Assembly (NCBI GenBank): GCA_001794825.1
Contig: MGLK01000019.1
Location: 32,657 to 96,656, forward strand
DNA length: 64,000 nt
Source of the DNA: Caulobacterales bacterium RIFCSPHIGHO2_01_FULL_70_19
GTDB lineage: Bacteria > Pseudomonadota > Alphaproteobacteria > Caulobacterales > Caulobacteraceae
Direction of reading: 5' to 3'
Within the stretch, counting starts at the first letter, position 1; each line of letters opens with the position of its first letter. Below the pieces are notes generated by a model. It did no database searches and had not been told where the DNA came from. It saw nothing but the letters and a program-made list of their open reading frames with translations. Positions 1 through 64,000 of this stretch are shown piece after piece. Both the position numbers and the translations under genes were made by a program.

Positions 1-24
1 TGCCTTGTCCGGCGAAGCCGACGG

Positions 25-282
25 TCAGGCCCGTCGCTTCACCAGCCCAAGCAGGAACAACAGAATGACCGCGCCGATGGTGGCGACGATGATGCCGATG
101 ATCCAGTTGCCCCCGGCGTCGCCGCCCAGCAGGGTGTTGTAGAGGAAGCCGCCGATCAGGGCGCCGACGACCCCGACGATCAGGTTGGTCAGGAGGCCGT
201 GATTGCGGCCCATGATCTGTTCAGCCAACCAGCCGGCGACGATACCAATCAAGATCCACGCGATGATCCCAAATCCACTCAT
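25..282 (-). CDS. GlsB/YeaQ/YmgE family stress-response membrane protein
   Basis: An 85-residue, very hydrophobic protein with three predicted membrane segments (about residues 3-22, 30-50 and 58-80), glycine-rich helices and a short basic tail (KRR). This is the size and pattern of the transglycosylase-associated GlsB/YeaQ/YmgE family, small inner-membrane proteins often induced by stress; the molecular function is unknown. The ATG is preceded by an AAGGAG box about 8 bases upstream, which supports this start. It is transcribed away from the XRE regulator at 464. Family assignment is confident, role is not. Confidence 0.9.
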   Translation of the reverse strand: MSGFGIIAWILIGIVAGWLAEQIMGRNHGLLTNLIVGVVGALIGGFLYNTLLGGDAGGNWIIGIIVATIGAVILLFLLGLVKRRA

Positions 283-463
283 ACTCCCGCTCCTTCCAAG
301 GCGATGGTCGATGCGGCCTTAATGCGCCGCCAGCGTAACGGTTGCGGACACATGACCGAACGCCGGTCGTCCGTTCTCCCCCGGAGCGGGAGCCCGGCAC
401 GCTGCTTGCCGCGTGAGGGGCGAGCCGTCCCGCTTCGGGACAGGCGCAAGGGGAACCGGGATC

Positions 464-841
464 ATGGCTTCAGACATCGACCTTCACCTCGGACGTCGCC
501 TTCGTCGCCGCCGCCGCCTGCTGGGCCTGACCCAGCAGCAGCTGGCCGCGCAGGTCGGCATCCGCTTCCAGCAGATCCAGAAGTACGAGTGCGGCGCCAA
601 TCGCATCTCCGCCGCCCGCCTGTGGCAGCTGGCCGAGGCGCTGGAGTCGCCCGTCAGCTATTTCTACGACGGGCTCGAGGAGGCGATCGAGCGCCGGGAG
701 GCCGCCAACCAGGGCGGAGAGATGTTTTCCCGCAAGGAAACGCTCGACCTGATCCAGGCCTACTACCAGCTGGACGAAAAGCCGCGCCGGCGGCTGCTCG
801 ACCTCGCCAAGTCGCTGCACACCGAGGGCGAGGCCGCCTGA
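464..841 (+). CDS. XRE-family helix-turn-helix regulator
   Basis: A 125-residue protein with a Cro/C1-type helix-turn-helix at about residues 11-65 (GLTQQQLAAQVGI, then QIQKYECGANRIS) followed by an alpha-helical C-terminal half. This layout is common in Caulobacterales and rhizobia, where such single-domain regulators bind DNA as dimers. The ATG at 464 was chosen because the helix-turn-helix begins right after it and a purine-rich AAGGGGA lies upstream; an in-frame upstream extension to 413 is possible but has no similarity to the fold. The target is unknown. The next gene begins 124 bases downstream beyond a repeat-rich spacer. Confidence 0.88.
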   Translation: MASDIDLHLGRRLRRRRRLLGLTQQQLAAQVGIRFQQIQKYECGANRISAARLWQLAEALESPVSYFYDGLEEAIERREAANQGGEMFSRKETLDLIQAYYQLDEKPRRRLLDLAKSLHTEGEAA

Positions 842-858
842 ACGTGGGCGGCGGGTCA

Positions 859-965
859 TGAGGAGCGAGTGGGGAGCGGTTGATCCGCTGTCCCGCCGTA
901 CAGTTCGCGGGCGCGAGCAGAGAGCGGATTGACTCGCCACTCGCCACTCGCCACTCGCCTCTCCC
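859..965. repeat. Intergenic inverted/tandem repeat with ACTCGCC units
   Basis: The spacer between the XRE gene and the HisN-like gene ends in four perfect 7-base units (ACTCGCC at 932-959) directly before the next start codon. On its left side lies GAGCGAGTGG, which has the complementary sense (CCACTCGC). The unit is therefore bounded by inverted GTGGCGAGTGG-like arms with a GC-rich centre. A region of similar size and design lies at 40583-40712. Seen directly; its nature as a dispersed repeat is inference. Confidence 0.55.
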
Positions 966-1757
966 ATGACCGAGTACGAACTTTTCGCCGTCGAGCTGGC
1001 CCGTGAAGCGGCCCGGGTGTCGCTGCCCTACTTCCGCAATCCGTGCGAGCAGACGGACAAGGGCGGGGCCGCCGGCTTCGACCCGGTGACCCAGGCCGAC
1101 CGCGAGGCCGAGGCGGCGATCCGTCGCCTGATCGAGGCGCGCTACCCGGGTCACGGGGTCATCGGCGAGGAGTACGGCGAGGACCGACCCGACGCCGAGC
1201 ATGTCTGGGTGCTGGACCCCATCGACGGCACGCGCGCCTTCATCGCCGGCCTGCCGCTGTGGACCAACCTGATCGCGCTGCGCACCGCCGGCCGCCCAAC
1301 CGTCGGGGTGATCGGCCAGCCCTATCTCGACGAGATCTTCCTGGGAGGCCCTTCCGGGGCGCGCCTGATCAGGGGCGGCGCCGAGACCCGTCTCGAAACA
1401 CGGTCGTGCGAGCGCCTGACCGAGGCGGTCATCGCGACCACCGACACGGACCTGTTCACCGGCCCCGAGCTGGGCGCCTGGACGCAGGTCCGGGCGGCGG
1501 CGCGGCTGGCGCGACTGGGCTGCGACGCCTACGCCTACGCCATGCTGGCCGCCGGACGGGTGGATCTGGTGGCCGAGAGCGGCCTGAAGGTCTGGGACTG
1601 GTCGGCGCTGGTTCCGGTGATCGAGGCGGCGGGCGGCGAGGTCACCGACTGGCGCGGCGGCGCGCCGCGCGACAACGGCCAGATCCTCGCGGTCGGCGAC
1701 GCGCGCATCCGCGAGCAGGCGCTGGTCTCGTTGCGCCGGGCGGCCCTCCAGGCCTGA
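966..1757 (+). CDS. hisN: Inositol-monophosphatase family phosphatase, probably histidinol-phosphatase HisN
   Basis: A 263-residue member of the FIG superfamily of metal-dependent phosphatases. It has the metal-binding GEE (about residues 67-69), the DPIDGTRAF signature (84-92, with Asp84 and Asp87) and the C-terminal WDWSALVPVIEAAGG region. The TR-F-I variant after the DPIDG motif and the overall length resemble the HisN-type histidinol-phosphatase that performs the penultimate step of histidine synthesis in actinobacteria and alphaproteobacteria. Inositol- or 3'-phosphoadenosine phosphatase activity cannot be excluded. No Shine-Dalgarno is evident before the ATG; four ACTCGCC repeats occupy that place. 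It is not linked to other his genes here. Confidence 0.8.
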   Translation: MTEYELFAVELAREAARVSLPYFRNPCEQTDKGGAAGFDPVTQADREAEAAIRRLIEARYPGHGVIGEEYGEDRPDAEHVWVLDPIDGTRAFIAGLPLWTNLIALRTAGRPTVGVIGQPYLDEIFLGGPSGARLIRGGAETRLETRSCERLTEAVIATTDTDLFTGPELGAWTQVRAAARLARLGCDAYAYAMLAAGRVDLVAESGLKVWDWSALVPVIEAAGGEVTDWRGGAPRDNGQILAVGDARIREQALVSLRRAALQA

Positions 1758-1763
1758 CCTTCG

Positions 1764-2840
1764 TCAGGCGGCGGAGGGCGCGGGCGAAGATTGGGGCGGA
1801 ATTCCGAGGTCCGGCCCGGCCGCCGGGGGGGGCGCGGCCGGCGTCGGCGACAGGTCCTCCACCGGCGAGACGTAGGCGGCCATGGCGTCGAACTCCTCAA
1901 GCAGCACGGCCCGCCTGTCGTCGGTCTCCATGATGACCTCGTGCCGGGCTCCCGCCACCTCGACGTAGCGGCCGCGTCCGAGCCGCTTGGCCGCCCACTT
2001 GTTGGTCTGTTTCCAGACCCGATCGTCGTCGGCGGCCTGCACTACGGCGACCGGAATCTTCACTGACTTCAGGGCCTTCGGCTTGAGGGCCCGTTCTCCG
2101 GCGTCGAGGGCGAACGCCAGCCAGCCCCAGGTGGGGCCGCCCACCGCCAGATGGGGGCAGGCGTAGAGCTGCTGCCGCCACTGTTCGTAGCGGGTCTCGT
2201 CGGAGGTGAGGGCGTCCTTGTCGAAGGTGTGATCGAACGGATCGTCCGGATCGTCGAGCACATAGTCGCCCGCCTTGCCGTGGCGCAGGTTCCAGCGCAC
2301 CGCCAGCTTGACCGACCATATCGAGCGCTTGCCGGTCTTGATGCGCAGCATCGGACTGGTCAGCAGCGCGCCGGAGAACCGATCCTCGCCGCCCTCGAGG
2401 GTGAGCAGGTTCAGGGTCGCGCCCATCGAGTGGCCGATCATGACCCAGGGCCGGGGCGCCCGCCCCTCGAAGGCCTCGAGCAGGCGGGCGTAGTCGTCGA
2501 CGAACTCCTCGACCGCCCGGGCGTGCCCCTTCAGCCGGTCGGGCAGCAGCCGGGCCGACAGTCCCTGGCCGCGCCAGTCGTGCGCCAGAACGCACCAGCC
2601 GCGCGCCAGCAGATTGCCGATCAGCTCGAAATACTTCTCGATCGGCTCCGTGCGCCCGGGGCTGACCACCACGGTTCCGCGGGGCTTTCGCGCCACCAGG
2701 GCCGACGGCGTCCAGAAGGCTGCCCGCAGGCGCAGACCGCCGGCGCCGCGGAACCACTCGCCCGCGCCGCCGGGCGGCGCCGAGGCGCCGGGAACCCCCA
2801 TCAGCGGGGCGTTTGCGGCGTAGGCGGCGGCTCGGCTCAC
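1764..2840 (-). CDS. Alpha/beta hydrolase (monoacylglycerol lipase / lysophospholipase-like, S33)
   Basis: A 358-residue alpha/beta hydrolase of the serine-aminopeptidase S33 group (hydrolase_4). The nucleophile elbow is GHSMG (Ser at about 138), with an HDWRGQGLS oxyanion-region motif near residue 88; the acid is likely in AADDDRVW (about 270) and the histidine in ARHEVI (about 300). This is the pattern of lysophospholipases and monoglyceride lipases; the real substrate is unknown. The last 30 or so residues are proline- and alanine-rich and probably disordered. The start is GTG at 2840, overlapping the stop of the upstream gene in GTGA, so the two are translationally coupled. An internal ATG at residue 14 is an alternative. 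Confidence 0.85.
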   Translation of the reverse strand: MSRAAAYAANAPLMGVPGASAPPGGAGEWFRGAGGLRLRAAFWTPSALVARKPRGTVVVSPGRTEPIEKYFELIGNLLARGWCVLAHDWRGQGLSARLLPDRLKGHARAVEEFVDDYARLLEAFEGRAPRPWVMIGHSMGATLNLLTLEGGEDRFSGALLTSPMLRIKTGKRSIWSVKLAVRWNLRHGKAGDYVLDDPDDPFDHTFDKDALTSDETRYEQWRQQLYACPHLAVGGPTWGWLAFALDAGERALKPKALKSVKIPVAVVQAADDDRVWKQTNKWAAKRLGRGRYVEVAGARHEVIMETDDRRAVLLEEFDAMAAYVSPVEDLSPTPAAPPPAAGPDLGIPPQSSPAPSAA

Positions 2841-3748
2841 TCGGGCTTCCTGAATCTCAAGGTCATGCGGTCGCTCTCGCCGATCTCGTCGTACTTCGCA
2901 CGATCGAAGGTCGGGTCGGGCGGCGAGCCCCGCGGCGCGGTCAGGCGCATGGGCGGCAGGGTGTCGACGCCGAACGGATGATCCTTGGTATCCCTTTCAT
3001 TGGCGTTGATTTCGGACGCCGCCACGAAGGCGAAGCCCGCCTCGGCCGCCAGCTGTCGCACGAACGCTTCCTGAACGTAGCCGTTCGCCGCCGCCGGATC
3101 CTGGTCCTCGTCCGGTCCCAGCCGGTGCTGCTCCACCCCGAGAACGCCGCCGGGCCGAAGCGCGGCCCAGGCGTCCGAGAAGGCCTTTTCGGCGATGCCG
3201 GCCGCCATCCACGCATGGATGTTGCGCATGAACAGGACCAGGTCGGCCGTGCCGGCGGGCGCGACCGGGCCCGAGGTCGGTCCGAAGGCGCTGAGTTCGA
3301 TGTCGCCGTACAGCGCGCGGTCCTTCGTGAAGCGCTCCTGGAAGGCGGCCATGAGGGCGACCTGGGCCGGATCGGCGCCGGGCCCTGTCTGGAAGCCGGC
3401 GGCGATGTACTTGCCGCCTCCTTCCGCGAGATAGGGGGCGAGAATCTCGGTGTACCAGCCGCTGCCCGGCCAGAAGTCGATGACGGTCATGCGCGGCTGC
3501 AGGCCGAAGAAGCGCAACGTCTCCATCGGATGCCGCCACAGGTCGCGGTCGCGATCCTGGGCCCGCCAGGGTCCCTCGACGGCCCACTCGAGCGAGCCCT
3601 TGGGCGGACCGGTCGGCTCGGGCGGCGGCTCGGCGGTCTCCTCGCGGCGTCCGCAGCCGGCGAGCGCCACGAAGGCGGCCGCCGCGGAGCCGGACAGAAC
3701 GCACCGGCGCGACGGCGTCAGGCGCCAACCGTCCAATTTCTCACCCAT
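2837..3748 (-). CDS. Exported class I SAM methyltransferase-like lipoprotein (COG4798 type)
   Basis: A 303-residue protein with an SRR twin-arginine-like N-terminus, a hydrophobic segment and a lipobox (VALAGC, Cys about 32), then a methyltransferase-like core: TVIDFWPGSGWYTEILAPYL (motif I, about 112-131), DLVLFMRNIHAW and LRPGGVLGVEQH. The GxGxG loop is altered to PGSGW, so catalytic activity is uncertain. The family is annotated as predicted methyltransferase and is frequently exported in alphaproteobacteria. It ends in YDEIGESDRMTLRFRKPE, almost identical to the C-terminus of the next upstream gene, its paralogue. Its stop overlaps the start of the alpha/beta hydrolase. Confidence 0.82.
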   Translation of the reverse strand: MGEKLDGWRLTPSRRCVLSGSAAAAFVALAGCGRREETAEPPPEPTGPPKGSLEWAVEGPWRAQDRDRDLWRHPMETLRFFGLQPRMTVIDFWPGSGWYTEILAPYLAEGGGKYIAAGFQTGPGADPAQVALMAAFQERFTKDRALYGDIELSAFGPTSGPVAPAGTADLVLFMRNIHAWMAAGIAEKAFSDAWAALRPGGVLGVEQHRLGPDEDQDPAAANGYVQEAFVRQLAAEAGFAFVAASEINANERDTKDHPFGVDTLPPMRLTAPRGSPPDPTFDRAKYDEIGESDRMTLRFRKPE

Positions 3749-3832
3749 GCACGACCCCCGCGGGGCAGATGTACGCCTGCTCCGGCGTTCCGGGCTTAAC
3801 CCTGTTCCCGCCCCGGGTCAAAAGCCCGCCCA

Positions 3833-4660
3833 TCAGCCCGGCTTGCGGAATCGCAGCGTCATGCGGTCGCTCTCGCCGATGGCGTCGTACTCGGCCCGTT
3901 CCGCATCGGTCAGCGGCGTCGGGCGGTCGGTGGCGACGTTGGCGCGGGGCGCGCTGACCCGGGTGGGCGGCAGCGTCCAGACGCCATACGGATGGTCGTG
4001 GTCGTCCGCCGGATTGGCGTTGATCTGGCTGCGGGCGTCCAGTTCGAACCCGGCCGCCCGGGCGGCGTGGATGACGTAGCTTTCGGACACGTAGCCGGTC
4101 GGCGCCGTCTCGTCGGGGTTCAGTCCCTCGGCGCTGCGGTGCTGCTCGATCGCCAGGACGCCGCCGGGCTTCAACGCCTTGAAGAAGGCCGCCATGTACG
4201 GCGCGGTCCGATCGCTGCGATGCCAGTTGTGCAGGGCGCGGGCGACGATGACCATGTCGGCCGTCCCGTCCTCGACGCCCATGCCTTCCAGGGGACGATT
4301 GACCGGGACATAGGTCCCGCCGGTGGCGGCGGCGTAGGGCTCGAGGATGTTGCGCCACCAGCCGGCCCGGCCCGGCTCGATCTCGACGACCGTGAGGCCG
4401 GGGCGCAGGCCCCAGAAGGTCAGGGTTTCGAACGGATGACGGAAGGCGTCGCGGGCGCGGTCCGCGGCGGGGCGGGTTTCGGAGGCGACGGCGGCCTGCA
4501 GGGCGGCGTCCTCCTGCAGCACCGGCGGGACCATGGCGGCGCGACGGGCGGCGCGCTGGCCCGGCGTCTCGTCGAGCGCGGGCAGGGCCGGGAACGCCTG
4601 GGCGGAGGCGACGGCCGGCAGGGCGAGCGCCGCGGCGGCGGCGAGGGCGAAGAGGCGCAT
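3833..4660 (-). CDS. Secreted class I SAM methyltransferase-like protein, paralogue of the downstream gene
   Basis: A 275-residue protein beginning with a standard Sec signal peptide (MRLFALAAAAALALPAVASA, cleavage after AxA). The core matches its neighbour: FRHPFETLTFWGLRPG, TVVEIEPGRAGWW, ILEPY, LKPGGVLAIEQHR and a final ESDRMTLRFRKPG. The start at 4660 is set by the signal peptide; an open frame continues upstream but has no sensible content. Motif I (VEIEPGRAGWW) departs from the consensus, so S-adenosylmethionine binding should be treated as unproved. Tandem duplication followed by divergence of the export signal (soluble here, lipid-anchored downstream) is the simplest reading. Substrate unknown. 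Confidence 0.82.
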   Translation of the reverse strand: MRLFALAAAAALALPAVASAQAFPALPALDETPGQRAARRAAMVPPVLQEDAALQAAVASETRPAADRARDAFRHPFETLTFWGLRPGLTVVEIEPGRAGWWRNILEPYAAATGGTYVPVNRPLEGMGVEDGTADMVIVARALHNWHRSDRTAPYMAAFFKALKPGGVLAIEQHRSAEGLNPDETAPTGYVSESYVIHAARAAGFELDARSQINANPADDHDHPYGVWTLPPTRVSAPRANVATDRPTPLTDAERAEYDAIGESDRMTLRFRKPG

Positions 4661-4751
4661 GGATCGGGCTCCGGACGAAAGGTTCGCAACCCTTAACGAG
4701 GCGAGACGCACGGGCAAGCCGCATCGTCGCCGCGAGACGGCGTGACGCGCC

Positions 4752-4779
4752 CTTGACGCGCCTCGAACAGCTCCCAAAT
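4752..4779 (+). promoter_or_regulatory. Possible sigma-32 heat-shock promoter for the small heat-shock gene
   Basis: CTTGAC at 4752-4757 is followed after 13 bases by CTCCCAAAT (4771-4779), which resembles the alphaproteobacterial sigma-32 pattern (CTTGA, then CCCATNT-like). It lies about 140 bases before the hsp20 start, leaving room for a long structured leader. The match at the -10 is imperfect. Confidence 0.35.
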
Positions 4780-4837
4780 CCTTGGTCGAGGACGCCGCTT
4801 CGGGTCCTCCGGAACGACCGGCGCCGGAATACGGGCC

Positions 4838-4919
4838 GGCCGGACCGAACTCCCACCGCCGGTCCGGGCTGAAACCGCGGGACCGGTTCAACCTTGCTGA
4901 TCCTCAGGAGGATGACATG
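4838..4919 (+). promoter_or_regulatory. ROSE-like RNA thermometer in the hsp20 leader
   Basis: The leader holds a perfect 8-bp hairpin (CCGGACCG at 4840-4847 with CGGTCCGG at 4860-4867) and, next to the start codon, TTGCT (4894-4898) facing the Shine-Dalgarno AGGAGGA (4906-4912). A TTGCT-type anti-Shine-Dalgarno strand in the last hairpin is the hallmark of ROSE elements, which melt on heating to permit translation of small heat-shock genes in alpha- and gammaproteobacteria. ATCC/GGAT can also close the same loop. The call is from sequence pattern; no folding was run. Confidence 0.65.
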
Positions 4920-5390
4920 CGTACCTATGACTTCTCGCCGCTCTACCGTTCGGCCGTCGGCTTCGACCGTCTGGCCAGCCTGCTCGAAAGCGCCGCGCGC
5001 ACGAGCCAGGAGAACGGCTGGCCGCCCTACAACATCGAGACCACGGGCGAGAACGCCTATCGCATCGAGATCGCCGTCGCCGGCTTCAAGCCCGACGAGC
5101 TGAACATCGAGGTGAAGGAGAACCTGCTCACGGTCACCGGCCGCAAGACCGCCAACGACGAGGGCGCCGGCGAGCGCCGGTTCCTGCACCGCGGCCTGGC
5201 CGAGCGCGACTTCGAGCGCCGCTTCCAGCTGGCCGACTACGTCGTCGTCAAGGGCGCCGATCTGGTCAACGGCCTGCTGTCGATCGAGCTGGCCCGCGAA
5301 CTGCCGGAGGCGCTGAAGCCGCGTCGTATCGAGATCGGCACGGGCTCCGGCCAGCCGCTGATCGAGGGCAAGAAGGCCAAGGCGGCCTGA
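4917..5390 (+). CDS. Small heat-shock protein, Hsp20/IbpA family
   Basis: A 157-residue class A small heat-shock protein of the alphaproteobacterial IbpA-like type. The alpha-crystallin domain covers about residues 37-130: [20 protein letters not shown] opens it and [11 protein letters not shown] follows. The C-terminus has RRIEI, the I-x-I anchor for oligomer assembly, at about residue 140. Such proteins are ATP-independent holdases that keep unfolded proteins soluble during heat stress. The ATG at 4917 sits 5 bases after AGGAGG and matches the family N-terminus ([19 protein letters not shown]). A strong terminator follows the gene, so it is monocistronic. Regulation is probably by sigma-32 plus the ROSE-like leader. 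Confidence 0.95.
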
Positions 5391-5413
5391 GCCGCACGGC
5401 CGAGGCATGACGA

Positions 5414-5446
5414 GGGACGGCGCTCCGTGCGCCGTCCCTTTTTTTT
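5414..5446 (+). terminator. Rho-independent terminator of hsp20
   Basis: A perfect 9-bp stem (GGGACGGCG at 5414-5422, CGCCGTCCC at 5430-5438) is followed by eight T residues. It ends the hsp20 transcript 24 bases after the stop and separates it from the convergent pentapeptide genes. Confidence 0.95.
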
Positions 5447-5449
5447 GTC

Positions 5450-6682
5450 TCAGGCGGCTGCGGCCGGAGCCGGGGCCAGCGACAGGAGCTGACCCTCGTC
5501 GAGCGCGCCGGGGTCGATGCGGGCGCCCGAGACGTCGGCCCCGTCGAGCCGGACGCCGGCCAGGCTCGCGCCTTCGAGCCGGGCGTACCGGAGTCCGGCT
5601 CCGACCAGCATCGCCGGGGCGGTGCGGCCGCCGCCCAGCGGCAAGGGCTCCAGCAGGGCGCCGCGAAGATCCGCCTTGTGCAGCAGGGCGCGGCTCAGGC
5701 GCGCGGCGCGCAGGTCGGCCCCGCGCAGGTCGCAGCCGCGCAGGTCGGCGTCCTCGAGGCAGGCCCCCTGCAGCGCCACGCCGCGCAGGTCCATGCCCAC
5801 AAAACAGGCCCCGCGGCCGCTGAGACCGGGCAGTTTGAGATTGCGCAGCCGATCGCCGAGGGGGCGCAGGTCGGCGCCGTCGAAGTTGGCGGGTGAGCCA
5901 AGCACGCCGCCGCTTTCGGCCCAGGCGTTGGCGTCGAGCGCCCGCTCCAGCAGCACGGCCGCCTGCTCGACGGCCTCGCCGGAAGGAGTCCGCAAGGCGC
6001 CGGTGAGGTCGGCCCGCTCCGTCTGCGCCCGCTCGACCGCGACGCCCGTCAACACCGCGCCGCGCAGCTGGGCGCCGGCCAGGTTGGCCCCGTCGACGGC
6101 GGCGTCCTCGAGCAGGGCGCCGCTCAGGTTGGCGTCGCGCAGGTTGGCGCCGGTCAGCCGCGCGCCCTTCATCAGACAGTCGGAGAAATCGGCCCGGAAC
6201 GCGGTCACCCCGTCGAGCAGGGAGCCGTTGAGCGTCGCGCCGGCGAAGGTGGCCCCGTCGGCGACGCCGCGTCGGGTCTCGTGGCGCACCGCGGCCAGCC
6301 CCCGCGTGGCGTGCGGGACGGCCAGCACGCCTTCGCGGAAGTCGGCGCGGGTCAGGTCGGCGCCCATCAGGCTGGCTCCGCGCAGACAGGCGCCGCGCAG
6401 GTCGGCGCGGACGAGGCTGGCGCGACTGAAATCCGCCCCCCTCAGGTCGCAGCAGAACAGCACGGCGCCGTCCAGCCGAGCCTCGACGAGGCGGGCGTCC
6501 TCGAGCGCGCAGCCGGTGAAGTCGACGTCGCGCAGGTCGCGCCCCGAGAGGTCGAGGCCATTGAGTTCGGCGAACTTGAGCGACAGGCGGCGCCCGCCGG
6601 GACGGCCCGCCAGCAGCCGCTCGTGGGCGGCGACCAGGACGTCCAGCTCGCCCTGGCTCAAGGGCCGCCGGACGAAGGTCAT
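5450..6682 (-). CDS. Pentapeptide-repeat protein, second of a coupled pair
   Basis: A 410-residue protein made mainly of A(D/N)LXX pentapeptide repeats, which fold as a right-handed quadrilateral beta-helix. Repeat blocks lie at about residues 45-220 and 270-400, interrupted by a non-repeat stretch (AAVLLERALDANAWAESGG) that has a counterpart in the upstream gene. The first 35 residues (ELDVLVAAHERLLAGRPGG) are helical and also shared. The ATG at 6682 overlaps the stop of the upstream gene in ATGA. No enzymatic motif is visible. Some pentapeptide proteins mimic DNA and protect gyrase (Qnr, MfpA), but these have no added helical domains; a scaffold or binding role is equally possible. Confidence 0.88.
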   Translation of the reverse strand: MTFVRRPLSQGELDVLVAAHERLLAGRPGGRRLSLKFAELNGLDLSGRDLRDVDFTGCALEDARLVEARLDGAVLFCCDLRGADFSRASLVRADLRGACLRGASLMGADLTRADFREGVLAVPHATRGLAAVRHETRRGVADGATFAGATLNGSLLDGVTAFRADFSDCLMKGARLTGANLRDANLSGALLEDAAVDGANLAGAQLRGAVLTGVAVERAQTERADLTGALRTPSGEAVEQAAVLLERALDANAWAESGGVLGSPANFDGADLRPLGDRLRNLKLPGLSGRGACFVGMDLRGVALQGACLEDADLRGCDLRGADLRAARLSRALLHKADLRGALLEPLPLGGGRTAPAMLVGAGLRYARLEGASLAGVRLDGADVSGARIDPGALDEGQLLSLAPAPAAAA

Positions 6683-7965
6683 TCGGCCGCCTGCAGCGCG
6701 GGCGAGGCGGCCTCGAACCCGCGGGCCCCGCGCGTCGTCGCCCCGGACATGGCGGCGCCCTTGAGGCAGGCGCCGCGCAGGGTGGTTCGCGTCAGGTCGG
6801 CGTCGACCAGGCAGGCCCGCTTCAGGTCGGCCCCGGACAGGTCGGCCCCCTTCAGGCATGCGCCGGTCAGGTCGGCGGGCAGCACCCGGTCGCCGGCGAT
6901 CAGCAAGGGCCCGAGCTGGGCTTCGCGAAGGTCGGCGCCGTTGAGCCGTGCGCGCGCCAGTCTTGCGCCCCGCAGATCGGCGCCCCGGAGGTTGGCCGAG
7001 CGGAGGTCGGCCTCCTCGAGGTGCGCCCCCTGCAACTGCACCCCCTGCATATCCAGGCCGTAGAAGACCGCGCCCTTGGCCGACAGCGCCGTCAGATTGT
7101 AGCCGCGGATCGAGCCGAGGGCGCGCAGGTCGACGCCGTCGAACACCGACGGCCGGCCCGACGCCCCTCCGGTCTCGCACCACTGGGCGTGCTCCGCCAG
7201 CATCTCGGCGGCCGGCATCTTGCCCACCGGCGCGCCCGCCGACCGATTGTCGGTCAGGGCTCCCGTCATGTCGGCGCCGTCGGTCCGCCACAGGGTGGCC
7301 TTGACCCCGACCAGCACGGCGTCGCGCAGGTCGGCCCCCGACAGGTCGGCGCCCGAGAGATCGGCGCCGGCGAGGTCCGCGCCCTTGAAGCTGGCCTGCT
7401 TGAGGTTGGCCCGGACCAGCTTGCAGTCCTTCATCACCGCGTCGGAGAAGTCCGCCGCCACGGCCACCACCCCGGTCAGCTTGGACCGCTCGAGGTTGGC
7501 GCCGGCGAGGCAGGCGCCCTGGGCCTCGGTCTCCCTCTGCTGCCGCGCCTCGATGACGCGGAACCCGAGGCGGGCGTCGGCGGCGGCTATGGTCCCCTCG
7601 CGCAGGTCGGCCTCGAACAGATCGGCCCCGGTCAGGTCGGCGCCGCGCAGGCAGGCGCCGCGGAGGTCGGCGCGCCGCATGGAGGCGTCGACCAGGATGG
7701 CCTCCTGCATGTCCGCGCCGAAGAAGGTGGCGTTGTCGAGCTTGGCGCCCGTCAGATCGCAGCCGATCAGGCAGGCCGCGGCGAAGTCGGCGTCGGCGAG
7801 GTTGCGACCGGCCAGCGACAGGCCCGACAGGTCCATCCAGGCGAAGACGGCGCGGGCGCCCCCGGGGCGGGCCTGCCACAGCCGGTCGTGCCGGGCGCAG
7901 ATGGCGTCCAGCTCGGCCTGTTCGATGCGCCTTCTGGCGACGGTCTGCGCGGCGGTCCCCGACAT
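6679..7965 (-). CDS. Pentapeptide-repeat protein, first of a coupled pair
   Basis: A 428-residue paralogue of the gene that follows it. A helical N-terminal segment (QAELDAICARHDRLWQARPGG, about 16-36) leads into pentapeptide repeats at about residues 45-125 and 148-245, then an interruption at about 250-285 (EMLAEHAQWCETGG) and a second beta-helix block to about 405. Long runs of ADLSG/ADLRG are typical. No signal peptide or membrane segment is visible, so it is likely cytoplasmic. The two genes share the same domain order and are linked by an ATGA overlap, which suggests a hetero-dimer made in equal amounts. Function is not known. Confidence 0.88.
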   Translation of the reverse strand: MSGTAAQTVARRRIEQAELDAICARHDRLWQARPGGARAVFAWMDLSGLSLAGRNLADADFAAACLIGCDLTGAKLDNATFFGADMQEAILVDASMRRADLRGACLRGADLTGADLFEADLREGTIAAADARLGFRVIEARQQRETEAQGACLAGANLERSKLTGVVAVAADFSDAVMKDCKLVRANLKQASFKGADLAGADLSGADLSGADLRDAVLVGVKATLWRTDGADMTGALTDNRSAGAPVGKMPAAEMLAEHAQWCETGGASGRPSVFDGVDLRALGSIRGYNLTALSAKGAVFYGLDMQGVQLQGAHLEEADLRSANLRGADLRGARLARARLNGADLREAQLGPLLIAGDRVLPADLTGACLKGADLSGADLKRACLVDADLTRTTLRGACLKGAAMSGATTRGARGFEAASPALQAAE

Positions 7966-7980
7966 TGCGCCAGAATGGCA

Positions 7981-8000
7981 CGGTTCCGCTTAAGGAACCG
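7981..8000. other. Perfect inverted repeat between the deaminase and pentapeptide genes
   Basis: CGGTTCC (7981-7987) and GGAACCG (7994-8000) form a perfect 7-bp stem with a 6-base loop. It lies 16 bases before the start codon of the first pentapeptide gene and downstream of the RibD-like stop. There is no T tract, so it could be an operator or leader hairpin rather than a terminator. Confidence 0.45.
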
Positions 8001-8015
8001 TTCCCGACCGGCGGT

Positions 8016-8654
8016 TCAGGCGGTCAGCAGACCCTGCTCGGCGAGGGCGTCGGCGAGTTCGCCCGGCGCCACCCACAGACGCGTGTAGCCGGCCTCTCCG
8101 AGGCGCTTCAGCTCGGTGCCCAGATCGGCCTTGGGCGAGGCGGCGAAGCGGGCGTCGAAGCCGTCGCCGTCGTCGCTGACGCGGACCATCGGCCGGCCGG
8201 TCTCGACCCGGTGCAGGTAGCCCTCGTAGAGCACCGCCGCCTCCTGGGCGAGCAGGCCGGTTTCGACCTGCAGGCCCGCCTTCTCCAGCCGCTCCATGCC
8301 GCGCCCGGAGGCGAAGGGCGACGGATCCACGGCAGCGATCACCACCCGCGTCACGCCGGCGTCGATCAGGAAGTGGGAGCAGGAGGTGCGGCCCGAGGAG
8401 CGGGCGCCGCAGGGCTCCATGGTGACGTAGGCGACGGCCCCCCTGGCCCGGTCGCCGGCGGCGGGCACGGCCTGCTCCTCGGCGTGCGGGCGGCCGCCCG
8501 GGGCGGTGGCGGCCTCGGCGATCAGCTCGCCGTCGCGGGCGATGACGCAGCCGACCGCGGGGTTGGGCCAGGTCTGCCCCATGCGGGCCCTGGCCAAGGC
8601 GATGGCCCGGCCCATGAAGCGGATGTCGTCGGAGACCTGCTTCGGGCTGGTCAT
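8016..8654 (-). CDS. RibD-like deaminase, deaminase domain only
   Basis: A 212-residue protein of the cytidine/deoxycytidylate deaminase fold, most like the N-terminal domain of RibD (pyrimidine deaminase of riboflavin synthesis). Zinc ligands are His57 in RPHAEEQA, Cys82 in TMEPCGA and Cys92; Glu59 is the proton shuttle. The proper RibD signature (LEPCSHxGxTPPC) is changed to MEPCGARSSGRTSC. Full-length RibD proteins have about 360 residues and carry a reductase domain; here only about 65 residues follow the deaminase. It may be a stand-alone deaminase or a specialised paralogue. It starts one base after the gpmA stop, so the two share a transcript. Confidence 0.78.
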   Translation of the reverse strand: MTSPKQVSDDIRFMGRAIALARARMGQTWPNPAVGCVIARDGELIAEAATAPGGRPHAEEQAVPAAGDRARGAVAYVTMEPCGARSSGRTSCSHFLIDAGVTRVVIAAVDPSPFASGRGMERLEKAGLQVETGLLAQEAAVLYEGYLHRVETGRPMVRVSDDGDGFDARFAASPKADLGTELKRLGEAGYTRLWVAPGELADALAEQGLLTA

Positions 8655-8655
8655 G

Positions 8656-9375
8656 TCAGGCTTCCGGAAGCGGCGGCAGGGGCTGGGCCCGGTCGGCGTC
8701 GAGATAGCGGGCGGCGGTCGGCCGCAGCTCGCCGTCGAGATCGATCTCCAGCGGATTGCCGGTCGGGATCTCGACGCCGACGATGGCGTCGTCCGGCACC
8801 CGGAACAGCAGCTTGACGATCGCGCGCAGCGAGTTGCCGTGGGCGGCGATCAGCACGTTCTCGCCGGCCTTCAGCCGCGGCGCGATTTCGGCGTCCCAGT
8901 AGGGCTGCACCCGGTCCAGCGTGGTCTTCAGGCTTTCGGTGTCCGGGATGGTCTGGCCGGCGTAGCGCGGGTCCGAGGCGAAGTCGTACTCGCCGCCGGC
9001 GGCCAGCGGCGGCGGCGGCACGTCGTAGCTGCGCCGCCAGATCTTCACCTGGTCCGCCCCGTGCTTCTCGGCGGTTTCCGCCTTGTTCAGCCCGGTGAGG
9101 CCGCCGTAGTGGCGCTCGTTCAGACGCCAGTCCTCGACCACCGGCACGTCCTTCAGCCCGGCGGAGTCCAGCGCCAGCGCCCCGGTGCGCTTCGCCCGGG
9201 TCAGCACCGAGGTGAACATCACATCCGGCCGGAAGCCCGCCTCCGCGATCAGCTCGCCGCCCCGCCGCGCCTGGGCCTCGCCCTCGGCGGTCAGGTCGAC
9301 GTCGACCCAGCCGGTGAAGCGGTTCTCCAGGTTCCACTGGCTCTGGCCGTGGCGCAGCAGGATCAGTCGGGGCAT
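8656..9375 (-). CDS. gpmA: 2,3-bisphosphoglycerate-dependent phosphoglycerate mutase
   Basis: A 239-residue cofactor-dependent phosphoglycerate mutase that interconverts 3- and 2-phosphoglycerate in glycolysis. The catalytic RHGQSQWN (His8 as phospho-histidine) is at residues 7-14, followed by NRFTGWVDVDLT; further family motifs are WRLNERHYGGLTG (about 88-100) and AAHGNSLRAI (second histidine, about 180). Length is normal for GpmA. The start ATG is unambiguous because the phosphohistidine motif begins at residue 7. It is the first gene of a two-gene unit with the RibD-like deaminase and is divergent from the phosphomannomutase gene, with 180 bases between. Confidence 0.95.
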   Translation of the reverse strand: MPRLILLRHGQSQWNLENRFTGWVDVDLTAEGEAQARRGGELIAEAGFRPDVMFTSVLTRAKRTGALALDSAGLKDVPVVEDWRLNERHYGGLTGLNKAETAEKHGADQVKIWRRSYDVPPPPLAAGGEYDFASDPRYAGQTIPDTESLKTTLDRVQPYWDAEIAPRLKAGENVLIAAHGNSLRAIVKLLFRVPDDAIVGVEIPTGNPLEIDLDGELRPTAARYLDADRAQPLPPLPEA

Positions 9376-9555
9376 GCGGGTCTCCGTGGACGACCCGCGA
9401 CGGGGTAGGCCGGGGGTCCGGAAGGGTCAAGCTTCGGCGGGGCCGCGGGTTCCCGGGAGCTTCGCCGCAGCCCGTGCGTTGTTGCGGCTCGGAACCAGAG
9501 GGGGCAAGAAGCGCGGCCAGCCTGGCCGTAACGCCCCGGCAAACCAGGACCTCCC

Positions 9556-11055
9556 ATGCAGAAGCCCCGCGCCGACCTTCGCCCGAACACCGCCGCCTAC
9601 GAGACCACGCCGCTGGTCAAGGCCACGGGATTCCGGGAGTACGACGCGCGCTGGATCCTTGAGAAAGAGATCAACCTGCTGGGCGTGCAGGCGTTGGGGC
9701 TGGGGCTGGCCACCTACATCCACGAGATCGGCCAGACGCCGCGGATCGTGGTCGGCCACGACTTCCGCTCCTACTCCCTGTCGGTGAAGCAGGCGCTGAC
9801 GCTCGGCCTGCTGGAAGGCGGCATGGAGGTGCTGGACGTCGGCCTGGCCCTGTCGCCGATGGCCTACTTCGCCCAGTTCGCCCTCGAGGCGCCCTGCGTG
9901 GCCATGGTCACCGCCAGCCACAACGAGAACGGCTGGACCGGGGTGAAGATGGGCGCCAACCCGCCGCTGACCTTCGGCCCCGACGAGATCGGCCGGCTGA
10001 AGGCCATCGTGCTGGGCGGCGAGGGCGTGGCGCGCGGCGGCGGGACCCTGACCCGGGTCGAGGACTTCCGCGAACGCTACATCGAGGAGGTCAGCAAGGG
10101 GGTGAAGCTGGGCCGTCCGATCCGGGTGGTGGCCGCCTGCGGCAACGGCACGGCCGGGGCCTTCGCGCCCGAAGCCCTGCGCCGCATGGGCGCCGAGGTG
10201 ATCGAGATGGACGCCGAGCTCGACTACACCTTCCCGAAGTACAACCCGAACCCCGAGGACCACGCCATGCTGGTCCAGATGGCGGAGAAGGTGCGCGAGA
10301 CCGGCGCCGACCTGGCGCTGGGCTTCGACGGCGACGGCGACCGCTGCGGCGTGGTCGACGACACCGGCGAGGAGATCTTCGCCGACAAGATCGGCCTGAT
10401 GCTGGCGCGCGACCTGTCGAAGCTGCACCCGAACTCGACCTTCGTCGTCGATGTGAAATCGACCGGTCTGTACAAGACCGACGAGGTGCTGAAGGCCAAC
10501 GGGGCCGAGACGGTCTACTGGAAGACCGGCCATTCCTACATCAAGCGCAAGACCGCCGAGGTCGGGGCGCTGGCCGGGTTCGAGAAGTCGGGCCACTTCT
10601 TCATGGCCGGGCCGCTGGGCCATGGCTACGACGACGGCATCGTGGCCGCCGGGGCGGTGCTGGCCATGCTGGACCGCAATCCGGGCAAGAAGCTCAGCGA
10701 GCTGAAGGCGGCCCTGCCGGACGCCTGGACCAGCCTGACGATGAGCCCGCACTGCGACGACGAGCTCAAGTACGAGGTGCTGGAGCGGATCGTGAAGGAG
10801 TACGAGGACCTCGCGGCCTCGGGCGGCGAAATCCTCGGGCGCAGGATCGTCGAGGCGATCACCGTCAACGGCGTGCGGGTGCATCTCGAGGACGGCTCGT
10901 GGGTGCTGGTGCGCGCCTCGTCCAACAAGCCCGAGCTGGTGGTGGTGGTCGAGAGCATGCGGTCGGAAGACGACATGCGCGCCCTGTTCCGCGACGAGGT
11001 GAAGCCGCGGCTGGCGAAGTACGCCGAGATCGGCGCCTACAACCAGGAGATCTGA
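9556..11055 (+). CDS. Phosphomannomutase/phosphoglucomutase (alpha-D-phosphohexomutase)
   Basis: A 499-residue four-domain phosphohexomutase. The phosphoserine loop is TASHNENGWTG (Ser121), the magnesium loop GFDGDGDRCG (about 257-266), the sugar-specificity loop GFEKSGHFF and the C-terminal phosphate loop RASSNKPELVV. It moves phosphate between C1 and C6 of mannose or glucose, feeding GDP-mannose and UDP-glucose synthesis. Glucose- versus mannose-preference cannot be read from the sequence; the GxEKSGH loop with Glu, Ser and Lys is typical of the bifunctional AlgC/PMM-PGM type. The location near glmM, glmS and galU supports a role in envelope polysaccharide precursors. Confidence 0.92.
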   Translation: MQKPRADLRPNTAAYETTPLVKATGFREYDARWILEKEINLLGVQALGLGLATYIHEIGQTPRIVVGHDFRSYSLSVKQALTLGLLEGGMEVLDVGLALSPMAYFAQFALEAPCVAMVTASHNENGWTGVKMGANPPLTFGPDEIGRLKAIVLGGEGVARGGGTLTRVEDFRERYIEEVSKGVKLGRPIRVVAACGNGTAGAFAPEALRRMGAEVIEMDAELDYTFPKYNPNPEDHAMLVQMAEKVRETGADLALGFDGDGDRCGVVDDTGEEIFADKIGLMLARDLSKLHPNSTFVVDVKSTGLYKTDEVLKANGAETVYWKTGHSYIKRKTAEVGALAGFEKSGHFFMAGPLGHGYDDGIVAAGAVLAMLDRNPGKKLSELKAALPDAWTSLTMSPHCDDELKYEVLERIVKEYEDLAASGGEILGRRIVEAITVNGVRVHLEDGSWVLVRASSNKPELVVVVESMRSEDDMRALFRDEVKPRLAKYAEIGAYNQEI

Positions 11056-11061
11056 GGCGCG

Positions 11062-12135
11062 TCAGCCGACGGCGAGCAGCGAGACGAGACCCAGCGCCAG
11101 GCCGAGCAGGACGAGCAGCGACAGGGTGACCGCCACCCCGATGCGGGGGCCGGAGCGGGCCACGGCGCGGGCGTCGGTGCTGAGGCCGAGGGCGGCCATG
11201 GAGATCACCGTCAGGGCGGTGGCGGCCTGACCCATCGGCGGCAGGGCGGCGGCCGGGATCAGGCCGAACGACCGCGCCCCCATCATCAGCAGGAAGCCGA
11301 CGATGAACCACGGGACGAGGCGGCCGAGGGGCACGGCGCGCAGACGCCGGAGGGCGCCGCCCGGGCCGCCCTGCCCCGCCCGCGCCGCCACGGCGAGGGA
11401 CAGAGCCAGCACCACCGGGCCCAGCATCAGCACCCGCACCAGCTTGATCAGGGTTCCGGTCTGGGTCGCCAGCGTCCCGATCGGCACGGTGGCGGCCAAC
11501 ACCTGGGGCACAGCGTAGACGGTCAGACCGGCGATGACGCCATAGGGCAGCTCCGACATCTCCAGCGCGACCGCCAGCAGCGGCAGCAGCAGCACCACCG
11601 CGACGCCGAGGACCGCGGTGAAGGCGATGGCGGCGGTCACCTCCTCGGGCTCGGCGTCGATCACGGGCGCAACGGCGACGATGGCCGAGTTGCCGCAGAT
11701 TCCGTTGCCGCAGGCCACCAGCATCGCCATCCGGCGCGGCAGGCGCAGCAGCCGCCCGAGCCCATACGACGCCGCGATGGCGACGGCGACGACGGCGATC
11801 GTCCCGAGCAGCAGCCCCGGGCCGATGGCGAGGATGGTCGCGGCGCTGATCGAGGCGCCGAGCAGGACGACGGCGATCTCCAGCAGGGTGCGGGCGCTGA
11901 AGGCGATGCCGGGACGGAGCACGGCAGGCGGCGTCCAGACGCTGCGGATCACGGCGCCGATGAGGATGGCCAGCACCACGGCGTCGAGCCACCCGCGTCC
12001 GAGCCATCGCAGCTCCAGGGCTTCGACGCCCCGCGCAGCGCCGGTGACCGCCGCGCACAGCAGCAGTCCCGGCAGCAGGGCCAGGGCGAAGGCCGCGGGG
12101 GACCGCCGGTCTGCCGGGGCGGAAGCGGGAATCAT
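11062..12135 (-). CDS. YeiH-family putative sulfate exporter / membrane transporter
   Basis: A 357-residue polytopic membrane protein with about ten hydrophobic segments, matching the conserved YeiH family (PF03601). Diagnostic stretches are GRGWLDAVVLAILIGAVIRS near residue 50, CGNGICGNSAIVAVAPVI (about 139-156) and the duplicated half later in the protein. Members are called putative sulfate exporters, though transport substrates are poorly tested. It converges on the phosphohexomutase gene with a 6-base gap. The annotation is safe at family level only. Confidence 0.85.
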   Translation of the reverse strand: MIPASAPADRRSPAAFALALLPGLLLCAAVTGAARGVEALELRWLGRGWLDAVVLAILIGAVIRSVWTPPAVLRPGIAFSARTLLEIAVVLLGASISAATILAIGPGLLLGTIAVVAVAIAASYGLGRLLRLPRRMAMLVACGNGICGNSAIVAVAPVIDAEPEEVTAAIAFTAVLGVAVVLLLPLLAVALEMSELPYGVIAGLTVYAVPQVLAATVPIGTLATQTGTLIKLVRVLMLGPVVLALSLAVAARAGQGGPGGALRRLRAVPLGRLVPWFIVGFLLMMGARSFGLIPAAALPPMGQAATALTVISMAALGLSTDARAVARSGPRIGVAVTLSLLVLLGLALGLVSLLAVG

Positions 12136-12248
12136 CGGGACAGGTTGCGCCGGAGCGGGGGCGGGGTCGAGCGTCGAGGCCGGACCCCGTGCGGAACTGG
12201 CGCCCGTCCGCAGAAGCCCCTACCCTGTCGGCAGGGACGGGGACGATC

Positions 12249-12839
12249 ATGGCCAATCCGGTGATGCAGGGCTTGTGCGGCCTGACGCGTTTTTCGGGAC
12301 GGGACGCCCGGAGCGTCTTCTGGCCGTACGCCGGGGTGGTCATCGCCGGGGTGTTCCTGGGCGGCGGCCTGGCCATGGCGTGGGCGATGGAACCGGTCTT
12401 CCGGGACATGGCGCGGTTCGCGGCGGAGCACCCGGAAGCGACAACGGTGCAGGCGGCGCCCGGTCATTATTCCGTTTCCATCGACGGGAGCCATCCGGAC
12501 GCCCCCGTGCCGGATCTGGCGCGCTTCTTCAGTGTCCTGGCGGGCATCGTCGGGCTGGCGATCGCCCTCCTGGCGGCGTCGGTGTCGAGACGGCTCCACG
12601 ACATCGGCCGGAGGGGGTGGTGGGGCCTCCTCCCCGTGCCTTTTCTGGCATTCGGCATGATCGCATTCCCGATCATGATCAGGGACATCACGACAAACCC
12701 GACTCCGAACCTCGGACTGTTCTTCGCGATCTTCGCCAGCAACATCGTCTACATGCTGGCGCTCGCGACGCTGGTGGTGCTGCTATGCCTGCCAGGCGCC
12801 CAGGGCCCCAATCGCTTCGGCGAAGCACCGCCGACCTGA
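12249..12839 (+). CDS. DUF805-type membrane protein
   Basis: A 196-residue membrane protein. It has a short cytoplasmic N-terminus with GLTRFSGRDARSVFWPYA (the RxxR-x-FW motif of DUF805), a first membrane segment (about 27-46), an external region of about 40 residues, then helices at about 95-115, 128-145 and 155-180. SRRLHDIGRRGWWGLL at about 116-131 is the DUF805 signature. The ATG at 12249 was preferred to an upstream in-frame start because the family motif begins soon after it. Function unknown. It is convergent with glmM, with only three bases between the stops. Confidence 0.85.
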   Translation: MANPVMQGLCGLTRFSGRDARSVFWPYAGVVIAGVFLGGGLAMAWAMEPVFRDMARFAAEHPEATTVQAAPGHYSVSIDGSHPDAPVPDLARFFSVLAGIVGLAIALLAASVSRRLHDIGRRGWWGLLPVPFLAFGMIAFPIMIRDITTNPTPNLGLFFAIFASNIVYMLALATLVVLLCLPGAQGPNRFGEAPPT

Positions 12840-12842
12840 CGC

Positions 12843-14192
<1,350 letters not shown>

Positions 14193-14220
14193 GTTCCCGT
14201 ATTCCTCCCTAAACCCGTAA

Positions 14221-14248
14221 CGGTTGCGCAAGAAACCTTGCGAAACCG
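14221..14248. promoter_or_regulatory. 28-bp dyad between glmM and glmS
   Basis: CGGTT-G-CGCAAG-AAAC-CTTGCG-A-AACCG is an inverted repeat with a perfect 6-bp inner and 5-bp outer arm separated by one mismatched pair. It lies 29 bases upstream of the glmM start and 120 upstream of glmS, so it could be a shared operator or a stem-loop in the glmM leader. Confidence 0.5.
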
Positions 14249-14368
14249 CTTTTCAGGTGCAATTCCCGCCTCGCGTCGCCTACACCGGCGCCCACAGTCC
14301 GGGTCGGCTTAGACCGTCCAGAGGTCCTGCGCCAAGCGCGGACAACCATTTTTCCAGGGGTCTCATCC

Positions 14369-16183
14369 ATGTGCGGCATCATCGGCGTGACCGGCACCGG
14401 CCCGGCGGTTCCTCGCCTGATCGACAGCCTGAAGCGGCTGGAGTACCGCGGCTACGACTCCGCCGGGGTCGCGGCCCTGGTCGAGGGCCGCATTGAGCGG
14501 CGGCGCGCGAAGGGCAAGATTCGCGAGCTGGAGGCGGTGCTCGCGAGCCATCCGCTGGAAGCCACGGTCGGCATCGGCCACACGCGCTGGGCCACCCACG
14601 GCGCGCCCACCACCGAGAACGCCCACCCGCACAAGGCGGGCCGCGTGACCCTGGTGCACAACGGCATCATCGAGAATTTCGCCGAGCTGAAGGGCGAACT
14701 GGCGGCCGAGGGGCGCACCTTCGAGAGCCAGACCGACACCGAGGTGGTCGCCCACCTGCTCGACCGGGCGCTGGACGGCGGCAACGACCCCGTCGCAGCC
14801 TTCAAGACGGTGCTGGACCGCCTGACGGGCGCCTATGCGCTGGCCGTCCTGATCGAGGGCGAGGACGGGCTGATCATGGGCGCCCGCCGCGGCAGCCCAC
14901 TGGTGGTCGGCTGGGGCGAAGGCGAGATGTACCTGGGCTCGGACGCCCTGGCGGTGGGGCCCTTCACCCAGAAGATCAGCTACCTCGAGGAGGGGGACTA
15001 TGTCGCCGTCGACCGGTCTGGCGCGCGCATGTTCGACGTCTCGGGCCAGGCGGTGGATCGCCCGATCGTGCAGGTCTCGGCCTCGTCCGCCCTCGTCGAG
15101 AAGGGCGAGTACCGGCACTTCATGGAGAAGGAGATCCATGAGCAGCCCGACAGCGTGCAGCACACCCTGTCGCACTACCTCGATTTCGTGAACGGCAAGG
15201 TGAAGCCGGGTGAGATCGACTTCGCCGCCATCGACCGCATCCAGATCGTCGCCTGCGGCACCGCCTTCTACGCCGGCCAGATCGGCCGCTACGCCTTCGA
15301 GCGGCTGGCCGGGCTGCCATGCGACGTCGAGATCGCCTCGGAGTTCCGCTACCGCAATCCGGCGATCACGCCGGGCGCCCTGGCGGTGGCGGTCAGCCAG
15401 TCCGGCGAGACCGCCGACACCCTGGCCAGCCTGAGCTGGTGCAAGGCCAACGGGCTGAAGACCGCCGCGCTGGTCAACGTGCACTCCTCGTCGATGGCCC
15501 GCGAGGCGTCGGTGGTCTGGCCGACCCACGCCGGCCCCGAGATCGGGGTGGCCTCCACCAAGGCGTTCACCGCCCAGGTCGCGGCCTTGCTGGCGCTGGC
15601 GGTCACCGCCGGGGTGCAGCGCGGGCGGATCGACTCCGTGGTCGAGGGCGAGCTGGTCAAGGCCCTGTTCGAGGCGCCCCGCCTGATCGCCGAGGCGGTG
15701 CAGATGGACGGGGCCCTGCGCAGCGTCGCCCACGAGCTGTCCAAGGCGACCGACGTGCTGTTCCTCGGCCGGGGCGCGATGTTCCCGCTGGCCATGGAGG
15801 GGGCGCTGAAGCTGAAGGAGATCAGCTACATCCACGCCGAAGGCTACGCCGCCGGCGAGCTCAAGCACGGGCCGATCGCCCTGGTCGACGAACTGACCCC
15901 GATCGTGGCGCTCGCGCCGCTGGACGAGGTGTTCGAGAAGACCGCCTCCAACCTGCAGGAGGTGGCGGCGCGCGGCGGCCCGGTCATCATGATCGCGCCG
16001 AAGGCCGCGCCCGATCCGCACGGCGCGGGCATCAGCCGCATCGACGCGCCCGACTGCCATCCGCTGATCGCGCCGCTGGTCTACGCCATCCCGGTGCAGC
16101 TGTTGGCCTACTATACGGCGGTGGAGAAGGGCACGGACGTCGACCAGCCGCGGAACCTGGCGAAATCGGTGACGGTGGAGTGA
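14369..16183 (+). CDS. glmS: Glutamine--fructose-6-phosphate aminotransferase (isomerizing)
   Basis: A 604-residue GlmS. The N-terminal glutaminase domain begins MCGIIGV (Cys2 is the nucleophile after Met removal) and contains RLEYRGYDSAG, HTRWATHG and HNGIIENF. The C-terminal part holds two SIS sugar-isomerase domains, with SQSGETADTL (about 346-355) and EISYIHAEGYAAGELKHGP near residue 480, and ends in LAKSVTVE as usual. It makes glucosamine-6-phosphate from fructose-6-phosphate and glutamine, the committed step to UDP-GlcNAc for peptidoglycan and LPS. It is followed 55 bases later by galU on the same strand. Confidence 0.98.
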   Translation: MCGIIGVTGTGPAVPRLIDSLKRLEYRGYDSAGVAALVEGRIERRRAKGKIRELEAVLASHPLEATVGIGHTRWATHGAPTTENAHPHKAGRVTLVHNGIIENFAELKGELAAEGRTFESQTDTEVVAHLLDRALDGGNDPVAAFKTVLDRLTGAYALAVLIEGEDGLIMGARRGSPLVVGWGEGEMYLGSDALAVGPFTQKISYLEEGDYVAVDRSGARMFDVSGQAVDRPIVQVSASSALVEKGEYRHFMEKEIHEQPDSVQHTLSHYLDFVNGKVKPGEIDFAAIDRIQIVACGTAFYAGQIGRYAFERLAGLPCDVEIASEFRYRNPAITPGALAVAVSQSGETADTLASLSWCKANGLKTAALVNVHSSSMAREASVVWPTHAGPEIGVASTKAFTAQVAALLALAVTAGVQRGRIDSVVEGELVKALFEAPRLIAEAVQMDGALRSVAHELSKATDVLFLGRGAMFPLAMEGALKLKEISYIHAEGYAAGELKHGPIALVDELTPIVALAPLDEVFEKTASNLQEVAARGGPVIMIAPKAAPDPHGAGISRIDAPDCHPLIAPLVYAIPVQLLAYYTAVEKGTDVDQPRNLAKSVTVE

Positions 16184-16238
16184 TCGCTTCCGCCTCCCGA
16201 TGCGTTAGGCTCGCCGCCTTCGCTGATCAGGATATCGC

Positions 16239-17117
16239 ATGACCTCGACCCACCGCCGCCTCCGCAAGGCCGTGCTCCCCGTCGCCGGACTCGGCACCCG
16301 GGTGCTGCCCGGCACCAAGACCACGCCCAAGGAGCTGCTCAACGTCGTCGACCGGCCGATCCTCAGCTACATCGTCGAGGAGGCGCGCGAGGCGGGCATC
16401 GAGCACATCGTCTTCGTCACCGGCCGGGCCAAGCAGGCCATCGAGGACTATTTCGATCACCAGATCGAGCTCGAGGCCCAGCTGGAGGCCAAGGGCAAGA
16501 CCGACATCCTCGACATGATGAACGCCGAGCTCGCCGAGGCCGGCGAGATGAGCTTCACCCGCCAGATGCAGCCCAAGGGGCTGGGCCACGCCGTCTGGTG
16601 CGCCCGCGACATCATCGGCGACGAGCCGTTCGCGGTGATCCTGCCGGACGTCATCGTCGACGCCCAGCCCGGAGCCCTGAAGCAGCTGGCCGACGTCTAC
16701 GCCGAGGTGGGCGGCAACGTCATCGGCGTCGAGCAGGTGCCGCACGACCTGACGCACAAGTACGGCATCGTCGACCCGGAGGCCCGCGACGGGCGGCGCA
16801 TCCGCATGAAGGGCATGGTGGAGAAGCCGCCGCGCGGCGAGGCGCCGTCGAACCTGTCGATCTCGGGCCGCTACATCCTGCAGCCGGAGATCTTCGCCAT
16901 TCTCGAGAACACCGAACGCGGGGCCGGGGGGGAGATCCAGCTGACCGACGGCATGGCGAAGCTGATGCAGACCCAGACGTTCACCGCCGTCGAATACGAG
17001 GGCGTGACCCACGACTGCGGCGACAAGATCGGCCTGCTGCGGGCCAATGTGGCGCTGGCGCTGAAGCGGCCGGACCTCGGCGAGGCGGCGCGGGCGGCGA
17101 TCGCCGCCCTGCTCTGA
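16239..17117 (+). CDS. galU: UTP--glucose-1-phosphate uridylyltransferase
   Basis: A 292-residue GalU-type nucleotidyltransferase: KAVLPVAGLGTRVLPGTKTTPKE near the N-terminus is the nucleotide-binding loop, followed by RPILSYIVEEA, PKGLGHAVWCA, VILPDVIV (metal site) and the late GEIQLTDGMAKL. It joins UTP and glucose-1-phosphate to UDP-glucose, the donor for many polysaccharides. It probably shares a transcript with glmS. The enzyme upstream at 9556 can supply its glucose-1-phosphate, so the 9.5-19.4 kb region acts as a sugar-nucleotide block. Confidence 0.97.
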   Translation: MTSTHRRLRKAVLPVAGLGTRVLPGTKTTPKELLNVVDRPILSYIVEEAREAGIEHIVFVTGRAKQAIEDYFDHQIELEAQLEAKGKTDILDMMNAELAEAGEMSFTRQMQPKGLGHAVWCARDIIGDEPFAVILPDVIVDAQPGALKQLADVYAEVGGNVIGVEQVPHDLTHKYGIVDPEARDGRRIRMKGMVEKPPRGEAPSNLSISGRYILQPEIFAILENTERGAGGEIQLTDGMAKLMQTQTFTAVEYEGVTHDCGDKIGLLRANVALALKRPDLGEAARAAIAALL

Positions 17118-17123
17118 CCCGGC

Positions 17124-17342
17124 TCAGCCGCCGGGCAGGCGCGAGGCTCCGCCGGTGATCCGGCAGACGTTGTCCACCTCCGGGCGGCCCGTCGGCGGAG
17201 CGCCGGACGACACGAGCACGCCCCCGCGCTCGCGGCAGCTCTGCTCGAGGGCCGAGAGACGCTCGGCGGTGGTCTCCAGCGGCGGTCCGCCGGCGCAGGC
17301 CGACAGGGTCACCGCCGCGGCGGAGAGCACGAGGGCGCGCAC
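17124..17342 (-). CDS. Small lipoprotein, paralogue of the upstream gene
   Basis: A 72-residue protein with a short signal peptide and a lipobox (TLSAC, Cys at about 16). The mature part contains two further cysteines (SCRERGG and NVCRITG) and the motif TGRPEVDNVCRITG, shared with the gene at 17345-17572. The start is GTG and follows the stop of that gene by two bases, so the pair is co-transcribed. Function unknown; the paired cysteines may form a disulfide in the periplasm. Confidence 0.75.
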   Translation of the reverse strand: MRALVLSAAAVTLSACAGGPPLETTAERLSALEQSCRERGGVLVSSGAPPTGRPEVDNVCRITGGASRLPGG

Positions 17343-17344
17343 CC

Positions 17345-17572
17345 TCAGCCCCCGCTCGGCGCGCGGCCGGTCTCACCGGTGATCTTGCAGACGTTGTCCA
17401 CGGCCGGTCGGCCGGTCTGCGATCCGGTCGGAGAGAGGATGCCGCCGCGAGCCTCGCAGTCGGCGGCGAGGCGGCGCAGCTCGTCGTTGTAGTAGTCTCC
17501 CTCCCCCGTCGTGGCGCAGGCCGAGAGGGCCAGGCCGAGGGCGAGAGGGGCGCAGGCGATCGGAATACGCAT
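17345..17572 (-). CDS. Small lipoprotein with TGRPxVDNVCxITG motif
   Basis: A 75-residue lipoprotein: MRIPIACAPLALGLALSACA is a signal peptide with lipobox LSAC, and the mature part has DCEARGG and TGRPAVDNVCKITGETG. AAGGAG lies 7-8 bases before the ATG at 17572, which decides the start over an upstream in-frame one. It is similar over its mature length to the next gene, so this is a tandem duplication. No characterised relative is recognised; it looks like a small outer- or inner-membrane lipoprotein of Caulobacterales. Confidence 0.78.
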   Translation of the reverse strand: MRIPIACAPLALGLALSACATTGEGDYYNDELRRLAADCEARGGILSPTGSQTGRPAVDNVCKITGETGRAPSGG

Positions 17573-17595
17573 GGCGGTCTCCTTGCAGGTCCGCC

Positions 17596-18348
17596 TCATA
17601 TAAGCGCCGCCCCGCGCATCCGTTCAATGGCCTCCACCAGCCGGAGGAGGTCGCGGGGCGAGGACAGGCGATGGTCGCCGCCCTCGACCAGGTCCAGCCG
17701 GACGTCGCCCCCGGTCAGGCGCTCCGTCAGCAGGGCGGCGTGGCGCCACGGCACGACGTCGTCGGCGCGCCCCTGCAGGATGTGGACGGGCGCCCGGACG
17801 GGGATCGGCCGGTCAAGGACAAGCCAGTCGCGCGCCTCCTCGAACATGCGCCGGGTCAGGACGTACTCGCCAAGGCCCTCCTCGGCGATCAGGGTCTCGC
17901 CGTCGCGGAGTATGGCCTGACGCTGGTGGTCCGGAAGCCCCGGCCACATCAGCCGCTCGGTGAAGTCGGGGGCGGGGTTGACCAGCACCAGACCGTGCAG
18001 CCGCTCCGGCCGGGCGAGGGCCAGCAGCAGGGCGACCCAGCCGCCCATGGAGGAGCCGACCGGGATCACCGGCCCCTCGAAGGCGTCGACCAGGGCGATC
18101 GCGTCCTCGCGCCAGCGGCCGATGGTCGCCTGTCGCCAGTCGCCGGAGGAGGCGCCGTGGGCGAAGTGGTCGTAGCGGACGTAGCTCCAGCCGCGCTCGC
18201 GGGCCGCCGCGTCCAGCGCCAGCGCCTTGGTCCCCTCCATGTCCGAGCGGAAGCCGCCGATCCAGAGCACCGTTGGTCCGTCGCCGCGGACCCGCTTCAG
18301 GGCCAGGCTCTCGCCGTCGGGCCGGGCCAGGCGTTCGATGTCGTCCAT
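17596..18348 (-). CDS. Alpha/beta hydrolase (ABHD10/palmitoyl-thioesterase-like)
   Basis: A 250-residue alpha/beta hydrolase. The nucleophile elbow is GSSMGGW (Ser100), WIGGFRSDMEGTKA near residue 29 is the oxyanion/lid motif that recurs in the ABHD10-like esterase group, the acid is in GRADDVVP (about 207) and the histidine in GGDHRLS (about 227). The start at 18348 follows AGAGGA by 6 bases; a longer open frame upstream is antisense to the next gene and was rejected. Substrate unknown; esterase or acyl-protein thioesterase activity is plausible. Confidence 0.85.
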   Translation of the reverse strand: MDDIERLARPDGESLALKRVRGDGPTVLWIGGFRSDMEGTKALALDAAARERGWSYVRYDHFAHGASSGDWRQATIGRWREDAIALVDAFEGPVIPVGSSMGGWVALLLALARPERLHGLVLVNPAPDFTERLMWPGLPDHQRQAILRDGETLIAEEGLGEYVLTRRMFEEARDWLVLDRPIPVRAPVHILQGRADDVVPWRHAALLTERLTGGDVRLDLVEGGDHRLSSPRDLLRLVEAIERMRGAALI

Positions 18349-18420
18349 CTCGTTCCTCTCGCGAAAACGCTCGCGGACTGATAGCCAACCCCGACCCACG
18401 AAGCGAAGGTCGATACCAGC

Positions 18421-19386
18421 GTGTCCGACAAGAAGGTCCTGTTCGTCACCTCCAACCGCATCGGCGACTGCGTCATCTCCTCGGGGGTGATCCGCGAGAT
18501 CGGGCGGCAGGTTCCCGGCGCGCGGATCACCGTCGCCTGCGGACGGCCGCCGGCGCCCTTCTTCCGCTCGGCCCCGGGGGTGGAGCGGGTCATCGTGCTC
18601 GACAAGAAGAAGCTGGCCGGACACTGGGTCGACCTCTGGAAACAGGCGGTCGGGACCCGCTGGGAGATGGTGATCGACATCCGGGGCTCGGCGCTGAGCT
18701 ACCTGGTCCCGGCCCGCCGGCGGGTGGTCTACAACCGCTCGTGGGAGACCGGACTGCGCAAGGTCGAGATGGTGTCGCGCCTGCTGGGCTCCGAAACGCC
18801 GCTGGACCCCGAGATCTTCCTCGACGACCGCGCCCGGACCGAGGCGGCGGCGGTGATCGATCCGCAGCTGGCGGGCGGCGCGGGGCCCGGCCCGATCCTG
18901 GCGCTGGCCCCCATCGCCCATCAGCCGGGCAAGAGCTGGCCGGCCGACCGCTGGGGCCAGCTGGTCGGGAAGCTGATGGCCGAGCCGCGCTTCGCCGGCT
19001 GGCGCTTCATGCCCGTCGGCGGCCCGGGCGACCGGCCGCCGGCGACGCCGGCGCTGGAGACGGCCGGCGCGCGGGCCATCGACTTCGTCGGCAAGGGCGA
19101 CATTCTCGCCTCGGCCGCCGCGATCGACCGGGCGGCCCTCTTCGTCGGCAACGACTCGGGACTGATGCACGTGGCGGCGGCCCTCGGCCGACCGACGCTC
19201 GGCCTGTTCGGGCCGACCGAGTGGTGGCTCTACGGCCCGTGGGGGCCCCGGACGCGCACGGCGGCGTCGAATGAGACGCGGGGGGAATTCGCACCGATCG
19301 AGGACCTGACCGTCGAACGTGTCTTTTCCGCCGTGATCGATCTCCACGACGCCTTCATCGGGCCGGAGAAGCCCGTCCAGCCTTGA
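18421..19386 (+). CDS. Glycosyltransferase family 9 (heptosyltransferase-like)
   Basis: A 321-residue GT-B glycosyltransferase of family 9, like WaaC/WaaF/RfaQ. It shows the N-terminal VLFVTSNRIGDCVISSGVI, the central APIAHQPGKSWPADRWGQL donor-site region and the C-terminal FVGNDSGLMHVAAALGRPTLGLFGPT, the clearest GT9 motif. Such enzymes transfer heptose from ADP-heptose to LPS core or a related acceptor at the cytoplasmic face of the inner membrane. The start is GTG, 72 bases from the divergent hydrolase gene. The exact donor is not established; Caulobacterales LPS cores vary. Confidence 0.9.
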   Translation: MSDKKVLFVTSNRIGDCVISSGVIREIGRQVPGARITVACGRPPAPFFRSAPGVERVIVLDKKKLAGHWVDLWKQAVGTRWEMVIDIRGSALSYLVPARRRVVYNRSWETGLRKVEMVSRLLGSETPLDPEIFLDDRARTEAAAVIDPQLAGGAGPGPILALAPIAHQPGKSWPADRWGQLVGKLMAEPRFAGWRFMPVGGPGDRPPATPALETAGARAIDFVGKGDILASAAAIDRAALFVGNDSGLMHVAAALGRPTLGLFGPTEWWLYGPWGPRTRTAASNETRGEFAPIEDLTVERVFSAVIDLHDAFIGPEKPVQP

Positions 19387-19496
19387 AGAACAGGGCTTTC
19401 GCGGTCATATAGCCACCCGAGGGGAACGCCGCGATCCGTCGCGCGCTTCGCCTCGTCAGAACACGCCGTCCTCGACCACATAAGGAAACGACGCCC

Positions 19497-20030
19497 ATTC
19501 GCCGTCCCATGCAAGCGCCGCCCGTAAAGGACGGGCCGCGTATGAACCAGGATATCCGCGCCCCCCGCGTGCTGCTCATTGATCAGCACGGCGAGAAGCA
19601 GGGGGTCATGCCCACCTCCGCCGCCCTCGAGGCCGCCGAGGAGGCCGGGCTGGACCTGGTCGAGATCGTCGCCACCTCCGACCCGCCGGTCGCCAAGATT
19701 CTCGATTACGGCAAGTTCCGCTTCCAGGAGCAGAAGAAGAAGGCCGAGGCGCGCAAGCGCCAGAAGGTCGTCGAGCTCAAGGAGATCAAGCTTCGGCCGA
19801 ACATCGACACCCACGACTATGAGGTGAAGGCCAAGGCCATGACGCGCTTCTTCGAGGAAGGCGACAAGGTGAAGGTCACCCTGCGCTTCCGCGGTCGCGA
19901 AATGGCCCACCCCGAGCTGGGCATGAAGCTGCTCAACAAGGTCCAGGCCGATTTCGAGGAAGTGGCCAAGGTCGAGTACGCGCCGCGCATGGAAGGCCGG
20001 CAGATGATCATGATCCTGGCGCCGCGCTAG
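19497..20030 (+). CDS. infC: Translation initiation factor IF-3
   Basis: A complete IF-3: N-terminal domain with [18 protein letters not shown], then the lysine-rich linker ([15 protein letters not shown]) and the C-terminal domain with [18 protein letters not shown]. It binds the 30S subunit and checks start-codon choice. The first in-frame ATG is at 19509, but AAGGA (19482-19486) sits 10 bases before an in-frame ATT at 19497, which would add IRRP ahead of [14 protein letters not shown] is the known self-regulated start of infC in many bacteria, so 19497 is preferred, giving 177 residues. It ends at a terminator and is separate from rpmI. Confidence 0.95.
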
Positions 20031-20058
20031 GCGGCCCGATCGATCCGATGAACGCAGC

Positions 20059-20090
20059 GCCCCGGTCGGAGACGGCCGGGGCGTTTTCAT
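20059..20090 (+). terminator. Rho-independent terminator of infC
   Basis: GCCCCGG (20059-20065) pairs perfectly with CCGGGGC (20076-20082), followed by GTTTTCATTT. It cuts infC off from the downstream MFS gene. Confidence 0.85.
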
Positions 20091-20124
20091 TTCCGGCGCT
20101 GCCCTTCCCGGCTAAGCTGGGTTC

Positions 20125-21426
20125 ATGCCCTCTCCCGCCGCGCCGCCCCCGTCCAAGCCCCAGGCGCCGGCGCTGGCCGTGCTGTTCTCGGTGGTGTTCA
20201 TCAACCTGGTCGGCTTCGGCCTGGTGGTGCCGCTGCTGCCGTTCTTCGCACTGAGCCTCGACGCGGCGGCCTGGCAGATCACCCTGATGTTCTCGGCCTA
20301 TTCGCTGGGCCAGTTCTTCGCCGAGCCGTTCTGGGGGCGGCTGTCGGACCGCATCGGGCGCAAGCCGGTGCTGCTGGTCACCCTGGTCGCCAACGCCGCC
20401 GGCTATCTGGCCCTGGCCTTCGTCCCGAACATCTGGCTGGCCATCGCCGTGCGGCTGTTCACCGGCCTCGGGGCCGGAAACATCTCGACCGTCCAGGGCT
20501 ATGTCGCCGACGTCACCCCGCCGGAGAAGCGGGCCGGGCGGATGGGGCTGATCGGCGCCGCCTTCGGGCTGGGCTTCATCGTGGGACCGGGGCTGGGCGG
20601 CCTGCTGACCCAGCCGCAGCTGGGCCGTCTGGGCTATCAGCTGCCGATCTTCACGGCGGCGGGGCTGGCGGCGCTGGCCGCCGTCGGCGTGATCGTCTTC
20701 CTGCGCGAGAGCCGGGCGAAGGCGGATCCGTCGGTCCCGCGCACGCGCTTCCTCGCGGGGCTGCACGAGGCGCGCGCCAGCCCGGTGGTGTCGCGGGTGC
20801 TGCTGGTCACCCTCGTCTACATGGCCGGCTTCTCGGCCATGGAGAGCGTGTTCGGCCTGTGGGCCGGGGACCGCTACGCCTGGGACGCGCGCGAGGTGGG
20901 GCTGGCCTTCATGATCGTGGGCATCGTCTCGACCCTGAACCAGGGCTTCTTCGCCGGCCGGCTGGCGCGGCGTTTCGGCGAGGCGCCGGTGCTGGCCTTC
21001 GGCATGCTTCTGTTCGGAAGCTCGCTGGTGGCCCAGGTGCTGGCGCCGGTGGCGTGGTTTCCGGCCGTGTCGCTCGACCTCGGCCCGTGGACCCTGCCGG
21101 TGGTGCAGGGCTGGATCATCCCGATCGTCATGGCCGTCGGCGCCGCCGGCATGTCCCTGGCCATGCCCAACGTGTCGGCCCTGATCAGCCGCTCGACGCC
21201 GGCCGACCGGCAGGGGGCGATGCTGGGCCTCAACATGGCCTCCGGCTCGATCGCCCGCATCTTCGGCCCGATCGCGGCGGGGACCCTGTATTCCGTCCTC
21301 GGCCACGACTGGCCCTTCCTGGTGGGCGCGGCCCTGACCGTCCCGGCGGCGGTGCTGGCGATCAACGCGGGCCGGGCCTTCCGGCGGCGCGAGGCGGCCG
21401 CCCTCGCGGAAGCCGCGCAAACCTAG
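20125..21426 (+). CDS. MFS transporter of the TetA/multidrug-resistance type
   Basis: A 433-residue major facilitator with twelve predicted helices. The loop 2-3 motif is GRLSDRIGRKPVLL (about 72-85) and motif C-like glycine-rich helix 5 follows (GLGFIVGPGLGGLL), which places it among DHA1 drug:proton antiporters such as TetA and related effluxers. Substrate unknown; tetracycline resistance must not be inferred. It lies between infC and rpmI-rplT, which are adjacent in many bacteria, and has its own upstream terminator on the infC side. The strand is the same as both neighbours. Confidence 0.9.
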   Translation: MPSPAAPPPSKPQAPALAVLFSVVFINLVGFGLVVPLLPFFALSLDAAAWQITLMFSAYSLGQFFAEPFWGRLSDRIGRKPVLLVTLVANAAGYLALAFVPNIWLAIAVRLFTGLGAGNISTVQGYVADVTPPEKRAGRMGLIGAAFGLGFIVGPGLGGLLTQPQLGRLGYQLPIFTAAGLAALAAVGVIVFLRESRAKADPSVPRTRFLAGLHEARASPVVSRVLLVTLVYMAGFSAMESVFGLWAGDRYAWDAREVGLAFMIVGIVSTLNQGFFAGRLARRFGEAPVLAFGMLLFGSSLVAQVLAPVAWFPAVSLDLGPWTLPVVQGWIIPIVMAVGAAGMSLAMPNVSALISRSTPADRQGAMLGLNMASGSIARIFGPIAAGTLYSVLGHDWPFLVGAALTVPAAVLAINAGRAFRRREAAALAEAAQT

Positions 21427-21480
21427 ACTCTGCTTGCCTTCCGGGCCCGCTTCGACTAGAAGCCGCGCCTTCGCGTACCG

Positions 21481-21547
21481 GACCGCCGGGCGAACAGGCA
21501 TGCCTGGGCGGTCTTTGAAACTCCGGGTCCAGCACCCGGCAAAGGAG
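21481..21547 (+). promoter_or_regulatory. Leader hairpins before rpmI
   Basis: Two stems precede the rpmI ribosome-binding site. GACCGCC (21481-21487) pairs with GGCGGTC (21507-21513), which is followed by TTT and encloses the palindrome AGGCATGCCT; it could end the MFS transcript. CCGGGT (21523-21528) pairs with ACCCGG (21534-21539), immediately ahead of AAAGGAG (21541-21547). L20 represses the rpmI-rplT operon through leader structures in several bacteria, so a similar role is possible here. Confidence 0.45.
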
Positions 21548-21552
21548 ATGAA

Positions 21553-21750
21553 ATGCCGAAACTGAAGACGAAGTCGGGCGCCAAGAAGCGCTTCAAACTG
21601 ACGGCGAGCGGCAAGGTCAAGGCCGGCGTGGCGGGCAAGCGCCACCGGCTGATCAGCCACAACTCGAAGTACATCCGCCAGAACCGCGGCACCGCGGTGA
21701 TGTCGGACGCCGACGCCAAGAAGATCAAGTCCTACATGCCGTACGCCTGA
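21553..21750 (+). CDS. rpmI: 50S ribosomal protein L35
   Basis: A 65-residue L35 beginning [20 protein letters not shown], rich in lysine and arginine, with the typical [12 protein letters not shown] segment. It is a component of the large ribosomal subunit. An AAAGGAG box lies 5 bases before the ATG. It is followed 46 bases later by rplT, the standard rpmI-rplT pair, with regulation probably in the leader. Confidence 0.99.
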
Positions 21751-21796
21751 TCGGCGCGCGCTCCGGACAGATCATCCAGTTTGAAGGAATAGAGAT

Positions 21797-22150
21797 ATGG
21801 CTCGTGTGACCCGCGGCGTGACCTCCCACGCCAAGCACAAGAAGGTCCTGAAGCAGGCGAAGGGCTTCTACGGCCGCCGCAAGAACACCATCCGCGCCGC
21901 CAAGGCCGCCGTGGACCGCGCCGGGCAATACGCCTACCGCGACCGCCGCACCAAGAAGCGCAACTTCCGCGCCCTGTGGATCCAGCGCATCAACGCCGCC
22001 GCGCGTCTGGAAGGCTTCACCTACAGCCAGTTCATGCACGGCCTGGGCAAGGCCGGCATCGAGCTGGACCGCAAGGTTCTCGCCGCCATGGCCGCCGACG
22101 ACGCCGCCTTCAAGGCGGTCGCCGACAAGGTCCGCGCCGCGCTGGCGTAA
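21797..22150 (+). CDS. rplT: 50S ribosomal protein L20
   Basis: A 117-residue L20: [20 protein letters not shown] opens it, with [20 protein letters not shown] and [12 protein letters not shown] as family landmarks. L20 binds 23S rRNA early in large-subunit assembly and in some bacteria represses its own operon. It ends at a very strong terminator and precedes pheS by 89 bases. Confidence 0.99.
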
Positions 22151-22173
22151 GCTTTTCCGGCGACGGAAGACGC

Positions 22174-22206
22174 AAAAGCCCCCCGGCGCGCGCCGGGGGG
22201 CTTTTT
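22174..22206 (+). terminator. Rho-independent terminator of rpmI-rplT
   Basis: An unbroken palindrome, AAAAGCCCCCC through GGGGGGCTTTTT, with GGCGCGCGCC at its centre and a run of five T residues. It may work on both strands. Confidence 0.95.
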
Positions 22207-22239
22207 GCTTTCCGCCGCAGCCGCTAGACGACTGCGACC

Positions 22240-23316
22240 ATGACCGACCTCGCCCAGCTCGAACTCGACCTGATCAACGCCATCGGCGCGGCGGAGACCG
22301 CCGCCGCGGTGGAGGAGCTGCGCGTCGCCGCGCTCGGCAAGCAGGGCTCGATCTCGGGCCTGCTCAAGGGCATGGGGGCCATGAGCCCGGAGGAGCGGCG
22401 CGAGCGCGGGCCGATGATCAACGGCCTGCGCGACCGCGTCTCGGCGGCGCTGGCGGCCCGCAAGGCCGAGCTGGAGGCGGCCGAAATGGACGCCCGGCTG
22501 AAGGCCGAGCACGTCGACCTGACCCTCCCCTCCCGGCCGCGTCGCAAGGGCAGCGTGCACCCGACCATGCAGGTGATGGACGAGATGATCGCCATCTTCG
22601 CCGACATGGGCTTCGCGGTCGCGGAAGGTCCCGACATCGAGGACGACTTCCACAACTTCACCGCTCTGAACTTCCCGCCCAAACACCCGGCGCGGGAGAT
22701 GCACGACACGTTCTTCCTGACGCCCGACCCGGAGACCGGCGAGCGCAAGGTGCTGCGCACCCACACCAGCCCGGTGCAGGTGCGGACGATGATGAGCCAG
22801 AAGCCGCCGATCCGGATCATCGCGCCGGGCCGGACCTTCCGGAAGGACAGCGACGCGACCCACACGCCGATGTTCCACCAGGTCGAGGGCCTGGTGATCG
22901 ACAAGGGCGTGCACATGGGCTGTCTGAAGTGGACGCTGGAGACCTTCGTGGCCCGCTTCTTCGAGGTCGACGACGTTCACGCCCGCTTCCGCCCGCACCA
23001 CTTCCCGTTCACCGAGCCGTCCGCCGAGATGGACATCCGCTGCGACCGTTCGGGCGGCGAGCTGAAGCTGAACCAGGGCGACAGCTGGATGGAGATCCTC
23101 GGCTGCGGGATGGTGCATCCCAACGTGCTGCGCAACTGCGGCATCGATCCGGACGAGTACCAGGGCTTCGCCTTCGGCATGGGCGTCGATCGTCTGGCCA
23201 TGCTGAAGTACGGCATTCCCGACCTGCGGCCGATGTTCGAGGCCGACACCCGGTGGCTGGCCCACTACGGCTTCTCGGCCTTCCAGGCCCCCAACACCGC
23301 CAGCGGGCTTTCCTGA
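22240..23316 (+). CDS. pheS: Phenylalanyl-tRNA synthetase alpha subunit
   Basis: A 358-residue PheS: an N-terminal coiled-coil for tRNA contact (about 1-90) and a class II aminoacyl-tRNA synthetase core. Motif 2 is seen in the [18 protein letters not shown] region (about 205-222) and motif 3 in [22 protein letters not shown] (about 310-331). With PheT it forms the heterotetramer that charges tRNA-Phe. Its stop overlaps the next start in TGATG, so the two small genes that follow are coupled to it; pheT comes after them. Confidence 0.98.
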
Positions 23317-23717
23317 TGACCGACGCCGCCACCGCCGCCGCGGGCGACCCGCGCCAACTGGACCCGCTGGCCCGGGAGTTCACCGGCGGGCGCTTCGCGC
23401 TGTTCGACCTCTATCGGGCCAATGTCCAGTCCGGCGGCGGAGCCGTCCTGGAGGGCCGCGTCTTCACCGACTGCGTCATCGAAGGCCCGGCGGTGATGCT
23501 GGCGTTGGAGGGCGTCCGGTTCGAGGGCGTGAACTTCGGCCAGACCGGCGGCGACATGCGCAACATGCTGTTCCGCCCGATGAGCGGCCAGATGGCCATC
23601 GGCTCCATTCCGGTGCGCAACTGCACCTTCCGCAACTGCCAGTTCCAGACGCTGGGCATCACCGGCCCCGACGAGCTCCTGAACGTGCTGGTCGAGCAGG
23701 TCCGTACGACCGACTAG
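23316..23717 (+). CDS. Unknown small protein, first of two paralogues between pheS and pheT
   Basis: A 133-residue protein without signal peptide or membrane segment. Its core reads [13 protein letters not shown], then [20 protein letters not shown] and GPDELLN. The regularly spaced phenylalanine, asparagine and cysteine residues (F-x-x-C-x-F-x-x) hint at a short pentapeptide-like beta-solenoid. It overlaps the pheS stop by one base and is therefore translated from the pheS message. The next gene is clearly its paralogue. No known function is recognised; placement implies co-expression with PheRS. Confidence 0.8.
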
Positions 23718-23746
23718 CGTTCCGGCCAGATATCAGAGACCCGACC

Positions 23747-24178
23747 ATGACAGACCAGACCCCGACGCCCGCCATGTCCGCCGAAGAAGCCGCGGGCCGC
23801 GCCCTGGTGGCCCGCACCTCCTTCGAGAAGGAAGCGGTCTGGCTGCCTTCGCTGGCGGTCCAGCACTGGAACGCCGGACAGACGGCGATCGACGGCAAGA
23901 CCTTCACCGACTGCCTGATCGAGGGTCCCGCAGTCATGGCCGTGATGAACGGCACCGTCTTCGACAGCTGCACGATGGGCACGACGTCCGACATGCGCAA
24001 TCTGCTCTACCGGCCGGTCGGGCGCGACCGCATGGCCGGAGTGGTCGGCGTCTCCAACTGCCGCTTCGTGCGCTGCCGCTTCGCCCAGGTCGGCTTCACC
24101 GGCTCCGACGAGCTGCTGGACGAGCTGGCCGGGATCCAGACCGTAACCGCCGCGGCTTCCGGGAGCTCCAGGGCGTGA
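23747..24178 (+). CDS. Unknown small protein, second paralogue between pheS and pheT
   Basis: A 143-residue protein that aligns with the gene before it: [37 protein letters not shown] and GSDELLDEL keep the same order and spacing. The N-terminal 40 residues differ. Its stop overlaps the pheT start in GTGA, so translation of pheT is probably coupled to it. As in the first copy, the core looks like a small beta-solenoid with F/C/N ladders. Function unknown. Confidence 0.8.
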
Positions 24179-26598
24179 AGTTCACCCTCTCCTGGCTGAA
24201 GGAACACCTCGACACGGCGGCGGAGGTCGACGCCGTCGCCGAAGCCATGACCATGGCCGGCCTCGAGGTCGAGGAGGTCCATGACCCCGTGGCGGCGCTG
24301 GCGCCGTTCACGGTGGCGCGCATCGTCTCCGCCGAGCGGCACCCGAACGCCGACCGGCTGCAGGTCTGCCAGGTCGACACCGTCGACGGCCTGAAGGAGA
24401 TCGTCTGCGGCGCGCCGAACGCGCGCGCGGGCCTGACCACCATCTACGCCCCGATCGGCGCCTATGTGCCCGGCCTCGGCGTGACCCTGGTCGAGAAGCC
24501 GGTGCGCGGCGTGGTCTCGCACGGCATGCTGTGCTCGGCCGCAGAGCTGCAGCTGTCGGCGGAGAGCGACGGCATTCTCGAGCTGGCCGACGACCTGCAG
24601 GTGGGCCAGCCGGCCGCCGGGGTGTTCGGGGCCGAGCCGGTGATCGACTTCGAGGTCACCCCCAACCGATCCGACTGGCTGGGCGTGGCCGGCATCGCCC
24701 GCGATCTCGCCGCCGCCGGCGTGGGCGCGCTGAAGACCGCCGCGATCGAGCCGGTCGCCGGATCCTTCCCCTCCCCCGTCTCCGTGCGCCTGGAGGCGCC
24801 GGAGATGTGCCCGGTGTTCGCCGGCCGGGTGATCCGCGGGGTCAGCAACGGCCCCTCGCCGGACTGGCTGCAGCACCGGCTGACCGCCATCGGCCTCAGG
24901 CCCATCAACCGGCTGGTCGACGTCACCAACCTGATCTCCTACGACCGCGCCCGTCCGCTGCACGTCTACGACATGGCCAAGCTGGTCGGCGGCGAGATCG
25001 TCGTGCGCGGCGGCCAGACCTCCGAGGCCGCCGAGGGCATCGCCGCCGGCACGCCGGAGCATCTGATCGCGCTGGACGGCAAGACCTACGCGCTCGATCC
25101 GTCGATGTGCGTCATCGCCGACGCCGCCGGCGAGCGGCCCATTGGTCTGGGCGGCGTCATGGGCGGGGAGTCGACCGGCTGTTCGGACGAGACCGTCGAC
25201 GTCTTCGTCGAGAGCGCCTGGTTCGACCCGATCGTCACGGCCCAGACCGGCCGCACGCTGGGCCTGAACTCGGACGCCCAGTACCGCTTCGCGCGCGGCG
25301 TCGACCCGGCCTCGGTCGTGCCCGGGCTGGAGCTGGCCACGCGTTTGATCCTCGGGCTGTGCGGCGGCGAGGCCTCGGAGATCGTGCTGGCCGGACAGGC
25401 CCCCGCCGATCCCGCCGGCTTCGCCTTCGATCCGGACCGCGTCGCCGCCCTGACCGGGCTGTCGCTCGGCGAGGACCGCATCGCGGAGATCCTGACCGCC
25501 CTCGGCTTCGAGGTGCGGCGCGGCTCGCCATGGACGGTCACCCCGCCGTCGTGGCGGCGCGACGTCGAGGGGCCGGCCGATCTCGTCGAGGAAATCGCCC
25601 GCATCGAAGGCTATGACGAGCTGCCGTCCACGCCCCTGCCCGACCTCGGGGCGCCGGCACGGGGCGTGCTGAACCCGCGGCAGGCGCGGGTGCGGACCGC
25701 CCGTCGGGCGCTGGCCGCCATGGGCTACGCCGAGGCCGTCACCTGGTCCTTCACCAGACAGTCGACCGCGGCCCTGTTCGGCGGCGGGAGCGAGCGGCTG
25801 GTGCTCGAGAACCCGATCGCCGCCGACCTGGACTGCATGCGGCCGTCGGCCCTGCCCAACCTGGTCGAGGCGGCGGCGCGCAACGCCGCGCGCGGTCACC
25901 CCGACGTCGCCCTGTTCGAGATCGGCCCGATCTACCTGGACGACAGCCCGACCGGCCAGCGCACCGTCATCACCGGGCTCACGGTCCCGAAGTCTCCCCG
26001 ACACTGGGGCGGGGCGGCCGAGGACGCCCTGTTCGCGTTGAAGGGCGACCTGCTGGCCCTGCTGGAGGAGCTGGGGGCGCCGGTCGCCTCGCTGCAGCTG
26101 GTCCAGGGCCAGAACCGCGACTGGTGGCATCCCGGGCGCTCGGCCCGGCTGCAGCTGGGTCCGAAGAACGTGATGGCGGAGTTCGGCGCCCTGCACCCGC
26201 GCGTGCTCAAGGCGCTGGACGCAGACGGCCCGGTGCTGGCCTTCGAGATCGTGCTGGACGCCGTGCCCGAGCCGCGCGGCAAGGCCGGCAAGGCGCGCGG
26301 CGCGGCCAACCTGTCCGCCCTGATGCCGCTGACGCGGGACTTCGCCTTCGTGATCGAGGACGGCAAGCCGGCCGGCGACCTCGTCCGCGCCGTCGCGGGG
26401 GCGGACAAGGCCCTGATCGCCGAGGTGCGGGTGTTCGACGTCTACCGCGGCGCGGGCGTGCCTCAGGGCATGAAGTCGGTGGCGCTGGAGGTCGTGGTGC
26501 AGCCGCGCGAGGCGACCCTGACCGAGGCCGAGATCGAGGCCCTTTCGGCGAAGGTCGTGGCGGCGGCGGGCAAGGTCGGAGCGACGCTCAGGGGGTGA
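24175..26598 (+). CDS. pheT: Phenylalanyl-tRNA synthetase beta subunit
   Basis: An 807-residue PheT of full length. It has an N-terminal EMAP-II-like tRNA-binding domain (about 39-150, with [23 protein letters not shown] split around residue 65), B3/B4 editing domain (about 210-390), B5 and the catalytic-like core, and a C-terminal FDX-ACB anticodon-binding domain (about 715-806, starting [14 protein letters not shown]). The start is GTG at 24175, overlapping the previous gene. It forms the alpha2-beta2 enzyme with PheS; the separation by two small genes is unusual. Confidence 0.98.
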
Positions 26599-26611
26599 GG
26601 CCGGCGGCCGA

Positions 26612-28051
26612 TCACTCGGCCGCCAGCTCCGCCACCCATGCCTCCAGGGCCGCGGTGTCGTTCATCCGCCCGGGAAAGAGACGCTCGGGCGTGAACGGTC
26701 CGATGTCGGCGCCCTCGCCGATGGCCACTTTCTGCAGGGTGCTGAAGGTGCTCAGGCCCGACGGCAGCGTGATTTCACGCACCTCCATGTAACGGGTCGC
26801 GGCGTTGGTCGCCTCACCGACGTGCAGGGCGCCGAGGGCGCGGAAGTCACGGACCATCAGCAGGCAGGAGCTGAAACAGGCGTGGTCGGTGACGACCACC
26901 ACCTGCCCCGCATAGGCGGGCTCCGGCGCTGCGGAGGTTTCGGCCTCCGCCGGGGGACACTCGGGTATCGGCTCGTCGAACAGGCGCCCCTCGGAGACGG
27001 CCTGATCGATCCGTTCCGCCAGAGCCGCATAGTAGGCGGCGGTCTGGGGGTCCTGCACGCGGGCGGCGAAGGCGCGCACATGCGCGGCGTTGCCGGGCGA
27101 GGCTCTCCACACGCCCGCGCAGGCCGAGCCGTGACGGAGCCGCGCCGCGGTGTGGCCGGCGCCGTAGATCAGGTCGGCCAGACGGCGGCCATGCCGTGAG
27201 TCCCCGCCGCCGTTGCCGCGGAGGTCGATGACCAGGGCCGGGCTGTTCCGCCATTCGGCCTGCCGCTCCTCCAACGTCCGGACGACGGCGGCCGCCTCGT
27301 CGGAGAGGCGCTCGATGGCGATCCACCAGCGGTCGCCGCTGCGCCGCACCCCGAAGCCGGCGCGCGCGGCCGCCTGGCCGGCATTCAGCGCCTCGGCCAG
27401 CCGCGGCGTCTCCACCGGCCGCCAATTCATTTCCACCTCGACCGGACCCTCGCCGGCGCTGAACACGCACCGGGCCGGTCGGGTCAGGAAGGGGTTGCCG
27501 TCGTCCACGAAGATGAAGCCGCCGTGGGCGATCCGCTGGGCCTCGATCGGGGCGGAGATACGGAAGGCCAGCCGGGCGGCGGCCACCTCTTCGGCGTCCG
27601 CGCCGTCGCAGGAGACCAGACGCGCGCCGACAAGTCCCTGGTCCTGGCCATCCTGGGCTCCGACCACCCAGTCTCCGCCCTGGCGCGTCATGACCAGGCC
27701 GGTCCAGGCGTAGGGCATGCCCCGCAGCCGGGGCGTCGACCAGACGTGCGCGTCGCCGAAGCCGGTGGCGAAACCGGCGAGGACGGCCAGGTAACCGGCG
27801 TAGCTGTCGACCGATGGGATGCGGGCCAGGGCCGCGTCATAGCCGTCGCGCAACCGGTCACGGAAGGCCGCGTCGCCCAGCGCCTCCACCGCCCCCGGGT
27901 GGTTTCCTGCGACCAGCGCGCGGGCGGCCTCGAGATCGGCCCGCGTCAGCTGCCGCCAGCCCTCGGCGGCGGAACCGCTCTGCGCCTGCGCGCCGCCCGC
28001 CGCCAAGGTCGTTGCGACGAGCGCCACCGCCATACGGATCAGCGTCTTCAT
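26612..28051 (-). CDS. Secreted S41-family (tail-specific-like) peptidase
   Basis: A 479-residue protein with a Sec signal peptide (MKTLIRMAVALVATTLAAGGAQA). The C-terminal half has the S41 core: VIDLRGNGGGDSRHGR, then a segment ending in VVVTDHACFSSCLLMVRDF, where the serines of FSSC take the place of the S41 nucleophile. No PDZ domain is obvious, so it is closer to the interphotoreceptor-retinoid-binding or uncharacterised S41 branch than to CtpA. The start at 28051 is set by the signal peptide. It converges on pheT with 13 bases between the genes. Confidence 0.8.
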   Translation of the reverse strand: MKTLIRMAVALVATTLAAGGAQAQSGSAAEGWRQLTRADLEAARALVAGNHPGAVEALGDAAFRDRLRDGYDAALARIPSVDSYAGYLAVLAGFATGFGDAHVWSTPRLRGMPYAWTGLVMTRQGGDWVVGAQDGQDQGLVGARLVSCDGADAEEVAAARLAFRISAPIEAQRIAHGGFIFVDDGNPFLTRPARCVFSAGEGPVEVEMNWRPVETPRLAEALNAGQAAARAGFGVRRSGDRWWIAIERLSDEAAAVVRTLEERQAEWRNSPALVIDLRGNGGGDSRHGRRLADLIYGAGHTAARLRHGSACAGVWRASPGNAAHVRAFAARVQDPQTAAYYAALAERIDQAVSEGRLFDEPIPECPPAEAETSAAPEPAYAGQVVVVTDHACFSSCLLMVRDFRALGALHVGEATNAATRYMEVREITLPSGLSTFSTLQKVAIGEGADIGPFTPERLFPGRMNDTAALEAWVAELAAE

Positions 28052-28285
28052 GCCATGCTCCCTGCTGCGCCCCGCCGCGTCGGCGTCGCCCATACCGCCG
28101 GTCGGCCAATCTCCTACCGGCTCCGCGGCCGCTGTCACGTTAAAGCCCCGTCACCTCCCGGCCCCGGGAGCCGCGCCGCAACCTCTCGTTAACCTTGCCG
28201 CCGCAAGGCTGACTCAAAGAGCGGCGACGGTGACGTCGAGCGCCCGCGGGAGTCGGGCGACCCGTCCCGCCTTCGGAGCCAGAGC

Positions 28286-28897
28286 ATGCACCGCCGCCAG
28301 ATGATCCTCTCGGGCCTCGCCGCCAGCGCCGGCGTCTCGGGCCTGTCCGCCTGCGCCTCGAACGGCCCGGCCGATCCCAACTATCCGATCCGCTCCGACC
28401 AGACGGCCCCGGCCTATACCGCCGACGAACTGATCGCCGCCGGCTCGCGCGAACTGGGCATCGCCGCCGAGGCCATCGGCGGGGCGATCGAGCGCATCTT
28501 CGCCGACCAGGGCGACCGGCCGACCGCCTACATCGCCGGCGAGGAGGCCGCGGGCGCGGTCGGCGTCGGCCTGCGCTACGGCCGCGGCGCCCTGCACATG
28601 AAGGACCTTTCGGCCTCGCAGGAGGTGTTCTGGCAGGGCATCTCGATCGGCTGGGACGTCGGCGGCAACGGCAGCCGGGTGTTCACCCTGGTCTACGGCC
28701 TCTACCACCCGGACATGATCTATCGCCGCTACCCCGGCGTGGAGGGCTCCGCCTATCTGGTCGGCGGCCTGGGCGTGAACTACCAGCGCGCCGACGGAAT
28801 CGTCCTGGCCCCGATCCGCACCGGCGTGGGCCTGCGCCTCGGCGCCAACGTCGGCACCATGGCCTACAGCCGCCAGCGCAACATCCTGCCGTTCTGA
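28286..28897 (+). CDS. eipA: EipA / DUF1134 envelope-integrity protein
   Basis: A 203-residue exported protein. The N-terminus is MHRRQMILSGLAASAGVSG followed by LSAC, compatible with a twin-arginine-like signal and lipobox. From about residue 50 it matches DUF1134: AAEAIGGAIERIFADQGDRPTAYI (split around residue 70), VGLRYGRGALHMK, FWQGISIGWDVGGNGSRVFTLVYGL and the final RLGANVGTMAYSRQRNILPF. EipA is a small periplasmic beta-barrel protein required for envelope integrity in Brucella, with a Caulobacter homologue. The 234-base upstream region, shared with the divergent peptidase, has two TTAA half-sites that could bind CtrA, which is unproved. Confidence 0.85.
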   Translation: MHRRQMILSGLAASAGVSGLSACASNGPADPNYPIRSDQTAPAYTADELIAAGSRELGIAAEAIGGAIERIFADQGDRPTAYIAGEEAAGAVGVGLRYGRGALHMKDLSASQEVFWQGISIGWDVGGNGSRVFTLVYGLYHPDMIYRRYPGVEGSAYLVGGLGVNYQRADGIVLAPIRTGVGLRLGANVGTMAYSRQRNILPF

Positions 28898-28959
28898 CCG
28901 GACCGCTTGTCCGGGCGCACGCAATCCCCGGATGCATCCTGACATCAGGGGCGAGATCA

Positions 28960-29580
28960 ATGGCGAACGAAGACGCGCGGAAGTTCTGGGACCAGCGGTA
29001 CGAGGGCGAGGCCTACCGGTTCGGGCAAGAGCCGAACGCCTTCCTCGCCCGTCAGGCCTATCGGCTTGGGCCTGGGCAAAGCGCCCTGGCGGTGGCGGAC
29101 GGCGAAGGCCGCAACGGAGTCTGGCTGGCGCGTCGGGGGCTGAGGGTGCTGTCGACCGACATCTCGCCCCGAGCCGTGGCCAAGGCGCGGGCGCTCGCGG
29201 CGCGGCACGGCGTGGAGATCGATGCGCGACTGGCCGATCTCGACGACTGGGACTGGCCGGTCGGAACGATGGATGTGGTCGTCGCCATCTTCATCCAGTT
29301 CGCCGGGCCCGAGGCTCGCGCACGCCATTTCGCGGCGCTGAAGGCGGCGTTGAAGCCGGGCGGCCTGCTGCTGCTGGAAGGCTACCGCCCCGAGCAGATC
29401 GCCTACGGGACCGGCGGGCCGGGCGTGGTCGAGAACCTCTACACCGGGGCGCTGCTGCGCGAGGCGTTCAGCGATCTCGAGATTCTCGAACTCACCACCT
29501 ACGACGCCGTGCTGGCCGAGGGCGACGCCCATGCCGGGCCGTCGGCCCTGATCGACCTGGTCGCGCGCAAGCCGGCCTGA
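28960..29580 (+). CDS. Class I SAM-dependent methyltransferase (TehB/methyltransf_25-like)
   Basis: A 206-residue cytoplasmic methyltransferase: FWDQRYEGEAYRFGQEPN opens it, motif I is ALAVADGEGRNGVWLARRG (about 42-60), the acidic end of beta-2 is VLSTDISPRAV, and post-motif LKPGGLLLLEGYRPEQ is intact. Length and the opening WDQRY-FG-EPN resemble the TehB and thiopurine-like group. The actual acceptor is unknown. A weak AGGGGCGAG precedes the ATG. It is convergent with the SDR gene. Confidence 0.87.
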   Translation: MANEDARKFWDQRYEGEAYRFGQEPNAFLARQAYRLGPGQSALAVADGEGRNGVWLARRGLRVLSTDISPRAVAKARALAARHGVEIDARLADLDDWDWPVGTMDVVVAIFIQFAGPEARARHFAALKAALKPGGLLLLEGYRPEQIAYGTGGPGVVENLYTGALLREAFSDLEILELTTYDAVLAEGDAHAGPSALIDLVARKPA

Positions 29581-29595
29581 GGGCCGGGAACCGGG

Positions 29596-30465
29596 TCAGA
29601 GCAGGCTTTCCAGCCCCTCGCGCCAGCTCGGGTAGCGCGGCCGCCAGCCCAGTTCGGCCTTGGCCCGGGCGTTCGAGAGGCGCTTGGAGTCGCGGTAGAA
29701 GCGGCGCATGGCCTCGCTGACCGAGGGATCCTCCAGAGCGACCTCGGGCGGATCCGGCAGACCCAGCCGGCGGGCGGCCCCCGCCATGACGACATCGGCC
29801 GGCGCCGGCTCGTCGTCGCACAGGGTGTAGGCGCGGCCCGGATGCGGCCGGGCCATGGAGGCGAAGAAGCCGGCCACGGCGTCGTCGACGTGGATCCGGT
29901 TGAAGACCTGGCCCGGCTTGCGGACGAGCCGCGCCGTGCCGTCGCGCAGCCTGTCCAGCGGCGAGCGGCCGGGACCGTACAGCGCCGGAAGGCGGAAGAT
30001 CTGCACGGTCAGGCCCATGCCGCGGCCGGCGTCCAGCCAGTCCCGCTCGGCCCGCACCCGCCGCGCGCCTTCCAGCGAGGCGGCGTTCAGCGGATCGTCC
30101 TCGAAGGCCCAGCCGCCGGCGCGGTCGCCGTAGACGGCGGTCGAGGAGACGTAGCCGATCCAGTCCGACCAGGCGCCGGCGCGGGCGATCGCCGGGATCA
30201 GGCGCTGCAGCCCCGGACAGCCCGCCGGTCCCGGGGGCGCCGTGACGAGGATGGCCGAGGCCTCGGCGACGGCCCGGTCCAGCACTCCCTCGTCGTTGGG
30301 GTCGACAGCCTCCAGCCCCTCCGCCGTCAGCGCGGCGCGCCGGGCGGGGTCGCGGCTGGTCAGCGTCGCCCGCCCGCCGCGCCGTATCGCCTCGCAGGCG
30401 GCGGCGCGGCCCAGCCAGCCGCCGCCGAAGACCAGCAGGGACGGAGACGCGGGGGCTGCGGTCAT
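29596..30465 (-). CDS. NAD(P)-binding oxidoreductase, extended SDR (YeeZ-like)
   Basis: A 289-residue Rossmann protein: FGGGWLGRAAACEAIRRGG (about 13-31) is a GxGxxG-type nucleotide loop, TLTSRDPARR gives the phosphate-binding edge, GYVSSTAVYGDRAGGW (about 163-178) is the active-site segment with Tyr of YGD, and VFNRIHVDDAVAGF follows. It belongs to the YeeZ/sugar-epimerase-like extended SDR group. It starts 6 bases after the stop of the UDP-sulfoquinovose synthase gene on the same strand, so the two form an operon; a role in sugar metabolism is reasonable but unproved. Confidence 0.82.
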   Translation of the reverse strand: MTAAPASPSLLVFGGGWLGRAAACEAIRRGGRATLTSRDPARRAALTAEGLEAVDPNDEGVLDRAVAEASAILVTAPPGPAGCPGLQRLIPAIARAGAWSDWIGYVSSTAVYGDRAGGWAFEDDPLNAASLEGARRVRAERDWLDAGRGMGLTVQIFRLPALYGPGRSPLDRLRDGTARLVRKPGQVFNRIHVDDAVAGFFASMARPHPGRAYTLCDDEPAPADVVMAGAARRLGLPDPPEVALEDPSVSEAMRRFYRDSKRLSNARAKAELGWRPRYPSWREGLESLL

Positions 30466-30471
30466 CGCGCC

Positions 30472-31707
30472 TCAGGCCGAGCGCACATGGGCCGCCGCGG
30501 TCACCGAGGCGATCGCCGCCGGCTCGGTCTTCAGGGCCTCGGCGCGCTTGCTGTTCCAGCTGGACACGCACGGCACCTTGGACAGGTCGGCGCGATCCGC
30601 ATAGCGGCGGGCGATCTCGGTGACCTCGTCCAGCAGGCCCTGCTGCAGGGTGATCGGCTTCAGCCCGAGGTCGCGGAACTGGTCGTTGGCCACCACCAGC
30701 TCGTTCTCGTCGGCCTCCTGGCGCGGGTTGGGCACGTTGTGCACCTCGACGCCGGTCATCTCCGAGATCAGGGCGGCGAGGTCGCGGACCCGGCGGCTCT
30801 CGGTCATCTGGTTGAGGATCTTGACCCGTTCACCCGACTTCGGCGGGTTCTTCAGCGCCAGCTCGACGCAGCGCACCGTGTCCTGGATGTGGATGAAGGC
30901 CCGGGTCTGCCCGCCGGTGCCGTGCACGGTCAGCGGATAGCCGACCGCCGCCTGCATCAGGAAGCGGTTCAGCACCGTGCCGTAGTCGCCGTCGTAGTCG
31001 AAGCGGTTGATCAGCCGCTCGTCCTGGCGGGTCTCCTCGGTCTGGGTGCCCCAGACGATGCCCTGGTGCAGGTCCGTGATCCTGAGGCCGTCGTTGCGGG
31101 CGTAGAACTGGAACAGCAGGGCGTCCTGGGTCTTGGTCATGTGGTAGATCGAGCCCGGGTTCGGCGGGAACAGGATCTCCTGCTCGGTCGGCCCGTGGTC
31201 GGTGTCGACCGTCACCTTCAGATAGCCCTCGGGGATGCGCAGGCCGGCGGTGGTGTAGCCGTACACCCCCATGGTCCCGAGATGCGCCAGGTGCACGTCC
31301 CGCCCGCTCTCCACGATCGCCGCCAGCAGGTGGTTGGTGGCGTTCAGATTGTTGTCGACCGTGTACAGCTTGTGCCGGGCGGACTTCATCGAATACGGCG
31401 CGGCCCGCTGTTCGGCGAAGTGCACCACGTTGTCCGGCTTCCAGTCGCGGATCAGGGCGACGAGGCGGTCGAACTCCTTGCCGACCGTCATGTTGACGAA
31501 CTCGATGGTCCGGCCCGAGACCTCCTGCCAGGCGGCGAGGCGCTCGCCCATGGTGCGGATGGGGGTCAGCGACTGGACCTCCAGCTCGTTGTCGATGTTG
31601 CGGCGGCTGAGGTTGTCGACGATCAGCACGTCCCAGCCGCGGGCGGACAGATGCAAAGCCGTGGGCCAGCCGCAGAACCCGTCGCCGCCCAGAACCAGTA
31701 CGCGCAT
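30472..31707 (-). CDS. sqdB: UDP-sulfoquinovose synthase-like epimerase (SQD1/SqdB)
   Basis: A 411-residue extended SDR close to SQD1. The nucleotide loop is GGDGFCGWPTALHL (about 7-20); HLGTMGVYGY carries Thr145, and YHMTK carries Tyr188 and Lys192, the same catalytic set as plant SQD1 (Thr145, Tyr182, Lys186). Further SQD1 landmarks are the HFAEQRAAPYSM segment and GTGGQTRAFIHIQDTVRC. The enzyme forms UDP-sulfoquinovose from UDP-glucose and sulfite for sulfolipid (SQDG). The start at 31707 follows AGAGGA by about 7 bases. No sulfolipid glycosyltransferase (SqdX/SqdD) lies in this window. galU could supply its UDP-glucose. Confidence 0.87.
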   Translation of the reverse strand: MRVLVLGGDGFCGWPTALHLSARGWDVLIVDNLSRRNIDNELEVQSLTPIRTMGERLAAWQEVSGRTIEFVNMTVGKEFDRLVALIRDWKPDNVVHFAEQRAAPYSMKSARHKLYTVDNNLNATNHLLAAIVESGRDVHLAHLGTMGVYGYTTAGLRIPEGYLKVTVDTDHGPTEQEILFPPNPGSIYHMTKTQDALLFQFYARNDGLRITDLHQGIVWGTQTEETRQDERLINRFDYDGDYGTVLNRFLMQAAVGYPLTVHGTGGQTRAFIHIQDTVRCVELALKNPPKSGERVKILNQMTESRRVRDLAALISEMTGVEVHNVPNPRQEADENELVVANDQFRDLGLKPITLQQGLLDEVTEIARRYADRADLSKVPCVSSWNSKRAEALKTEPAAIASVTAAAHVRSA

Positions 31708-31790
31708 GTCCGTCCTCTTCGTTTCCTCGGTCCTGCCTAGCCGAACGGCCGCACCGGTCAAAGCGTGACCTTAAGGCGCGGTTCCCCGCG

Positions 31791-32327
31791 TCAGCGGCGG
31801 CGCGCCCGCCATTCGTCGCGGGTCTGGCCCCAGCGCTCGATCGACAGCTGCTCGAACGGCGGCGGCAGGCGGGTGGGGCCCTGGTTGTATGAGCCGATCC
31901 GCTCCGCCAGCCGGATGGACGGCAGATTGTCGGGGTCGATGCAGTGGATGACCTCGGTCCAGCCCAGCACGTCGAAGGCGTAGTCGATCGCCGCGGCGGC
32001 GGCCTCGACGCCGAAGCCCTTGCCCTGGGCCTCGGGGTGCAGGCCCCAGCCCACCTCGGTCCCGGGCCAGCCGTGGGGCCGCCACGGACCGATGCGGCCG
32101 AGCCAGAGGCCGCTGTCGCGTTCGATCACCGAGAACATGGACACGCCGGTCAGGCTCCACGCCCCGGCCATGGTCATGAAGCCGCGCCAGGCGGTCGCCG
32201 ATGGCTGCGCGCCGCCCAGGAACCGCGCCGCCTCCGGGTCGGCCATCATCTCGGCCCAGCGCGGGAAGTCCTCCAGCGCGATCGGGCGCAGGATCAGGCG
32301 TTCGGTGTGGAGCACAGGTCCGGTCAC
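31791..32327 (-). CDS. GNAT-family N-acetyltransferase (RimJ/RimL type)
   Basis: A 178-residue GNAT protein with TERLILRPIALEDF at the N-terminus, WLGRIGPWRPHGWPGTEVGWGLHPEAQGKGFGVEAA (in pieces, about 88-123) as the acetyl-CoA P-loop region (Q-G-K-G-F-G), and a late SIRLAERIG. This is the RimJ/RimL/ribosomal-protein acetyltransferase layout, though the substrates of most members are unknown. The start is GTG and overlaps the ThpR stop in GTGA, so the two genes are coupled. Confidence 0.88.
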   Translation of the reverse strand: MTGPVLHTERLILRPIALEDFPRWAEMMADPEAARFLGGAQPSATAWRGFMTMAGAWSLTGVSMFSVIERDSGLWLGRIGPWRPHGWPGTEVGWGLHPEAQGKGFGVEAAAAAIDYAFDVLGWTEVIHCIDPDNLPSIRLAERIGSYNQGPTRLPPPFEQLSIERWGQTRDEWRARRR

Positions 32328-32863
32328 AGCAGATACTCCCTTTCAAGCTGATAGTGGCTGCCGCCCGGCGTCAGCTCGCTGGAGAACAGGCCGAAGCGGT
32401 CGATGCGGATCGGCGGCGATCGAAGCAGGTTGTGGCCGGTGATCCAGGCGCCCACCCGGTCCGGATTGGTCTGCGGCTTGAGATAGGCGAGGGTGACGTG
32501 CGGGCGGTAGTCGCGCCGCTCCATGACCACGCCCGCGCGTTCGCCGGCGGAACGGCAGCGGCCGGCGAGAACCGACAGACGTTCGTTGGCCTCGAGCCCG
32601 GCCCAGATGGCGTGGGTGCGGTGGCCGTCGCCGAAGGCGCCGACGCCCGACAGGACGATCTCGAACGGTCCGCCGCTCGCCGCCCGGCTGAGCTCGGCCG
32701 CCAGATCATCGGCCCGACGCTCATCGATGTCGCCGTAGAAGGCGAGGGTGACGTGAAGCTGCTCGGCCGTGCGCCACTTCGCCCCGGGCAGACCGGTCTG
32801 GCGGCGGGCGAGGGTCGCGGCCATGTCCTCGGGGATCGACAGGGCGGTGAACAGCCGGATCAT
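32324..32863 (-). CDS. thpR: RNA 2',3'-cyclic phosphodiesterase
   Basis: A 179-residue 2H-phosphoesterase with two HxT motifs, HVTLAF (His37) and HVTLAY (His122), and the usual MIRLFTALSIPEDM start. It opens 2',3'-cyclic phosphate ends of RNA; the older name is 2'-5' RNA ligase LigT. The ATG at 32863 was chosen since the family begins at this methionine; an upstream open frame is promoter sequence of the divergent gene. Co-translated with the GNAT gene. Confidence 0.93.
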   Translation of the reverse strand: MIRLFTALSIPEDMAATLARRQTGLPGAKWRTAEQLHVTLAFYGDIDERRADDLAAELSRAASGGPFEIVLSGVGAFGDGHRTHAIWAGLEANERLSVLAGRCRSAGERAGVVMERRDYRPHVTLAYLKPQTNPDRVGAWITGHNLLRSPPIRIDRFGLFSSELTPGGSHYQLEREYLL

Positions 32864-32988
32864 GCGACCCTTGGTAGCGGCTGCAACCGCCCGGCCCAAG
32901 TCCGGTTTTCCTTGCAGATGACGGTCCCGCGACCAATATTTGCGCAAAGGCCGGGACGACCCGGCCCAAAGGAGGATTCGAAACCGCG

Positions 32989-33729
32989 ATGAGCGATTTC
33001 AGAAACGGCTATTCCATTCCGCAGACCGCCGACATGGCGGTGGATGCGGGCCTGCGCAGCTTCATGCTGGGCGTCTACAACAAGCTGGCCCTCGGCCTCG
33101 TTCTGGCCGGCGCGCTGGCGTACGTGACCGGCAACGTGCCGGCGGTGACGAGTCTGCTCTGGACCCAGACCGCCACCGGCTACGGCATCACCATGCTGGG
33201 CATGATCGTGCAGTTCCTGCCCCTGGTGCTGCTGTTCGGCTCGATGTTCTTCATGAAGAACCCGACCGCCGGCGGCGTGAACCTGCTGTACTGGGCGGTG
33301 GTGGCGTCGATCGGCGCGTCGTTGGGCTTCGTCTTCCTGCGCTACACGGGCGAGTCCGTGGCCTCGACCTTCTTCGTGACCGCCGCCGCCTTCGGCGCGC
33401 TGAGCCTGTTCGGCTACTCGACGAAGAAGGACCTGTCGGGCCTCGGCACCTTCCTGATCATGGGCGTGGTCGGCCTGATCATCGCCTCGATCGTCAACAT
33501 GTTCCTGGGCAGCGGCACGCTGATGCTGATCATCAGCGCCCTTGGCGTGCTGATCTTCTCGGGCCTGATCGCCTACGACACCCAGCGGCTGAAGATGACC
33601 TACTACGCCCTGGGCGGGAACGAGGCGGCGATGGGCGTTGCCACCGGCTTCGGCGCCCTGAGCCTGTTCATCAACTTCGTGAACCTGTTCCAGTTTCTGC
33701 TCATGTTCATGGGCGGCAACCGCGACTAG
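32989..33729 (+). CDS. Bax inhibitor-1/YccA family membrane protein
   Basis: A 246-residue protein with seven membrane helices starting at about residue 33 and ending FLLMFMGGNRD. AYDTQRLKMTYYAL near residue 195 is the Bax-inhibitor-1 signature with the conserved aspartate pair region. Bacterial relatives (YccA, YbhL, BsYetJ) are pH-sensitive calcium leak channels or modulators of the FtsH protease. Alphaproteobacterial members usually open with about 30 soluble residues as here. It ends at a bidirectional terminator shared with the DUF2794 gene. Confidence 0.93.
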   Translation: MSDFRNGYSIPQTADMAVDAGLRSFMLGVYNKLALGLVLAGALAYVTGNVPAVTSLLWTQTATGYGITMLGMIVQFLPLVLLFGSMFFMKNPTAGGVNLLYWAVVASIGASLGFVFLRYTGESVASTFFVTAAAFGALSLFGYSTKKDLSGLGTFLIMGVVGLIIASIVNMFLGSGTLMLIISALGVLIFSGLIAYDTQRLKMTYYALGGNEAAMGVATGFGALSLFINFVNLFQFLLMFMGGNRD

Positions 33730-33753
33730 GCGGATCGGCGTCGAGACGCGAGG

Positions 33754-33784
33754 AAGGGCCCGGAGCGATCCGGGCCCTTTTTCT
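33754..33784. terminator. Bidirectional terminator between the Bax-inhibitor-1 and DUF2794 genes
   Basis: AAGGGCCCGG (33754-33763) pairs with CCGGGCCCTT (33770-33779), followed by TTT on the plus strand. The two genes converge on it. Confidence 0.92.
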
Positions 33785-34112
33785 ATTCGACGATGGTGAA
33801 CCGCCGGCTGTCGAACACGCGCAGCACCTGCGCCAGCTCGCGGCCGCGGCGCAGGACGACGCCGCCCTCGCCGATCACCGCCCACTGGCCCTGGCGCAGG
33901 CGCAGGGCCGGGCGCTTCTCGATGCGGTAGGCGGGCGCGTCGCCCGAGCGGCGGAAGACCGCGAACTCGGCCACGTCGCGGTGGCCGACGACGGCGTAGT
34001 CCCGCCACTCGCCCGAGGCGACCATCCGGCCGTAGACCCGCAGGATCTGGTCAAGCTCGCGCCGGTCGAAGAAGACCGGACCGGCCTGCGGCTGCGCATC
34101 GGCGTCGCTCAT
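33783..34112 (-). CDS. DUF2794 protein
   Basis: A 109-residue soluble protein matching DUF2794, found in alphaproteobacteria: FFDRRELDQILRVYGRMV (about 14-31), EWRDYAVVGH, FRRSGDAPAYRIEKRPALRLRQG in pieces and VLRRGRELAQVLRVFDSR. No catalytic motif is known. It is one of many small, conserved, uncharacterised proteins of the class. The start ATG lies just before the family core. Upstream is a 334-base intergenic region that includes a possible structured RNA on the opposite strand. Confidence 0.88.
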   Translation of the reverse strand: MSDADAQPQAGPVFFDRRELDQILRVYGRMVASGEWRDYAVVGHRDVAEFAVFRRSGDAPAYRIEKRPALRLRQGQWAVIGEGGVVLRRGRELAQVLRVFDSRRFTIVE

Positions 34113-34446
34113 CGATCCAGTCTAGGGCAGCCGGCCGCCGACGCCAGCCCCCGCCGGACGACGCCGTGTCGCGAACGCCGCAATCCGGGAAAATCGCCGC
34201 GAACACGAAAACGCCTCCGTTCGGCCCATCGCGCGCCCCCTTGGGGGGCGACACGGGAGACATCGGCTCGTCGGAGTTCGGAGCGGTTCCGGATCCTGAA
34301 CAGCCCCCCCAGCCCCCTGGATCGTTCCATCAAGGGCTTCGGCGGGCCGATGCTTCCTCCAAAGCGAGACGCCCGCCTGGCCCCTCCCCCCCTCCCGGCC
34401 CGGCGGGCGTTTTGCTGTCCGCCGCCGGCCGTGCAGGACGCGCGCG
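34113..34446. other. 334-base gene-free region
   Basis: No credible coding sequence was found in the region between the DUF2794 and HtrA genes; short open frames lack ribosome-binding sites and family similarity. Its 34240-34413 part holds the candidate structured RNA listed separately. The left part (34113-34235) has a small CGCCCCC/GGGGGCG hairpin at its right edge and probably carries the promoters for DUF2794 and the RNA, though no clear -35/-10 pair was recognised. Confidence 0.6.
34240..34413 (+). ncRNA. Candidate structured RNA, 6S-like rod with terminator
   Basis: The stretch can pair with itself end to end. The closing helix is GGGAG-CATCGGC (34255-34267, one bulged A) with GCCGATG-CTTCC (34346-34357), extended outward by GGGCG (34246-34250) with CGCCC (34370-34374). 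Inside come TCGGAG/CTTCGG (34271-34276 with 34337-34342), two facing unpaired strands of about 13-15 bases, and a terminal GATCC/GGATC stem. CGCCCGCC (34370-34377) with GGCGGGCG (34402-34409) and TTTT can serve as terminator. A closed stem, large central bubble and apical loop is the 6S RNA design. The identity is inference and strand choice follows the T run. Confidence 0.4.
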
Positions 34447-35781
34447 TCAGGGCAGGACGACCTCGATCCCCTCTCCATCGCGCCGCACCGACAGGCGGCG
34501 TTCGCCGGCCGGCTCCAGGGCGTTCAGGTCGGCCAGACCCGACACCGCGACGCCGTCGATCTGCTCGAGGATGTCGCCGGCCTGCAGCCCCGCCTGGGCC
34601 GCGGGCGAGCCGCCTTCCACCGCCACGACCTGCAGCCCCTCGGTCGTCGAGCGGAGCGTGGCCCCCCGCGCCAGCGCGGCTTCCGCGCCCACCACGACGG
34701 TGCGCTCCGAACCGGGCTCGACCCGCAGCGCAGAGCGACCCTCGCGCCCATCCCGCAGGTAGACCACCTCGACCGTCGTGCCGGGCTCCGCGATGCCGAT
34801 CGTGGCGGCGACGGTGCCGGCGTTGGACACCGGCCGGTTCTGGATGCGCGTGATGATGTCGCCGCGGCGCAGGCCCGCCGCCTCGGCCGACGATCCGGGG
34901 GCCACGTCCTCCACCACCGCGCCGCGCACGATGCCCAGGCCGAAGTCGCGCGAGCGCTCGGGATTGAGCGAACCGAGAATGGCGCCGGTCTGTCCGCGCC
35001 GCACCTCGCCGGTCGTGCGCAGCTGGTCGACCACATACATCATGATGCGGCTGGGCACGGCGAAGGCGATGCCGTCGTTGCCGCCGCCTCCGCCGGACAG
35101 GATCGAGGTGTTGACGCCGATCAGCCGGCCCCGGCTGTCCAGCAGGGGGCCGCCCGAATTGCCGGAGTTCACCGCCGCGTCGGTCTGGATGTAGTCCTCG
35201 ATGCGGTCGCCCATACCCGACCGGCCCAGGCCGGAGATCACGCCCATGGTCAGGGTCTGGTCCAGGCCCAGCGGGTACCCGACCGCGAACGAGAGGTCGC
35301 CGGTGCGCAGGGCGTCGGAGTTGGCGACCTCGATCTGGGTGAGGCCGAGGTCGGCGCCGTCCGATTCGATGCGCAGAACCGCCAGGTCGGTGGCCTTGTC
35401 GGCGCCCACCAGCACGGCGTCGAAGATGCGCCCGTCGGTGAGATCGACGGTGAATTTTCGGCCGCCCTCGACCACGTGGTTGTTGGTGACCACCACGCCC
35501 TCGCGGGCGTCGACGATCGCCCCCGATCCGGCGGAGATCGGCCGCGGCTCGTTGTCGCCCGAGCTGGGCCCGCCCGAGCGGCCCAGGGTGGTGACCTGCA
35601 CCACGGCCGGCAGCGCCCGCTCCAGCCCGCCGGCGAAGCTGAAGACGCCCCGTTCCGCATCATAGGGCATCGGGGAAGAGGGGCCGGACTGGGCGGTCGC
35701 GGAGTGGGCGGCGAGGATCGAAACCGCCGCTGCGAGCGCCGGGACGATCGCCCCGCCTGCCCCGTAGATCTTGCGCCGCAT
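34447..35781 (-). CDS. HtrA/DegP-like periplasmic serine protease
   Basis: A 444-residue Do-like protease. A signal peptide (to about residue 32, ATAQS) precedes a trypsin-like domain with His in VVTNNHVVEGG, Asp in TDLAVLRIE and Ser in GNSGGPLLD, then two PDZ domains (about 265-345 and 360-444). The start at 35781 is set by the signal peptide; two more methionines lie upstream. It would degrade or refold damaged envelope proteins. It is the last gene of a minus-strand run behind the response regulator and histidine kinase, which suggests regulation by that pair. Confidence 0.92.
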   Translation of the reverse strand: MRRKIYGAGGAIVPALAAAVSILAAHSATAQSGPSSPMPYDAERGVFSFAGGLERALPAVVQVTTLGRSGGPSSGDNEPRPISAGSGAIVDAREGVVVTNNHVVEGGRKFTVDLTDGRIFDAVLVGADKATDLAVLRIESDGADLGLTQIEVANSDALRTGDLSFAVGYPLGLDQTLTMGVISGLGRSGMGDRIEDYIQTDAAVNSGNSGGPLLDSRGRLIGVNTSILSGGGGGNDGIAFAVPSRIMMYVVDQLRTTGEVRRGQTGAILGSLNPERSRDFGLGIVRGAVVEDVAPGSSAEAAGLRRGDIITRIQNRPVSNAGTVAATIGIAEPGTTVEVVYLRDGREGRSALRVEPGSERTVVVGAEAALARGATLRSTTEGLQVVAVEGGSPAAQAGLQAGDILEQIDGVAVSGLADLNALEPAGERRLSVRRDGEGIEVVLP

Positions 35782-35809
35782 GCTGGAACCCCCTGTCATC
35801 GGCCGGAGC

Positions 35810-37246
35810 CTAGCGCGAGAAGCGCGCCGTGACGACAGCCCCCGGGCGGGCGTCATCAATCGTCATGGAGGCGCCGTGGCGGCGCAGGATGGCGCGCACG
35901 AAGGCCAGGCCCATGCCGTGGCTCTCGGGCTCGGGGCCGTCCGCCGTCGCCGGGACGGCGTCGCCTGAAAAGCCGGGCCCCTGGTCGGCGACCGACAGCC
36001 AGGGACCGCCGCCGTCGCATCCGACCGACACCTCGACCACGCCGCCGTCCGGCGAGTACTTCACCGCGTTGTCGATCAGGTTGGCGATCGCCCTTTGCAG
36101 CAGCGAGCGGACGCCCAGCACCGGCGCCTCCTCCGACGTCAGGCGGATGGAGACGCCACGCTCCTCGCCCAGCGGTCCGTAGAGTTCGACGGCCTGGGCG
36201 GCGAGGACGTCCAGCCGGACCGTCTCGAACGACCACGCCTCTCCGTCGCGCAGGGCCATGGCTTCGTTCATCGCGCGGATCAGGGCGTCCAGATCCCCCC
36301 GCGCCTCGGCGGCCAGCCGGCGGGTCTCCGGCGCCTCGGCCGTCGCCGCCAGCCGGTCGAGACGGGCGGAAGCCCGCGCCAGCGGGGTCCGGAAGTCATG
36401 CGCCAGCTGATCGGCGGAATCGCGCAGCCAGGCGAGCAACTCCTCGAGTCGGTCGAGCGTCTGGTTGACGTGCTCCGACAGCTCGGTGAGCTCGGGGGCG
36501 ATCTCGGTGGCGGGGGCCCGCACGGAGAAATCGCCCACGGCGGCGCGATCCAGCGCCCGGCTCACCTCGGCCACGGCGTTGGTGAGGCGGCGGCGCGCGA
36601 AGGTGGCGATGGCGAGGCCTGCCGCCAGCAGCAGAACGCCGATGCCGATGACCACCGCCACCGCCCGCGCCCAGGCCGCGCCGGAGCGGTCGACCACCCG
36701 GCCGACGGCGATGTCCAGCCCCCCGACCGAGCGGCGCACCACCACCACCTCCACCGGACGGCCGGGACACAGCACGCCGGCCTCCAGCCGGACCAGCCAG
36801 ACGTCGGCCCCCAGTCGCGGAGCCCGCACGCCGCGTACGGCCTCCAGCGCGGCCAGTCCGGCCGGCTCTCCGATCGGGGCGCGGATGAAGCGCACGCCGG
36901 CGCCCCCGCGCCCGGTGCGGCAGGTCTCCTCCAGCGTCTGCGCCTCGCCCCGGCGCGCGGGGCCGTTCTGGAAGGCCGTCAGCCAGTTCGACAGATAGGT
37001 GGCGTCGGCGGCGGTGATCGTCTCGGGGGTCATGCCGCCTTCGACGTTCAGCTTCTCGATCATGGCGCTGTAGTCGTCGAGCGCCGCCAGCGCCGCCGTC
37101 TGGCGCTGTTCCTGTCGCACCGCCGCGCCGGTCACGAGCAGGGAGGCGGTCAGGGCCAGCGCCGACAGCACGGCCACGCCGGCGGCCAGCTGGGTCGTGG
37201 TGCGACGCCCCAGCCAGGCCCAGGCGACCCGCAAGCCCGCGCCCAT
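35810..37246 (-). CDS. Sensor histidine kinase
   Basis: A 478-residue membrane kinase: transmembrane helix at about 20-42, a periplasmic domain of about 150 residues with two cysteines (109 and 160) that could form a disulfide, a second helix at about 194-216, HAMP (about 217-268), the HisKA H-box LAHDFRTPLARAS (His283) and an HATPase domain with NLIDNAVKYSPDGG, DQGPGFS and HGMGLAFVRAI. It sits 7 bases after the response-regulator stop, and the HtrA gene follows. The signal sensed is unknown. Confidence 0.93.
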   Translation of the reverse strand: MGAGLRVAWAWLGRRTTTQLAAGVAVLSALALTASLLVTGAAVRQEQRQTAALAALDDYSAMIEKLNVEGGMTPETITAADATYLSNWLTAFQNGPARRGEAQTLEETCRTGRGGAGVRFIRAPIGEPAGLAALEAVRGVRAPRLGADVWLVRLEAGVLCPGRPVEVVVVRRSVGGLDIAVGRVVDRSGAAWARAVAVVIGIGVLLLAAGLAIATFARRRLTNAVAEVSRALDRAAVGDFSVRAPATEIAPELTELSEHVNQTLDRLEELLAWLRDSADQLAHDFRTPLARASARLDRLAATAEAPETRRLAAEARGDLDALIRAMNEAMALRDGEAWSFETVRLDVLAAQAVELYGPLGEERGVSIRLTSEEAPVLGVRSLLQRAIANLIDNAVKYSPDGGVVEVSVGCDGGGPWLSVADQGPGFSGDAVPATADGPEPESHGMGLAFVRAILRRHGASMTIDDARPGAVVTARFSR

Positions 37247-37253
37247 CCGCGGC

Positions 37254-38081
37254 TCAGCCTTCCCAGGACGAAAGATCGCGGAAGACCAGGCTCTGGCTGC
37301 GCGCGGAGACGATCAGGGGGTGCAGGTCCTCGCCCAGCTCGGGCGCCTGCTCCTTCAGCCGGCGACGCAGGGCGCTGATGCGGGCGTCGATGATGTTGAC
37401 GAAGTTGTCGGGGAGGAATTTCCACTCCACCCAGCACCGGTCCCACAGCATGGTCTTGGTCACCGGCTGGCCGCGGGCGCTCATCAGTTCGCAGACGATG
37501 GCGAACTCCAGCGGCGACAGGTCGATCAGCCGCGCCTCGTCCCCCGTCTCCAGCTTCAGGGTGCGTGCGCCCGGGGACAGGCGGAAGGGGCCGTTGACGA
37601 TGTCCGCCCCCGCCGGGCGGGCGCGCCGGGCGGACCGGCGCAGCTGGGCGGCGAGGCGGGCCAGCAGCTCCTCGGCCCCGACCGGCTTGGCGAGATAGTC
37701 GTCGGCCCCGCCCAGCAGCCCCTCCACCTTCTGCCGCTCGGAGCCCAGCGCGGTCAGCATCAGGGCGGGCGCGTCCGAGGACGGTCCGGCGCCGGCGCGC
37801 AGGCGGCGCAGGGTCTCCAGGCCGTCGAGGCCGCGGGTGTGCCGGTCGAGGATCAGGACGTCGTAGGGCGTGGCGGTCGCCGCCTCCAGCGCCGCCTCGC
37901 CGGCGTCGAACCGGTCGACCCGCTCGAAGCCGGCCTCGGCCAGCCGCTCCGCGACATGGGCCGCCAGCGCCGGATCGTCCTCCAGCAGCAGCGCGGTTCG
38001 CCCGGCGAAGGCCTCGCGCAGCTGGACGAACGGATCGGCCTCGCCGGCAGACGAGGCCTCGGCCTGGGTGACGCTGTCCAC
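37254..38081 (-). CDS. OmpR-family response regulator
   Basis: A 275-residue two-domain regulator. A 25-residue N-terminal extension precedes the receiver (about 28-145; acidic pair in LLLEDDPAL, phospho-acceptor Asp79 in LILDRHTRG, Lys132 in YLAKP), then a winged helix DNA-binding domain (about 160-270; LSPLEFAIVCELM, DNFVNIIDARISALRRRL). The start is GTG at 38081, 6-7 bases after TGAGGAG; a further upstream extension would run through the promoter. Cognate kinase and HtrA protease follow in the same operon. It is divergent from a DUF3313 lipoprotein gene. Confidence 0.92.
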   Translation of the reverse strand: MDSVTQAEASSAGEADPFVQLREAFAGRTALLLEDDPALAAHVAERLAEAGFERVDRFDAGEAALEAATATPYDVLILDRHTRGLDGLETLRRLRAGAGPSSDAPALMLTALGSERQKVEGLLGGADDYLAKPVGAEELLARLAAQLRRSARRARPAGADIVNGPFRLSPGARTLKLETGDEARLIDLSPLEFAIVCELMSARGQPVTKTMLWDRCWVEWKFLPDNFVNIIDARISALRRRLKEQAPELGEDLHPLIVSARSQSLVFRDLSSWEG

Positions 38082-38203
38082 GGGTGTCTCCTCACTCTGC
38101 GGAAACGATAGACGGGGCGGGCGGAATGGCAACGCCGTGCACCTGACGCTTCCTGATGCATCCGGAAGCGGGCCTCGCACGTAGGGGTGGCAAGGAGCGC
38201 TCC

Positions 38204-38980
38204 ATGATCATCCGAAGACTTCTCCCGCTGGTCGGCCTGGCCGCGGTGACCGCCTGCCAGACCGCCCCGGCGACCGACAGCGGCTTCCTCAGCGCCTACG
38301 ACCGGCTGCAGACGCGCGAGGACACCGTCCGGGCGTCGATCCGCGAGCACCGGGACGAGGCCGGGGCCGCCGGCGTCGAGCAGGTCTGGCTGGAGCCGGC
38401 GGTGCTGGTCGGCGGGGCCGGGGCCGACCTGCCGGAGGCCGAACGGCAGATGGTGCTGCGCGAGGTGGACCGGCAGGTGTGCTACGAGATCAGCGAGCGC
38501 TTCACCCTCTCGGCGACGCCGGAGGGCGCGGCGCGGGTCCGGACCGGCGTGGTCGACATCCGCCCCACGGGGGCCGCCGGCTCAGGTGTGGCGGCGGTGG
38601 CCAACGCCCTGATCCCGGGTCCCGGGACGCTGCGCGTGCCGGGGACGACCGGAGGCCTCGCCGCCGAGGCGGAGCTGGTCGCCGGCGGGGAGCAGATCGC
38701 CGCCCTCGCCTGGGCCAGGAACGCCACCGTGGTCGGAACCGACACGCCGTCGCTGTCGCGGGTCGGCGACGCCCTGCAGCTGGCCGAGCCGTTCGGCGAT
38801 GCGGTGGGCGACGCCTTCGCCCCGCCCGACCGGGCGGTGCGGCCGATCCCGGACCCGGACCCCTGCGCCCGCTTCGGCCCGCGGACCCAGCCGACCGGCT
38901 TCGTGACCCGGCTGGTCACCGGGCTCTACGTCCCCGAGGTCAACACCGGCGCGCGGGAGGCCGAGGCTCCGGCGGAGTAG
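38204..38980 (+). CDS. DUF3313-like lipoprotein
   Basis: A 258-residue lipoprotein: MIIRRLLPLVGLAAVTACQ has the lipobox VTAC (Cys18). The mature part resembles DUF3313 family outer-membrane-type lipoproteins: FLSAYDRLQ after the anchor, QVWLEPAVL, and REVDRQVCYEISERFTLSATP, an arrangement common in this group. Function unknown. AAGGAGCGC lies before the ATG. Because it is divergent from the response-regulator operon by 122 bases, it may be a target of that system. Confidence 0.78.
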   Translation: MIIRRLLPLVGLAAVTACQTAPATDSGFLSAYDRLQTREDTVRASIREHRDEAGAAGVEQVWLEPAVLVGGAGADLPEAERQMVLREVDRQVCYEISERFTLSATPEGAARVRTGVVDIRPTGAAGSGVAAVANALIPGPGTLRVPGTTGGLAAEAELVAGGEQIAALAWARNATVVGTDTPSLSRVGDALQLAEPFGDAVGDAFAPPDRAVRPIPDPDPCARFGPRTQPTGFVTRLVTGLYVPEVNTGAREAEAPAE

Positions 38981-38981
38981 A

Positions 38982-40172
38982 TCAGAAGGCGCTCTCGCCG
39001 GTGATCGCCCGGCCAAGGATCAGGGCGTGGACGTCGTGGGCGCCCTCGTAGGTGTTCACCGTCTCGAGGTTCATGGCGTGGCGCATGACGTGCATCTCGC
39101 CGGTGATGCCGGCCCCGCCGTGCATGTCGCGGGCCTCGCGGGCGATGGCCAGGGCCTTGCCGCAGTTGTTCCGCTTCATCATCGAGATGGCCTCCGGGAC
39201 CCAGGCCCCCTGGTCGAGCAGCCGGCCCAGCGCCAGCGCGCCCTCGAGGCCGAGGAAGATCTCGGTCTGCATGTCGGCCAGCTTCTTCTGGACCAGCTGG
39301 CGCGACGACAGCGGACGGCCGAACAGCATGCGTTCGGCGACGTAGTCGCGGGTGGCGTGGAAGCAGAACTCGGCCGCGCCCATGGCGCCCCAGGCGATGC
39401 CGTAGCGGGCCTTGTTGAGGCAGGAGAACGGGCCGCGCAGGCCCTTCACGCCGGGCAGCAGGTTGGCCTCCGGCACGAAGACGTCGTTGAGGCCTATGTC
39501 GCCGGTGATCGAGGCGCGAAGGCTCAGCTTGTCGCCGATCTTGTCGGTGGTGAAGCCGTCCATGCCGCGCTCGACGATGAAGCCGCGGATAACGTCGTCG
39601 AGCTTGGCCCAGACCACCGCCAGGTCGCTGATCGGCGAATTGGTAATCCAGTATTTGGCGCCGTTCAGGCGGTAGCCGCCCTCGACCTTCTCCGCCTTCG
39701 TCTTCATCGACGCCGGGTCCGAACCGCCGTCGGCCTCGGTCAGACCGAAGCAGCCGATCAGCTCGCCGGCGGCCATGCGCGGCAGGAAGCGCATCTTCTG
39801 CTCCTCCGAGCCGAAGGCGTAGATCGGGTACATGGCCAGCGACGACTGCACGCTCATGGCCGAGCGGTAGCCGCTGTCGACCGCCTCGATCTCGCGGGCG
39901 ATCAGCCCGTAGGCCACGTGCGACGCTGACGAGCCGCCGTACTGCTCCGGCAGCATGGCGCCGAGGAAGCCCATCTCGCCCATCTCGGTCATGATCGACC
40001 GGTCGAAGGTCTCGTCGCGGAAGGCGGCGACGACCCGCGGCAGCAGCTGTTCGCGCGCGTACGATCGGGCGGCGTCGCGAATCATCCGCTCGTCGTCGGT
40101 CAGCCGGCCATCGAGGTCCAGCGGGTCGTCCCAGCGGAAGGTCTTGGCGGGAGAAGCGGAGCCGTCGGCCAT
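38982..40172 (-). CDS. gcdH: Glutaryl-CoA dehydrogenase
   Basis: A 396-residue acyl-CoA dehydrogenase with the glutaryl-CoA dehydrogenase pattern: [19 protein letters not shown] for FAD/substrate binding, [33 protein letters not shown] (conserved Arg) and [20 protein letters not shown] with the catalytic glutamate. It oxidises and decarboxylates glutaryl-CoA to crotonyl-CoA in lysine and tryptophan breakdown. A class III CoA-transferase, the likely source of glutaryl-CoA, lies 478 bases away on the opposite strand. A perfect palindrome lies 42 bases before its start. Confidence 0.93.
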
Positions 40173-40213
40173 CGGATTGTCTTCCTGAGCGATTTCCGGG
40201 GCGCCTGCGCCCT

Positions 40214-40231
40214 CGTCACGTTACGGTGACG
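40214..40231. promoter_or_regulatory. Palindrome upstream of gcdH
   Basis: CGTCAC (40214-40219) and GTGACG (40226-40231) with a 6-base centre form a perfect 18-base dyad, 42 bases ahead of the gcdH start and 85 before the DUF6356 gene. Its symmetry and position fit an operator for a dimeric regulator. The regulator is unknown. Confidence 0.5.
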
Positions 40232-40315
40232 GACGCCCCCTGTTCTGCGGCGCGGTTTAGGCCAGAATGGCCGCCGCGGGTAGAGGGAGCGCCCGCGACA
40301 CGCCGGACCGCCATC

Positions 40316-40582
40316 ATGATCCAGACCTTCAACCGCCTGTTCGTCGACCACCCCCGGGAAGTCGAGGAGAGCTATCTCGAGCACATGGCCGCCTCGTCGC
40401 GGTTCGGCGTGCGGCTGTTGAAGCTGGCCGGCTGCGCCTTCGTCCACGCCGTGGTGCCCGGGCTGCACAAGGCGACGGTGTCGAGCTCGATCTGCTGCAT
40501 GGCCGACGAGCTGGGCGGGCGGGCGCGGGAGGCCCGCGAATGCCGGATGCGCGACGCGGGCGTGTGGGACGTGGGGCTCTAG
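40316..40582 (+). CDS. DUF6356 family small protein
   Basis: An 88-residue protein with FVDHPREVEESYLEHMAASSRFGVRL (in pieces, residues 9-34) and a short hydrophobic stretch LAGCAFVHAVVPGL. This is the DUF6356 pattern, in which an 'HP-x-x-VGESY-x-EH' motif precedes one membrane segment. Function unknown. The ATG at 40316 matches the family start; an upstream extension was not accepted. It is divergent from gcdH and upstream of the CoA-transferase. Confidence 0.78.
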   Translation: MIQTFNRLFVDHPREVEESYLEHMAASSRFGVRLLKLAGCAFVHAVVPGLHKATVSSSICCMADELGGRAREARECRMRDAGVWDVGL

Positions 40583-40712
40583 GGGTGGCGGGTGATTGGC
40601 GGCCGGTGACTGGTGGATCGCGCCGGGAGCGGACGGTAGAGCTTGCCGCATGACCGCCGACGCAGCCTCAGCCTCCCCAACCACCAATCACCCATCGCCA
40701 GCCACCCGGCCC
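40583..40712. repeat. Inverted GGGTGATTGG repeat before the CoA-transferase
   Basis: GGTGGCGGGTGATTGG in the spacer (about 40585-40600) is answered by CCAATCACCC and GCCAGCCACC at about 40683-40708, inside the first codons of the CoA-transferase. Arms and spacing resemble the 859-965 region. A dispersed intergenic repeat is suspected; only two copies are visible here. Confidence 0.45.
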
Positions 40713-41891
40713 GGCCCCCTCTCCGGCGTGCGCGTCCTCGACCTCAGTCGCGTCCTGGCGGGCCCGTGGGCCACCCAGACGCTGGCCGATCTCGGCGCCG
40801 AGGTGATCAAGATCGAGCGACCCGGCGCCGGCGACGACACCCGCCACTGGGGCCCGCCTTTCACGACCAGGGCCGACGGCTCGAAGGGCGACGCCGCCTA
40901 CTTCCTGTGCGCCAACCGGGGCAAGAAGTCGGTCGAACTGGACATCGCCTCGCCCGAGGGCGCCGCCGCCGTGCGCGAGCTGGCGAAGACCTGCGACGTG
41001 GTGGTGGAGAACTTCAAGACCGGCGGCCTGCGGAAGTACGGCCTGGACCACGACTCGCTTCTGGCGATCAATCCGCGCCTGGTCTGTTGCTCGATCACCG
41101 GTTTCGGCCAGGACGGGCCGGACGCGCACCGGGCCGGCTACGACTACATGATCCAGGCCATGGGCGGGCTGATGTCGATCACCGGCCAGCCGGCCGGCGC
41201 GCCGGGGGCCGAGCCGATGAAGGTCGGGGTCGCCGTGGTCGACCTGTTCACCGGCCTCTACGCCTCCAACGCCATCCTCGCCGCGCTGCTGCACGCGCGG
41301 GCGACCGGCGAGGGTCAGCACATCGACATCGCCCTGTTCGACGTCCAGGCCGCCATGCTGGCCAACCAGGCGACCAACTTCTTCGTCTCCGGCCGGGCGC
41401 CGACCCGCATGGGCAACGCCCACCCCAACCTCGCCCCCTATCAGCCCTTTCCGTGCACGGACGGCATGGTCGTCATCGCCGTCGGCAACGACGGCCAGTT
41501 CCGGGCGCTAGCGGGAGCGCTGGAGGCGCCGGGGCTGGGCGAGGATCCGCGCTTCCTGACCAACGCGCTCCGCATCGAGCACCGCGCCGTGCTGACCGCC
41601 GAGCTGTCGGCCCTGACGGCGGGCCGCACCATGCAGGGGCTGATGGCCGCGCTGGAGGCGGCGGGGGTGCCGTGCGGACCGGTCAACACGATTGACCAGG
41701 TGTTCGCCGAGCCGCAGGCGAAGCATCGCGGGCTGGAAGTGGAACAGGCCCGGCCCGATCTGGCCGCTCCGGTCCGCACCGTGGCCTCGCCGATCCGCAT
41801 GTCGCGGACGCCGGTCGCCTACGACCGTCCGCCGCCGGCGCTGGGGGCGGACACGGACGAGGTGCTGGGGAGACTCAGCCGGCCGGAATGA
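40650..41891 (+). CDS. Class III CoA-transferase (CaiB/BaiF), probably succinyl-CoA:glutarate type
   Basis: A 413-residue class III CoA-transferase with GVRVLDLSRVLAGPWATQTL near residue 27, EVIKIERPGAGDDTR, ENFKTGGLRKYGLD, the catalytic aspartate in RAGYDYMIQAMGG (Asp165) and IDIALFDVQAAML. The full length is typical. The nearby glutaryl-CoA dehydrogenase suggests that the acceptor is glutarate (as in SUGCT), though other dicarboxylates are possible. The first 22 residues are low-complexity and overlap an inverted repeat. The CDS ends 17 bases inside the convergent DUF2007 gene. Confidence 0.85.
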   Translation: MTADAASASPTTNHPSPATRPGPLSGVRVLDLSRVLAGPWATQTLADLGAEVIKIERPGAGDDTRHWGPPFTTRADGSKGDAAYFLCANRGKKSVELDIASPEGAAAVRELAKTCDVVVENFKTGGLRKYGLDHDSLLAINPRLVCCSITGFGQDGPDAHRAGYDYMIQAMGGLMSITGQPAGAPGAEPMKVGVAVVDLFTGLYASNAILAALLHARATGEGQHIDIALFDVQAAMLANQATNFFVSGRAPTRMGNAHPNLAPYQPFPCTDGMVVIAVGNDGQFRALAGALEAPGLGEDPRFLTNALRIEHRAVLTAELSALTAGRTMQGLMAALEAAGVPCGPVNTIDQVFAEPQAKHRGLEVEQARPDLAAPVRTVASPIRMSRTPVAYDRPPPALGADTDEVLGRLSRPE

Positions 41892-42312
41892 GGCCCAGCC
41901 GCGTGATCCAGTGGAACAGCCACGGGACCACGAACAGCAGGATCACCAGCCCCAGCCCGATCCAGTGCACCGGCCGCAGCCGGCGCAGGCGGCGCGTCCC
42001 CGAGAAGCCGCCTGCGAGCGCGCTGAGCACGGCCACGCCGGTGCTGCCTGCCGTTTCCTGTTCCGGAATGGCGTCGGCGTCCGCCTCGGCGAACTCGCCG
42101 GCCTTCGCCCGCGCCAGCAGATCCCGGGCCCGCGGCCCGTCCCGCGCCTCGGCCATGACCCTCAGCCCGCCGACGGCGCGCTGCAGCAGCGGGTCGATGG
42201 TCGCTAGGCCCCTGTCCGCCACCTGCGCCGCGACGCCGTGTGCGGCCAGGAAGGCCACCGCCAGCTCGGCCTCGTAGACGTCGTCGAAGCGAGCGACCTC
42301 GACCTGGGGCAT
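41875..42312 (-). CDS. DUF2007-type protein with C-terminal membrane helix
   Basis: A 145-residue protein. The N-terminal 70 residues (EVARFDDVYEAELAVAFLAAHGV then LRVMAEARDGPRARDLL) match DUF2007, a ferredoxin-like putative signal-transducing domain; a linker and a single membrane segment (HWIGLGLVILLFVVPWLFHW) follow. It starts at ATG 42312, overlapping the VapC stop by one base. Function unknown. Its 3' end overlaps the convergent CoA-transferase by 17 bases. Confidence 0.75.
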   Translation of the reverse strand: MPQVEVARFDDVYEAELAVAFLAAHGVAAQVADRGLATIDPLLQRAVGGLRVMAEARDGPRARDLLARAKAGEFAEADADAIPEQETAGSTGVAVLSALAGGFSGTRRLRRLRPVHWIGLGLVILLFVVPWLFHWITRLGLIPAG

Positions 42313-42782
42313 CAGCCTTCGCTCGCCACGCATGCGGCGATCTCGTCCTCAGAGAGGGGGCCCGGCCCGACGGACCAGTCGATCAGCGGGAGCCCCTCGA
42401 TCCGACCGAAATGCTTCACGTTCCGGGTCACCACCGTCCAGCCGCGGGCCAGCGCCTGGCCTGCGATCAGGGTGTCGATGTCGCCGATGGAGCGGCCGCG
42501 CCGGCGTAAGTCGGCCGCGACCCTGCCGGTCGCCTCCGCGTCCTCACCCGTCAGATCGATCACGGGCAAGCCGACGAGCGTCTCCTCCATCCGCTCGCGC
42601 TCGACGGACGGGTTTCGGCTGATCGCCATGCCCGAAAACAGCTCGTGCATGACGACCGCGGGGACCGCGAAATCGGCGCCGGACTGGACGGCCCTGCGGT
42701 AGTTGTCGCGCACGTCCGGTGATCGACCCCGGATCAGGTCGATCAGCGTAGCGCTGTCCAGGCAGAGGGTCAGTCGTCCCAC
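42312..42782 (-). CDS. vapC: VapC-type PIN-domain toxin (module 1)
   Basis: A 156-residue PIN-domain protein with the acidic residues expected for an RNase: Asp9 in [12 protein letters not shown], Glu in VMHELFSG and the [11 protein letters not shown] motif near residue 105, and TRNVKHF with the last acidic position. VapC toxins cleave tRNA or rRNA and are silenced by VapB. No ATG is present at the conserved start; GTG at 42782 fits and overlaps the antitoxin frame by 13 bases, as is usual for the pair. It forms one transcript with the DUF2007 gene. Confidence 0.88.
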
Positions 42783-43060
42783 GTCTTGATCGGCGTTACG
42801 GTTTGGGGCGGCGGATCCGGGAAGGGCTCGGCCGGGTCGCCAATCGAATCGATGCGCGCCCAGAAGGCCTTCCATTCCGCATCGGTACGAGGGCGACGGC
42901 GCTCGGCCGGCTGCGGCTCGAGGATCACGGCATCCCCCTCCCTGCGGATACGGACTTCCCTACCCTCGAAACGGAAGGCCTTGGGCAGTCGAACCGCCTG
43001 GCTTCCCCCGTGGGTGAATATCTTCGCCGTTTCGGCTACGCCTCGCTTCGGATCCGCCAC
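42770..43060 (-). CDS. vapB: VapB-type AbrB/SpoVT antitoxin (module 1)
   Basis: A 96-residue antitoxin: the N-terminal swapped-hairpin DNA-binding domain reads [19 protein letters not shown], a classic VapB signature, followed by a toxin-binding tail ([15 protein letters not shown]). The start is GTG at 43060 with GGAG 9 bases upstream. It represses its own promoter; a perfect dyad lies just before it. It is located 58 bases after the sucB stop, in the same orientation. Confidence 0.9.
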
Positions 43061-43071
43061 GGGCGCTCTCC

Positions 43072-43092
43072 GTATCTACTCTTTGTAGATAC
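43072..43092. promoter_or_regulatory. VapBC module 1 operator
   Basis: GTATCTAC (43072-43079) and GTAGATAC (43085-43092) form a perfect 8-bp inverted repeat with a 5-base spacer, 12 bases before the vapB start. The site is AT-rich against a GC-rich background, as expected for an AbrB-type antitoxin operator and the -10 region. Confidence 0.75.
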
Positions 43093-43117
43093 TATTCCGA
43101 ACCTGCGTTCTCCGCAA

Positions 43118-44632
43118 TCAAAGGTCCAGCAGCGCCCGGGCCGGGTCTTCCAGCAGTTCCTTGACGCGGACGAGGAAGGTCACCGCCTCCTTGCCGTCCA
43201 CGATGCGGTGGTCGTAGCTGAGGGCCAGGTACATCATCGGGCGGATCTTCACCTCGCCGTTCACCGCCATCGGGCGCTGCACGATGTTGTGCATGCCGAG
43301 GATGCCCGACTGCGGCGAGTTGAGGATCGGGGTCGACATCAGCGAGCCGTAGGTGCCGCCGTTGGTGATGGTGAAGGTGCCGCCCTGCAGCTGGTCGAGG
43401 GTCAGCTCGCCGTCGCGGGCCGCCTTGCCGAGCGCGGCGATGCCCTTCTCGATGCCCGCCAGCGACAGCTGGTCGGCGTCGCGCAGCACCGGCACGACCA
43501 GACCCTTCTCGGTGCCGACGGCGATGCCGATGTCGTAGTGGTTCTTGTAGATGATGTCCGTGCCGTCGATCTCGGCGTTGACCGCCGGGATCTCGTGCAG
43601 GGCCTGGACCACGGCGCGGGTGAAGAAGCTCATGAAGCCCAGCTTCACCCCGTGGCGCTTCTCGAACACGTCCTTGTACTGGCTGCGCAGGGCCATGACC
43701 TCGGTCATGTCCACCTCGTTGAAGGTGGTCAGCTGGGCGGCGGTGTTCTGGGATTCCTTCAGGCGGCGGGCGATGGTCTGACGCAGGCGCGTCATCTTCA
43801 CCCGCTCCTCGCGCGGCTGGTCGGCGCGCGGCGCGGCCGGGGCGGCCGCGGGGGCGGCAGCGGCCTTGGGCGCGGCCGAGCCGATGGCGGCGAGGGCGTC
43901 GGCCTTGGTGATGTTGCCCTTCGGGCCCGTGGCCGGAAGGGTCTTCGGGTCGAGGTTGTTCTCGGCCACCACCCGCTGCACCGCCGGCGACAGGTGCGGG
44001 CTGTCGGACTTCGCCGCGGCGGGGGCGGCGGCGGGCGCCGCGGCGGCCGGAGCCGCGGCGGGAGCGGCGGCGCCCGAGGCGGCGATCGAACCGATCTGCT
44101 GGCCCGGGGTGACCGTGGCGCCGGCCTCGGCGGAGATGGTCAGAACGCCGGCGGCCGGGGCGGAGACCTCGACGGCGACCTTGTCGGTCTCGATCTCGAC
44201 CAGCAGCTCGTCCTTGGCCACCGTGTCGCCGGACTTCTTCAGCCACGTCCCCATGGAGCCTTCGGCGACGCTCTCGCCCATGGTCGGGACGTTGATCGCC
44301 ACGGCTTCGCCCGACGGCGCGGCCGCCGGTGCGGCGGCGGCCTTCGGAGCTTCGGCGGCCTTCGGCGTCTCCGCCTGCGGCGCGGCCCCGGCCGTGGCGC
44401 CCTCGCTGACCACGCCGAGGACGGCGCCCGGGGTCACGGTCTCGCCGTCGGCGGCGCGGATCTCGGACAGCACGCCGTCGGCCGGGGCGACGACCTCGAG
44501 CGACACCTTGTCGGTCTCCAGCTCGACCAGGACCTCGTCCTTCTTCACCGGGTCGCCGGCCTTCTTGGTCCACTTGCCGATGGTGGCCTCGGTGACGGAT
44601 TCGCCGAGGGCGGGGGTCAGGATGTCGGCCAT
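43118..44632 (-). CDS. sucB: 2-oxoglutarate dehydrogenase E2 (dihydrolipoyl succinyltransferase), two lipoyl domains
   Basis: A 504-residue E2o. It has two lipoyl domains (about 1-77 with Lys42 in ETDKVSLEV, and 111-186 with Lys151 in ETDKVAVEV), joined by Ala/Pro-rich linkers, then the peripheral subunit-binding domain (about 212-250, [15 protein letters not shown]) and a catalytic domain with the final [14 protein letters not shown]. Succinyltransferases usually carry one lipoyl domain; the second looks like a duplication. The acyltransferase passes succinyl groups to CoA in the TCA cycle. It follows sucA by 36 bases and precedes vapBC. Confidence 0.97.
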
Positions 44633-44668
44633 GGTGCGGTCCAGGTCTCGTTCAGGTCGGTCAGCGGG

Positions 44669-47665
<2,997 letters not shown>

Positions 47666-47831
47666 GATTCTCGTCACGTCCCTTGGGTCCGCACGCGCAC
47701 GTTCGCGCGAAGGCGACCGGCGCTCATATAGGCGCTGTTTCCTTATGGGTCATGACCGAATAGGGGCGAACCGGCCGAAATTCGCACGATTATGCCCCAC
47801 GACCGGGACATCACGGGGCGGGCCGAAACGG

Positions 47832-47861
47832 GAACGCCCCCGGTCAGGGCCGGGGGCGTTC
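47832..47861 (-). terminator. Strong hairpin after sucD
   Basis: GAACGCCCCCGG (47832-47843) and CCGGGGGCGTTC (47850-47861) make a perfect 12-bp stem, 22 bases past the sucD stop. On the minus strand CCGTTTCGG follows, a weak T tract, so it may terminate or merely attenuate reading into sucA. Confidence 0.7.
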
Positions 47862-47883
47862 GGGACTCCTTCGGCCTGAAGTC

Positions 47884-48786
47884 TCAGCCCTTGAGCACTT
47901 CCACCAGGGTCTTGCCCAGCCGTGCCGGCGACGGCGAGACCTTGATGCCGGCTTCCTCCATGGCGGCGATCTTGGACTCCGCGTCGCCCTTGCCGCCCGA
48001 GACCACGGCGCCGGCGTGGCCCATGGTCCGCCCCTTCGGCGCGGTGCGGCCGGCGATGAAGCCCGCCATCGGCTTGCGGCGGCCCTTCTTCGCCTCGTCC
48101 ATCAGGAACCGGGCGGCCTCCTCCTCGGCCGCGCCGCCGATCTCGCCGATCATGATGATCGACTCGGTGGCCGGGTCGGCGAGGAACAGCTCCAGCACGT
48201 CGATGAACTCGGTGCCCTTGACCGGATCGCCGCCGATGCCGACCGCGGTGGTCTGGCCGAGGCCCTCGTTGGTGGTCTGGAACACCGCCTCATAGGTCAG
48301 GGTGCCAGAGCGCGACACCACGCCGACCGAGCCCTTCTTGAAGATCGAGCCCGGCATGATGCCGATCTTGCACTCCTCGGGGGTCAGGATGCCCGGGCAG
48401 TTCGGGCCCAGCAGCCGCGACTTCGACTTCTCCAGCCGCGCCTTGACCCGCACCATGTCCAGCACCGGGATTCCCTCGGTGATGCAGGTGATGAACGGGA
48501 TTTCCGCGTCGATGGCCTCGATGATGGCGTCGGCGGCGCCCGCCGGCGGCACGTAGATCACCGAGGCGTCGGCCCCGGTGGCGTCCCTGGCCTCGGCCAC
48601 CGAGGCGTAGATCGGCAGGGTCTCGCCCTCCGACCCGTGCCACAGCTCGCCGCCCTTCTTCGGGTGGACGCCCCCGACCATCTTCGTGCCGTAGTAGCGG
48701 AGCGCCTGTTCGGTGTGGAAGGTGCCGGTCTTGCCGGTCAGGCCCTGGACGATGACCTTGGTGTCGCGGTTTACGAGGATGGACAT
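47884..48786 (-). CDS. sucD: Succinyl-CoA ligase (ADP-forming) alpha subunit
   Basis: A 300-residue Suc[20 protein letters not shown] for CoA binding, [23 protein letters not shown] and the phosphohistidine loop [12 protein letters not shown] (about residue 255). It makes succinate and ATP from succinyl-CoA with SucC. ATG at 48786 is the family start. In most alphaproteobacteria it follows sucC directly, but here a toxin-antitoxin module and one further gene lie between. Confidence 0.98.
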
Positions 48787-48797
48787 GGCTCTGTTTC

Positions 48798-49220
48798 TCA
48801 GGCGGGGAGGAAGGGATTTTCGACGCGGACCGACCCGTAGGTCTGCCCGTGGTTCAGGTCTTCGGAATAGACGACGCGGGCGCCCAGCCGCTCGGCGGCG
48901 GCGATGACGGCGGCGTCCCAGTAGGAGATCCGGTAGCGGCGGGCGTGCTCGATCCCCGCGCGAACGACGCGGTAGTCGACGGGCTGGAAAGGCTTCTTCG
49001 ACAGCCGGTGCACCCACTCCTGGGCCTCTTCCGGCGTCAGCGGCGTCGCGCCCTTGCGCTGGGCGTTGACGTAGAACTCGGCCAGCACCTGGCCGGAGGT
49101 TCCGAAACGGGTGGTGAGGAGTTCGACGGCGCGCTCGTACTTGGCGGGCTCGTCGACGGAGCCGAGCGCGGCGTAGAGCAGCACGTTGGTGTCGAGGAAG
49201 ACGTCAGCGCCAGCGATCAA
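48798..49220 (-). CDS. VapC-type PIN-domain toxin (module 2)
   Basis: A 140-residue PIN protein with [12 protein letters not shown] (Asp near residue 10), [10 protein letters not shown] (Glu), [26 protein letters not shown] (in pieces, the second and third acidic residues). It is an RNase toxin of the VapC superfamily, only distantly like module 1. No ATG is present; TTG at 49220 is the best start and overlaps the antitoxin by 17 bases. It ends 11 bases before sucD, so sucD probably depends on a transcript that passes through this module. Confidence 0.87.
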
Positions 49221-49461
49221 AGCGAGGCTCGCCGCTGTAGGTCTCTTCCCGGCTGGGGCGCCAGTCGCCCATCCGTCCCCTGCTCTCGCGCGCCAGCTTC
49301 AGCAGGGCCTCAGTCGCCTCGTCGTGCTCGGTCTCTTCCTCGACCAGCCGGGTCAGGAAGCCGCGCACCATCTCGTTGACGCTGGTCCGCTTCATGGCGG
49401 CCAGCACCCGGACCTTGTCGAGCAGGTCCTCGTCGATGGCGAGGGTGAGGTTGCGGGTCAT
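49204..49461 (-). CDS. Ribbon-helix-helix antitoxin (DUF6364-like, module 2)
   Basis: An 85-residue antitoxin: MTRNLTLAIDEDLLDKVRVLA opens a ribbon-helix-helix DNA-binding domain (about 2-45), followed by an acidic toxin-binding tail (EEETEHDEATEALL). ATG at 49461 fits the family start; an ATG nine codons upstream lies inside the operator palindrome and is less likely. It overlaps the PIN gene and is preceded by a 33-base palindrome. Confidence 0.85.
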   Translation of the reverse strand: MTRNLTLAIDEDLLDKVRVLAAMKRTSVNEMVRGFLTRLVEEETEHDEATEALLKLARESRGRMGDWRPSREETYSGEPRFDRWR

Positions 49462-49467
49462 GGGAGC

Positions 49468-49500
49468 TACACGGGTTATGTGTAACACATAATCCGTGTA
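49468..49500. promoter_or_regulatory. Module 2 antitoxin operator, 33-base palindrome
   Basis: TACACGG (49468-49474) and CCGTGTA (49494-49500) flank the perfect core TTATGTGTAACACATAA (49476-49492); only one symmetric pair mismatches. It lies 7 bases ahead of the antitoxin start and is strikingly AT-rich at its centre, fitting autoregulation by a ribbon-helix-helix dimer pair. Confidence 0.82.
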
Positions 49501-49536
49501 TCGCCGCCGGGCAAGCAGAGGCGATCGACGGCCGAA

Positions 49537-50057
49537 CTAGTTCACGGGCGCCGGACCGGCCACGCGCGTCACATGCTGTCTGGAGAAGGAGACGACGGCG
49601 CGGCCGTCCTGCGCGGCGGCGAAGGTGAGGGTGGAATCACCAAAACGGGACCACATCCGGATCGGGACCATTCCGGCCGGCGCTTCCAGAGCCCCCTCCG
49701 ACGCGAGCCCCAGGGCTGCGGCGAGGGCGTCGATCTCCTGTTCAAGGCCTTCGGGCGCGCGCTCGACCGACACCGAGCAGGAGGGCGCGTCGGCGGGGTC
49801 GGTGTCCGGTGCCCGCCCGCCCATCAGCATGATCGTAGCGCCCTCGGCGCGGAAGGCGACGCTCCAGCCCGAACGTCCCGACCGCTGCGTCAGGCGCACG
49901 GAACGCCAGCGGCGCTCACGCCCGAGCCGCTCGAAAGCCGCCCGGTCCAGTTCGGTCGCGACGCAAGCGTCGCGGACCAGCTGCGCTACATCGGCCCCCT
50001 GTGGCGGCGCCGGCGCGGCGGCGGCCGCAGACAGGGCGAGGGCAAGCGCCGCCCAGG

Positions 50058-50061
<4 letters not shown>
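49537..50061 (-). CDS. Secreted protein of unknown function coupled to sucC
   Basis: A 174-residue protein with a signal peptide ([20 protein letters not shown]). Mature part has two cysteines ([19 protein letters not shown]) and mixed beta content ([22 protein letters not shown], split near residue 60); no family is recognised. It starts at GTG overlapping the sucC stop in GTGA, so it is translated from the sucC message. A periplasmic protein behind a TCA gene is unexpected. Similar secreted small proteins of unknown function are common in Caulobacterales. Confidence 0.72.
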
Positions 50062-51248
<1,187 letters not shown>

Positions 51249-51320
51249 GGAAAGCCGCCGAACGCTGGGAGGAGTTGGGCGGCCTTATAGGGGGTGCGCC
51301 TTCGCAGGCGCAACCGCCCC

Positions 51321-52820
51321 TCAGTCCACCCAGTCCCGCTTCAGCGTGCGCGAGGCGCCGATCAGCAGGATCGAGGCCAGGATGTAGAAGCCCATGCCGG
51401 TGTAGATGGCCCAGCGCAGGCTCTCGTCGCCGAAGCGCGGGGCCAGCAGGTCGCTCATCCAGCCGAAGTAGTAGAAGCCGACGGCGATGCCGAGCAGGTT
51501 GTTGATCAGCAGGAACAGGGCCGAGGCGGTGGAGCGCATCGGCGCCGGCACGAGGTGCTGGACCGCCGCGGTCACCGGCCCCAGCCAGGCCAGATTCAGC
51601 CCGGTCGGGATCAGGAAGATCAGGAAGGCCAGGGTCAGCGCCTGGACGTGGGTGCCGCCGCCCGGCAGCACCTGGGCGATCAGCCAGTCGGAATTCATCG
51701 CGGCGATGAACAGGGGCGCGGAGATCAGGAAGGCGATCGCCGGGGTGAGCGGATAGGCGCCCTTGCCCCGCTTCGCCAGCTTGTCCGCGATGGCGCCGCC
51801 CAGCCAGATGCCGGCCACGCCGCCGATCAGGACGATGCCGGCGTAGTACCAGCTGATCTGCGACAAGGTCAGGTCGAAGCTGCGGATGAAGAAGGTCGGC
51901 AGCCAGCCGGCGACGCCGTAGCCGCAGACCGAGGACGAGGCGGCCCCGAGGGCCAGCAGCCAGAAGCTCTTCTTGGGCAGCACCGCCGAGGCCGTGGTCC
52001 GCGCGATCAGCAGCGAGACGCCGATGACGAGCGCCAGCAGCGCGCCGAAGCCGAGGACCCGCGCATCGCCGAAGGCGAGGCCGGCGAACTGGTTGAGCGC
52101 GGCCAGCGCTGCGGCGATCGCGGCGACCCCGAACATGACGTTGGCGGCCAGGCGTCCGACCCCGGCGTCGCCGGCGGCGGGCGCCGCGGCGGGCGCCGTT
52201 TCGGCGGGCGGCGCCACGTCGGTCGCGCCGCGCTTCGGATCCCGGATCGTGAACAGCAGCAGCGGGGCCAGCACGACCCCGGCGAGGCCGACGACGATGA
52301 ACGAGGTGCGCCAGCCGTAGGCGACGGCCAGCAGCCCGCCGACCAGGGTCCCGGCCGCCATGCCCAGCGGAATGCCGAAGGCGAAGGCCGCCAGCGCCCG
52401 CGCCCTCTGGTGCGGCGGGAAATAGTCGGCGATCAGCGAATAGGCCGGGGCGACGCCGCCCGACTCGCCCACGCCGACCCCCATGCGGAACAGGAACAGC
52501 TGGGTGAAGTTCTGCGCCGTGCCGCACAGGGCAGTGAAGCCGGACCAGACGGCCAGGGCCCCCGTCATGATCCATACCCGGCTGAACCGGTCCGCCATCC
52601 AGGCCAGCGGAATGGCCAGCGTGGAATAGACCGAAGCGAAGGCGATGCCGCCCAGGAGGCCGAACTCGGTGTCGGTCAGGCCGAAGTCCTCGATCAGCCG
52701 CGGCCCGAGGATGCCGATGATCTGTCGGTCGAGGAAGTTGAGCATGTAGACCAGCACCAGCACCGCCAGCACGTAGAAGCGGTATCCCGGGCGGGCCGGG
52801 GCGACGGCGTCCGTGGTCAT
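51321..52820 (-). CDS. MFS transporter (spinster-like/organic-acid type)
   Basis: A 499-residue major facilitator with twelve helices. YVLAVLVLVYMLNFLDRQI (N-terminal helix 1 with D/R pair), ADRFSRVWIM in loop 2-3 and GESGGVAPAYSLIADYFPP in helix 4-5 match the spinster-homologue/anion-cation symporter group common in Caulobacterales and sphingomonads. An unusually long central loop (about 215-250, Ala/Pro-rich) separates the halves. Substrate unknown; its neighbour is a TonB receptor, so uptake of the same compound is possible. GGAGGG lies 8 bases ahead of the ATG. Confidence 0.87.
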   Translation of the reverse strand: MTTDAVAPARPGYRFYVLAVLVLVYMLNFLDRQIIGILGPRLIEDFGLTDTEFGLLGGIAFASVYSTLAIPLAWMADRFSRVWIMTGALAVWSGFTALCGTAQNFTQLFLFRMGVGVGESGGVAPAYSLIADYFPPHQRARALAAFAFGIPLGMAAGTLVGGLLAVAYGWRTSFIVVGLAGVVLAPLLLFTIRDPKRGATDVAPPAETAPAAAPAAGDAGVGRLAANVMFGVAAIAAALAALNQFAGLAFGDARVLGFGALLALVIGVSLLIARTTASAVLPKKSFWLLALGAASSSVCGYGVAGWLPTFFIRSFDLTLSQISWYYAGIVLIGGVAGIWLGGAIADKLAKRGKGAYPLTPAIAFLISAPLFIAAMNSDWLIAQVLPGGGTHVQALTLAFLIFLIPTGLNLAWLGPVTAAVQHLVPAPMRSTASALFLLINNLLGIAVGFYYFGWMSDLLAPRFGDESLRWAIYTGMGFYILASILLIGASRTLKRDWVD

Positions 52821-52875
52821 GGCTTTCCCTCCGACAAGGTTCGAACCCTAGCGGCGCCGGACCGGCGCGCCACAA

Positions 52876-52911
52876 GAAAAAATGGGCGGCGGCTCGTCAG
52901 AACCGCCGCCC
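52876..52911 (-). terminator. Rho-independent terminator after the TonB receptor gene
   Basis: On the minus strand GGGCGGCGG (52911-52903) pairs with CCGCCGCCC (52892-52884), followed by ATTTTTTCTTG. It stops transcription from the receptor before the MFS gene, which must therefore have its own promoter. Confidence 0.92.
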
Positions 52912-52939
52912 GGATCAGAAGCGATCAGGCTTCAGGAGA

Positions 52940-55171
52940 TCAGAACTTGACGCCCACCCGCGCCGTGAAGGTGCGCGGCGCGCCGTAGAAGGCGGTGATC
53001 GAGTCGCCGGTCGCGGCGCCCGGGAAGTTGTAGCCGCCGGTCTTGTAACGCTCGTCCGACAGGTTCTTGCCGTGGAGGCCGACGGTCCAGCGGTCGCTCG
53101 CCGACGTCCAGACGACGCTGGCGTCGTACATCCAGTAGGCTTCCTGGTCGAGCAGCGGGGCCGGCGTCTCGAACTGCTGATAGTCGCCGCGATAGGCCGC
53201 CGACGGCGTGAAGGCGATCTCGCTGCCGTCCGCGAACCAGTGCGTCCAGGTGGCGCTGATGGCGCCGGTCCATTCGGGCGTGTTCTGGAAGTCGCGCAGG
53301 TCCGAAACGTCGACGAAGCAGCCCGGCAGGGTCGGGCAGGTCGAGTTCAGCGGGCCGGTCGGGATGTAGGCCAGGAACTCGTCGAACTGGGCGTCGATGT
53401 AGCTCAGCATGCCGTTGATGACGAGATTGTCGGTGGCGCGCAGCGAGCCTTCGAACTCCCAGCCGCGGATCGAGGACGAGCCGACGTTGTCGACCACGGA
53501 GGCGACGGTGGCGCCCGCCGGGTACTGGGTGGTGATCTGCTGGTCCTCGTACGAGGAGTCGAAGATCGCCGTAGCGAAGCTCAGGCGGTCGAACAGGGTG
53601 CCCTTCAGGCCCAGTTCGATCGTCTCGACGGTCTCCGGGTCATAGCCCAGCACGGTGTCGGGATAGAGAACCGCGTCGCCGCGCATGTCGAAACCGCCCG
53701 ACTTGAAGCCGCGTCCCCACGAGGCGTAGGTCGTGAAGTCCGGGCTGATCTCGTACGAGACGCTGACCCGCGGCGTGAACTCCTCGAAGTCGCGCGTATC
53801 GGTGTAGTCCGTGCGCGGCGCGCCGAGCGCGATCGCCGCCGAGTTGCCGAACAGCGGGCTGCGGATGCCGAGGTACTGCTGACGGAAGACCGTGCCGGTC
53901 TTCTCGTCGTGGGTCAGGCGGCCGCCGACCGAAACCGCCAGGGCGTCGGTGACGTCATAGGTGAAGTCGCCGAACACCGACCAGCTCTGCGTGTCGACGC
54001 TGCCGGACGTCAGGGTGGTCAGGTTGAAGTTGCCCACGACGGTGTCGAAGGCGCCCGAGGCGGTGGCGTCGAGGAAGTAGACGCCGGCCACGCCCGACCA
54101 GCGGTCGCCCTCGAAGAGCGCCTGGAATTCCTGGCTGAACTGGTCGTCGTCGTACATCGCGGGGATGTCGAGGATCGGCGCGGCAAGGTTGTCGAAATCG
54201 ATGTTGCCGCGGGTCGAACCGTCACGGTAGGCGGTGATCGACTTCAGGGTCAGCCAGTCGTTGACCGTCCATTCGCCGGTGAGCGACACGCCGCGGGTCT
54301 CGACGTCGTTCTTGTCGCCGGCCCCGGCCATGGTGTCGTATTCGTTCTCCAGGATCGGAGCGAACTCGCGGTGCCCGTGGCGGGCGTTGGAGCTGTCCTG
54401 CACCCAGTCGCCGGCGAGGCGGAAGAACAGGCTGTCGGTCGGGGTCCACTCGAAGCTGACCCGCGCCGCGGTGACGTCCTTGTTGTAGTGCTCGGTGCCG
54501 GTGTTCAGGTTCTCGCCGAAGCCGTCGCGCAGGTAGCGGGCCACGGCGGCCGAGACGCCGAAGTTGTCGTTGATCGGCCCCGAGATGCTGGCGATGGCGT
54601 CGAACTGGTCATAGCTGCCGTAGGCGCCCTGAAGCTCGATCTCCGGCTCGTCGCCGATCCGCCGGGTCACGTACTTGATCGCGCCGCCGATGGTGTTGCG
54701 GCCGTAGAGCGTTCCCTGCGGCCCGCGCAGCACCTCGATCCGTTCGACGTCGAACACGTCCAGCACCGCCGCCTGGGGGCGGGCCACATAGACGTCGTCG
54801 ATGTACAGGCCCACGCCGGGGTCGAAGCCCCACAGCGGGTCCTGCTGACCCACGCCGCGGATGAAGGAGATCAGCGTCGAGTTGGAGCCGCGGGCCGAGT
54901 TGAGGGTCAGGCTCGGCGTCGAGCGGGCGAGTTCGGTGATGTCCACCGTGCCGCGCGCTTCCAGCGTCTCGCCGGACACGGCGGTGACGGCCACCGGCAC
55001 GTCCTGCAGGGCTTCCTCGCGGCGGCGGGCGGTGACGATGATCTCGCCCAGCTCGCTGGCCTGCGGGTCGGTCGCCTGCCCCGGCGAGGCGGCGTCCTGC
55101 GCGATGGCGACGCCCGAGAGCGCCCCCCAGGCGGCTCCGGCGAGCAAGGCGGTTTTCACGAGTCGGTTCAT
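52940..55171 (-). CDS. TonB-dependent outer-membrane receptor
   Basis: A 743-residue receptor. A signal peptide (to AIAQ, about 25) is followed by a TonB box-like segment (GEIIVTARRREEALQDVPVAV), a plug domain (about 50-165, GPQGTLYGRNTIGGAI) and a 22-stranded barrel ending in ...TARVGVKF with a terminal phenylalanine. It resembles the non-siderophore TonB receptors so common in Caulobacterales, which import plant-derived or aromatic compounds. It is divergent from a TetR regulator, with 175 bases between. Confidence 0.95.
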   Translation of the reverse strand: MNRLVKTALLAGAAWGALSGVAIAQDAASPGQATDPQASELGEIIVTARRREEALQDVPVAVTAVSGETLEARGTVDITELARSTPSLTLNSARGSNSTLISFIRGVGQQDPLWGFDPGVGLYIDDVYVARPQAAVLDVFDVERIEVLRGPQGTLYGRNTIGGAIKYVTRRIGDEPEIELQGAYGSYDQFDAIASISGPINDNFGVSAAVARYLRDGFGENLNTGTEHYNKDVTAARVSFEWTPTDSLFFRLAGDWVQDSSNARHGHREFAPILENEYDTMAGAGDKNDVETRGVSLTGEWTVNDWLTLKSITAYRDGSTRGNIDFDNLAAPILDIPAMYDDDQFSQEFQALFEGDRWSGVAGVYFLDATASGAFDTVVGNFNLTTLTSGSVDTQSWSVFGDFTYDVTDALAVSVGGRLTHDEKTGTVFRQQYLGIRSPLFGNSAAIALGAPRTDYTDTRDFEEFTPRVSVSYEISPDFTTYASWGRGFKSGGFDMRGDAVLYPDTVLGYDPETVETIELGLKGTLFDRLSFATAIFDSSYEDQQITTQYPAGATVASVVDNVGSSSIRGWEFEGSLRATDNLVINGMLSYIDAQFDEFLAYIPTGPLNSTCPTLPGCFVDVSDLRDFQNTPEWTGAISATWTHWFADGSEIAFTPSAAYRGDYQQFETPAPLLDQEAYWMYDASVVWTSASDRWTVGLHGKNLSDERYKTGGYNFPGAATGDSITAFYGAPRTFTARVGVKF

Positions 55172-55209
55172 GGCGGCCCCAATCCTGATGTTTCCGGTGA
55201 GACGCTTTT

Positions 55210-55223
55210 ATTCAGCGTTCAAT
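55210..55223. promoter_or_regulatory. Possible TetR operator
   Basis: ATTCAGCGTTCAAT, an imperfect palindrome (10 of 14 positions symmetric), lies 39 bases upstream of the TonB receptor start and between it and the divergent TetR gene. It could be the TetR-family operator, but the match is weak. Confidence 0.35.
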
Positions 55224-55346
55224 GATTTTCTCGGACGGTAATCGTTTTCCGCCGGCTGTCAAACGGCGGAGCTTGTCCGGGCGTCGGCGGACGGCCGATC
55301 TGTGGCGCCGTTGCACAGGCGGGGCGGACCGGCCTAGCGTCGCCGG

Positions 55347-56084
55347 ATGACCCGTCTCGACGCCCCCGCCCCCGCCGCCGACGCCCGCCCGGCCCGACGC
55401 GGCCGTCCGCCGAAGGCCAAGGCCGCCGGCGCGGCGGACACGCGCGAGTCCATCCTCGACGCGGCCGAGGACCTGTTCTCGAAGCACGGCTTCTACGGCG
55501 TCACCATCCGTGAGGTGGCCCGCGAGGCCGGCGTCGATACGGCCCTGGTGCACTACTATTTCGGCGCCAAGCGCGACCTGTTCGACGCGGTCTTCCTGCG
55601 TCGCGCCGAGGTCTGGAACAACGAGCGGGTCGAGGCCATCAACCGCTACGCCCGCGAGGCGGGCCCCGGCGGCATGACCCTGGAGGGCCTGTTCGAGGCC
55701 TTCCTGCGCCCGCCGTTCCAGTGGTCGCTCAAGGGCGGGCCGGGCTGGAAGCACTACGCCGCCCTGGTGGCCCAGACCAACGCCAACCCCGCCTTCGGCG
55801 GCGAGACCATGGCCCGCTACTTCGACCCCGCCATCCGGCGGCTGATCGAGCTGATCAAGCAGATCCTGCCGGAGGCGCGCGAGGTCGACCTGTACTGGGC
55901 CTACCACAACCTGTCGGGCGCCCTCACCCTGACGCTGGGCGAAACCGGCCGGCTGGACCGCCTGTCGGGCGGACTCTGCCGCTCCGGCGACCTGGAAAGC
56001 GCCTGCGACTACATGGTGCGCTTCGCCGCCGCCGGCTTCCGCGCGGTGTGCGGGCCCGGGGCGGCCGGGCGTCCGCCGGCATGA
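55347..56084 (+). CDS. TetR-family regulator with C-terminal TetR_C_17-like domain
   Basis: A 245-residue regulator. An arginine/proline-rich N-terminus precedes the HTH (about 34-80: TRESILDAAEDLFSKHGFYGVTIREVAREAGV, in pieces, then VHYYFGAKRDLFDAVF). The C-terminal ligand-binding domain contains LEGLFEAFLRPPFQW and YWAYHNLSGALTLTLGETGR. These residues resemble the regulators found next to TonB receptors and fatty-acid or aromatic catabolism genes. Likely represses the divergent receptor gene. Confidence 0.9.
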   Translation: MTRLDAPAPAADARPARRGRPPKAKAAGAADTRESILDAAEDLFSKHGFYGVTIREVAREAGVDTALVHYYFGAKRDLFDAVFLRRAEVWNNERVEAINRYAREAGPGGMTLEGLFEAFLRPPFQWSLKGGPGWKHYAALVAQTNANPAFGGETMARYFDPAIRRLIELIKQILPEAREVDLYWAYHNLSGALTLTLGETGRLDRLSGGLCRSGDLESACDYMVRFAAAGFRAVCGPGAAGRPPA

Positions 56085-56203
56085 GCGAGGCCGGCCGCGA
56101 AGGGAGTCGATCCGGCCGACCCTCGACCTGGCGCTTGTGCGCGCGTGTTCATGGCCCGGACCGGGGAGCCGCGCCCGGGGCGGGGCCCAGGCGCCAGGCG
56201 GCC

Positions 56204-56662
56204 TCAGGGTCGTAGAGCGCGAAAGCGCGCGGCCGCCGCTCCGAAGGCGAACGCCGCCATCGCCCCCGCCAGTCCGACCGCCGCCGCAAGGGCCGCCTCG
56301 GCGTAGGCAGGGGCCGTGACGGCGAAGCGGACGGGTCCCACCGCGTTCAGGGTCATCCGGATCATCAGGAGACCGTAGGCTCCGGCCAGCAGCCCCAGCA
56401 AGGCGGAGCTCCAGCCCGCGGCCGCGAGCAGGCCGCCGATCCCGCGGCTCCGTCCGGAGAGGCCGGCCACGCCGAGGCCCGTGATCGGCAGCCAGAGCAG
56501 GATGCAGATCATCATCGCGAGCTTGAGCAGGATATCGGCCTCGAGGAACAGCATTCCCGGCCCGTAGCCGGCCATGTAGGTGGTCAGCAGCCAGGCGCAG
56601 GCGCCGGCCGCGACCAGGAACCCCGCCGTGGCGGCGACCAGCGCGAGCGCGTGCAGCTTCAT
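56204..56662 (-). CDS. Four-helix membrane protein of unknown function
   Basis: A 152-residue protein with hydrophobic segments at about 6-28, 42-64, 78-100 and 118-142 and only short loops. It contains no recognisable motif. GGGAGGACGGAG before the ATG supports translation. It lies 49 bases downstream of regA on the same strand, so it might be part of the regBA transcript, or an independent gene. Confidence 0.7.
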   Translation of the reverse strand: MKLHALALVAATAGFLVAAGACAWLLTTYMAGYGPGMLFLEADILLKLAMMICILLWLPITGLGVAGLSGRSRGIGGLLAAAGWSSALLGLLAGAYGLLMIRMTLNAVGPVRFAVTAPAYAEAALAAAVGLAGAMAAFAFGAAAARFRALRP

Positions 56663-56711
56663 CTCCGTCCTCCCTCCGCGACGCTGCGGATCGGGGCGGG
56701 CTGCGTCAACC

Positions 56712-57266
56712 CTAGCGCGGCGCGCGTTTGGCGAGGATGCGCTGCAGGGTGCGGCGGTGCATACCCAGCCGACGCGCAGTCTCCGAGACGTTGTGGTCGC
56801 ACAGTTCGTAGACCCGCTGGATGTGCTCCCAGCGCACCCGGTCGGCGCTCATCGGATTGGCGGGCGGCTCCGGCGCCTCGCCGGTGGCCAGCAGGGCCTT
56901 GACCACGTCGTCGGCGTCGGCCGGCTTCTGCAGGTAGTCGACCGCGCCGGCCTTGACCGCCGCCACAGCCGTGGCGATGGCCCCGTAGCCGGTGAGCATG
57001 ACGATGCGGGCGTCCTCGCGGCGGTCGCGGATCGCCTCGACGACCTTGAGGCCGTTGCCGTCCTCCAGCCGCATGTCCAGCACGGCGAAGGCCGGGGCCG
57101 AGGTCCTCAGCGCCTCGTTCGCCTCCGCAACGGAGGCGGCGGTGGTGACCTGGAATCCCCGGCTCTCCAGCGCGCGGCCCATGCGGGTGCGCAGGGCGTT
57201 GTCGTCGTCGAGCAGCAGGAGGGTCTTGTCCTCCAGGGCGGCGATCCGGGCTTCGGTGTCGGTCAT
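56712..57266 (-). CDS. regA: Redox response regulator RegA/PrrA/ActR
   Basis: A 184-residue regulator: receiver domain (acidic pair LLLDDDNAL, phospho-acceptor Asp64 in AVLDMRLEDG, Lys114 in YLQKP), a proline linker and a C-terminal Fis-like HTH in which RVYELCDHNVSETARRLGMH followed by RRTLQRILAKR is nearly identical across RegA/PrrA/ActR proteins. These factors activate respiratory, CO2- and energy-metabolism genes in response to redox state. It follows regB by 42 bases. Confidence 0.97.
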   Translation of the reverse strand: MTDTEARIAALEDKTLLLLDDDNALRTRMGRALESRGFQVTTAASVAEANEALRTSAPAFAVLDMRLEDGNGLKVVEAIRDRREDARIVMLTGYGAIATAVAAVKAGAVDYLQKPADADDVVKALLATGEAPEPPANPMSADRVRWEHIQRVYELCDHNVSETARRLGMHRRTLQRILAKRAPR

Positions 57267-57308
57267 ATCGTTCTCCGTACGCTCAAGTCGGCAACCACGG
57301 GCCGGGCG

Positions 57309-58820
57309 TCAAGGTTCAGTACGCAGAGGCGTGGCCGTTGGACCGGGAACCTCCAGCGCCGGCCGCGGCCACCGCACCGCCACCCGCGCCCCCTTCGGCT
57401 GTCCGCGGCCGCCGTCGCCGGCGCCGACGGAAACGCGGCCGCCGGTGCGCTCCAGCAGGGTCCGGGCGATGAAGAAGCCCAGCCCCATGCCGCCCTGGCT
57501 CGGCGCGATGGCCGCCGGCTCGGGCGCCGGCGCGGCCTTGCGGCCCTTGCGACCGGGCGCGGCGGCGGCGGCGGCCACCGAGGCGGCGATCTGGGCGGCC
57601 AGCGCGCGGCGCGCCTTGCCCTGCGGCCGGCTGGTCACATAGGGCTCGCCCAGCCGGGGCAGGATGTCGGCCGGGAAGCCGGGGCCGTCGTCGACCACCT
57701 CGATCTCGATGAAGCCCGCGTCCACCAGCCCGCGCACCCGCACCTGGCTGTTGGCGAAGTCGGCGGCGTTCTCGACCAGGGTGGACAGGCCGTGGATCAC
57801 CTCCGGCAGCCGCCGCACGCGCGGCTCGGGCGCCCCCGAGGCGGTGCGCACCGACACCTCGAAGTCGAGATCGAACCCGCGATGCGGCTCGACCACCTCC
57901 TCCAGCAGAGCCTTCAGCCCGACTTCGGCGAAGGCGATGCCGCCTTCGTCCGGCTGCTGCGACAGGCGCTTGAGGATGTCCCTGCAACGCTCGGCCTGCT
58001 GCAGGATCAGGGCCGCGTCCTCGGCGGCGCGGCCGTCGCGGGCGGATTCGCGCAACAGCTCGCGCGCCACCACCTGGATGGTCGCCAGCGGCGTGCCCAG
58101 CTCGTGCGCCGCCGCCGCCGCCAGCCCGCCCAGGGCCGCCATGCGCTGCTCGCGCTGCAGCACGTCCTGGGTGGTGGCCAGGGCCAGCTCCAGCTTCTCG
58201 GCGTCGGCCGCGACCCGCCAGGCGTAGGCCGAGGTGAAGACCACGCCGGTGGTCAGGGCCAGGCCGGCCCCGAAGCGGTACAGCGGCGGCAGGTCGATCT
58301 CGGTCCCCGACTGCCACGGCAGCGGCAGGGCGAAGAAGAACAGGGCGACGGTCGCCGCCAGCACCAGCAGTCCCATCAGCACGGCCTGCCGCGCCGGCAG
58401 CGACGCCGCCGCGACGGTCACCGGGGCGACCAGCAGGATGCAGAACGGGTTCTGCAGGCCGCCGGTCAGGGCCAGCAGCACCGACAGCTGCAGGATGTCG
58501 AAGCCGAGGTGGGCGGCGGTCAGCGCCCCGTCGGCCGTCGCCCCCTCGGTCCGGCGCAGGCGGGCGGTGGCGTTCAGGTTCATCGCCACGCTGGCGGCGA
58601 CGGCGGCCAGACAGCCCCACAGCGGCAGGTCGAAGTGGAACCAGGCGGTTGCGATCAGGATGGTGGCGCTCTGACCGGCGATGGCCATCCAGCGCAGGAT
58701 GACCAGGGTGCGCAGGCTCAGGCCGCGGCTGCGGCGGGGCAGGTTGCGCCAGCCGGCGAACCGCCCCCCTTCGGGCGGGTCCCCGACCTGCGGCGATGGA
58801 TGATCTTCTGCGAGGCTCAC
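57309..58820 (-). CDS. regB: Redox sensor histidine kinase RegB/PrrB
   Basis: A 503-residue kinase with six membrane helices in the first 205 residues, including the quinone-binding GGLQNPF (120-126). The H-box is AAAHELGTPLATIQVV (His239) and QQAERCRDILKRLS holds Cys279, equivalent to the redox-active cysteine of RegB. The HATPase domain has NAADFANSQVRV, DDGPGFPADIL and GGMGLGFFIARTLLERTGG (in pieces). The start is GTG. It is divergent from senC, with 53 bases between, and precedes regA, the classical reg/prr locus. Confidence 0.97.
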   Translation of the reverse strand: MSLAEDHPSPQVGDPPEGGRFAGWRNLPRRSRGLSLRTLVILRWMAIAGQSATILIATAWFHFDLPLWGCLAAVAASVAMNLNATARLRRTEGATADGALTAAHLGFDILQLSVLLALTGGLQNPFCILLVAPVTVAAASLPARQAVLMGLLVLAATVALFFFALPLPWQSGTEIDLPPLYRFGAGLALTTGVVFTSAYAWRVAADAEKLELALATTQDVLQREQRMAALGGLAAAAAHELGTPLATIQVVARELLRESARDGRAAEDAALILQQAERCRDILKRLSQQPDEGGIAFAEVGLKALLEEVVEPHRGFDLDFEVSVRTASGAPEPRVRRLPEVIHGLSTLVENAADFANSQVRVRGLVDAGFIEIEVVDDGPGFPADILPRLGEPYVTSRPQGKARRALAAQIAASVAAAAAAPGRKGRKAAPAPEPAAIAPSQGGMGLGFFIARTLLERTGGRVSVGAGDGGRGQPKGARVAVRWPRPALEVPGPTATPLRTEP

Positions 58821-58873
58821 AGCTCTTCTATAGACGCGTTCGTCCGCAAGGGGACGTTTCCGAAAGAGCCGCG

Positions 58874-59509
58874 ATGCCGCGCCGTTCCATCCTGCTGTTC
58901 GCGGCCGCCTGCCTGGTGGTGGCGGCGGCGCTCGCGGTCGTCACCGTGATCGTGGTCCAGCGGGCCGACGACGGCCGGGCCGCCTACGGGACGGGCGCCG
59001 AGGTCGCCTCGACCGGACAGCCGCAGCTGGGCGGCCCGTTCCGGCTGGTCGACCAGGACGGCCGGACGGTCGACCAGTCCCTGCTGGAAGGGAAGTGGTC
59101 GCTGGTCTTCTTCGGCTTCACTTATTGCCCCGACTACTGTCCCACGACCCTGACCATGCTGGAGGCGACGAAGCGGCGGCTGGGCGACCGCGCCGACGAT
59201 CTGCAGATCGTCTTCATCACCGTCGATCCGGAACGGGACAGCCCGCAGGCGCTGAAGGACTATCTGTCGTCCGACGGTTTCCCCGAGGGGGTGATCGGCC
59301 TGACCGGGACGCCGCAGCAGATCGCCGACGTCGCCCGCGCCTACGGCGCGCCGTACGAGAAGGTCGGCGAGGGCGAGGGCTACACCATGAATCACGGGCT
59401 GACGATCTACCTGATGGGCCCGGACGGCCGCTTCCGCGCCCCCCTGGGCCACGATCTCGGGCCGGAACGCGCGGCGGGGGTGATCGAGCGGGTGATGGCG
59501 CGCGGCTGA
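58874..59509 (+). CDS. senC: SCO1/SenC/PrrC copper-binding protein
   Basis: A 211-residue SCO-family protein, anchored by one N-terminal helix (about 5-29). The copper ligands are Cys85 and Cys89 in TYCPDYCP and His174 in TMNHGL, within a thioredoxin fold. It delivers copper to cytochrome c oxidase and is encoded at the reg/prr locus in many alphaproteobacteria, where it may influence RegB. The start at 58874 is the first methionine before the membrane anchor. It shares a 53-base divergent promoter with regB. Confidence 0.96.
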   Translation: MPRRSILLFAAACLVVAAALAVVTVIVVQRADDGRAAYGTGAEVASTGQPQLGGPFRLVDQDGRTVDQSLLEGKWSLVFFGFTYCPDYCPTTLTMLEATKRRLGDRADDLQIVFITVDPERDSPQALKDYLSSDGFPEGVIGLTGTPQQIADVARAYGAPYEKVGEGEGYTMNHGLTIYLMGPDGRFRAPLGHDLGPERAAGVIERVMARG

Positions 59510-59606
59510 GCGGCTTCACGTTCCGCTCATCGCCGATAATCCTTTTGCAGCGCGGCGCGTTCTATGCTGCCTTGCCGCATAAGGCGGGGGCCGTTCCAGG
59601 ACACGC

Positions 59607-60887
59607 ATGCTTTATACGCTTCACGAGCTCGCCTACGCCTCGGCGGCTCCCTTCCGGATCGGGGCGCAGCTGGCCCGCGACTTCTGGACCCATCCGTTCA
59701 ATCCGGCGGCGGAGACGGCCCTGGGCCGCACCGCCTTCGCCTCGGCCGAGCTGTTCGAGAGCGTCACCCGCCGCTACGGCAAGCCGGCCTGGGGGCTGGA
59801 GACCATCGAGATCGAGGGGCGCAAGGTCCGCACGACGGAGCAGGTCATCTGGTCCTCCCCGTGGTGCCGGCTGGTGCGCTTCGCCCGCCACCTGGGCGAC
59901 CTGAAGCGGGCGGGCAAGCCGACCGTCGCGCCCGCCGTGCTGATCGTCGCGCCGCTGTCGGGCCACTACGCCACCCTGCTGCGCGGCACGGTCGAGACCT
60001 TCCTGCAGGACCACGACGTCTACGTCACCGACTGGTCCAACGCCCGGCAGGTGCCGATGCTGGAGGGGCGCTTCGACTTCTCCGACTACATCGACCACGT
60101 CCGCACCATGCTGGCCCAGATCGGGCCGCGCGCGCACGTGGTCGGGGTCTGCCAGCCGGGGCCGCCGGTGCTGGCCGCCTGCGCCCTGATGGCCGAGGAC
60201 GACGATCCGAACCGCCCGGCCTCGATGACCTTCATGGGCTCGCCGATCGACGCCCGCCTGTCGCCGACGGTGATCAACGGCCTGGCCGAGGAGAAGCCCT
60301 TCACCTGGTTCCGGTCGAACATGATCCACACCGTGCCGTGGCCCTATCCGGGGTTCGGACGGCGGGTCTATCCGGGCTTCGTGCAGCTCTACAGCTTCAT
60401 GTCGATGAACGAGGAGCGCCACGTCGACGCCCACCACGAGTATTTCCAGCACCTCGTCAACGGCGACGGAGACGGGGTCGAGAAGCACGAGGCCTTCTAC
60501 AACGAATACCTCTCCGTGCTGGACCTGACCGAGGAGTTCTATCTCCAGACCATCGACATCGTCTTCCAGCAGCACCTGTTGCCGCGCGGGCTGCTGGAGC
60601 ACCGCGGGCGACGCGTCGACCTGACGAAGGTCACGGACATCGGGCTCATGACGGTCGAGGGCGAGAAGGACGACATCTCCGGCGTCGGCCAGACCCAGGC
60701 GGCCCACACCCTGTGTTCGAACATTCCCGACGACCGGCGCGTGCTCTGGGTCCAGCCGGACGTGGGCCACTACGGCGTGTTCAACGGCCGCCGCTTCCGT
60801 GACGAGATCTATCCCCGCACGCGCGACTTCATCGCCCGCAACGAGGCCCTGAGTGTCCTACCGGAACGGCCAGCGGCTGCCGCCTGA
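59607..60887 (+). CDS. phaZ: Intracellular polyhydroxyalkanoate depolymerase
   Basis: A 426-residue alpha/beta hydrolase of the intracellular PHA/PHB depolymerase type. The nucleophile is a cysteine in GVCQPGPPVLA (Cys182), as in Ralstonia PhaZ1, rather than a serine. The N-terminal LYTLHELAYASAAPFR segment and DVYVTDWSNARQVP are typical. It breaks down storage granules into hydroxyalkanoate monomers. No pha synthesis genes lie in the window. The stop overlaps the following metallopeptidase gene by 35 bases. Confidence 0.93.
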   Translation: MLYTLHELAYASAAPFRIGAQLARDFWTHPFNPAAETALGRTAFASAELFESVTRRYGKPAWGLETIEIEGRKVRTTEQVIWSSPWCRLVRFARHLGDLKRAGKPTVAPAVLIVAPLSGHYATLLRGTVETFLQDHDVYVTDWSNARQVPMLEGRFDFSDYIDHVRTMLAQIGPRAHVVGVCQPGPPVLAACALMAEDDDPNRPASMTFMGSPIDARLSPTVINGLAEEKPFTWFRSNMIHTVPWPYPGFGRRVYPGFVQLYSFMSMNEERHVDAHHEYFQHLVNGDGDGVEKHEAFYNEYLSVLDLTEEFYLQTIDIVFQQHLLPRGLLEHRGRRVDLTKVTDIGLMTVEGEKDDISGVGQTQAAHTLCSNIPDDRRVLWVQPDVGHYGVFNGRRFRDEIYPRTRDFIARNEALSVLPERPAAAA

Positions 60888-61569
60888 GGCGCTGGGCGTC
60901 CCCGCCCGACTGTCGGTCAATCCGCGCGCCCGCCGGCTGTCGATCCGCATCGACGGCCGCGCCGGCGAGGCGGTGCTGGTGGCGCCGTCCGAGCGCAAGC
61001 TGGGCGACGTCGTCGCCTTCGCGCGCGGCAAGGCCGGGTGGATGCGTCAGAGACTCGCCGCCCGTCCGGAGAGCGCGCCGCTCGCGCCCGACGCCGTCGT
61101 GCCCGTGTTCGGCCGGCCCACCCGGCTGGCGGCCGCCGGCGGCGCCGGGGCGGCCCGGCTGGTGGAGTGCGAGGCGGGGCCGGTGATCGTTTCCGGCGGC
61201 GAGGGCGAGGCCTATGCGCGGCGGGTCGAGAACCTGCTCAAACGGCTGGCGCGGCAGGTGCTGGTCGAGCGCACCGAGCACCATCTGCGCACCCTGGGCC
61301 AGCGGCCGGTAAAGGTGTCGATCACCGACGCGCGCTCGCGCTGGGGCTCGTGCAGCCCGCACAACCGGACCATCCGCTACAGCTGGCGGGTGATCATGGC
61401 CCCGCCGGCCGTGGCCGACTACCTGGCGGCGCACGAAGTCGCCCACCTGGTCCACGCCGACCACAGCCCGGCCTACTGGGCGGTGGTCGAGCGCCTCGTC
61501 GGCGACCATCGGCCGTTCCGCAGATGGCTTCGCGAGCACGGCGCGGCGCTTCACGCGGTGGGGCGCTAG
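60853..61569 (+). CDS. YgjP/DUF45-type metallopeptidase
   Basis: A 238-residue protein of the YgjP family (M48-like SprT/wss fold, PF01863): zinc motif HEVAH (194-198) followed by HADHSPAYW with His204 as third ligand, and the preceding ITDARSRWGSCSPHNRTIRYSWR (in pieces), a strong family signature. E. coli YgjP has been called a UTP pyrophosphatase; peptidase activity is untested. The start is GTG at 60853, inside the end of phaZ, so the genes are co-translated. Confidence 0.9.
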   Translation: MSYRNGQRLPPEALGVPARLSVNPRARRLSIRIDGRAGEAVLVAPSERKLGDVVAFARGKAGWMRQRLAARPESAPLAPDAVVPVFGRPTRLAAAGGAGAARLVECEAGPVIVSGGEGEAYARRVENLLKRLARQVLVERTEHHLRTLGQRPVKVSITDARSRWGSCSPHNRTIRYSWRVIMAPPAVADYLAAHEVAHLVHADHSPAYWAVVERLVGDHRPFRRWLREHGAALHAVGR

Positions 61570-61713
61570 GGGAGCGCCGCTGCCGGCCGGAACGGGCGAA
61601 GGCCCGGGCGGCGACGGGGTCTCGGCGGGGAGTGTATCGACTGTCGCCGACGTCCTCCTCGTCCACCCGCGGCGTCGCTCTTGTCCACCGTGGAATATCC
61701 ACCCGTTCCGGGA

Positions 61714-63828
61714 TCAGAAGAACAGCGGCTCCGGCTTCTTCTCCGGCGGCGGAGCGGGCTCCGGGCGGGGCTCCTCCCGCCGCGGCTGTTGCGGCTGGGG
61801 CTGGGTCGGACGCACGACCGGCTGATCCTCACGCCGGGCCCCCGGATCGCGCGGCAGCGGCCCCGGCTCCGGCATCGGCTCATCCAGCGGATCGGCGGCG
61901 GGGGGGCTGTCGCCGAACAGGTCGCCGATCTGGCCGAGCAGGCTTTCCACGGGATCGGGCGGGCGCCAGCCTTCGGGCATGGGCGGCCCGGCCGGGATGT
62001 CCGGCGCGTTCAGGCGCGGCAGGGCGGCCTGCATGAAGGCCTTCCAGATCGCGGCCGGCGACGAACCGCCGGTGACGCCGCGCATCGGGGTGTTGTCGTC
62101 CTTGCCGACCCAGACGGCGGTGACGAAGCCGCCGGTGTAGCCGACGAACCAGGCGTCCTTGTAGTCCGAGGTGGTGCCGGTCTTGCCCGCCAGGTCGCGC
62201 CCGGCGATGGCGGCCGAGCGGCCGGTGCCGCCGGTCATGACGCCGCGCAGCATCTGGTTCTGGTAGTAGAGGAAGGGGTTGGTGATCGCCTGCACCGGCG
62301 CGCCGGCGCGGTTGGAGCGCTGGTAGATCACCCGGCCCTGCGGCGTCCGGATGCGGGTGATGCCGTGGGCCTGCACCCGCTTCCCGCCGTTGGCGAAGGC
62401 GTCGTACGCCTGCGCCATCTCCAGCGGCGACACCTCCACCGCGCCCAGCGCCATGGCCGGCTCCAGGCCGATCCGGCTGGTGATGCCCAGCCGCCGGGCG
62501 GTGCGGGCGACGTTGTCGCGACCGACCTGGTCGGCGAGACCGGCCGCCACGGTGTTGATCGACTGCGCCACCGCCTGCGACAGGGGCATCTCGCCCCGGA
62601 AATCGTTGGTGTAATTCCGCGGCGACCAGTTGCCGATCCGGATCGGGGCGTCGTTGACCCGCGTCTCGGGCGTGTAGCCGCTCTCCAGCGCCGTCAGGTA
62701 GACGAACGGCTTGAAGGCCGAGCCGGCCTGGCGGCGGGCGTCGACGGCGCGGTTGAACTGGCTGTCGGCGTAGGAGGCGCCGCCGATCATCGCCCGCACC
62801 CGGCCCTCGCCGTCCAGCGCCACCAGCGCCGCCTGCTGCACCCCGCGCGACTCGTCCCGGTCGAGGATGCGCCGCACCGCCCGCTCGGCCTGGGTCTGCA
62901 GGGTCAGGTCCAGGGTCGTCTCGACGATCATGTCCTCGGTCGGCTCGCCCACCAGCTCCCGGATCTGCTTGTCGAGCCAGTCGACGAAGTACTGGGCGTG
63001 CTGGGTGGCCAGGGTCCGCGAGACGCGCACGGGGGCGGTGACCGCCTCGGCCCGCTGTTCCGGCGTAATCACGCCGGCCTCGACCATCTCGTCGAGCACC
63101 ACGGTGGCGCGGGCGGCGGCGCGCTCGCTCTCCGACACCGGCGAGTAGCGCGACGGGGCCTTCAGCAGGCCGGCCAGCAGGGCCGCCTCGCCGACGGTCA
63201 GGTCCTTGGCGCCCTTGTCGAAATAGCGCTGCGAGGCCGCCTCGATGCCGTAGGCGCCGGCGCCGAAATAGACCCGGTTCAGATAGAGGGCGAGGATCTC
63301 CTCCTTGGAGAACTTCATCTCCAGCCACACGGCCAGCATCAGCTCCTGAACCTTGCGCTTCAGGTTCTGGTCCGGGCTGAGGAAGAGGTTCTTGGCCAGC
63401 TGCTGGGTCAGGGTCGAGCCGCCCTGCACCACCCGTCCGGCGCGCATGTTGGCGACGATGGCCCGGCTCATGCCGACCGGATCGAAGCCGGGATGATAGT
63501 AGAAGCGCCGGTCCTCGATGGCGATGAAGGCGGCCGGGACATAGTCCGGCAGGGCTTCCAGGTCGGCCGGCGGGGCCTGCTGCGTGCCGCGCACGGCGAT
63601 CAGCGCCCCGTTGCGGTCGAGGTAGGTGATCGAGGGCTGCCGGTCGACGTTGTAGAGGGTCGAGGTGTCGGGCAGGTCGCGCGCGAACACGGCGAAGAAG
63701 ACGACCAGGAAGATCAGGCCCCAGACGGCCAGCACCGCGCTCCAGTAGAGCAGGCGCTGCAGCGGCGTGCGCGCCGCCTTTCCGTCGCCGCCCGAGCCGC
63801 GACCGAACCTGAACCCGGAACCCGCCAT
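61714..63828 (-). CDS. Class A penicillin-binding protein (PBP1A-like transglycosylase/transpeptidase)
   Basis: A 704-residue bifunctional peptidoglycan synthase. A membrane anchor (about 29-48) is followed by a GT51 domain with the catalytic glutamate in AIEDRRFYYHPG (Glu105) and QGGSTLTQQLAKN, and a transpeptidase domain with the active-site serine in RQAGSAFKPF (Ser370), SIN (423-425) and KTGTT (549-553). The last 90 residues are Pro/Glu-rich (PQPQPQQPRREEPRPEP-like) and disordered. It polymerises and crosslinks cell wall. A separate, divergent or tandem partner is not visible. Confidence 0.96.
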   Translation of the reverse strand: MAGSGFRFGRGSGGDGKAARTPLQRLLYWSAVLAVWGLIFLVVFFAVFARDLPDTSTLYNVDRQPSITYLDRNGALIAVRGTQQAPPADLEALPDYVPAAFIAIEDRRFYYHPGFDPVGMSRAIVANMRAGRVVQGGSTLTQQLAKNLFLSPDQNLKRKVQELMLAVWLEMKFSKEEILALYLNRVYFGAGAYGIEAASQRYFDKGAKDLTVGEAALLAGLLKAPSRYSPVSESERAAARATVVLDEMVEAGVITPEQRAEAVTAPVRVSRTLATQHAQYFVDWLDKQIRELVGEPTEDMIVETTLDLTLQTQAERAVRRILDRDESRGVQQAALVALDGEGRVRAMIGGASYADSQFNRAVDARRQAGSAFKPFVYLTALESGYTPETRVNDAPIRIGNWSPRNYTNDFRGEMPLSQAVAQSINTVAAGLADQVGRDNVARTARRLGITSRIGLEPAMALGAVEVSPLEMAQAYDAFANGGKRVQAHGITRIRTPQGRVIYQRSNRAGAPVQAITNPFLYYQNQMLRGVMTGGTGRSAAIAGRDLAGKTGTTSDYKDAWFVGYTGGFVTAVWVGKDDNTPMRGVTGGSSPAAIWKAFMQAALPRLNAPDIPAGPPMPEGWRPPDPVESLLGQIGDLFGDSPPAADPLDEPMPEPGPLPRDPGARREDQPVVRPTQPQPQQPRREEPRPEPAPPPEKKPEPLFF

Positions 63829-63946
63829 CGAAACCTCATCAAGCCTGCCGGCGGTCTTAGCCGGTCAAGCTGCCGACGGAAACGCCCCCGCGTCTCTCAC
63901 GCGACCGTGAAGGACGTTTCCGCCGAAACGATGGCCCGGACGCCCC

Positions 63947-64000
63947 CTATTCTAAAAACGCGTTCACCTCGGCGGCGAATACCGCGGGCTGGTCCAGCAT
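63947..64000 (-). CDS. 3' end of a gene, probably alpha/beta hydrolase
   Basis: The last 54 bases code on the minus strand for MLDQPAVFAAEVNAFLE and a TAG stop. This is the typical ending of an alpha/beta hydrolase, where a catalytic histidine followed by 'MLDQP-x-x-F-x-x-x-V-x-x-FL' closes the protein. Only the C-terminus lies in the window; the gene starts beyond 64000. The downstream spacer to the penicillin-binding protein start is 118 bases and holds no terminator with a T tract. Confidence 0.65.
   Translation of the reverse strand: MLDQPAVFAAEVNAFLE

Follow-up and report, generated by a model that had tools for sequence, protein, structure and literature searches.

Two pentapeptide-repeat proteins, A and B, encoded in tandem on a Brevundimonas chromosome, belong to a large, unnamed, class-wide family of two-cap pentapeptide-repeat proteins (PRPs), and their architecture is not special to the pair. 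Each chain is likely, if not proven, to be a tandem of two units that each consist of a helical cap and a beta-helix, with the non-repeat insert between the two repeat blocks probably a degenerate second copy of the N-terminal cap. A and B are not an obligate pair, and among the four faces of block 1a (the first part of the first repeat block in A) a single Asp/Arg face is by far the most conserved and may serve for docking.

Two paralogous genes under purifying selection

The two genes occupy positions 5450-7965 on the minus strand of the window (the whole 64,000-nucleotide stretch of DNA analyzed), which is part of a Brevundimonas chromosome (genome G000, contig C19; 2.92 Mb). Both this placement and the ATGA overlap of the genes, which a preliminary description of the DNA had reported, are correct. 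The features of the locus are as follows:

6679..7965, minus strand: PRP-A (A), 428 aa, likely two-unit pentapeptide-repeat protein (sequence; Pfam; AlphaFold2, pLDDT 86.6, pTM 0.77)
5450..6682, minus strand: PRP-B (B), 410 aa, paralogue of A (sequence; Pfam; AlphaFold2, pLDDT 93.8, pTM 0.88)
6679..6682, minus strand: four bases, ATGA, in which the stop codon of A (TGA) and the start codon of B (ATG) overlap (sequence; the forward strand reads TCAT)
8016..8654, minus strand: RibD-like deaminase, upstream of A (PF00383; synteny)
8656..9375, minus strand: gpmA-like phosphoglycerate mutase, upstream of A (PF00300; synteny)
4926..5390, plus strand: small heat-shock protein Hsp20, convergent on B (PF00011; synteny)
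7976..7997, minus strand: conserved element TTCCTTAAGC...GTGCCA just 5' of A, probable promoter of A (sequence)

A and B share 46% identity along their full length. Both matched the Pfam pentapeptide families (E of 1e-58 for A and 6e-50 for B), with 194.3 and 166.8 bits, respectively, against PF00805 at a gathering cut-off of 20.2, which places them in this superfamily; the decapeptide model was matched weakly, under its cut-off, and no Pfam domain other than pentapeptide or decapeptide repeats was found in either protein. Pairwise comparisons indicated purifying selection on both genes, with dN/dS of 0.09-0.20 for A (four pairs) and 0.08-0.32 for B (three pairs). The identity between the two proteins, their Pfam matches and this selection together indicate that their design is not due to chance. 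In a search against PADLOC anti-phage defence models, neither protein matched at E 0.01.

By eye, neither protein begins with a Sec signal: A starts with MSGTAAQTVARRRIEQAELD and B with MTFVRRPLSQGELD, both charged and without a hydrophobic stretch. In this they differ from YjbI/PerA (CCNA_01968) of Caulobacter crescentus, also a Caulobacterales pentapeptide-repeat protein, which the available part of its report describes as a 183-aa outer-membrane protein with a Sec signal (PMC12864828); the secreted YjbI/PerA is a different protein from A and B. Another Caulobacter PRP, CC_0350, has been described as well (PMC3073932, available part), and the genome of the window carries a separate, secreted-looking PRP elsewhere (L122:3167-4057).

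Upstream of A, the TTCCTTAAGC...GTGCCA element is at its sole exact match in its own genome, and a TTAA-bearing element akin to TTCCTTAAGC sits 5' of most orthologues. A strict regular expression for the element matched 28 of 80 upstream regions, a few of which were mis-cut at a B start; by eye, many of the non-matching regions carry a TTCCTTAA/TTAAC core. We also considered a hairpin 5' of A, where the window holds a perfect inverted repeat, yet a perfect repeat of at least 7 bp occurs in just 6 of 69 relatives. Thus, we take the hairpin to be a chance feature and the TTCCTTAAGC element to be the conserved part.

Predicted architecture of two capped beta-helix segments

The AlphaFold2 models of A (113-row alignment, which excludes a shortened A, L206) and B (50-row alignment) agree with the common design that the preliminary description had read from the letters, namely a helical N-terminus running into RPGG (residues 33-36 of A and 27-30 of B), a pentapeptide block, a non-repeat insert and a second block. 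In both models, a cap helix (A16-30, B10-24) is predicted to lead through a glycine turn into a four-sided beta-helix with a strand every five residues, in keeping with a quadrilateral beta-helix, and a helix in the insert (A252-264, B235-256) is predicted to open the second block. Block 1 is broken by an excursion that is of low confidence in A and strand-rich in B. When the A model was used as a Foldseek query, the top matches were all pentapeptide structures (HetL, beta1 designs, QnrB1, MfpA and AlbG). The predicted parts of the two chains map to the window as follows:

7828..7926, minus strand: A N-terminal cap, spanning residues 14-46 with a helix at 16-30 followed by RPGG-x-R (AlphaFold2, conservation; isolated segment without a Pfam match)
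7594..7830, minus strand: A beta-helix block 1a, made of four coils over residues 46-124, with D100/R102/D120/R122 on one face (AlphaFold2, face conservation)
7516..7593, minus strand: A loop excursion from block 1, residues 125-150, low confidence (pLDDT 50-53 over 131-150)
7252..7515, minus strand: A beta-helix block 1b, residues 151-238 (AlphaFold2, face conservation)
7123..7233, minus strand: A insert, spanning residues 245-281, a probable second cap with a helix at 252-264 and WCETGG (AlphaFold2, profile comparison; no Pfam match)
6736..7122, minus strand: A second beta-helix block, residues 282-410; short excursion 353-365 (AlphaFold2, face conservation)
6563..6661, minus strand: B N-terminal cap, spanning residues 8-40 with a helix at 10-24 (AlphaFold2; isolated segment without a Pfam match)
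5999..6562, minus strand: B first beta-helix block, residues 41-228; strand-rich excursion near 118-137 (AlphaFold2)
5864..5980, minus strand: B insert, spanning residues 235-273, a probable second cap with a helix at 235-256 and WAESGG (AlphaFold2; no Pfam match)
5507..5863, minus strand: B second beta-helix block, residues 274-392 (AlphaFold2)

The insert is present in both proteins, but its signature had been spelt E-W-x-E-x-GG, and no fixed E precedes the W: the sequence is EHAQWCETGG in A and DANAWAESGG in B, leaving W-x-E-[ST]-G-G as the common string. Across 105 relatives, a set cleared of duplicates and of chains that were truncated at an end, contained internal stops or exceeded 520 aa, the near-invariant residues (A numbering) are H26, R28, G35, G36 and R38 in the cap and W262, G267, G270, D279 and R281 in the insert.

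Searched as domains in their own right, the isolated in-frame cap and insert segments match nothing in Pfam, and a PDB search with the isolated cap returned nothing relevant (best E 0.26). We rejected as improbable the idea that the insert is a foreign domain, given that it has no Pfam match and resembles the cap. This resemblance was seen by profile comparison of 82 diverse relatives, in which hhalign joined cap and insert over 29 columns with a probability of 92.9 and a single-comparison E of 3.6e-7, a score that none of 300 column shuffles reached (27.3 versus at most 14.5). In a narrower Caulobacterales set, the probability was 48 and 0 of 200 shuffles matched the score. At the level of single chains, a cap-only HMM found the insert in 1 of 83, with four further hits elsewhere, and the reverse search with an insert HMM found the cap in 12 of 83 (shuffled: 0 of 415); a combined cap and insert HMM was circular and was set aside. 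As the cap HMM is weak on single sequences, the proposed duplication of the cap rests on the profile-profile comparison.

A class-wide family

We determined how widely this architecture is distributed using a 28-row family profile of full length (~420 aa), which A and B match at 4.7e-179 and 3.2e-158 by construction, both being rows of the profile. Of 385 alphaproteobacterial genomes, 130 matched at E 1e-40; these represent 92 of 276 genera, and many carry multiple copies. In a phylum-wide draw, the 20 matching genomes (out of 397) were all Alphaproteobacteria. A itself was matched at 1e-25 in 123 of 298 genomes of the order and is near-core in the genus (34 of 37 genomes). Thirteen plasmid records matched, 12 of them from Azospirillum. 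There was no match among phages at 1e-15, and viral contigs gave two matches only, the best by rank at 37%. A literature search that covered its sources in part returned no published study of the two-cap architecture.

With the PF00805/PF13599/PF13576 superfamily, A and B share the A[DN]LxG repeat signature and the quadrilateral beta-helix; they differ from it in having two blocks, each placed after a like helical cap for which Pfam has no model. The best solved-structure matches in fold and sequence, HetL (PDB 3du1) and the designed beta1 solenoids (4yc5 and variants), are single-block proteins of ~240 residues with no second cap, unlike A and B, and the NCBIfam HetL cut-off of 260 was missed by both proteins (A 151.8, B 121.1). 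For the Alr5209 family (NCBIfam NF052603, cut-off 125), A scored above the cut-off (141.6) and B just below it (123.7). However, this model is short (113 positions), is made of plain repeats and was matched in five stretches of A and seven of B; we therefore attribute the hit to repeat character and not to whole-protein kinship.

A and B are not an obligate pair

From the overlap of the two genes, the preliminary description had suggested a paired complex, which, as a conserved unit, is not supported once co-occurrence is examined: the failure to co-occur that the description itself named as a refutation is largely what we see. Amongst 79 Brevundimonas loci, named or metagenomic, with enough sequence to judge (one further locus was too short), B follows A in 34 and is absent directly downstream in 45. 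Across the 37 genomes of the genus, A occurs in 34 and B in 16; 15 contain both, 19 contain A only, one contains B only (G013, 100% complete) and two contain neither (G005, 66% completeness, and G034, 90%). On a tree of A with 80 rows, the presence of B changes state at least eight times. In probable Caulobacter (four loci fetched), B lies ~100 bp downstream of A with no overlap, and each gene has its own TTAA-bearing upstream region. As these loci also carry B, its absence elsewhere is most simply explained by loss from a pair present in the ancestor.

The phylogeny of the wider family likewise speaks against an obligatory complex. In a tree of 83 rows, for which the L267 and L270 proteins were recovered by tblastn and L117 was left out, B groups with other Caulobacterales paralogues and f3 proteins (100/99), and A and the remaining alphaproteobacterial proteins fall apart from this group; the A and B clades are separate, well supported and each spread over several genera. 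An obligatory hetero-complex of A and B would agree with the ATGA overlap in the genome of the window and with how closely B follows A where it is present in Brevundimonas, but it is unlikely in view of the many loci and genomes with A only, the complete genome with B only, the gap and separate upstream regions in probable Caulobacter, and the two separate clades. On this distribution, we rejected the obligate pair.

Charge and a conserved face

The fold of A and B is that of MfpA, Qnr and AlbG, and loop excursions occur in both, which raises the question of a DNA mimic that binds gyrase or topoisomerase and protects or modulates gyrase as these proteins do. According to the available part of one report, gyrase-inhibitor PRPs are typically negative on the outside and dimeric via C-terminal helices (PMC10886550); A and B differ in being near neutral (A: pI 5.65, net -4; B: pI 5.94, net -3), about twice as long, and equipped with an internal helical cap. 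The charge per face, computed for A alone, lies between -3 and +2, and the f3 lineage is basic in four of four. Both proteins also missed, by a wide margin, the NCBIfam cut-offs for Qnr (240; A 74.3, B 59.0) and MfpA (360; A 102.6, B 82.5), which, alongside the unmatched cap and insert segments, upholds the earlier statement that these segments are foreign to Qnr and MfpA. The near-neutral net charge and the missed cut-offs together tend to speak against a DNA mimic, and we consider gyrase protection quite unlikely.

What A and its relatives do conserve is one side of block 1a. Across 83 diverse relatives, the outward positions of face 4 carry 3.2-3.6 bits, compared with 1.3-2.4 bits on the other three faces, and in weighted counts R102, D120 and R122 are invariant and D100 is conserved at 98%. 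This Asp/Arg face may be a docking face or it may be a purely structural salt-bridge ladder. We infer docking and a binding surface here, and give even odds to a reading in which both proteins act in the cytosol as docking rods, without enzymatic activity and with one Asp/Arg face. As such a rod, each chain would comprise two right-handed quadrilateral beta-helix segments in tandem, each opened by a short helix and a glycine turn that would seal the hydrophobic core, with the N-terminal cap sealing the first segment and its degenerate second copy, mid-chain, sealing the second. One or more partner proteins would be bound mainly via the first-segment face formed by the almost invariant D100, R102, D120 and R122, with further contacts through the loops that leave the rod at residues 125-150 and 353-365 of A. 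A would be a core protein of Caulobacteraceae and their relatives, and B would be an old tandem paralogue, many times lost, that modifies or duplicates the role of A and completes no obligatory complex.

Several observations favor a docking rod: the predicted fold of both chains, in which Pfam recognizes repeats only; the profile likeness of cap and insert; the conservation of face 4; N-termini that are not signal-like; the core standing of A in the genus and its wide occurrence in the order and class; and the repeated changes in the presence of B. The salt-bridge alternative weighs against it, as do the failure of the cap-only HMM to find the insert in most single sequences and the strong differences in gene neighborhood between lineages, which give no single partner.

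Gene neighborhoods across lineages

At Caulobacterales A loci outside the genus, the fetched region contained gpmA in 16 of 16 cases and hsp20 in 15 of 16. We then collected 40 loci from the class, hand-picked from the best-ranked hits and not random, and found pgi within 4 kb in 11 (eight families), mutL beside the PRP gene in nine, overlapping it by four bases in two, and hsp20 within 4 kb in seven. All three Azospirillum loci examined have a histidine kinase gene directly upstream of the PRP gene and gpmA 4.7-7.1 kb away. Third paralogues adjoin CorA (three loci) or CHAP (two loci) genes, and f3 loci have none of the neighbors seen in the window (four of four). Pfam families of neighbors were tallied for 37 of the 59 proteins on the upstream side and 37 of the 59 on the downstream side, leaving out very short neighbors and nearly all Caulobacterales and Azospirillum ones, and the neighbors of L267, L270 and L117 are unreliable, as the PRP strand was mis-called at these loci. 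With no neighboring gene constant across lineages, one dedicated operon partner appears less likely.

The recurrence of gpmA, at every Caulobacterales A locus fetched outside the genus and every Azospirillum locus examined, and of pgi across eight families would agree with a regulator or scaffold of central metabolism that acts on phosphoglucose isomerase and phosphoglycerate mutase. We nonetheless hold this role to be improbable: conserved gene order may reflect mere inheritance, other members adjoin CorA, CHAP, histidine kinase or cyclase genes, f3 loci lack the neighbors found in the window, and the category was picked after looking. Similarly, the mutL and histidine kinase neighbors recall MfpA, which is reported, in the part of the source available, to target the GyrB ATPase domain (PMC10886550), and could by analogy suggest that these proteins regulate ATPases of the GHKL type, such as MutL and histidine kinases; however, this is an argument from analogy alone, no GHKL gene adjoins A or B in Caulobacterales, and we regard such a role as highly unlikely. 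A broader reading, to which we also assign a rather low probability, is that of a class-wide scaffold family docking on Pgi and GpmA via the invariant Asp/Arg face, whose lineage-specific paralogues, such as B, would have been retargeted to other partners, including GHKL ATPases. If this reading were correct, the pentapeptide fold would gain a function not seen in it before.

A putative Caulobacter crescentus orthologue and significance for the family

The small heat-shock protein sHSP1 of C. crescentus is encoded by CCNA_02341/CC_2258 (PMC8119881, PMC3751524, available parts). The available part of another report lists CCNA_02342 as a 'hypothetical protein with pentapeptide repeats' that is 2.1-fold down on pulse expression of the sRNA RusT, and its gfp-fusion table gives the fusion of this gene from -35, which implies a separate transcription start for the putative B (PMC11005374). 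The locus number of CCNA_02342 adjoins that of sHSP1, matching the A-B-hsp20 order in probable Caulobacter, and from gene order, not sequence, we infer that this gene is orthologous to B.

Among the very many pentapeptide-repeat proteins, few have a known role; Qnr and MfpA are the best known and dominate thinking on the pentapeptide fold. Here, a defined sub-architecture, with two capped segments per chain, is found in about one-third of sampled alphaproteobacterial genomes and is near-core in one genus. Concrete candidate partners come from two gene orders, pgi-PRP-mutL and gpmA-PRP-hsp20, and the putative orthologue in the genetically tractable C. crescentus would make many 'pentapeptide repeat-containing protein' annotations testable.

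Pentapeptide-repeat genes and their neighbours

Besides PRP-A and PRP-B, the neighbouring two-unit pentapeptide-repeat proteins, the source genome encodes a single pentapeptide-repeat protein at an E-value of 1e-5 (L122:3167-4057, contig C3), which carries a Sec-like N-terminus and CxxC and in these respects resembles the secreted YjbI type. The reading frame of PRP-B continues without stops across all of PRP-A, giving an 843-aa ORF (5450-7981, minus strand), and several relatives have comparable open frames of 814-970 aa; we take the 843-aa frame to be a high-GC shadow frame.

Beyond hsp20 lie two mutually similar proteins, kept there in most Caulobacteraceae loci when the synteny of the fetched loci was compared:

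2837-3748, minus strand, first protein of the pair
3833-4891, minus strand, second protein of the pair

Neither matched Pfam at 1e-3; to the eye, both look methyltransferase-like. The Brevundimonas locus is present in L159, a record titled Bordetella sp. that is probably a mislabelled metagenome bin.

Across several alphaproteobacterial families, the gene order pgi, pentapeptide-repeat gene, mutL was observed at eight loci (L246, L253, L255, L263, L267, L272, L275 and L279). At L254, L257 and L261, a gene of ~510 aa follows the pentapeptide-repeat paralogue, the L254 copy being 91% identical to those of L257 and L261, and these genes are the probable source of the three guanylate-cyclase domain matches among neighbours.

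Transcription of PRP-A

Immediately 5' of the PRP-A start codon lies one further element:

7976-7997, minus strand, TTCCTTAAGC...GTGCCA

A search of the source genome found no exact copy other than this one, and comparison of upstream regions showed that similar TTAA-bearing elements precede PRP-A in the majority of relatives. Judged from sequence, the element is probably a promoter of PRP-A. In Brevundimonas sp. Root1279 (L137), PRP-A is inverted relative to gpmA, ribD and hsp20; therefore, its co-transcription with these neighbours is not required.
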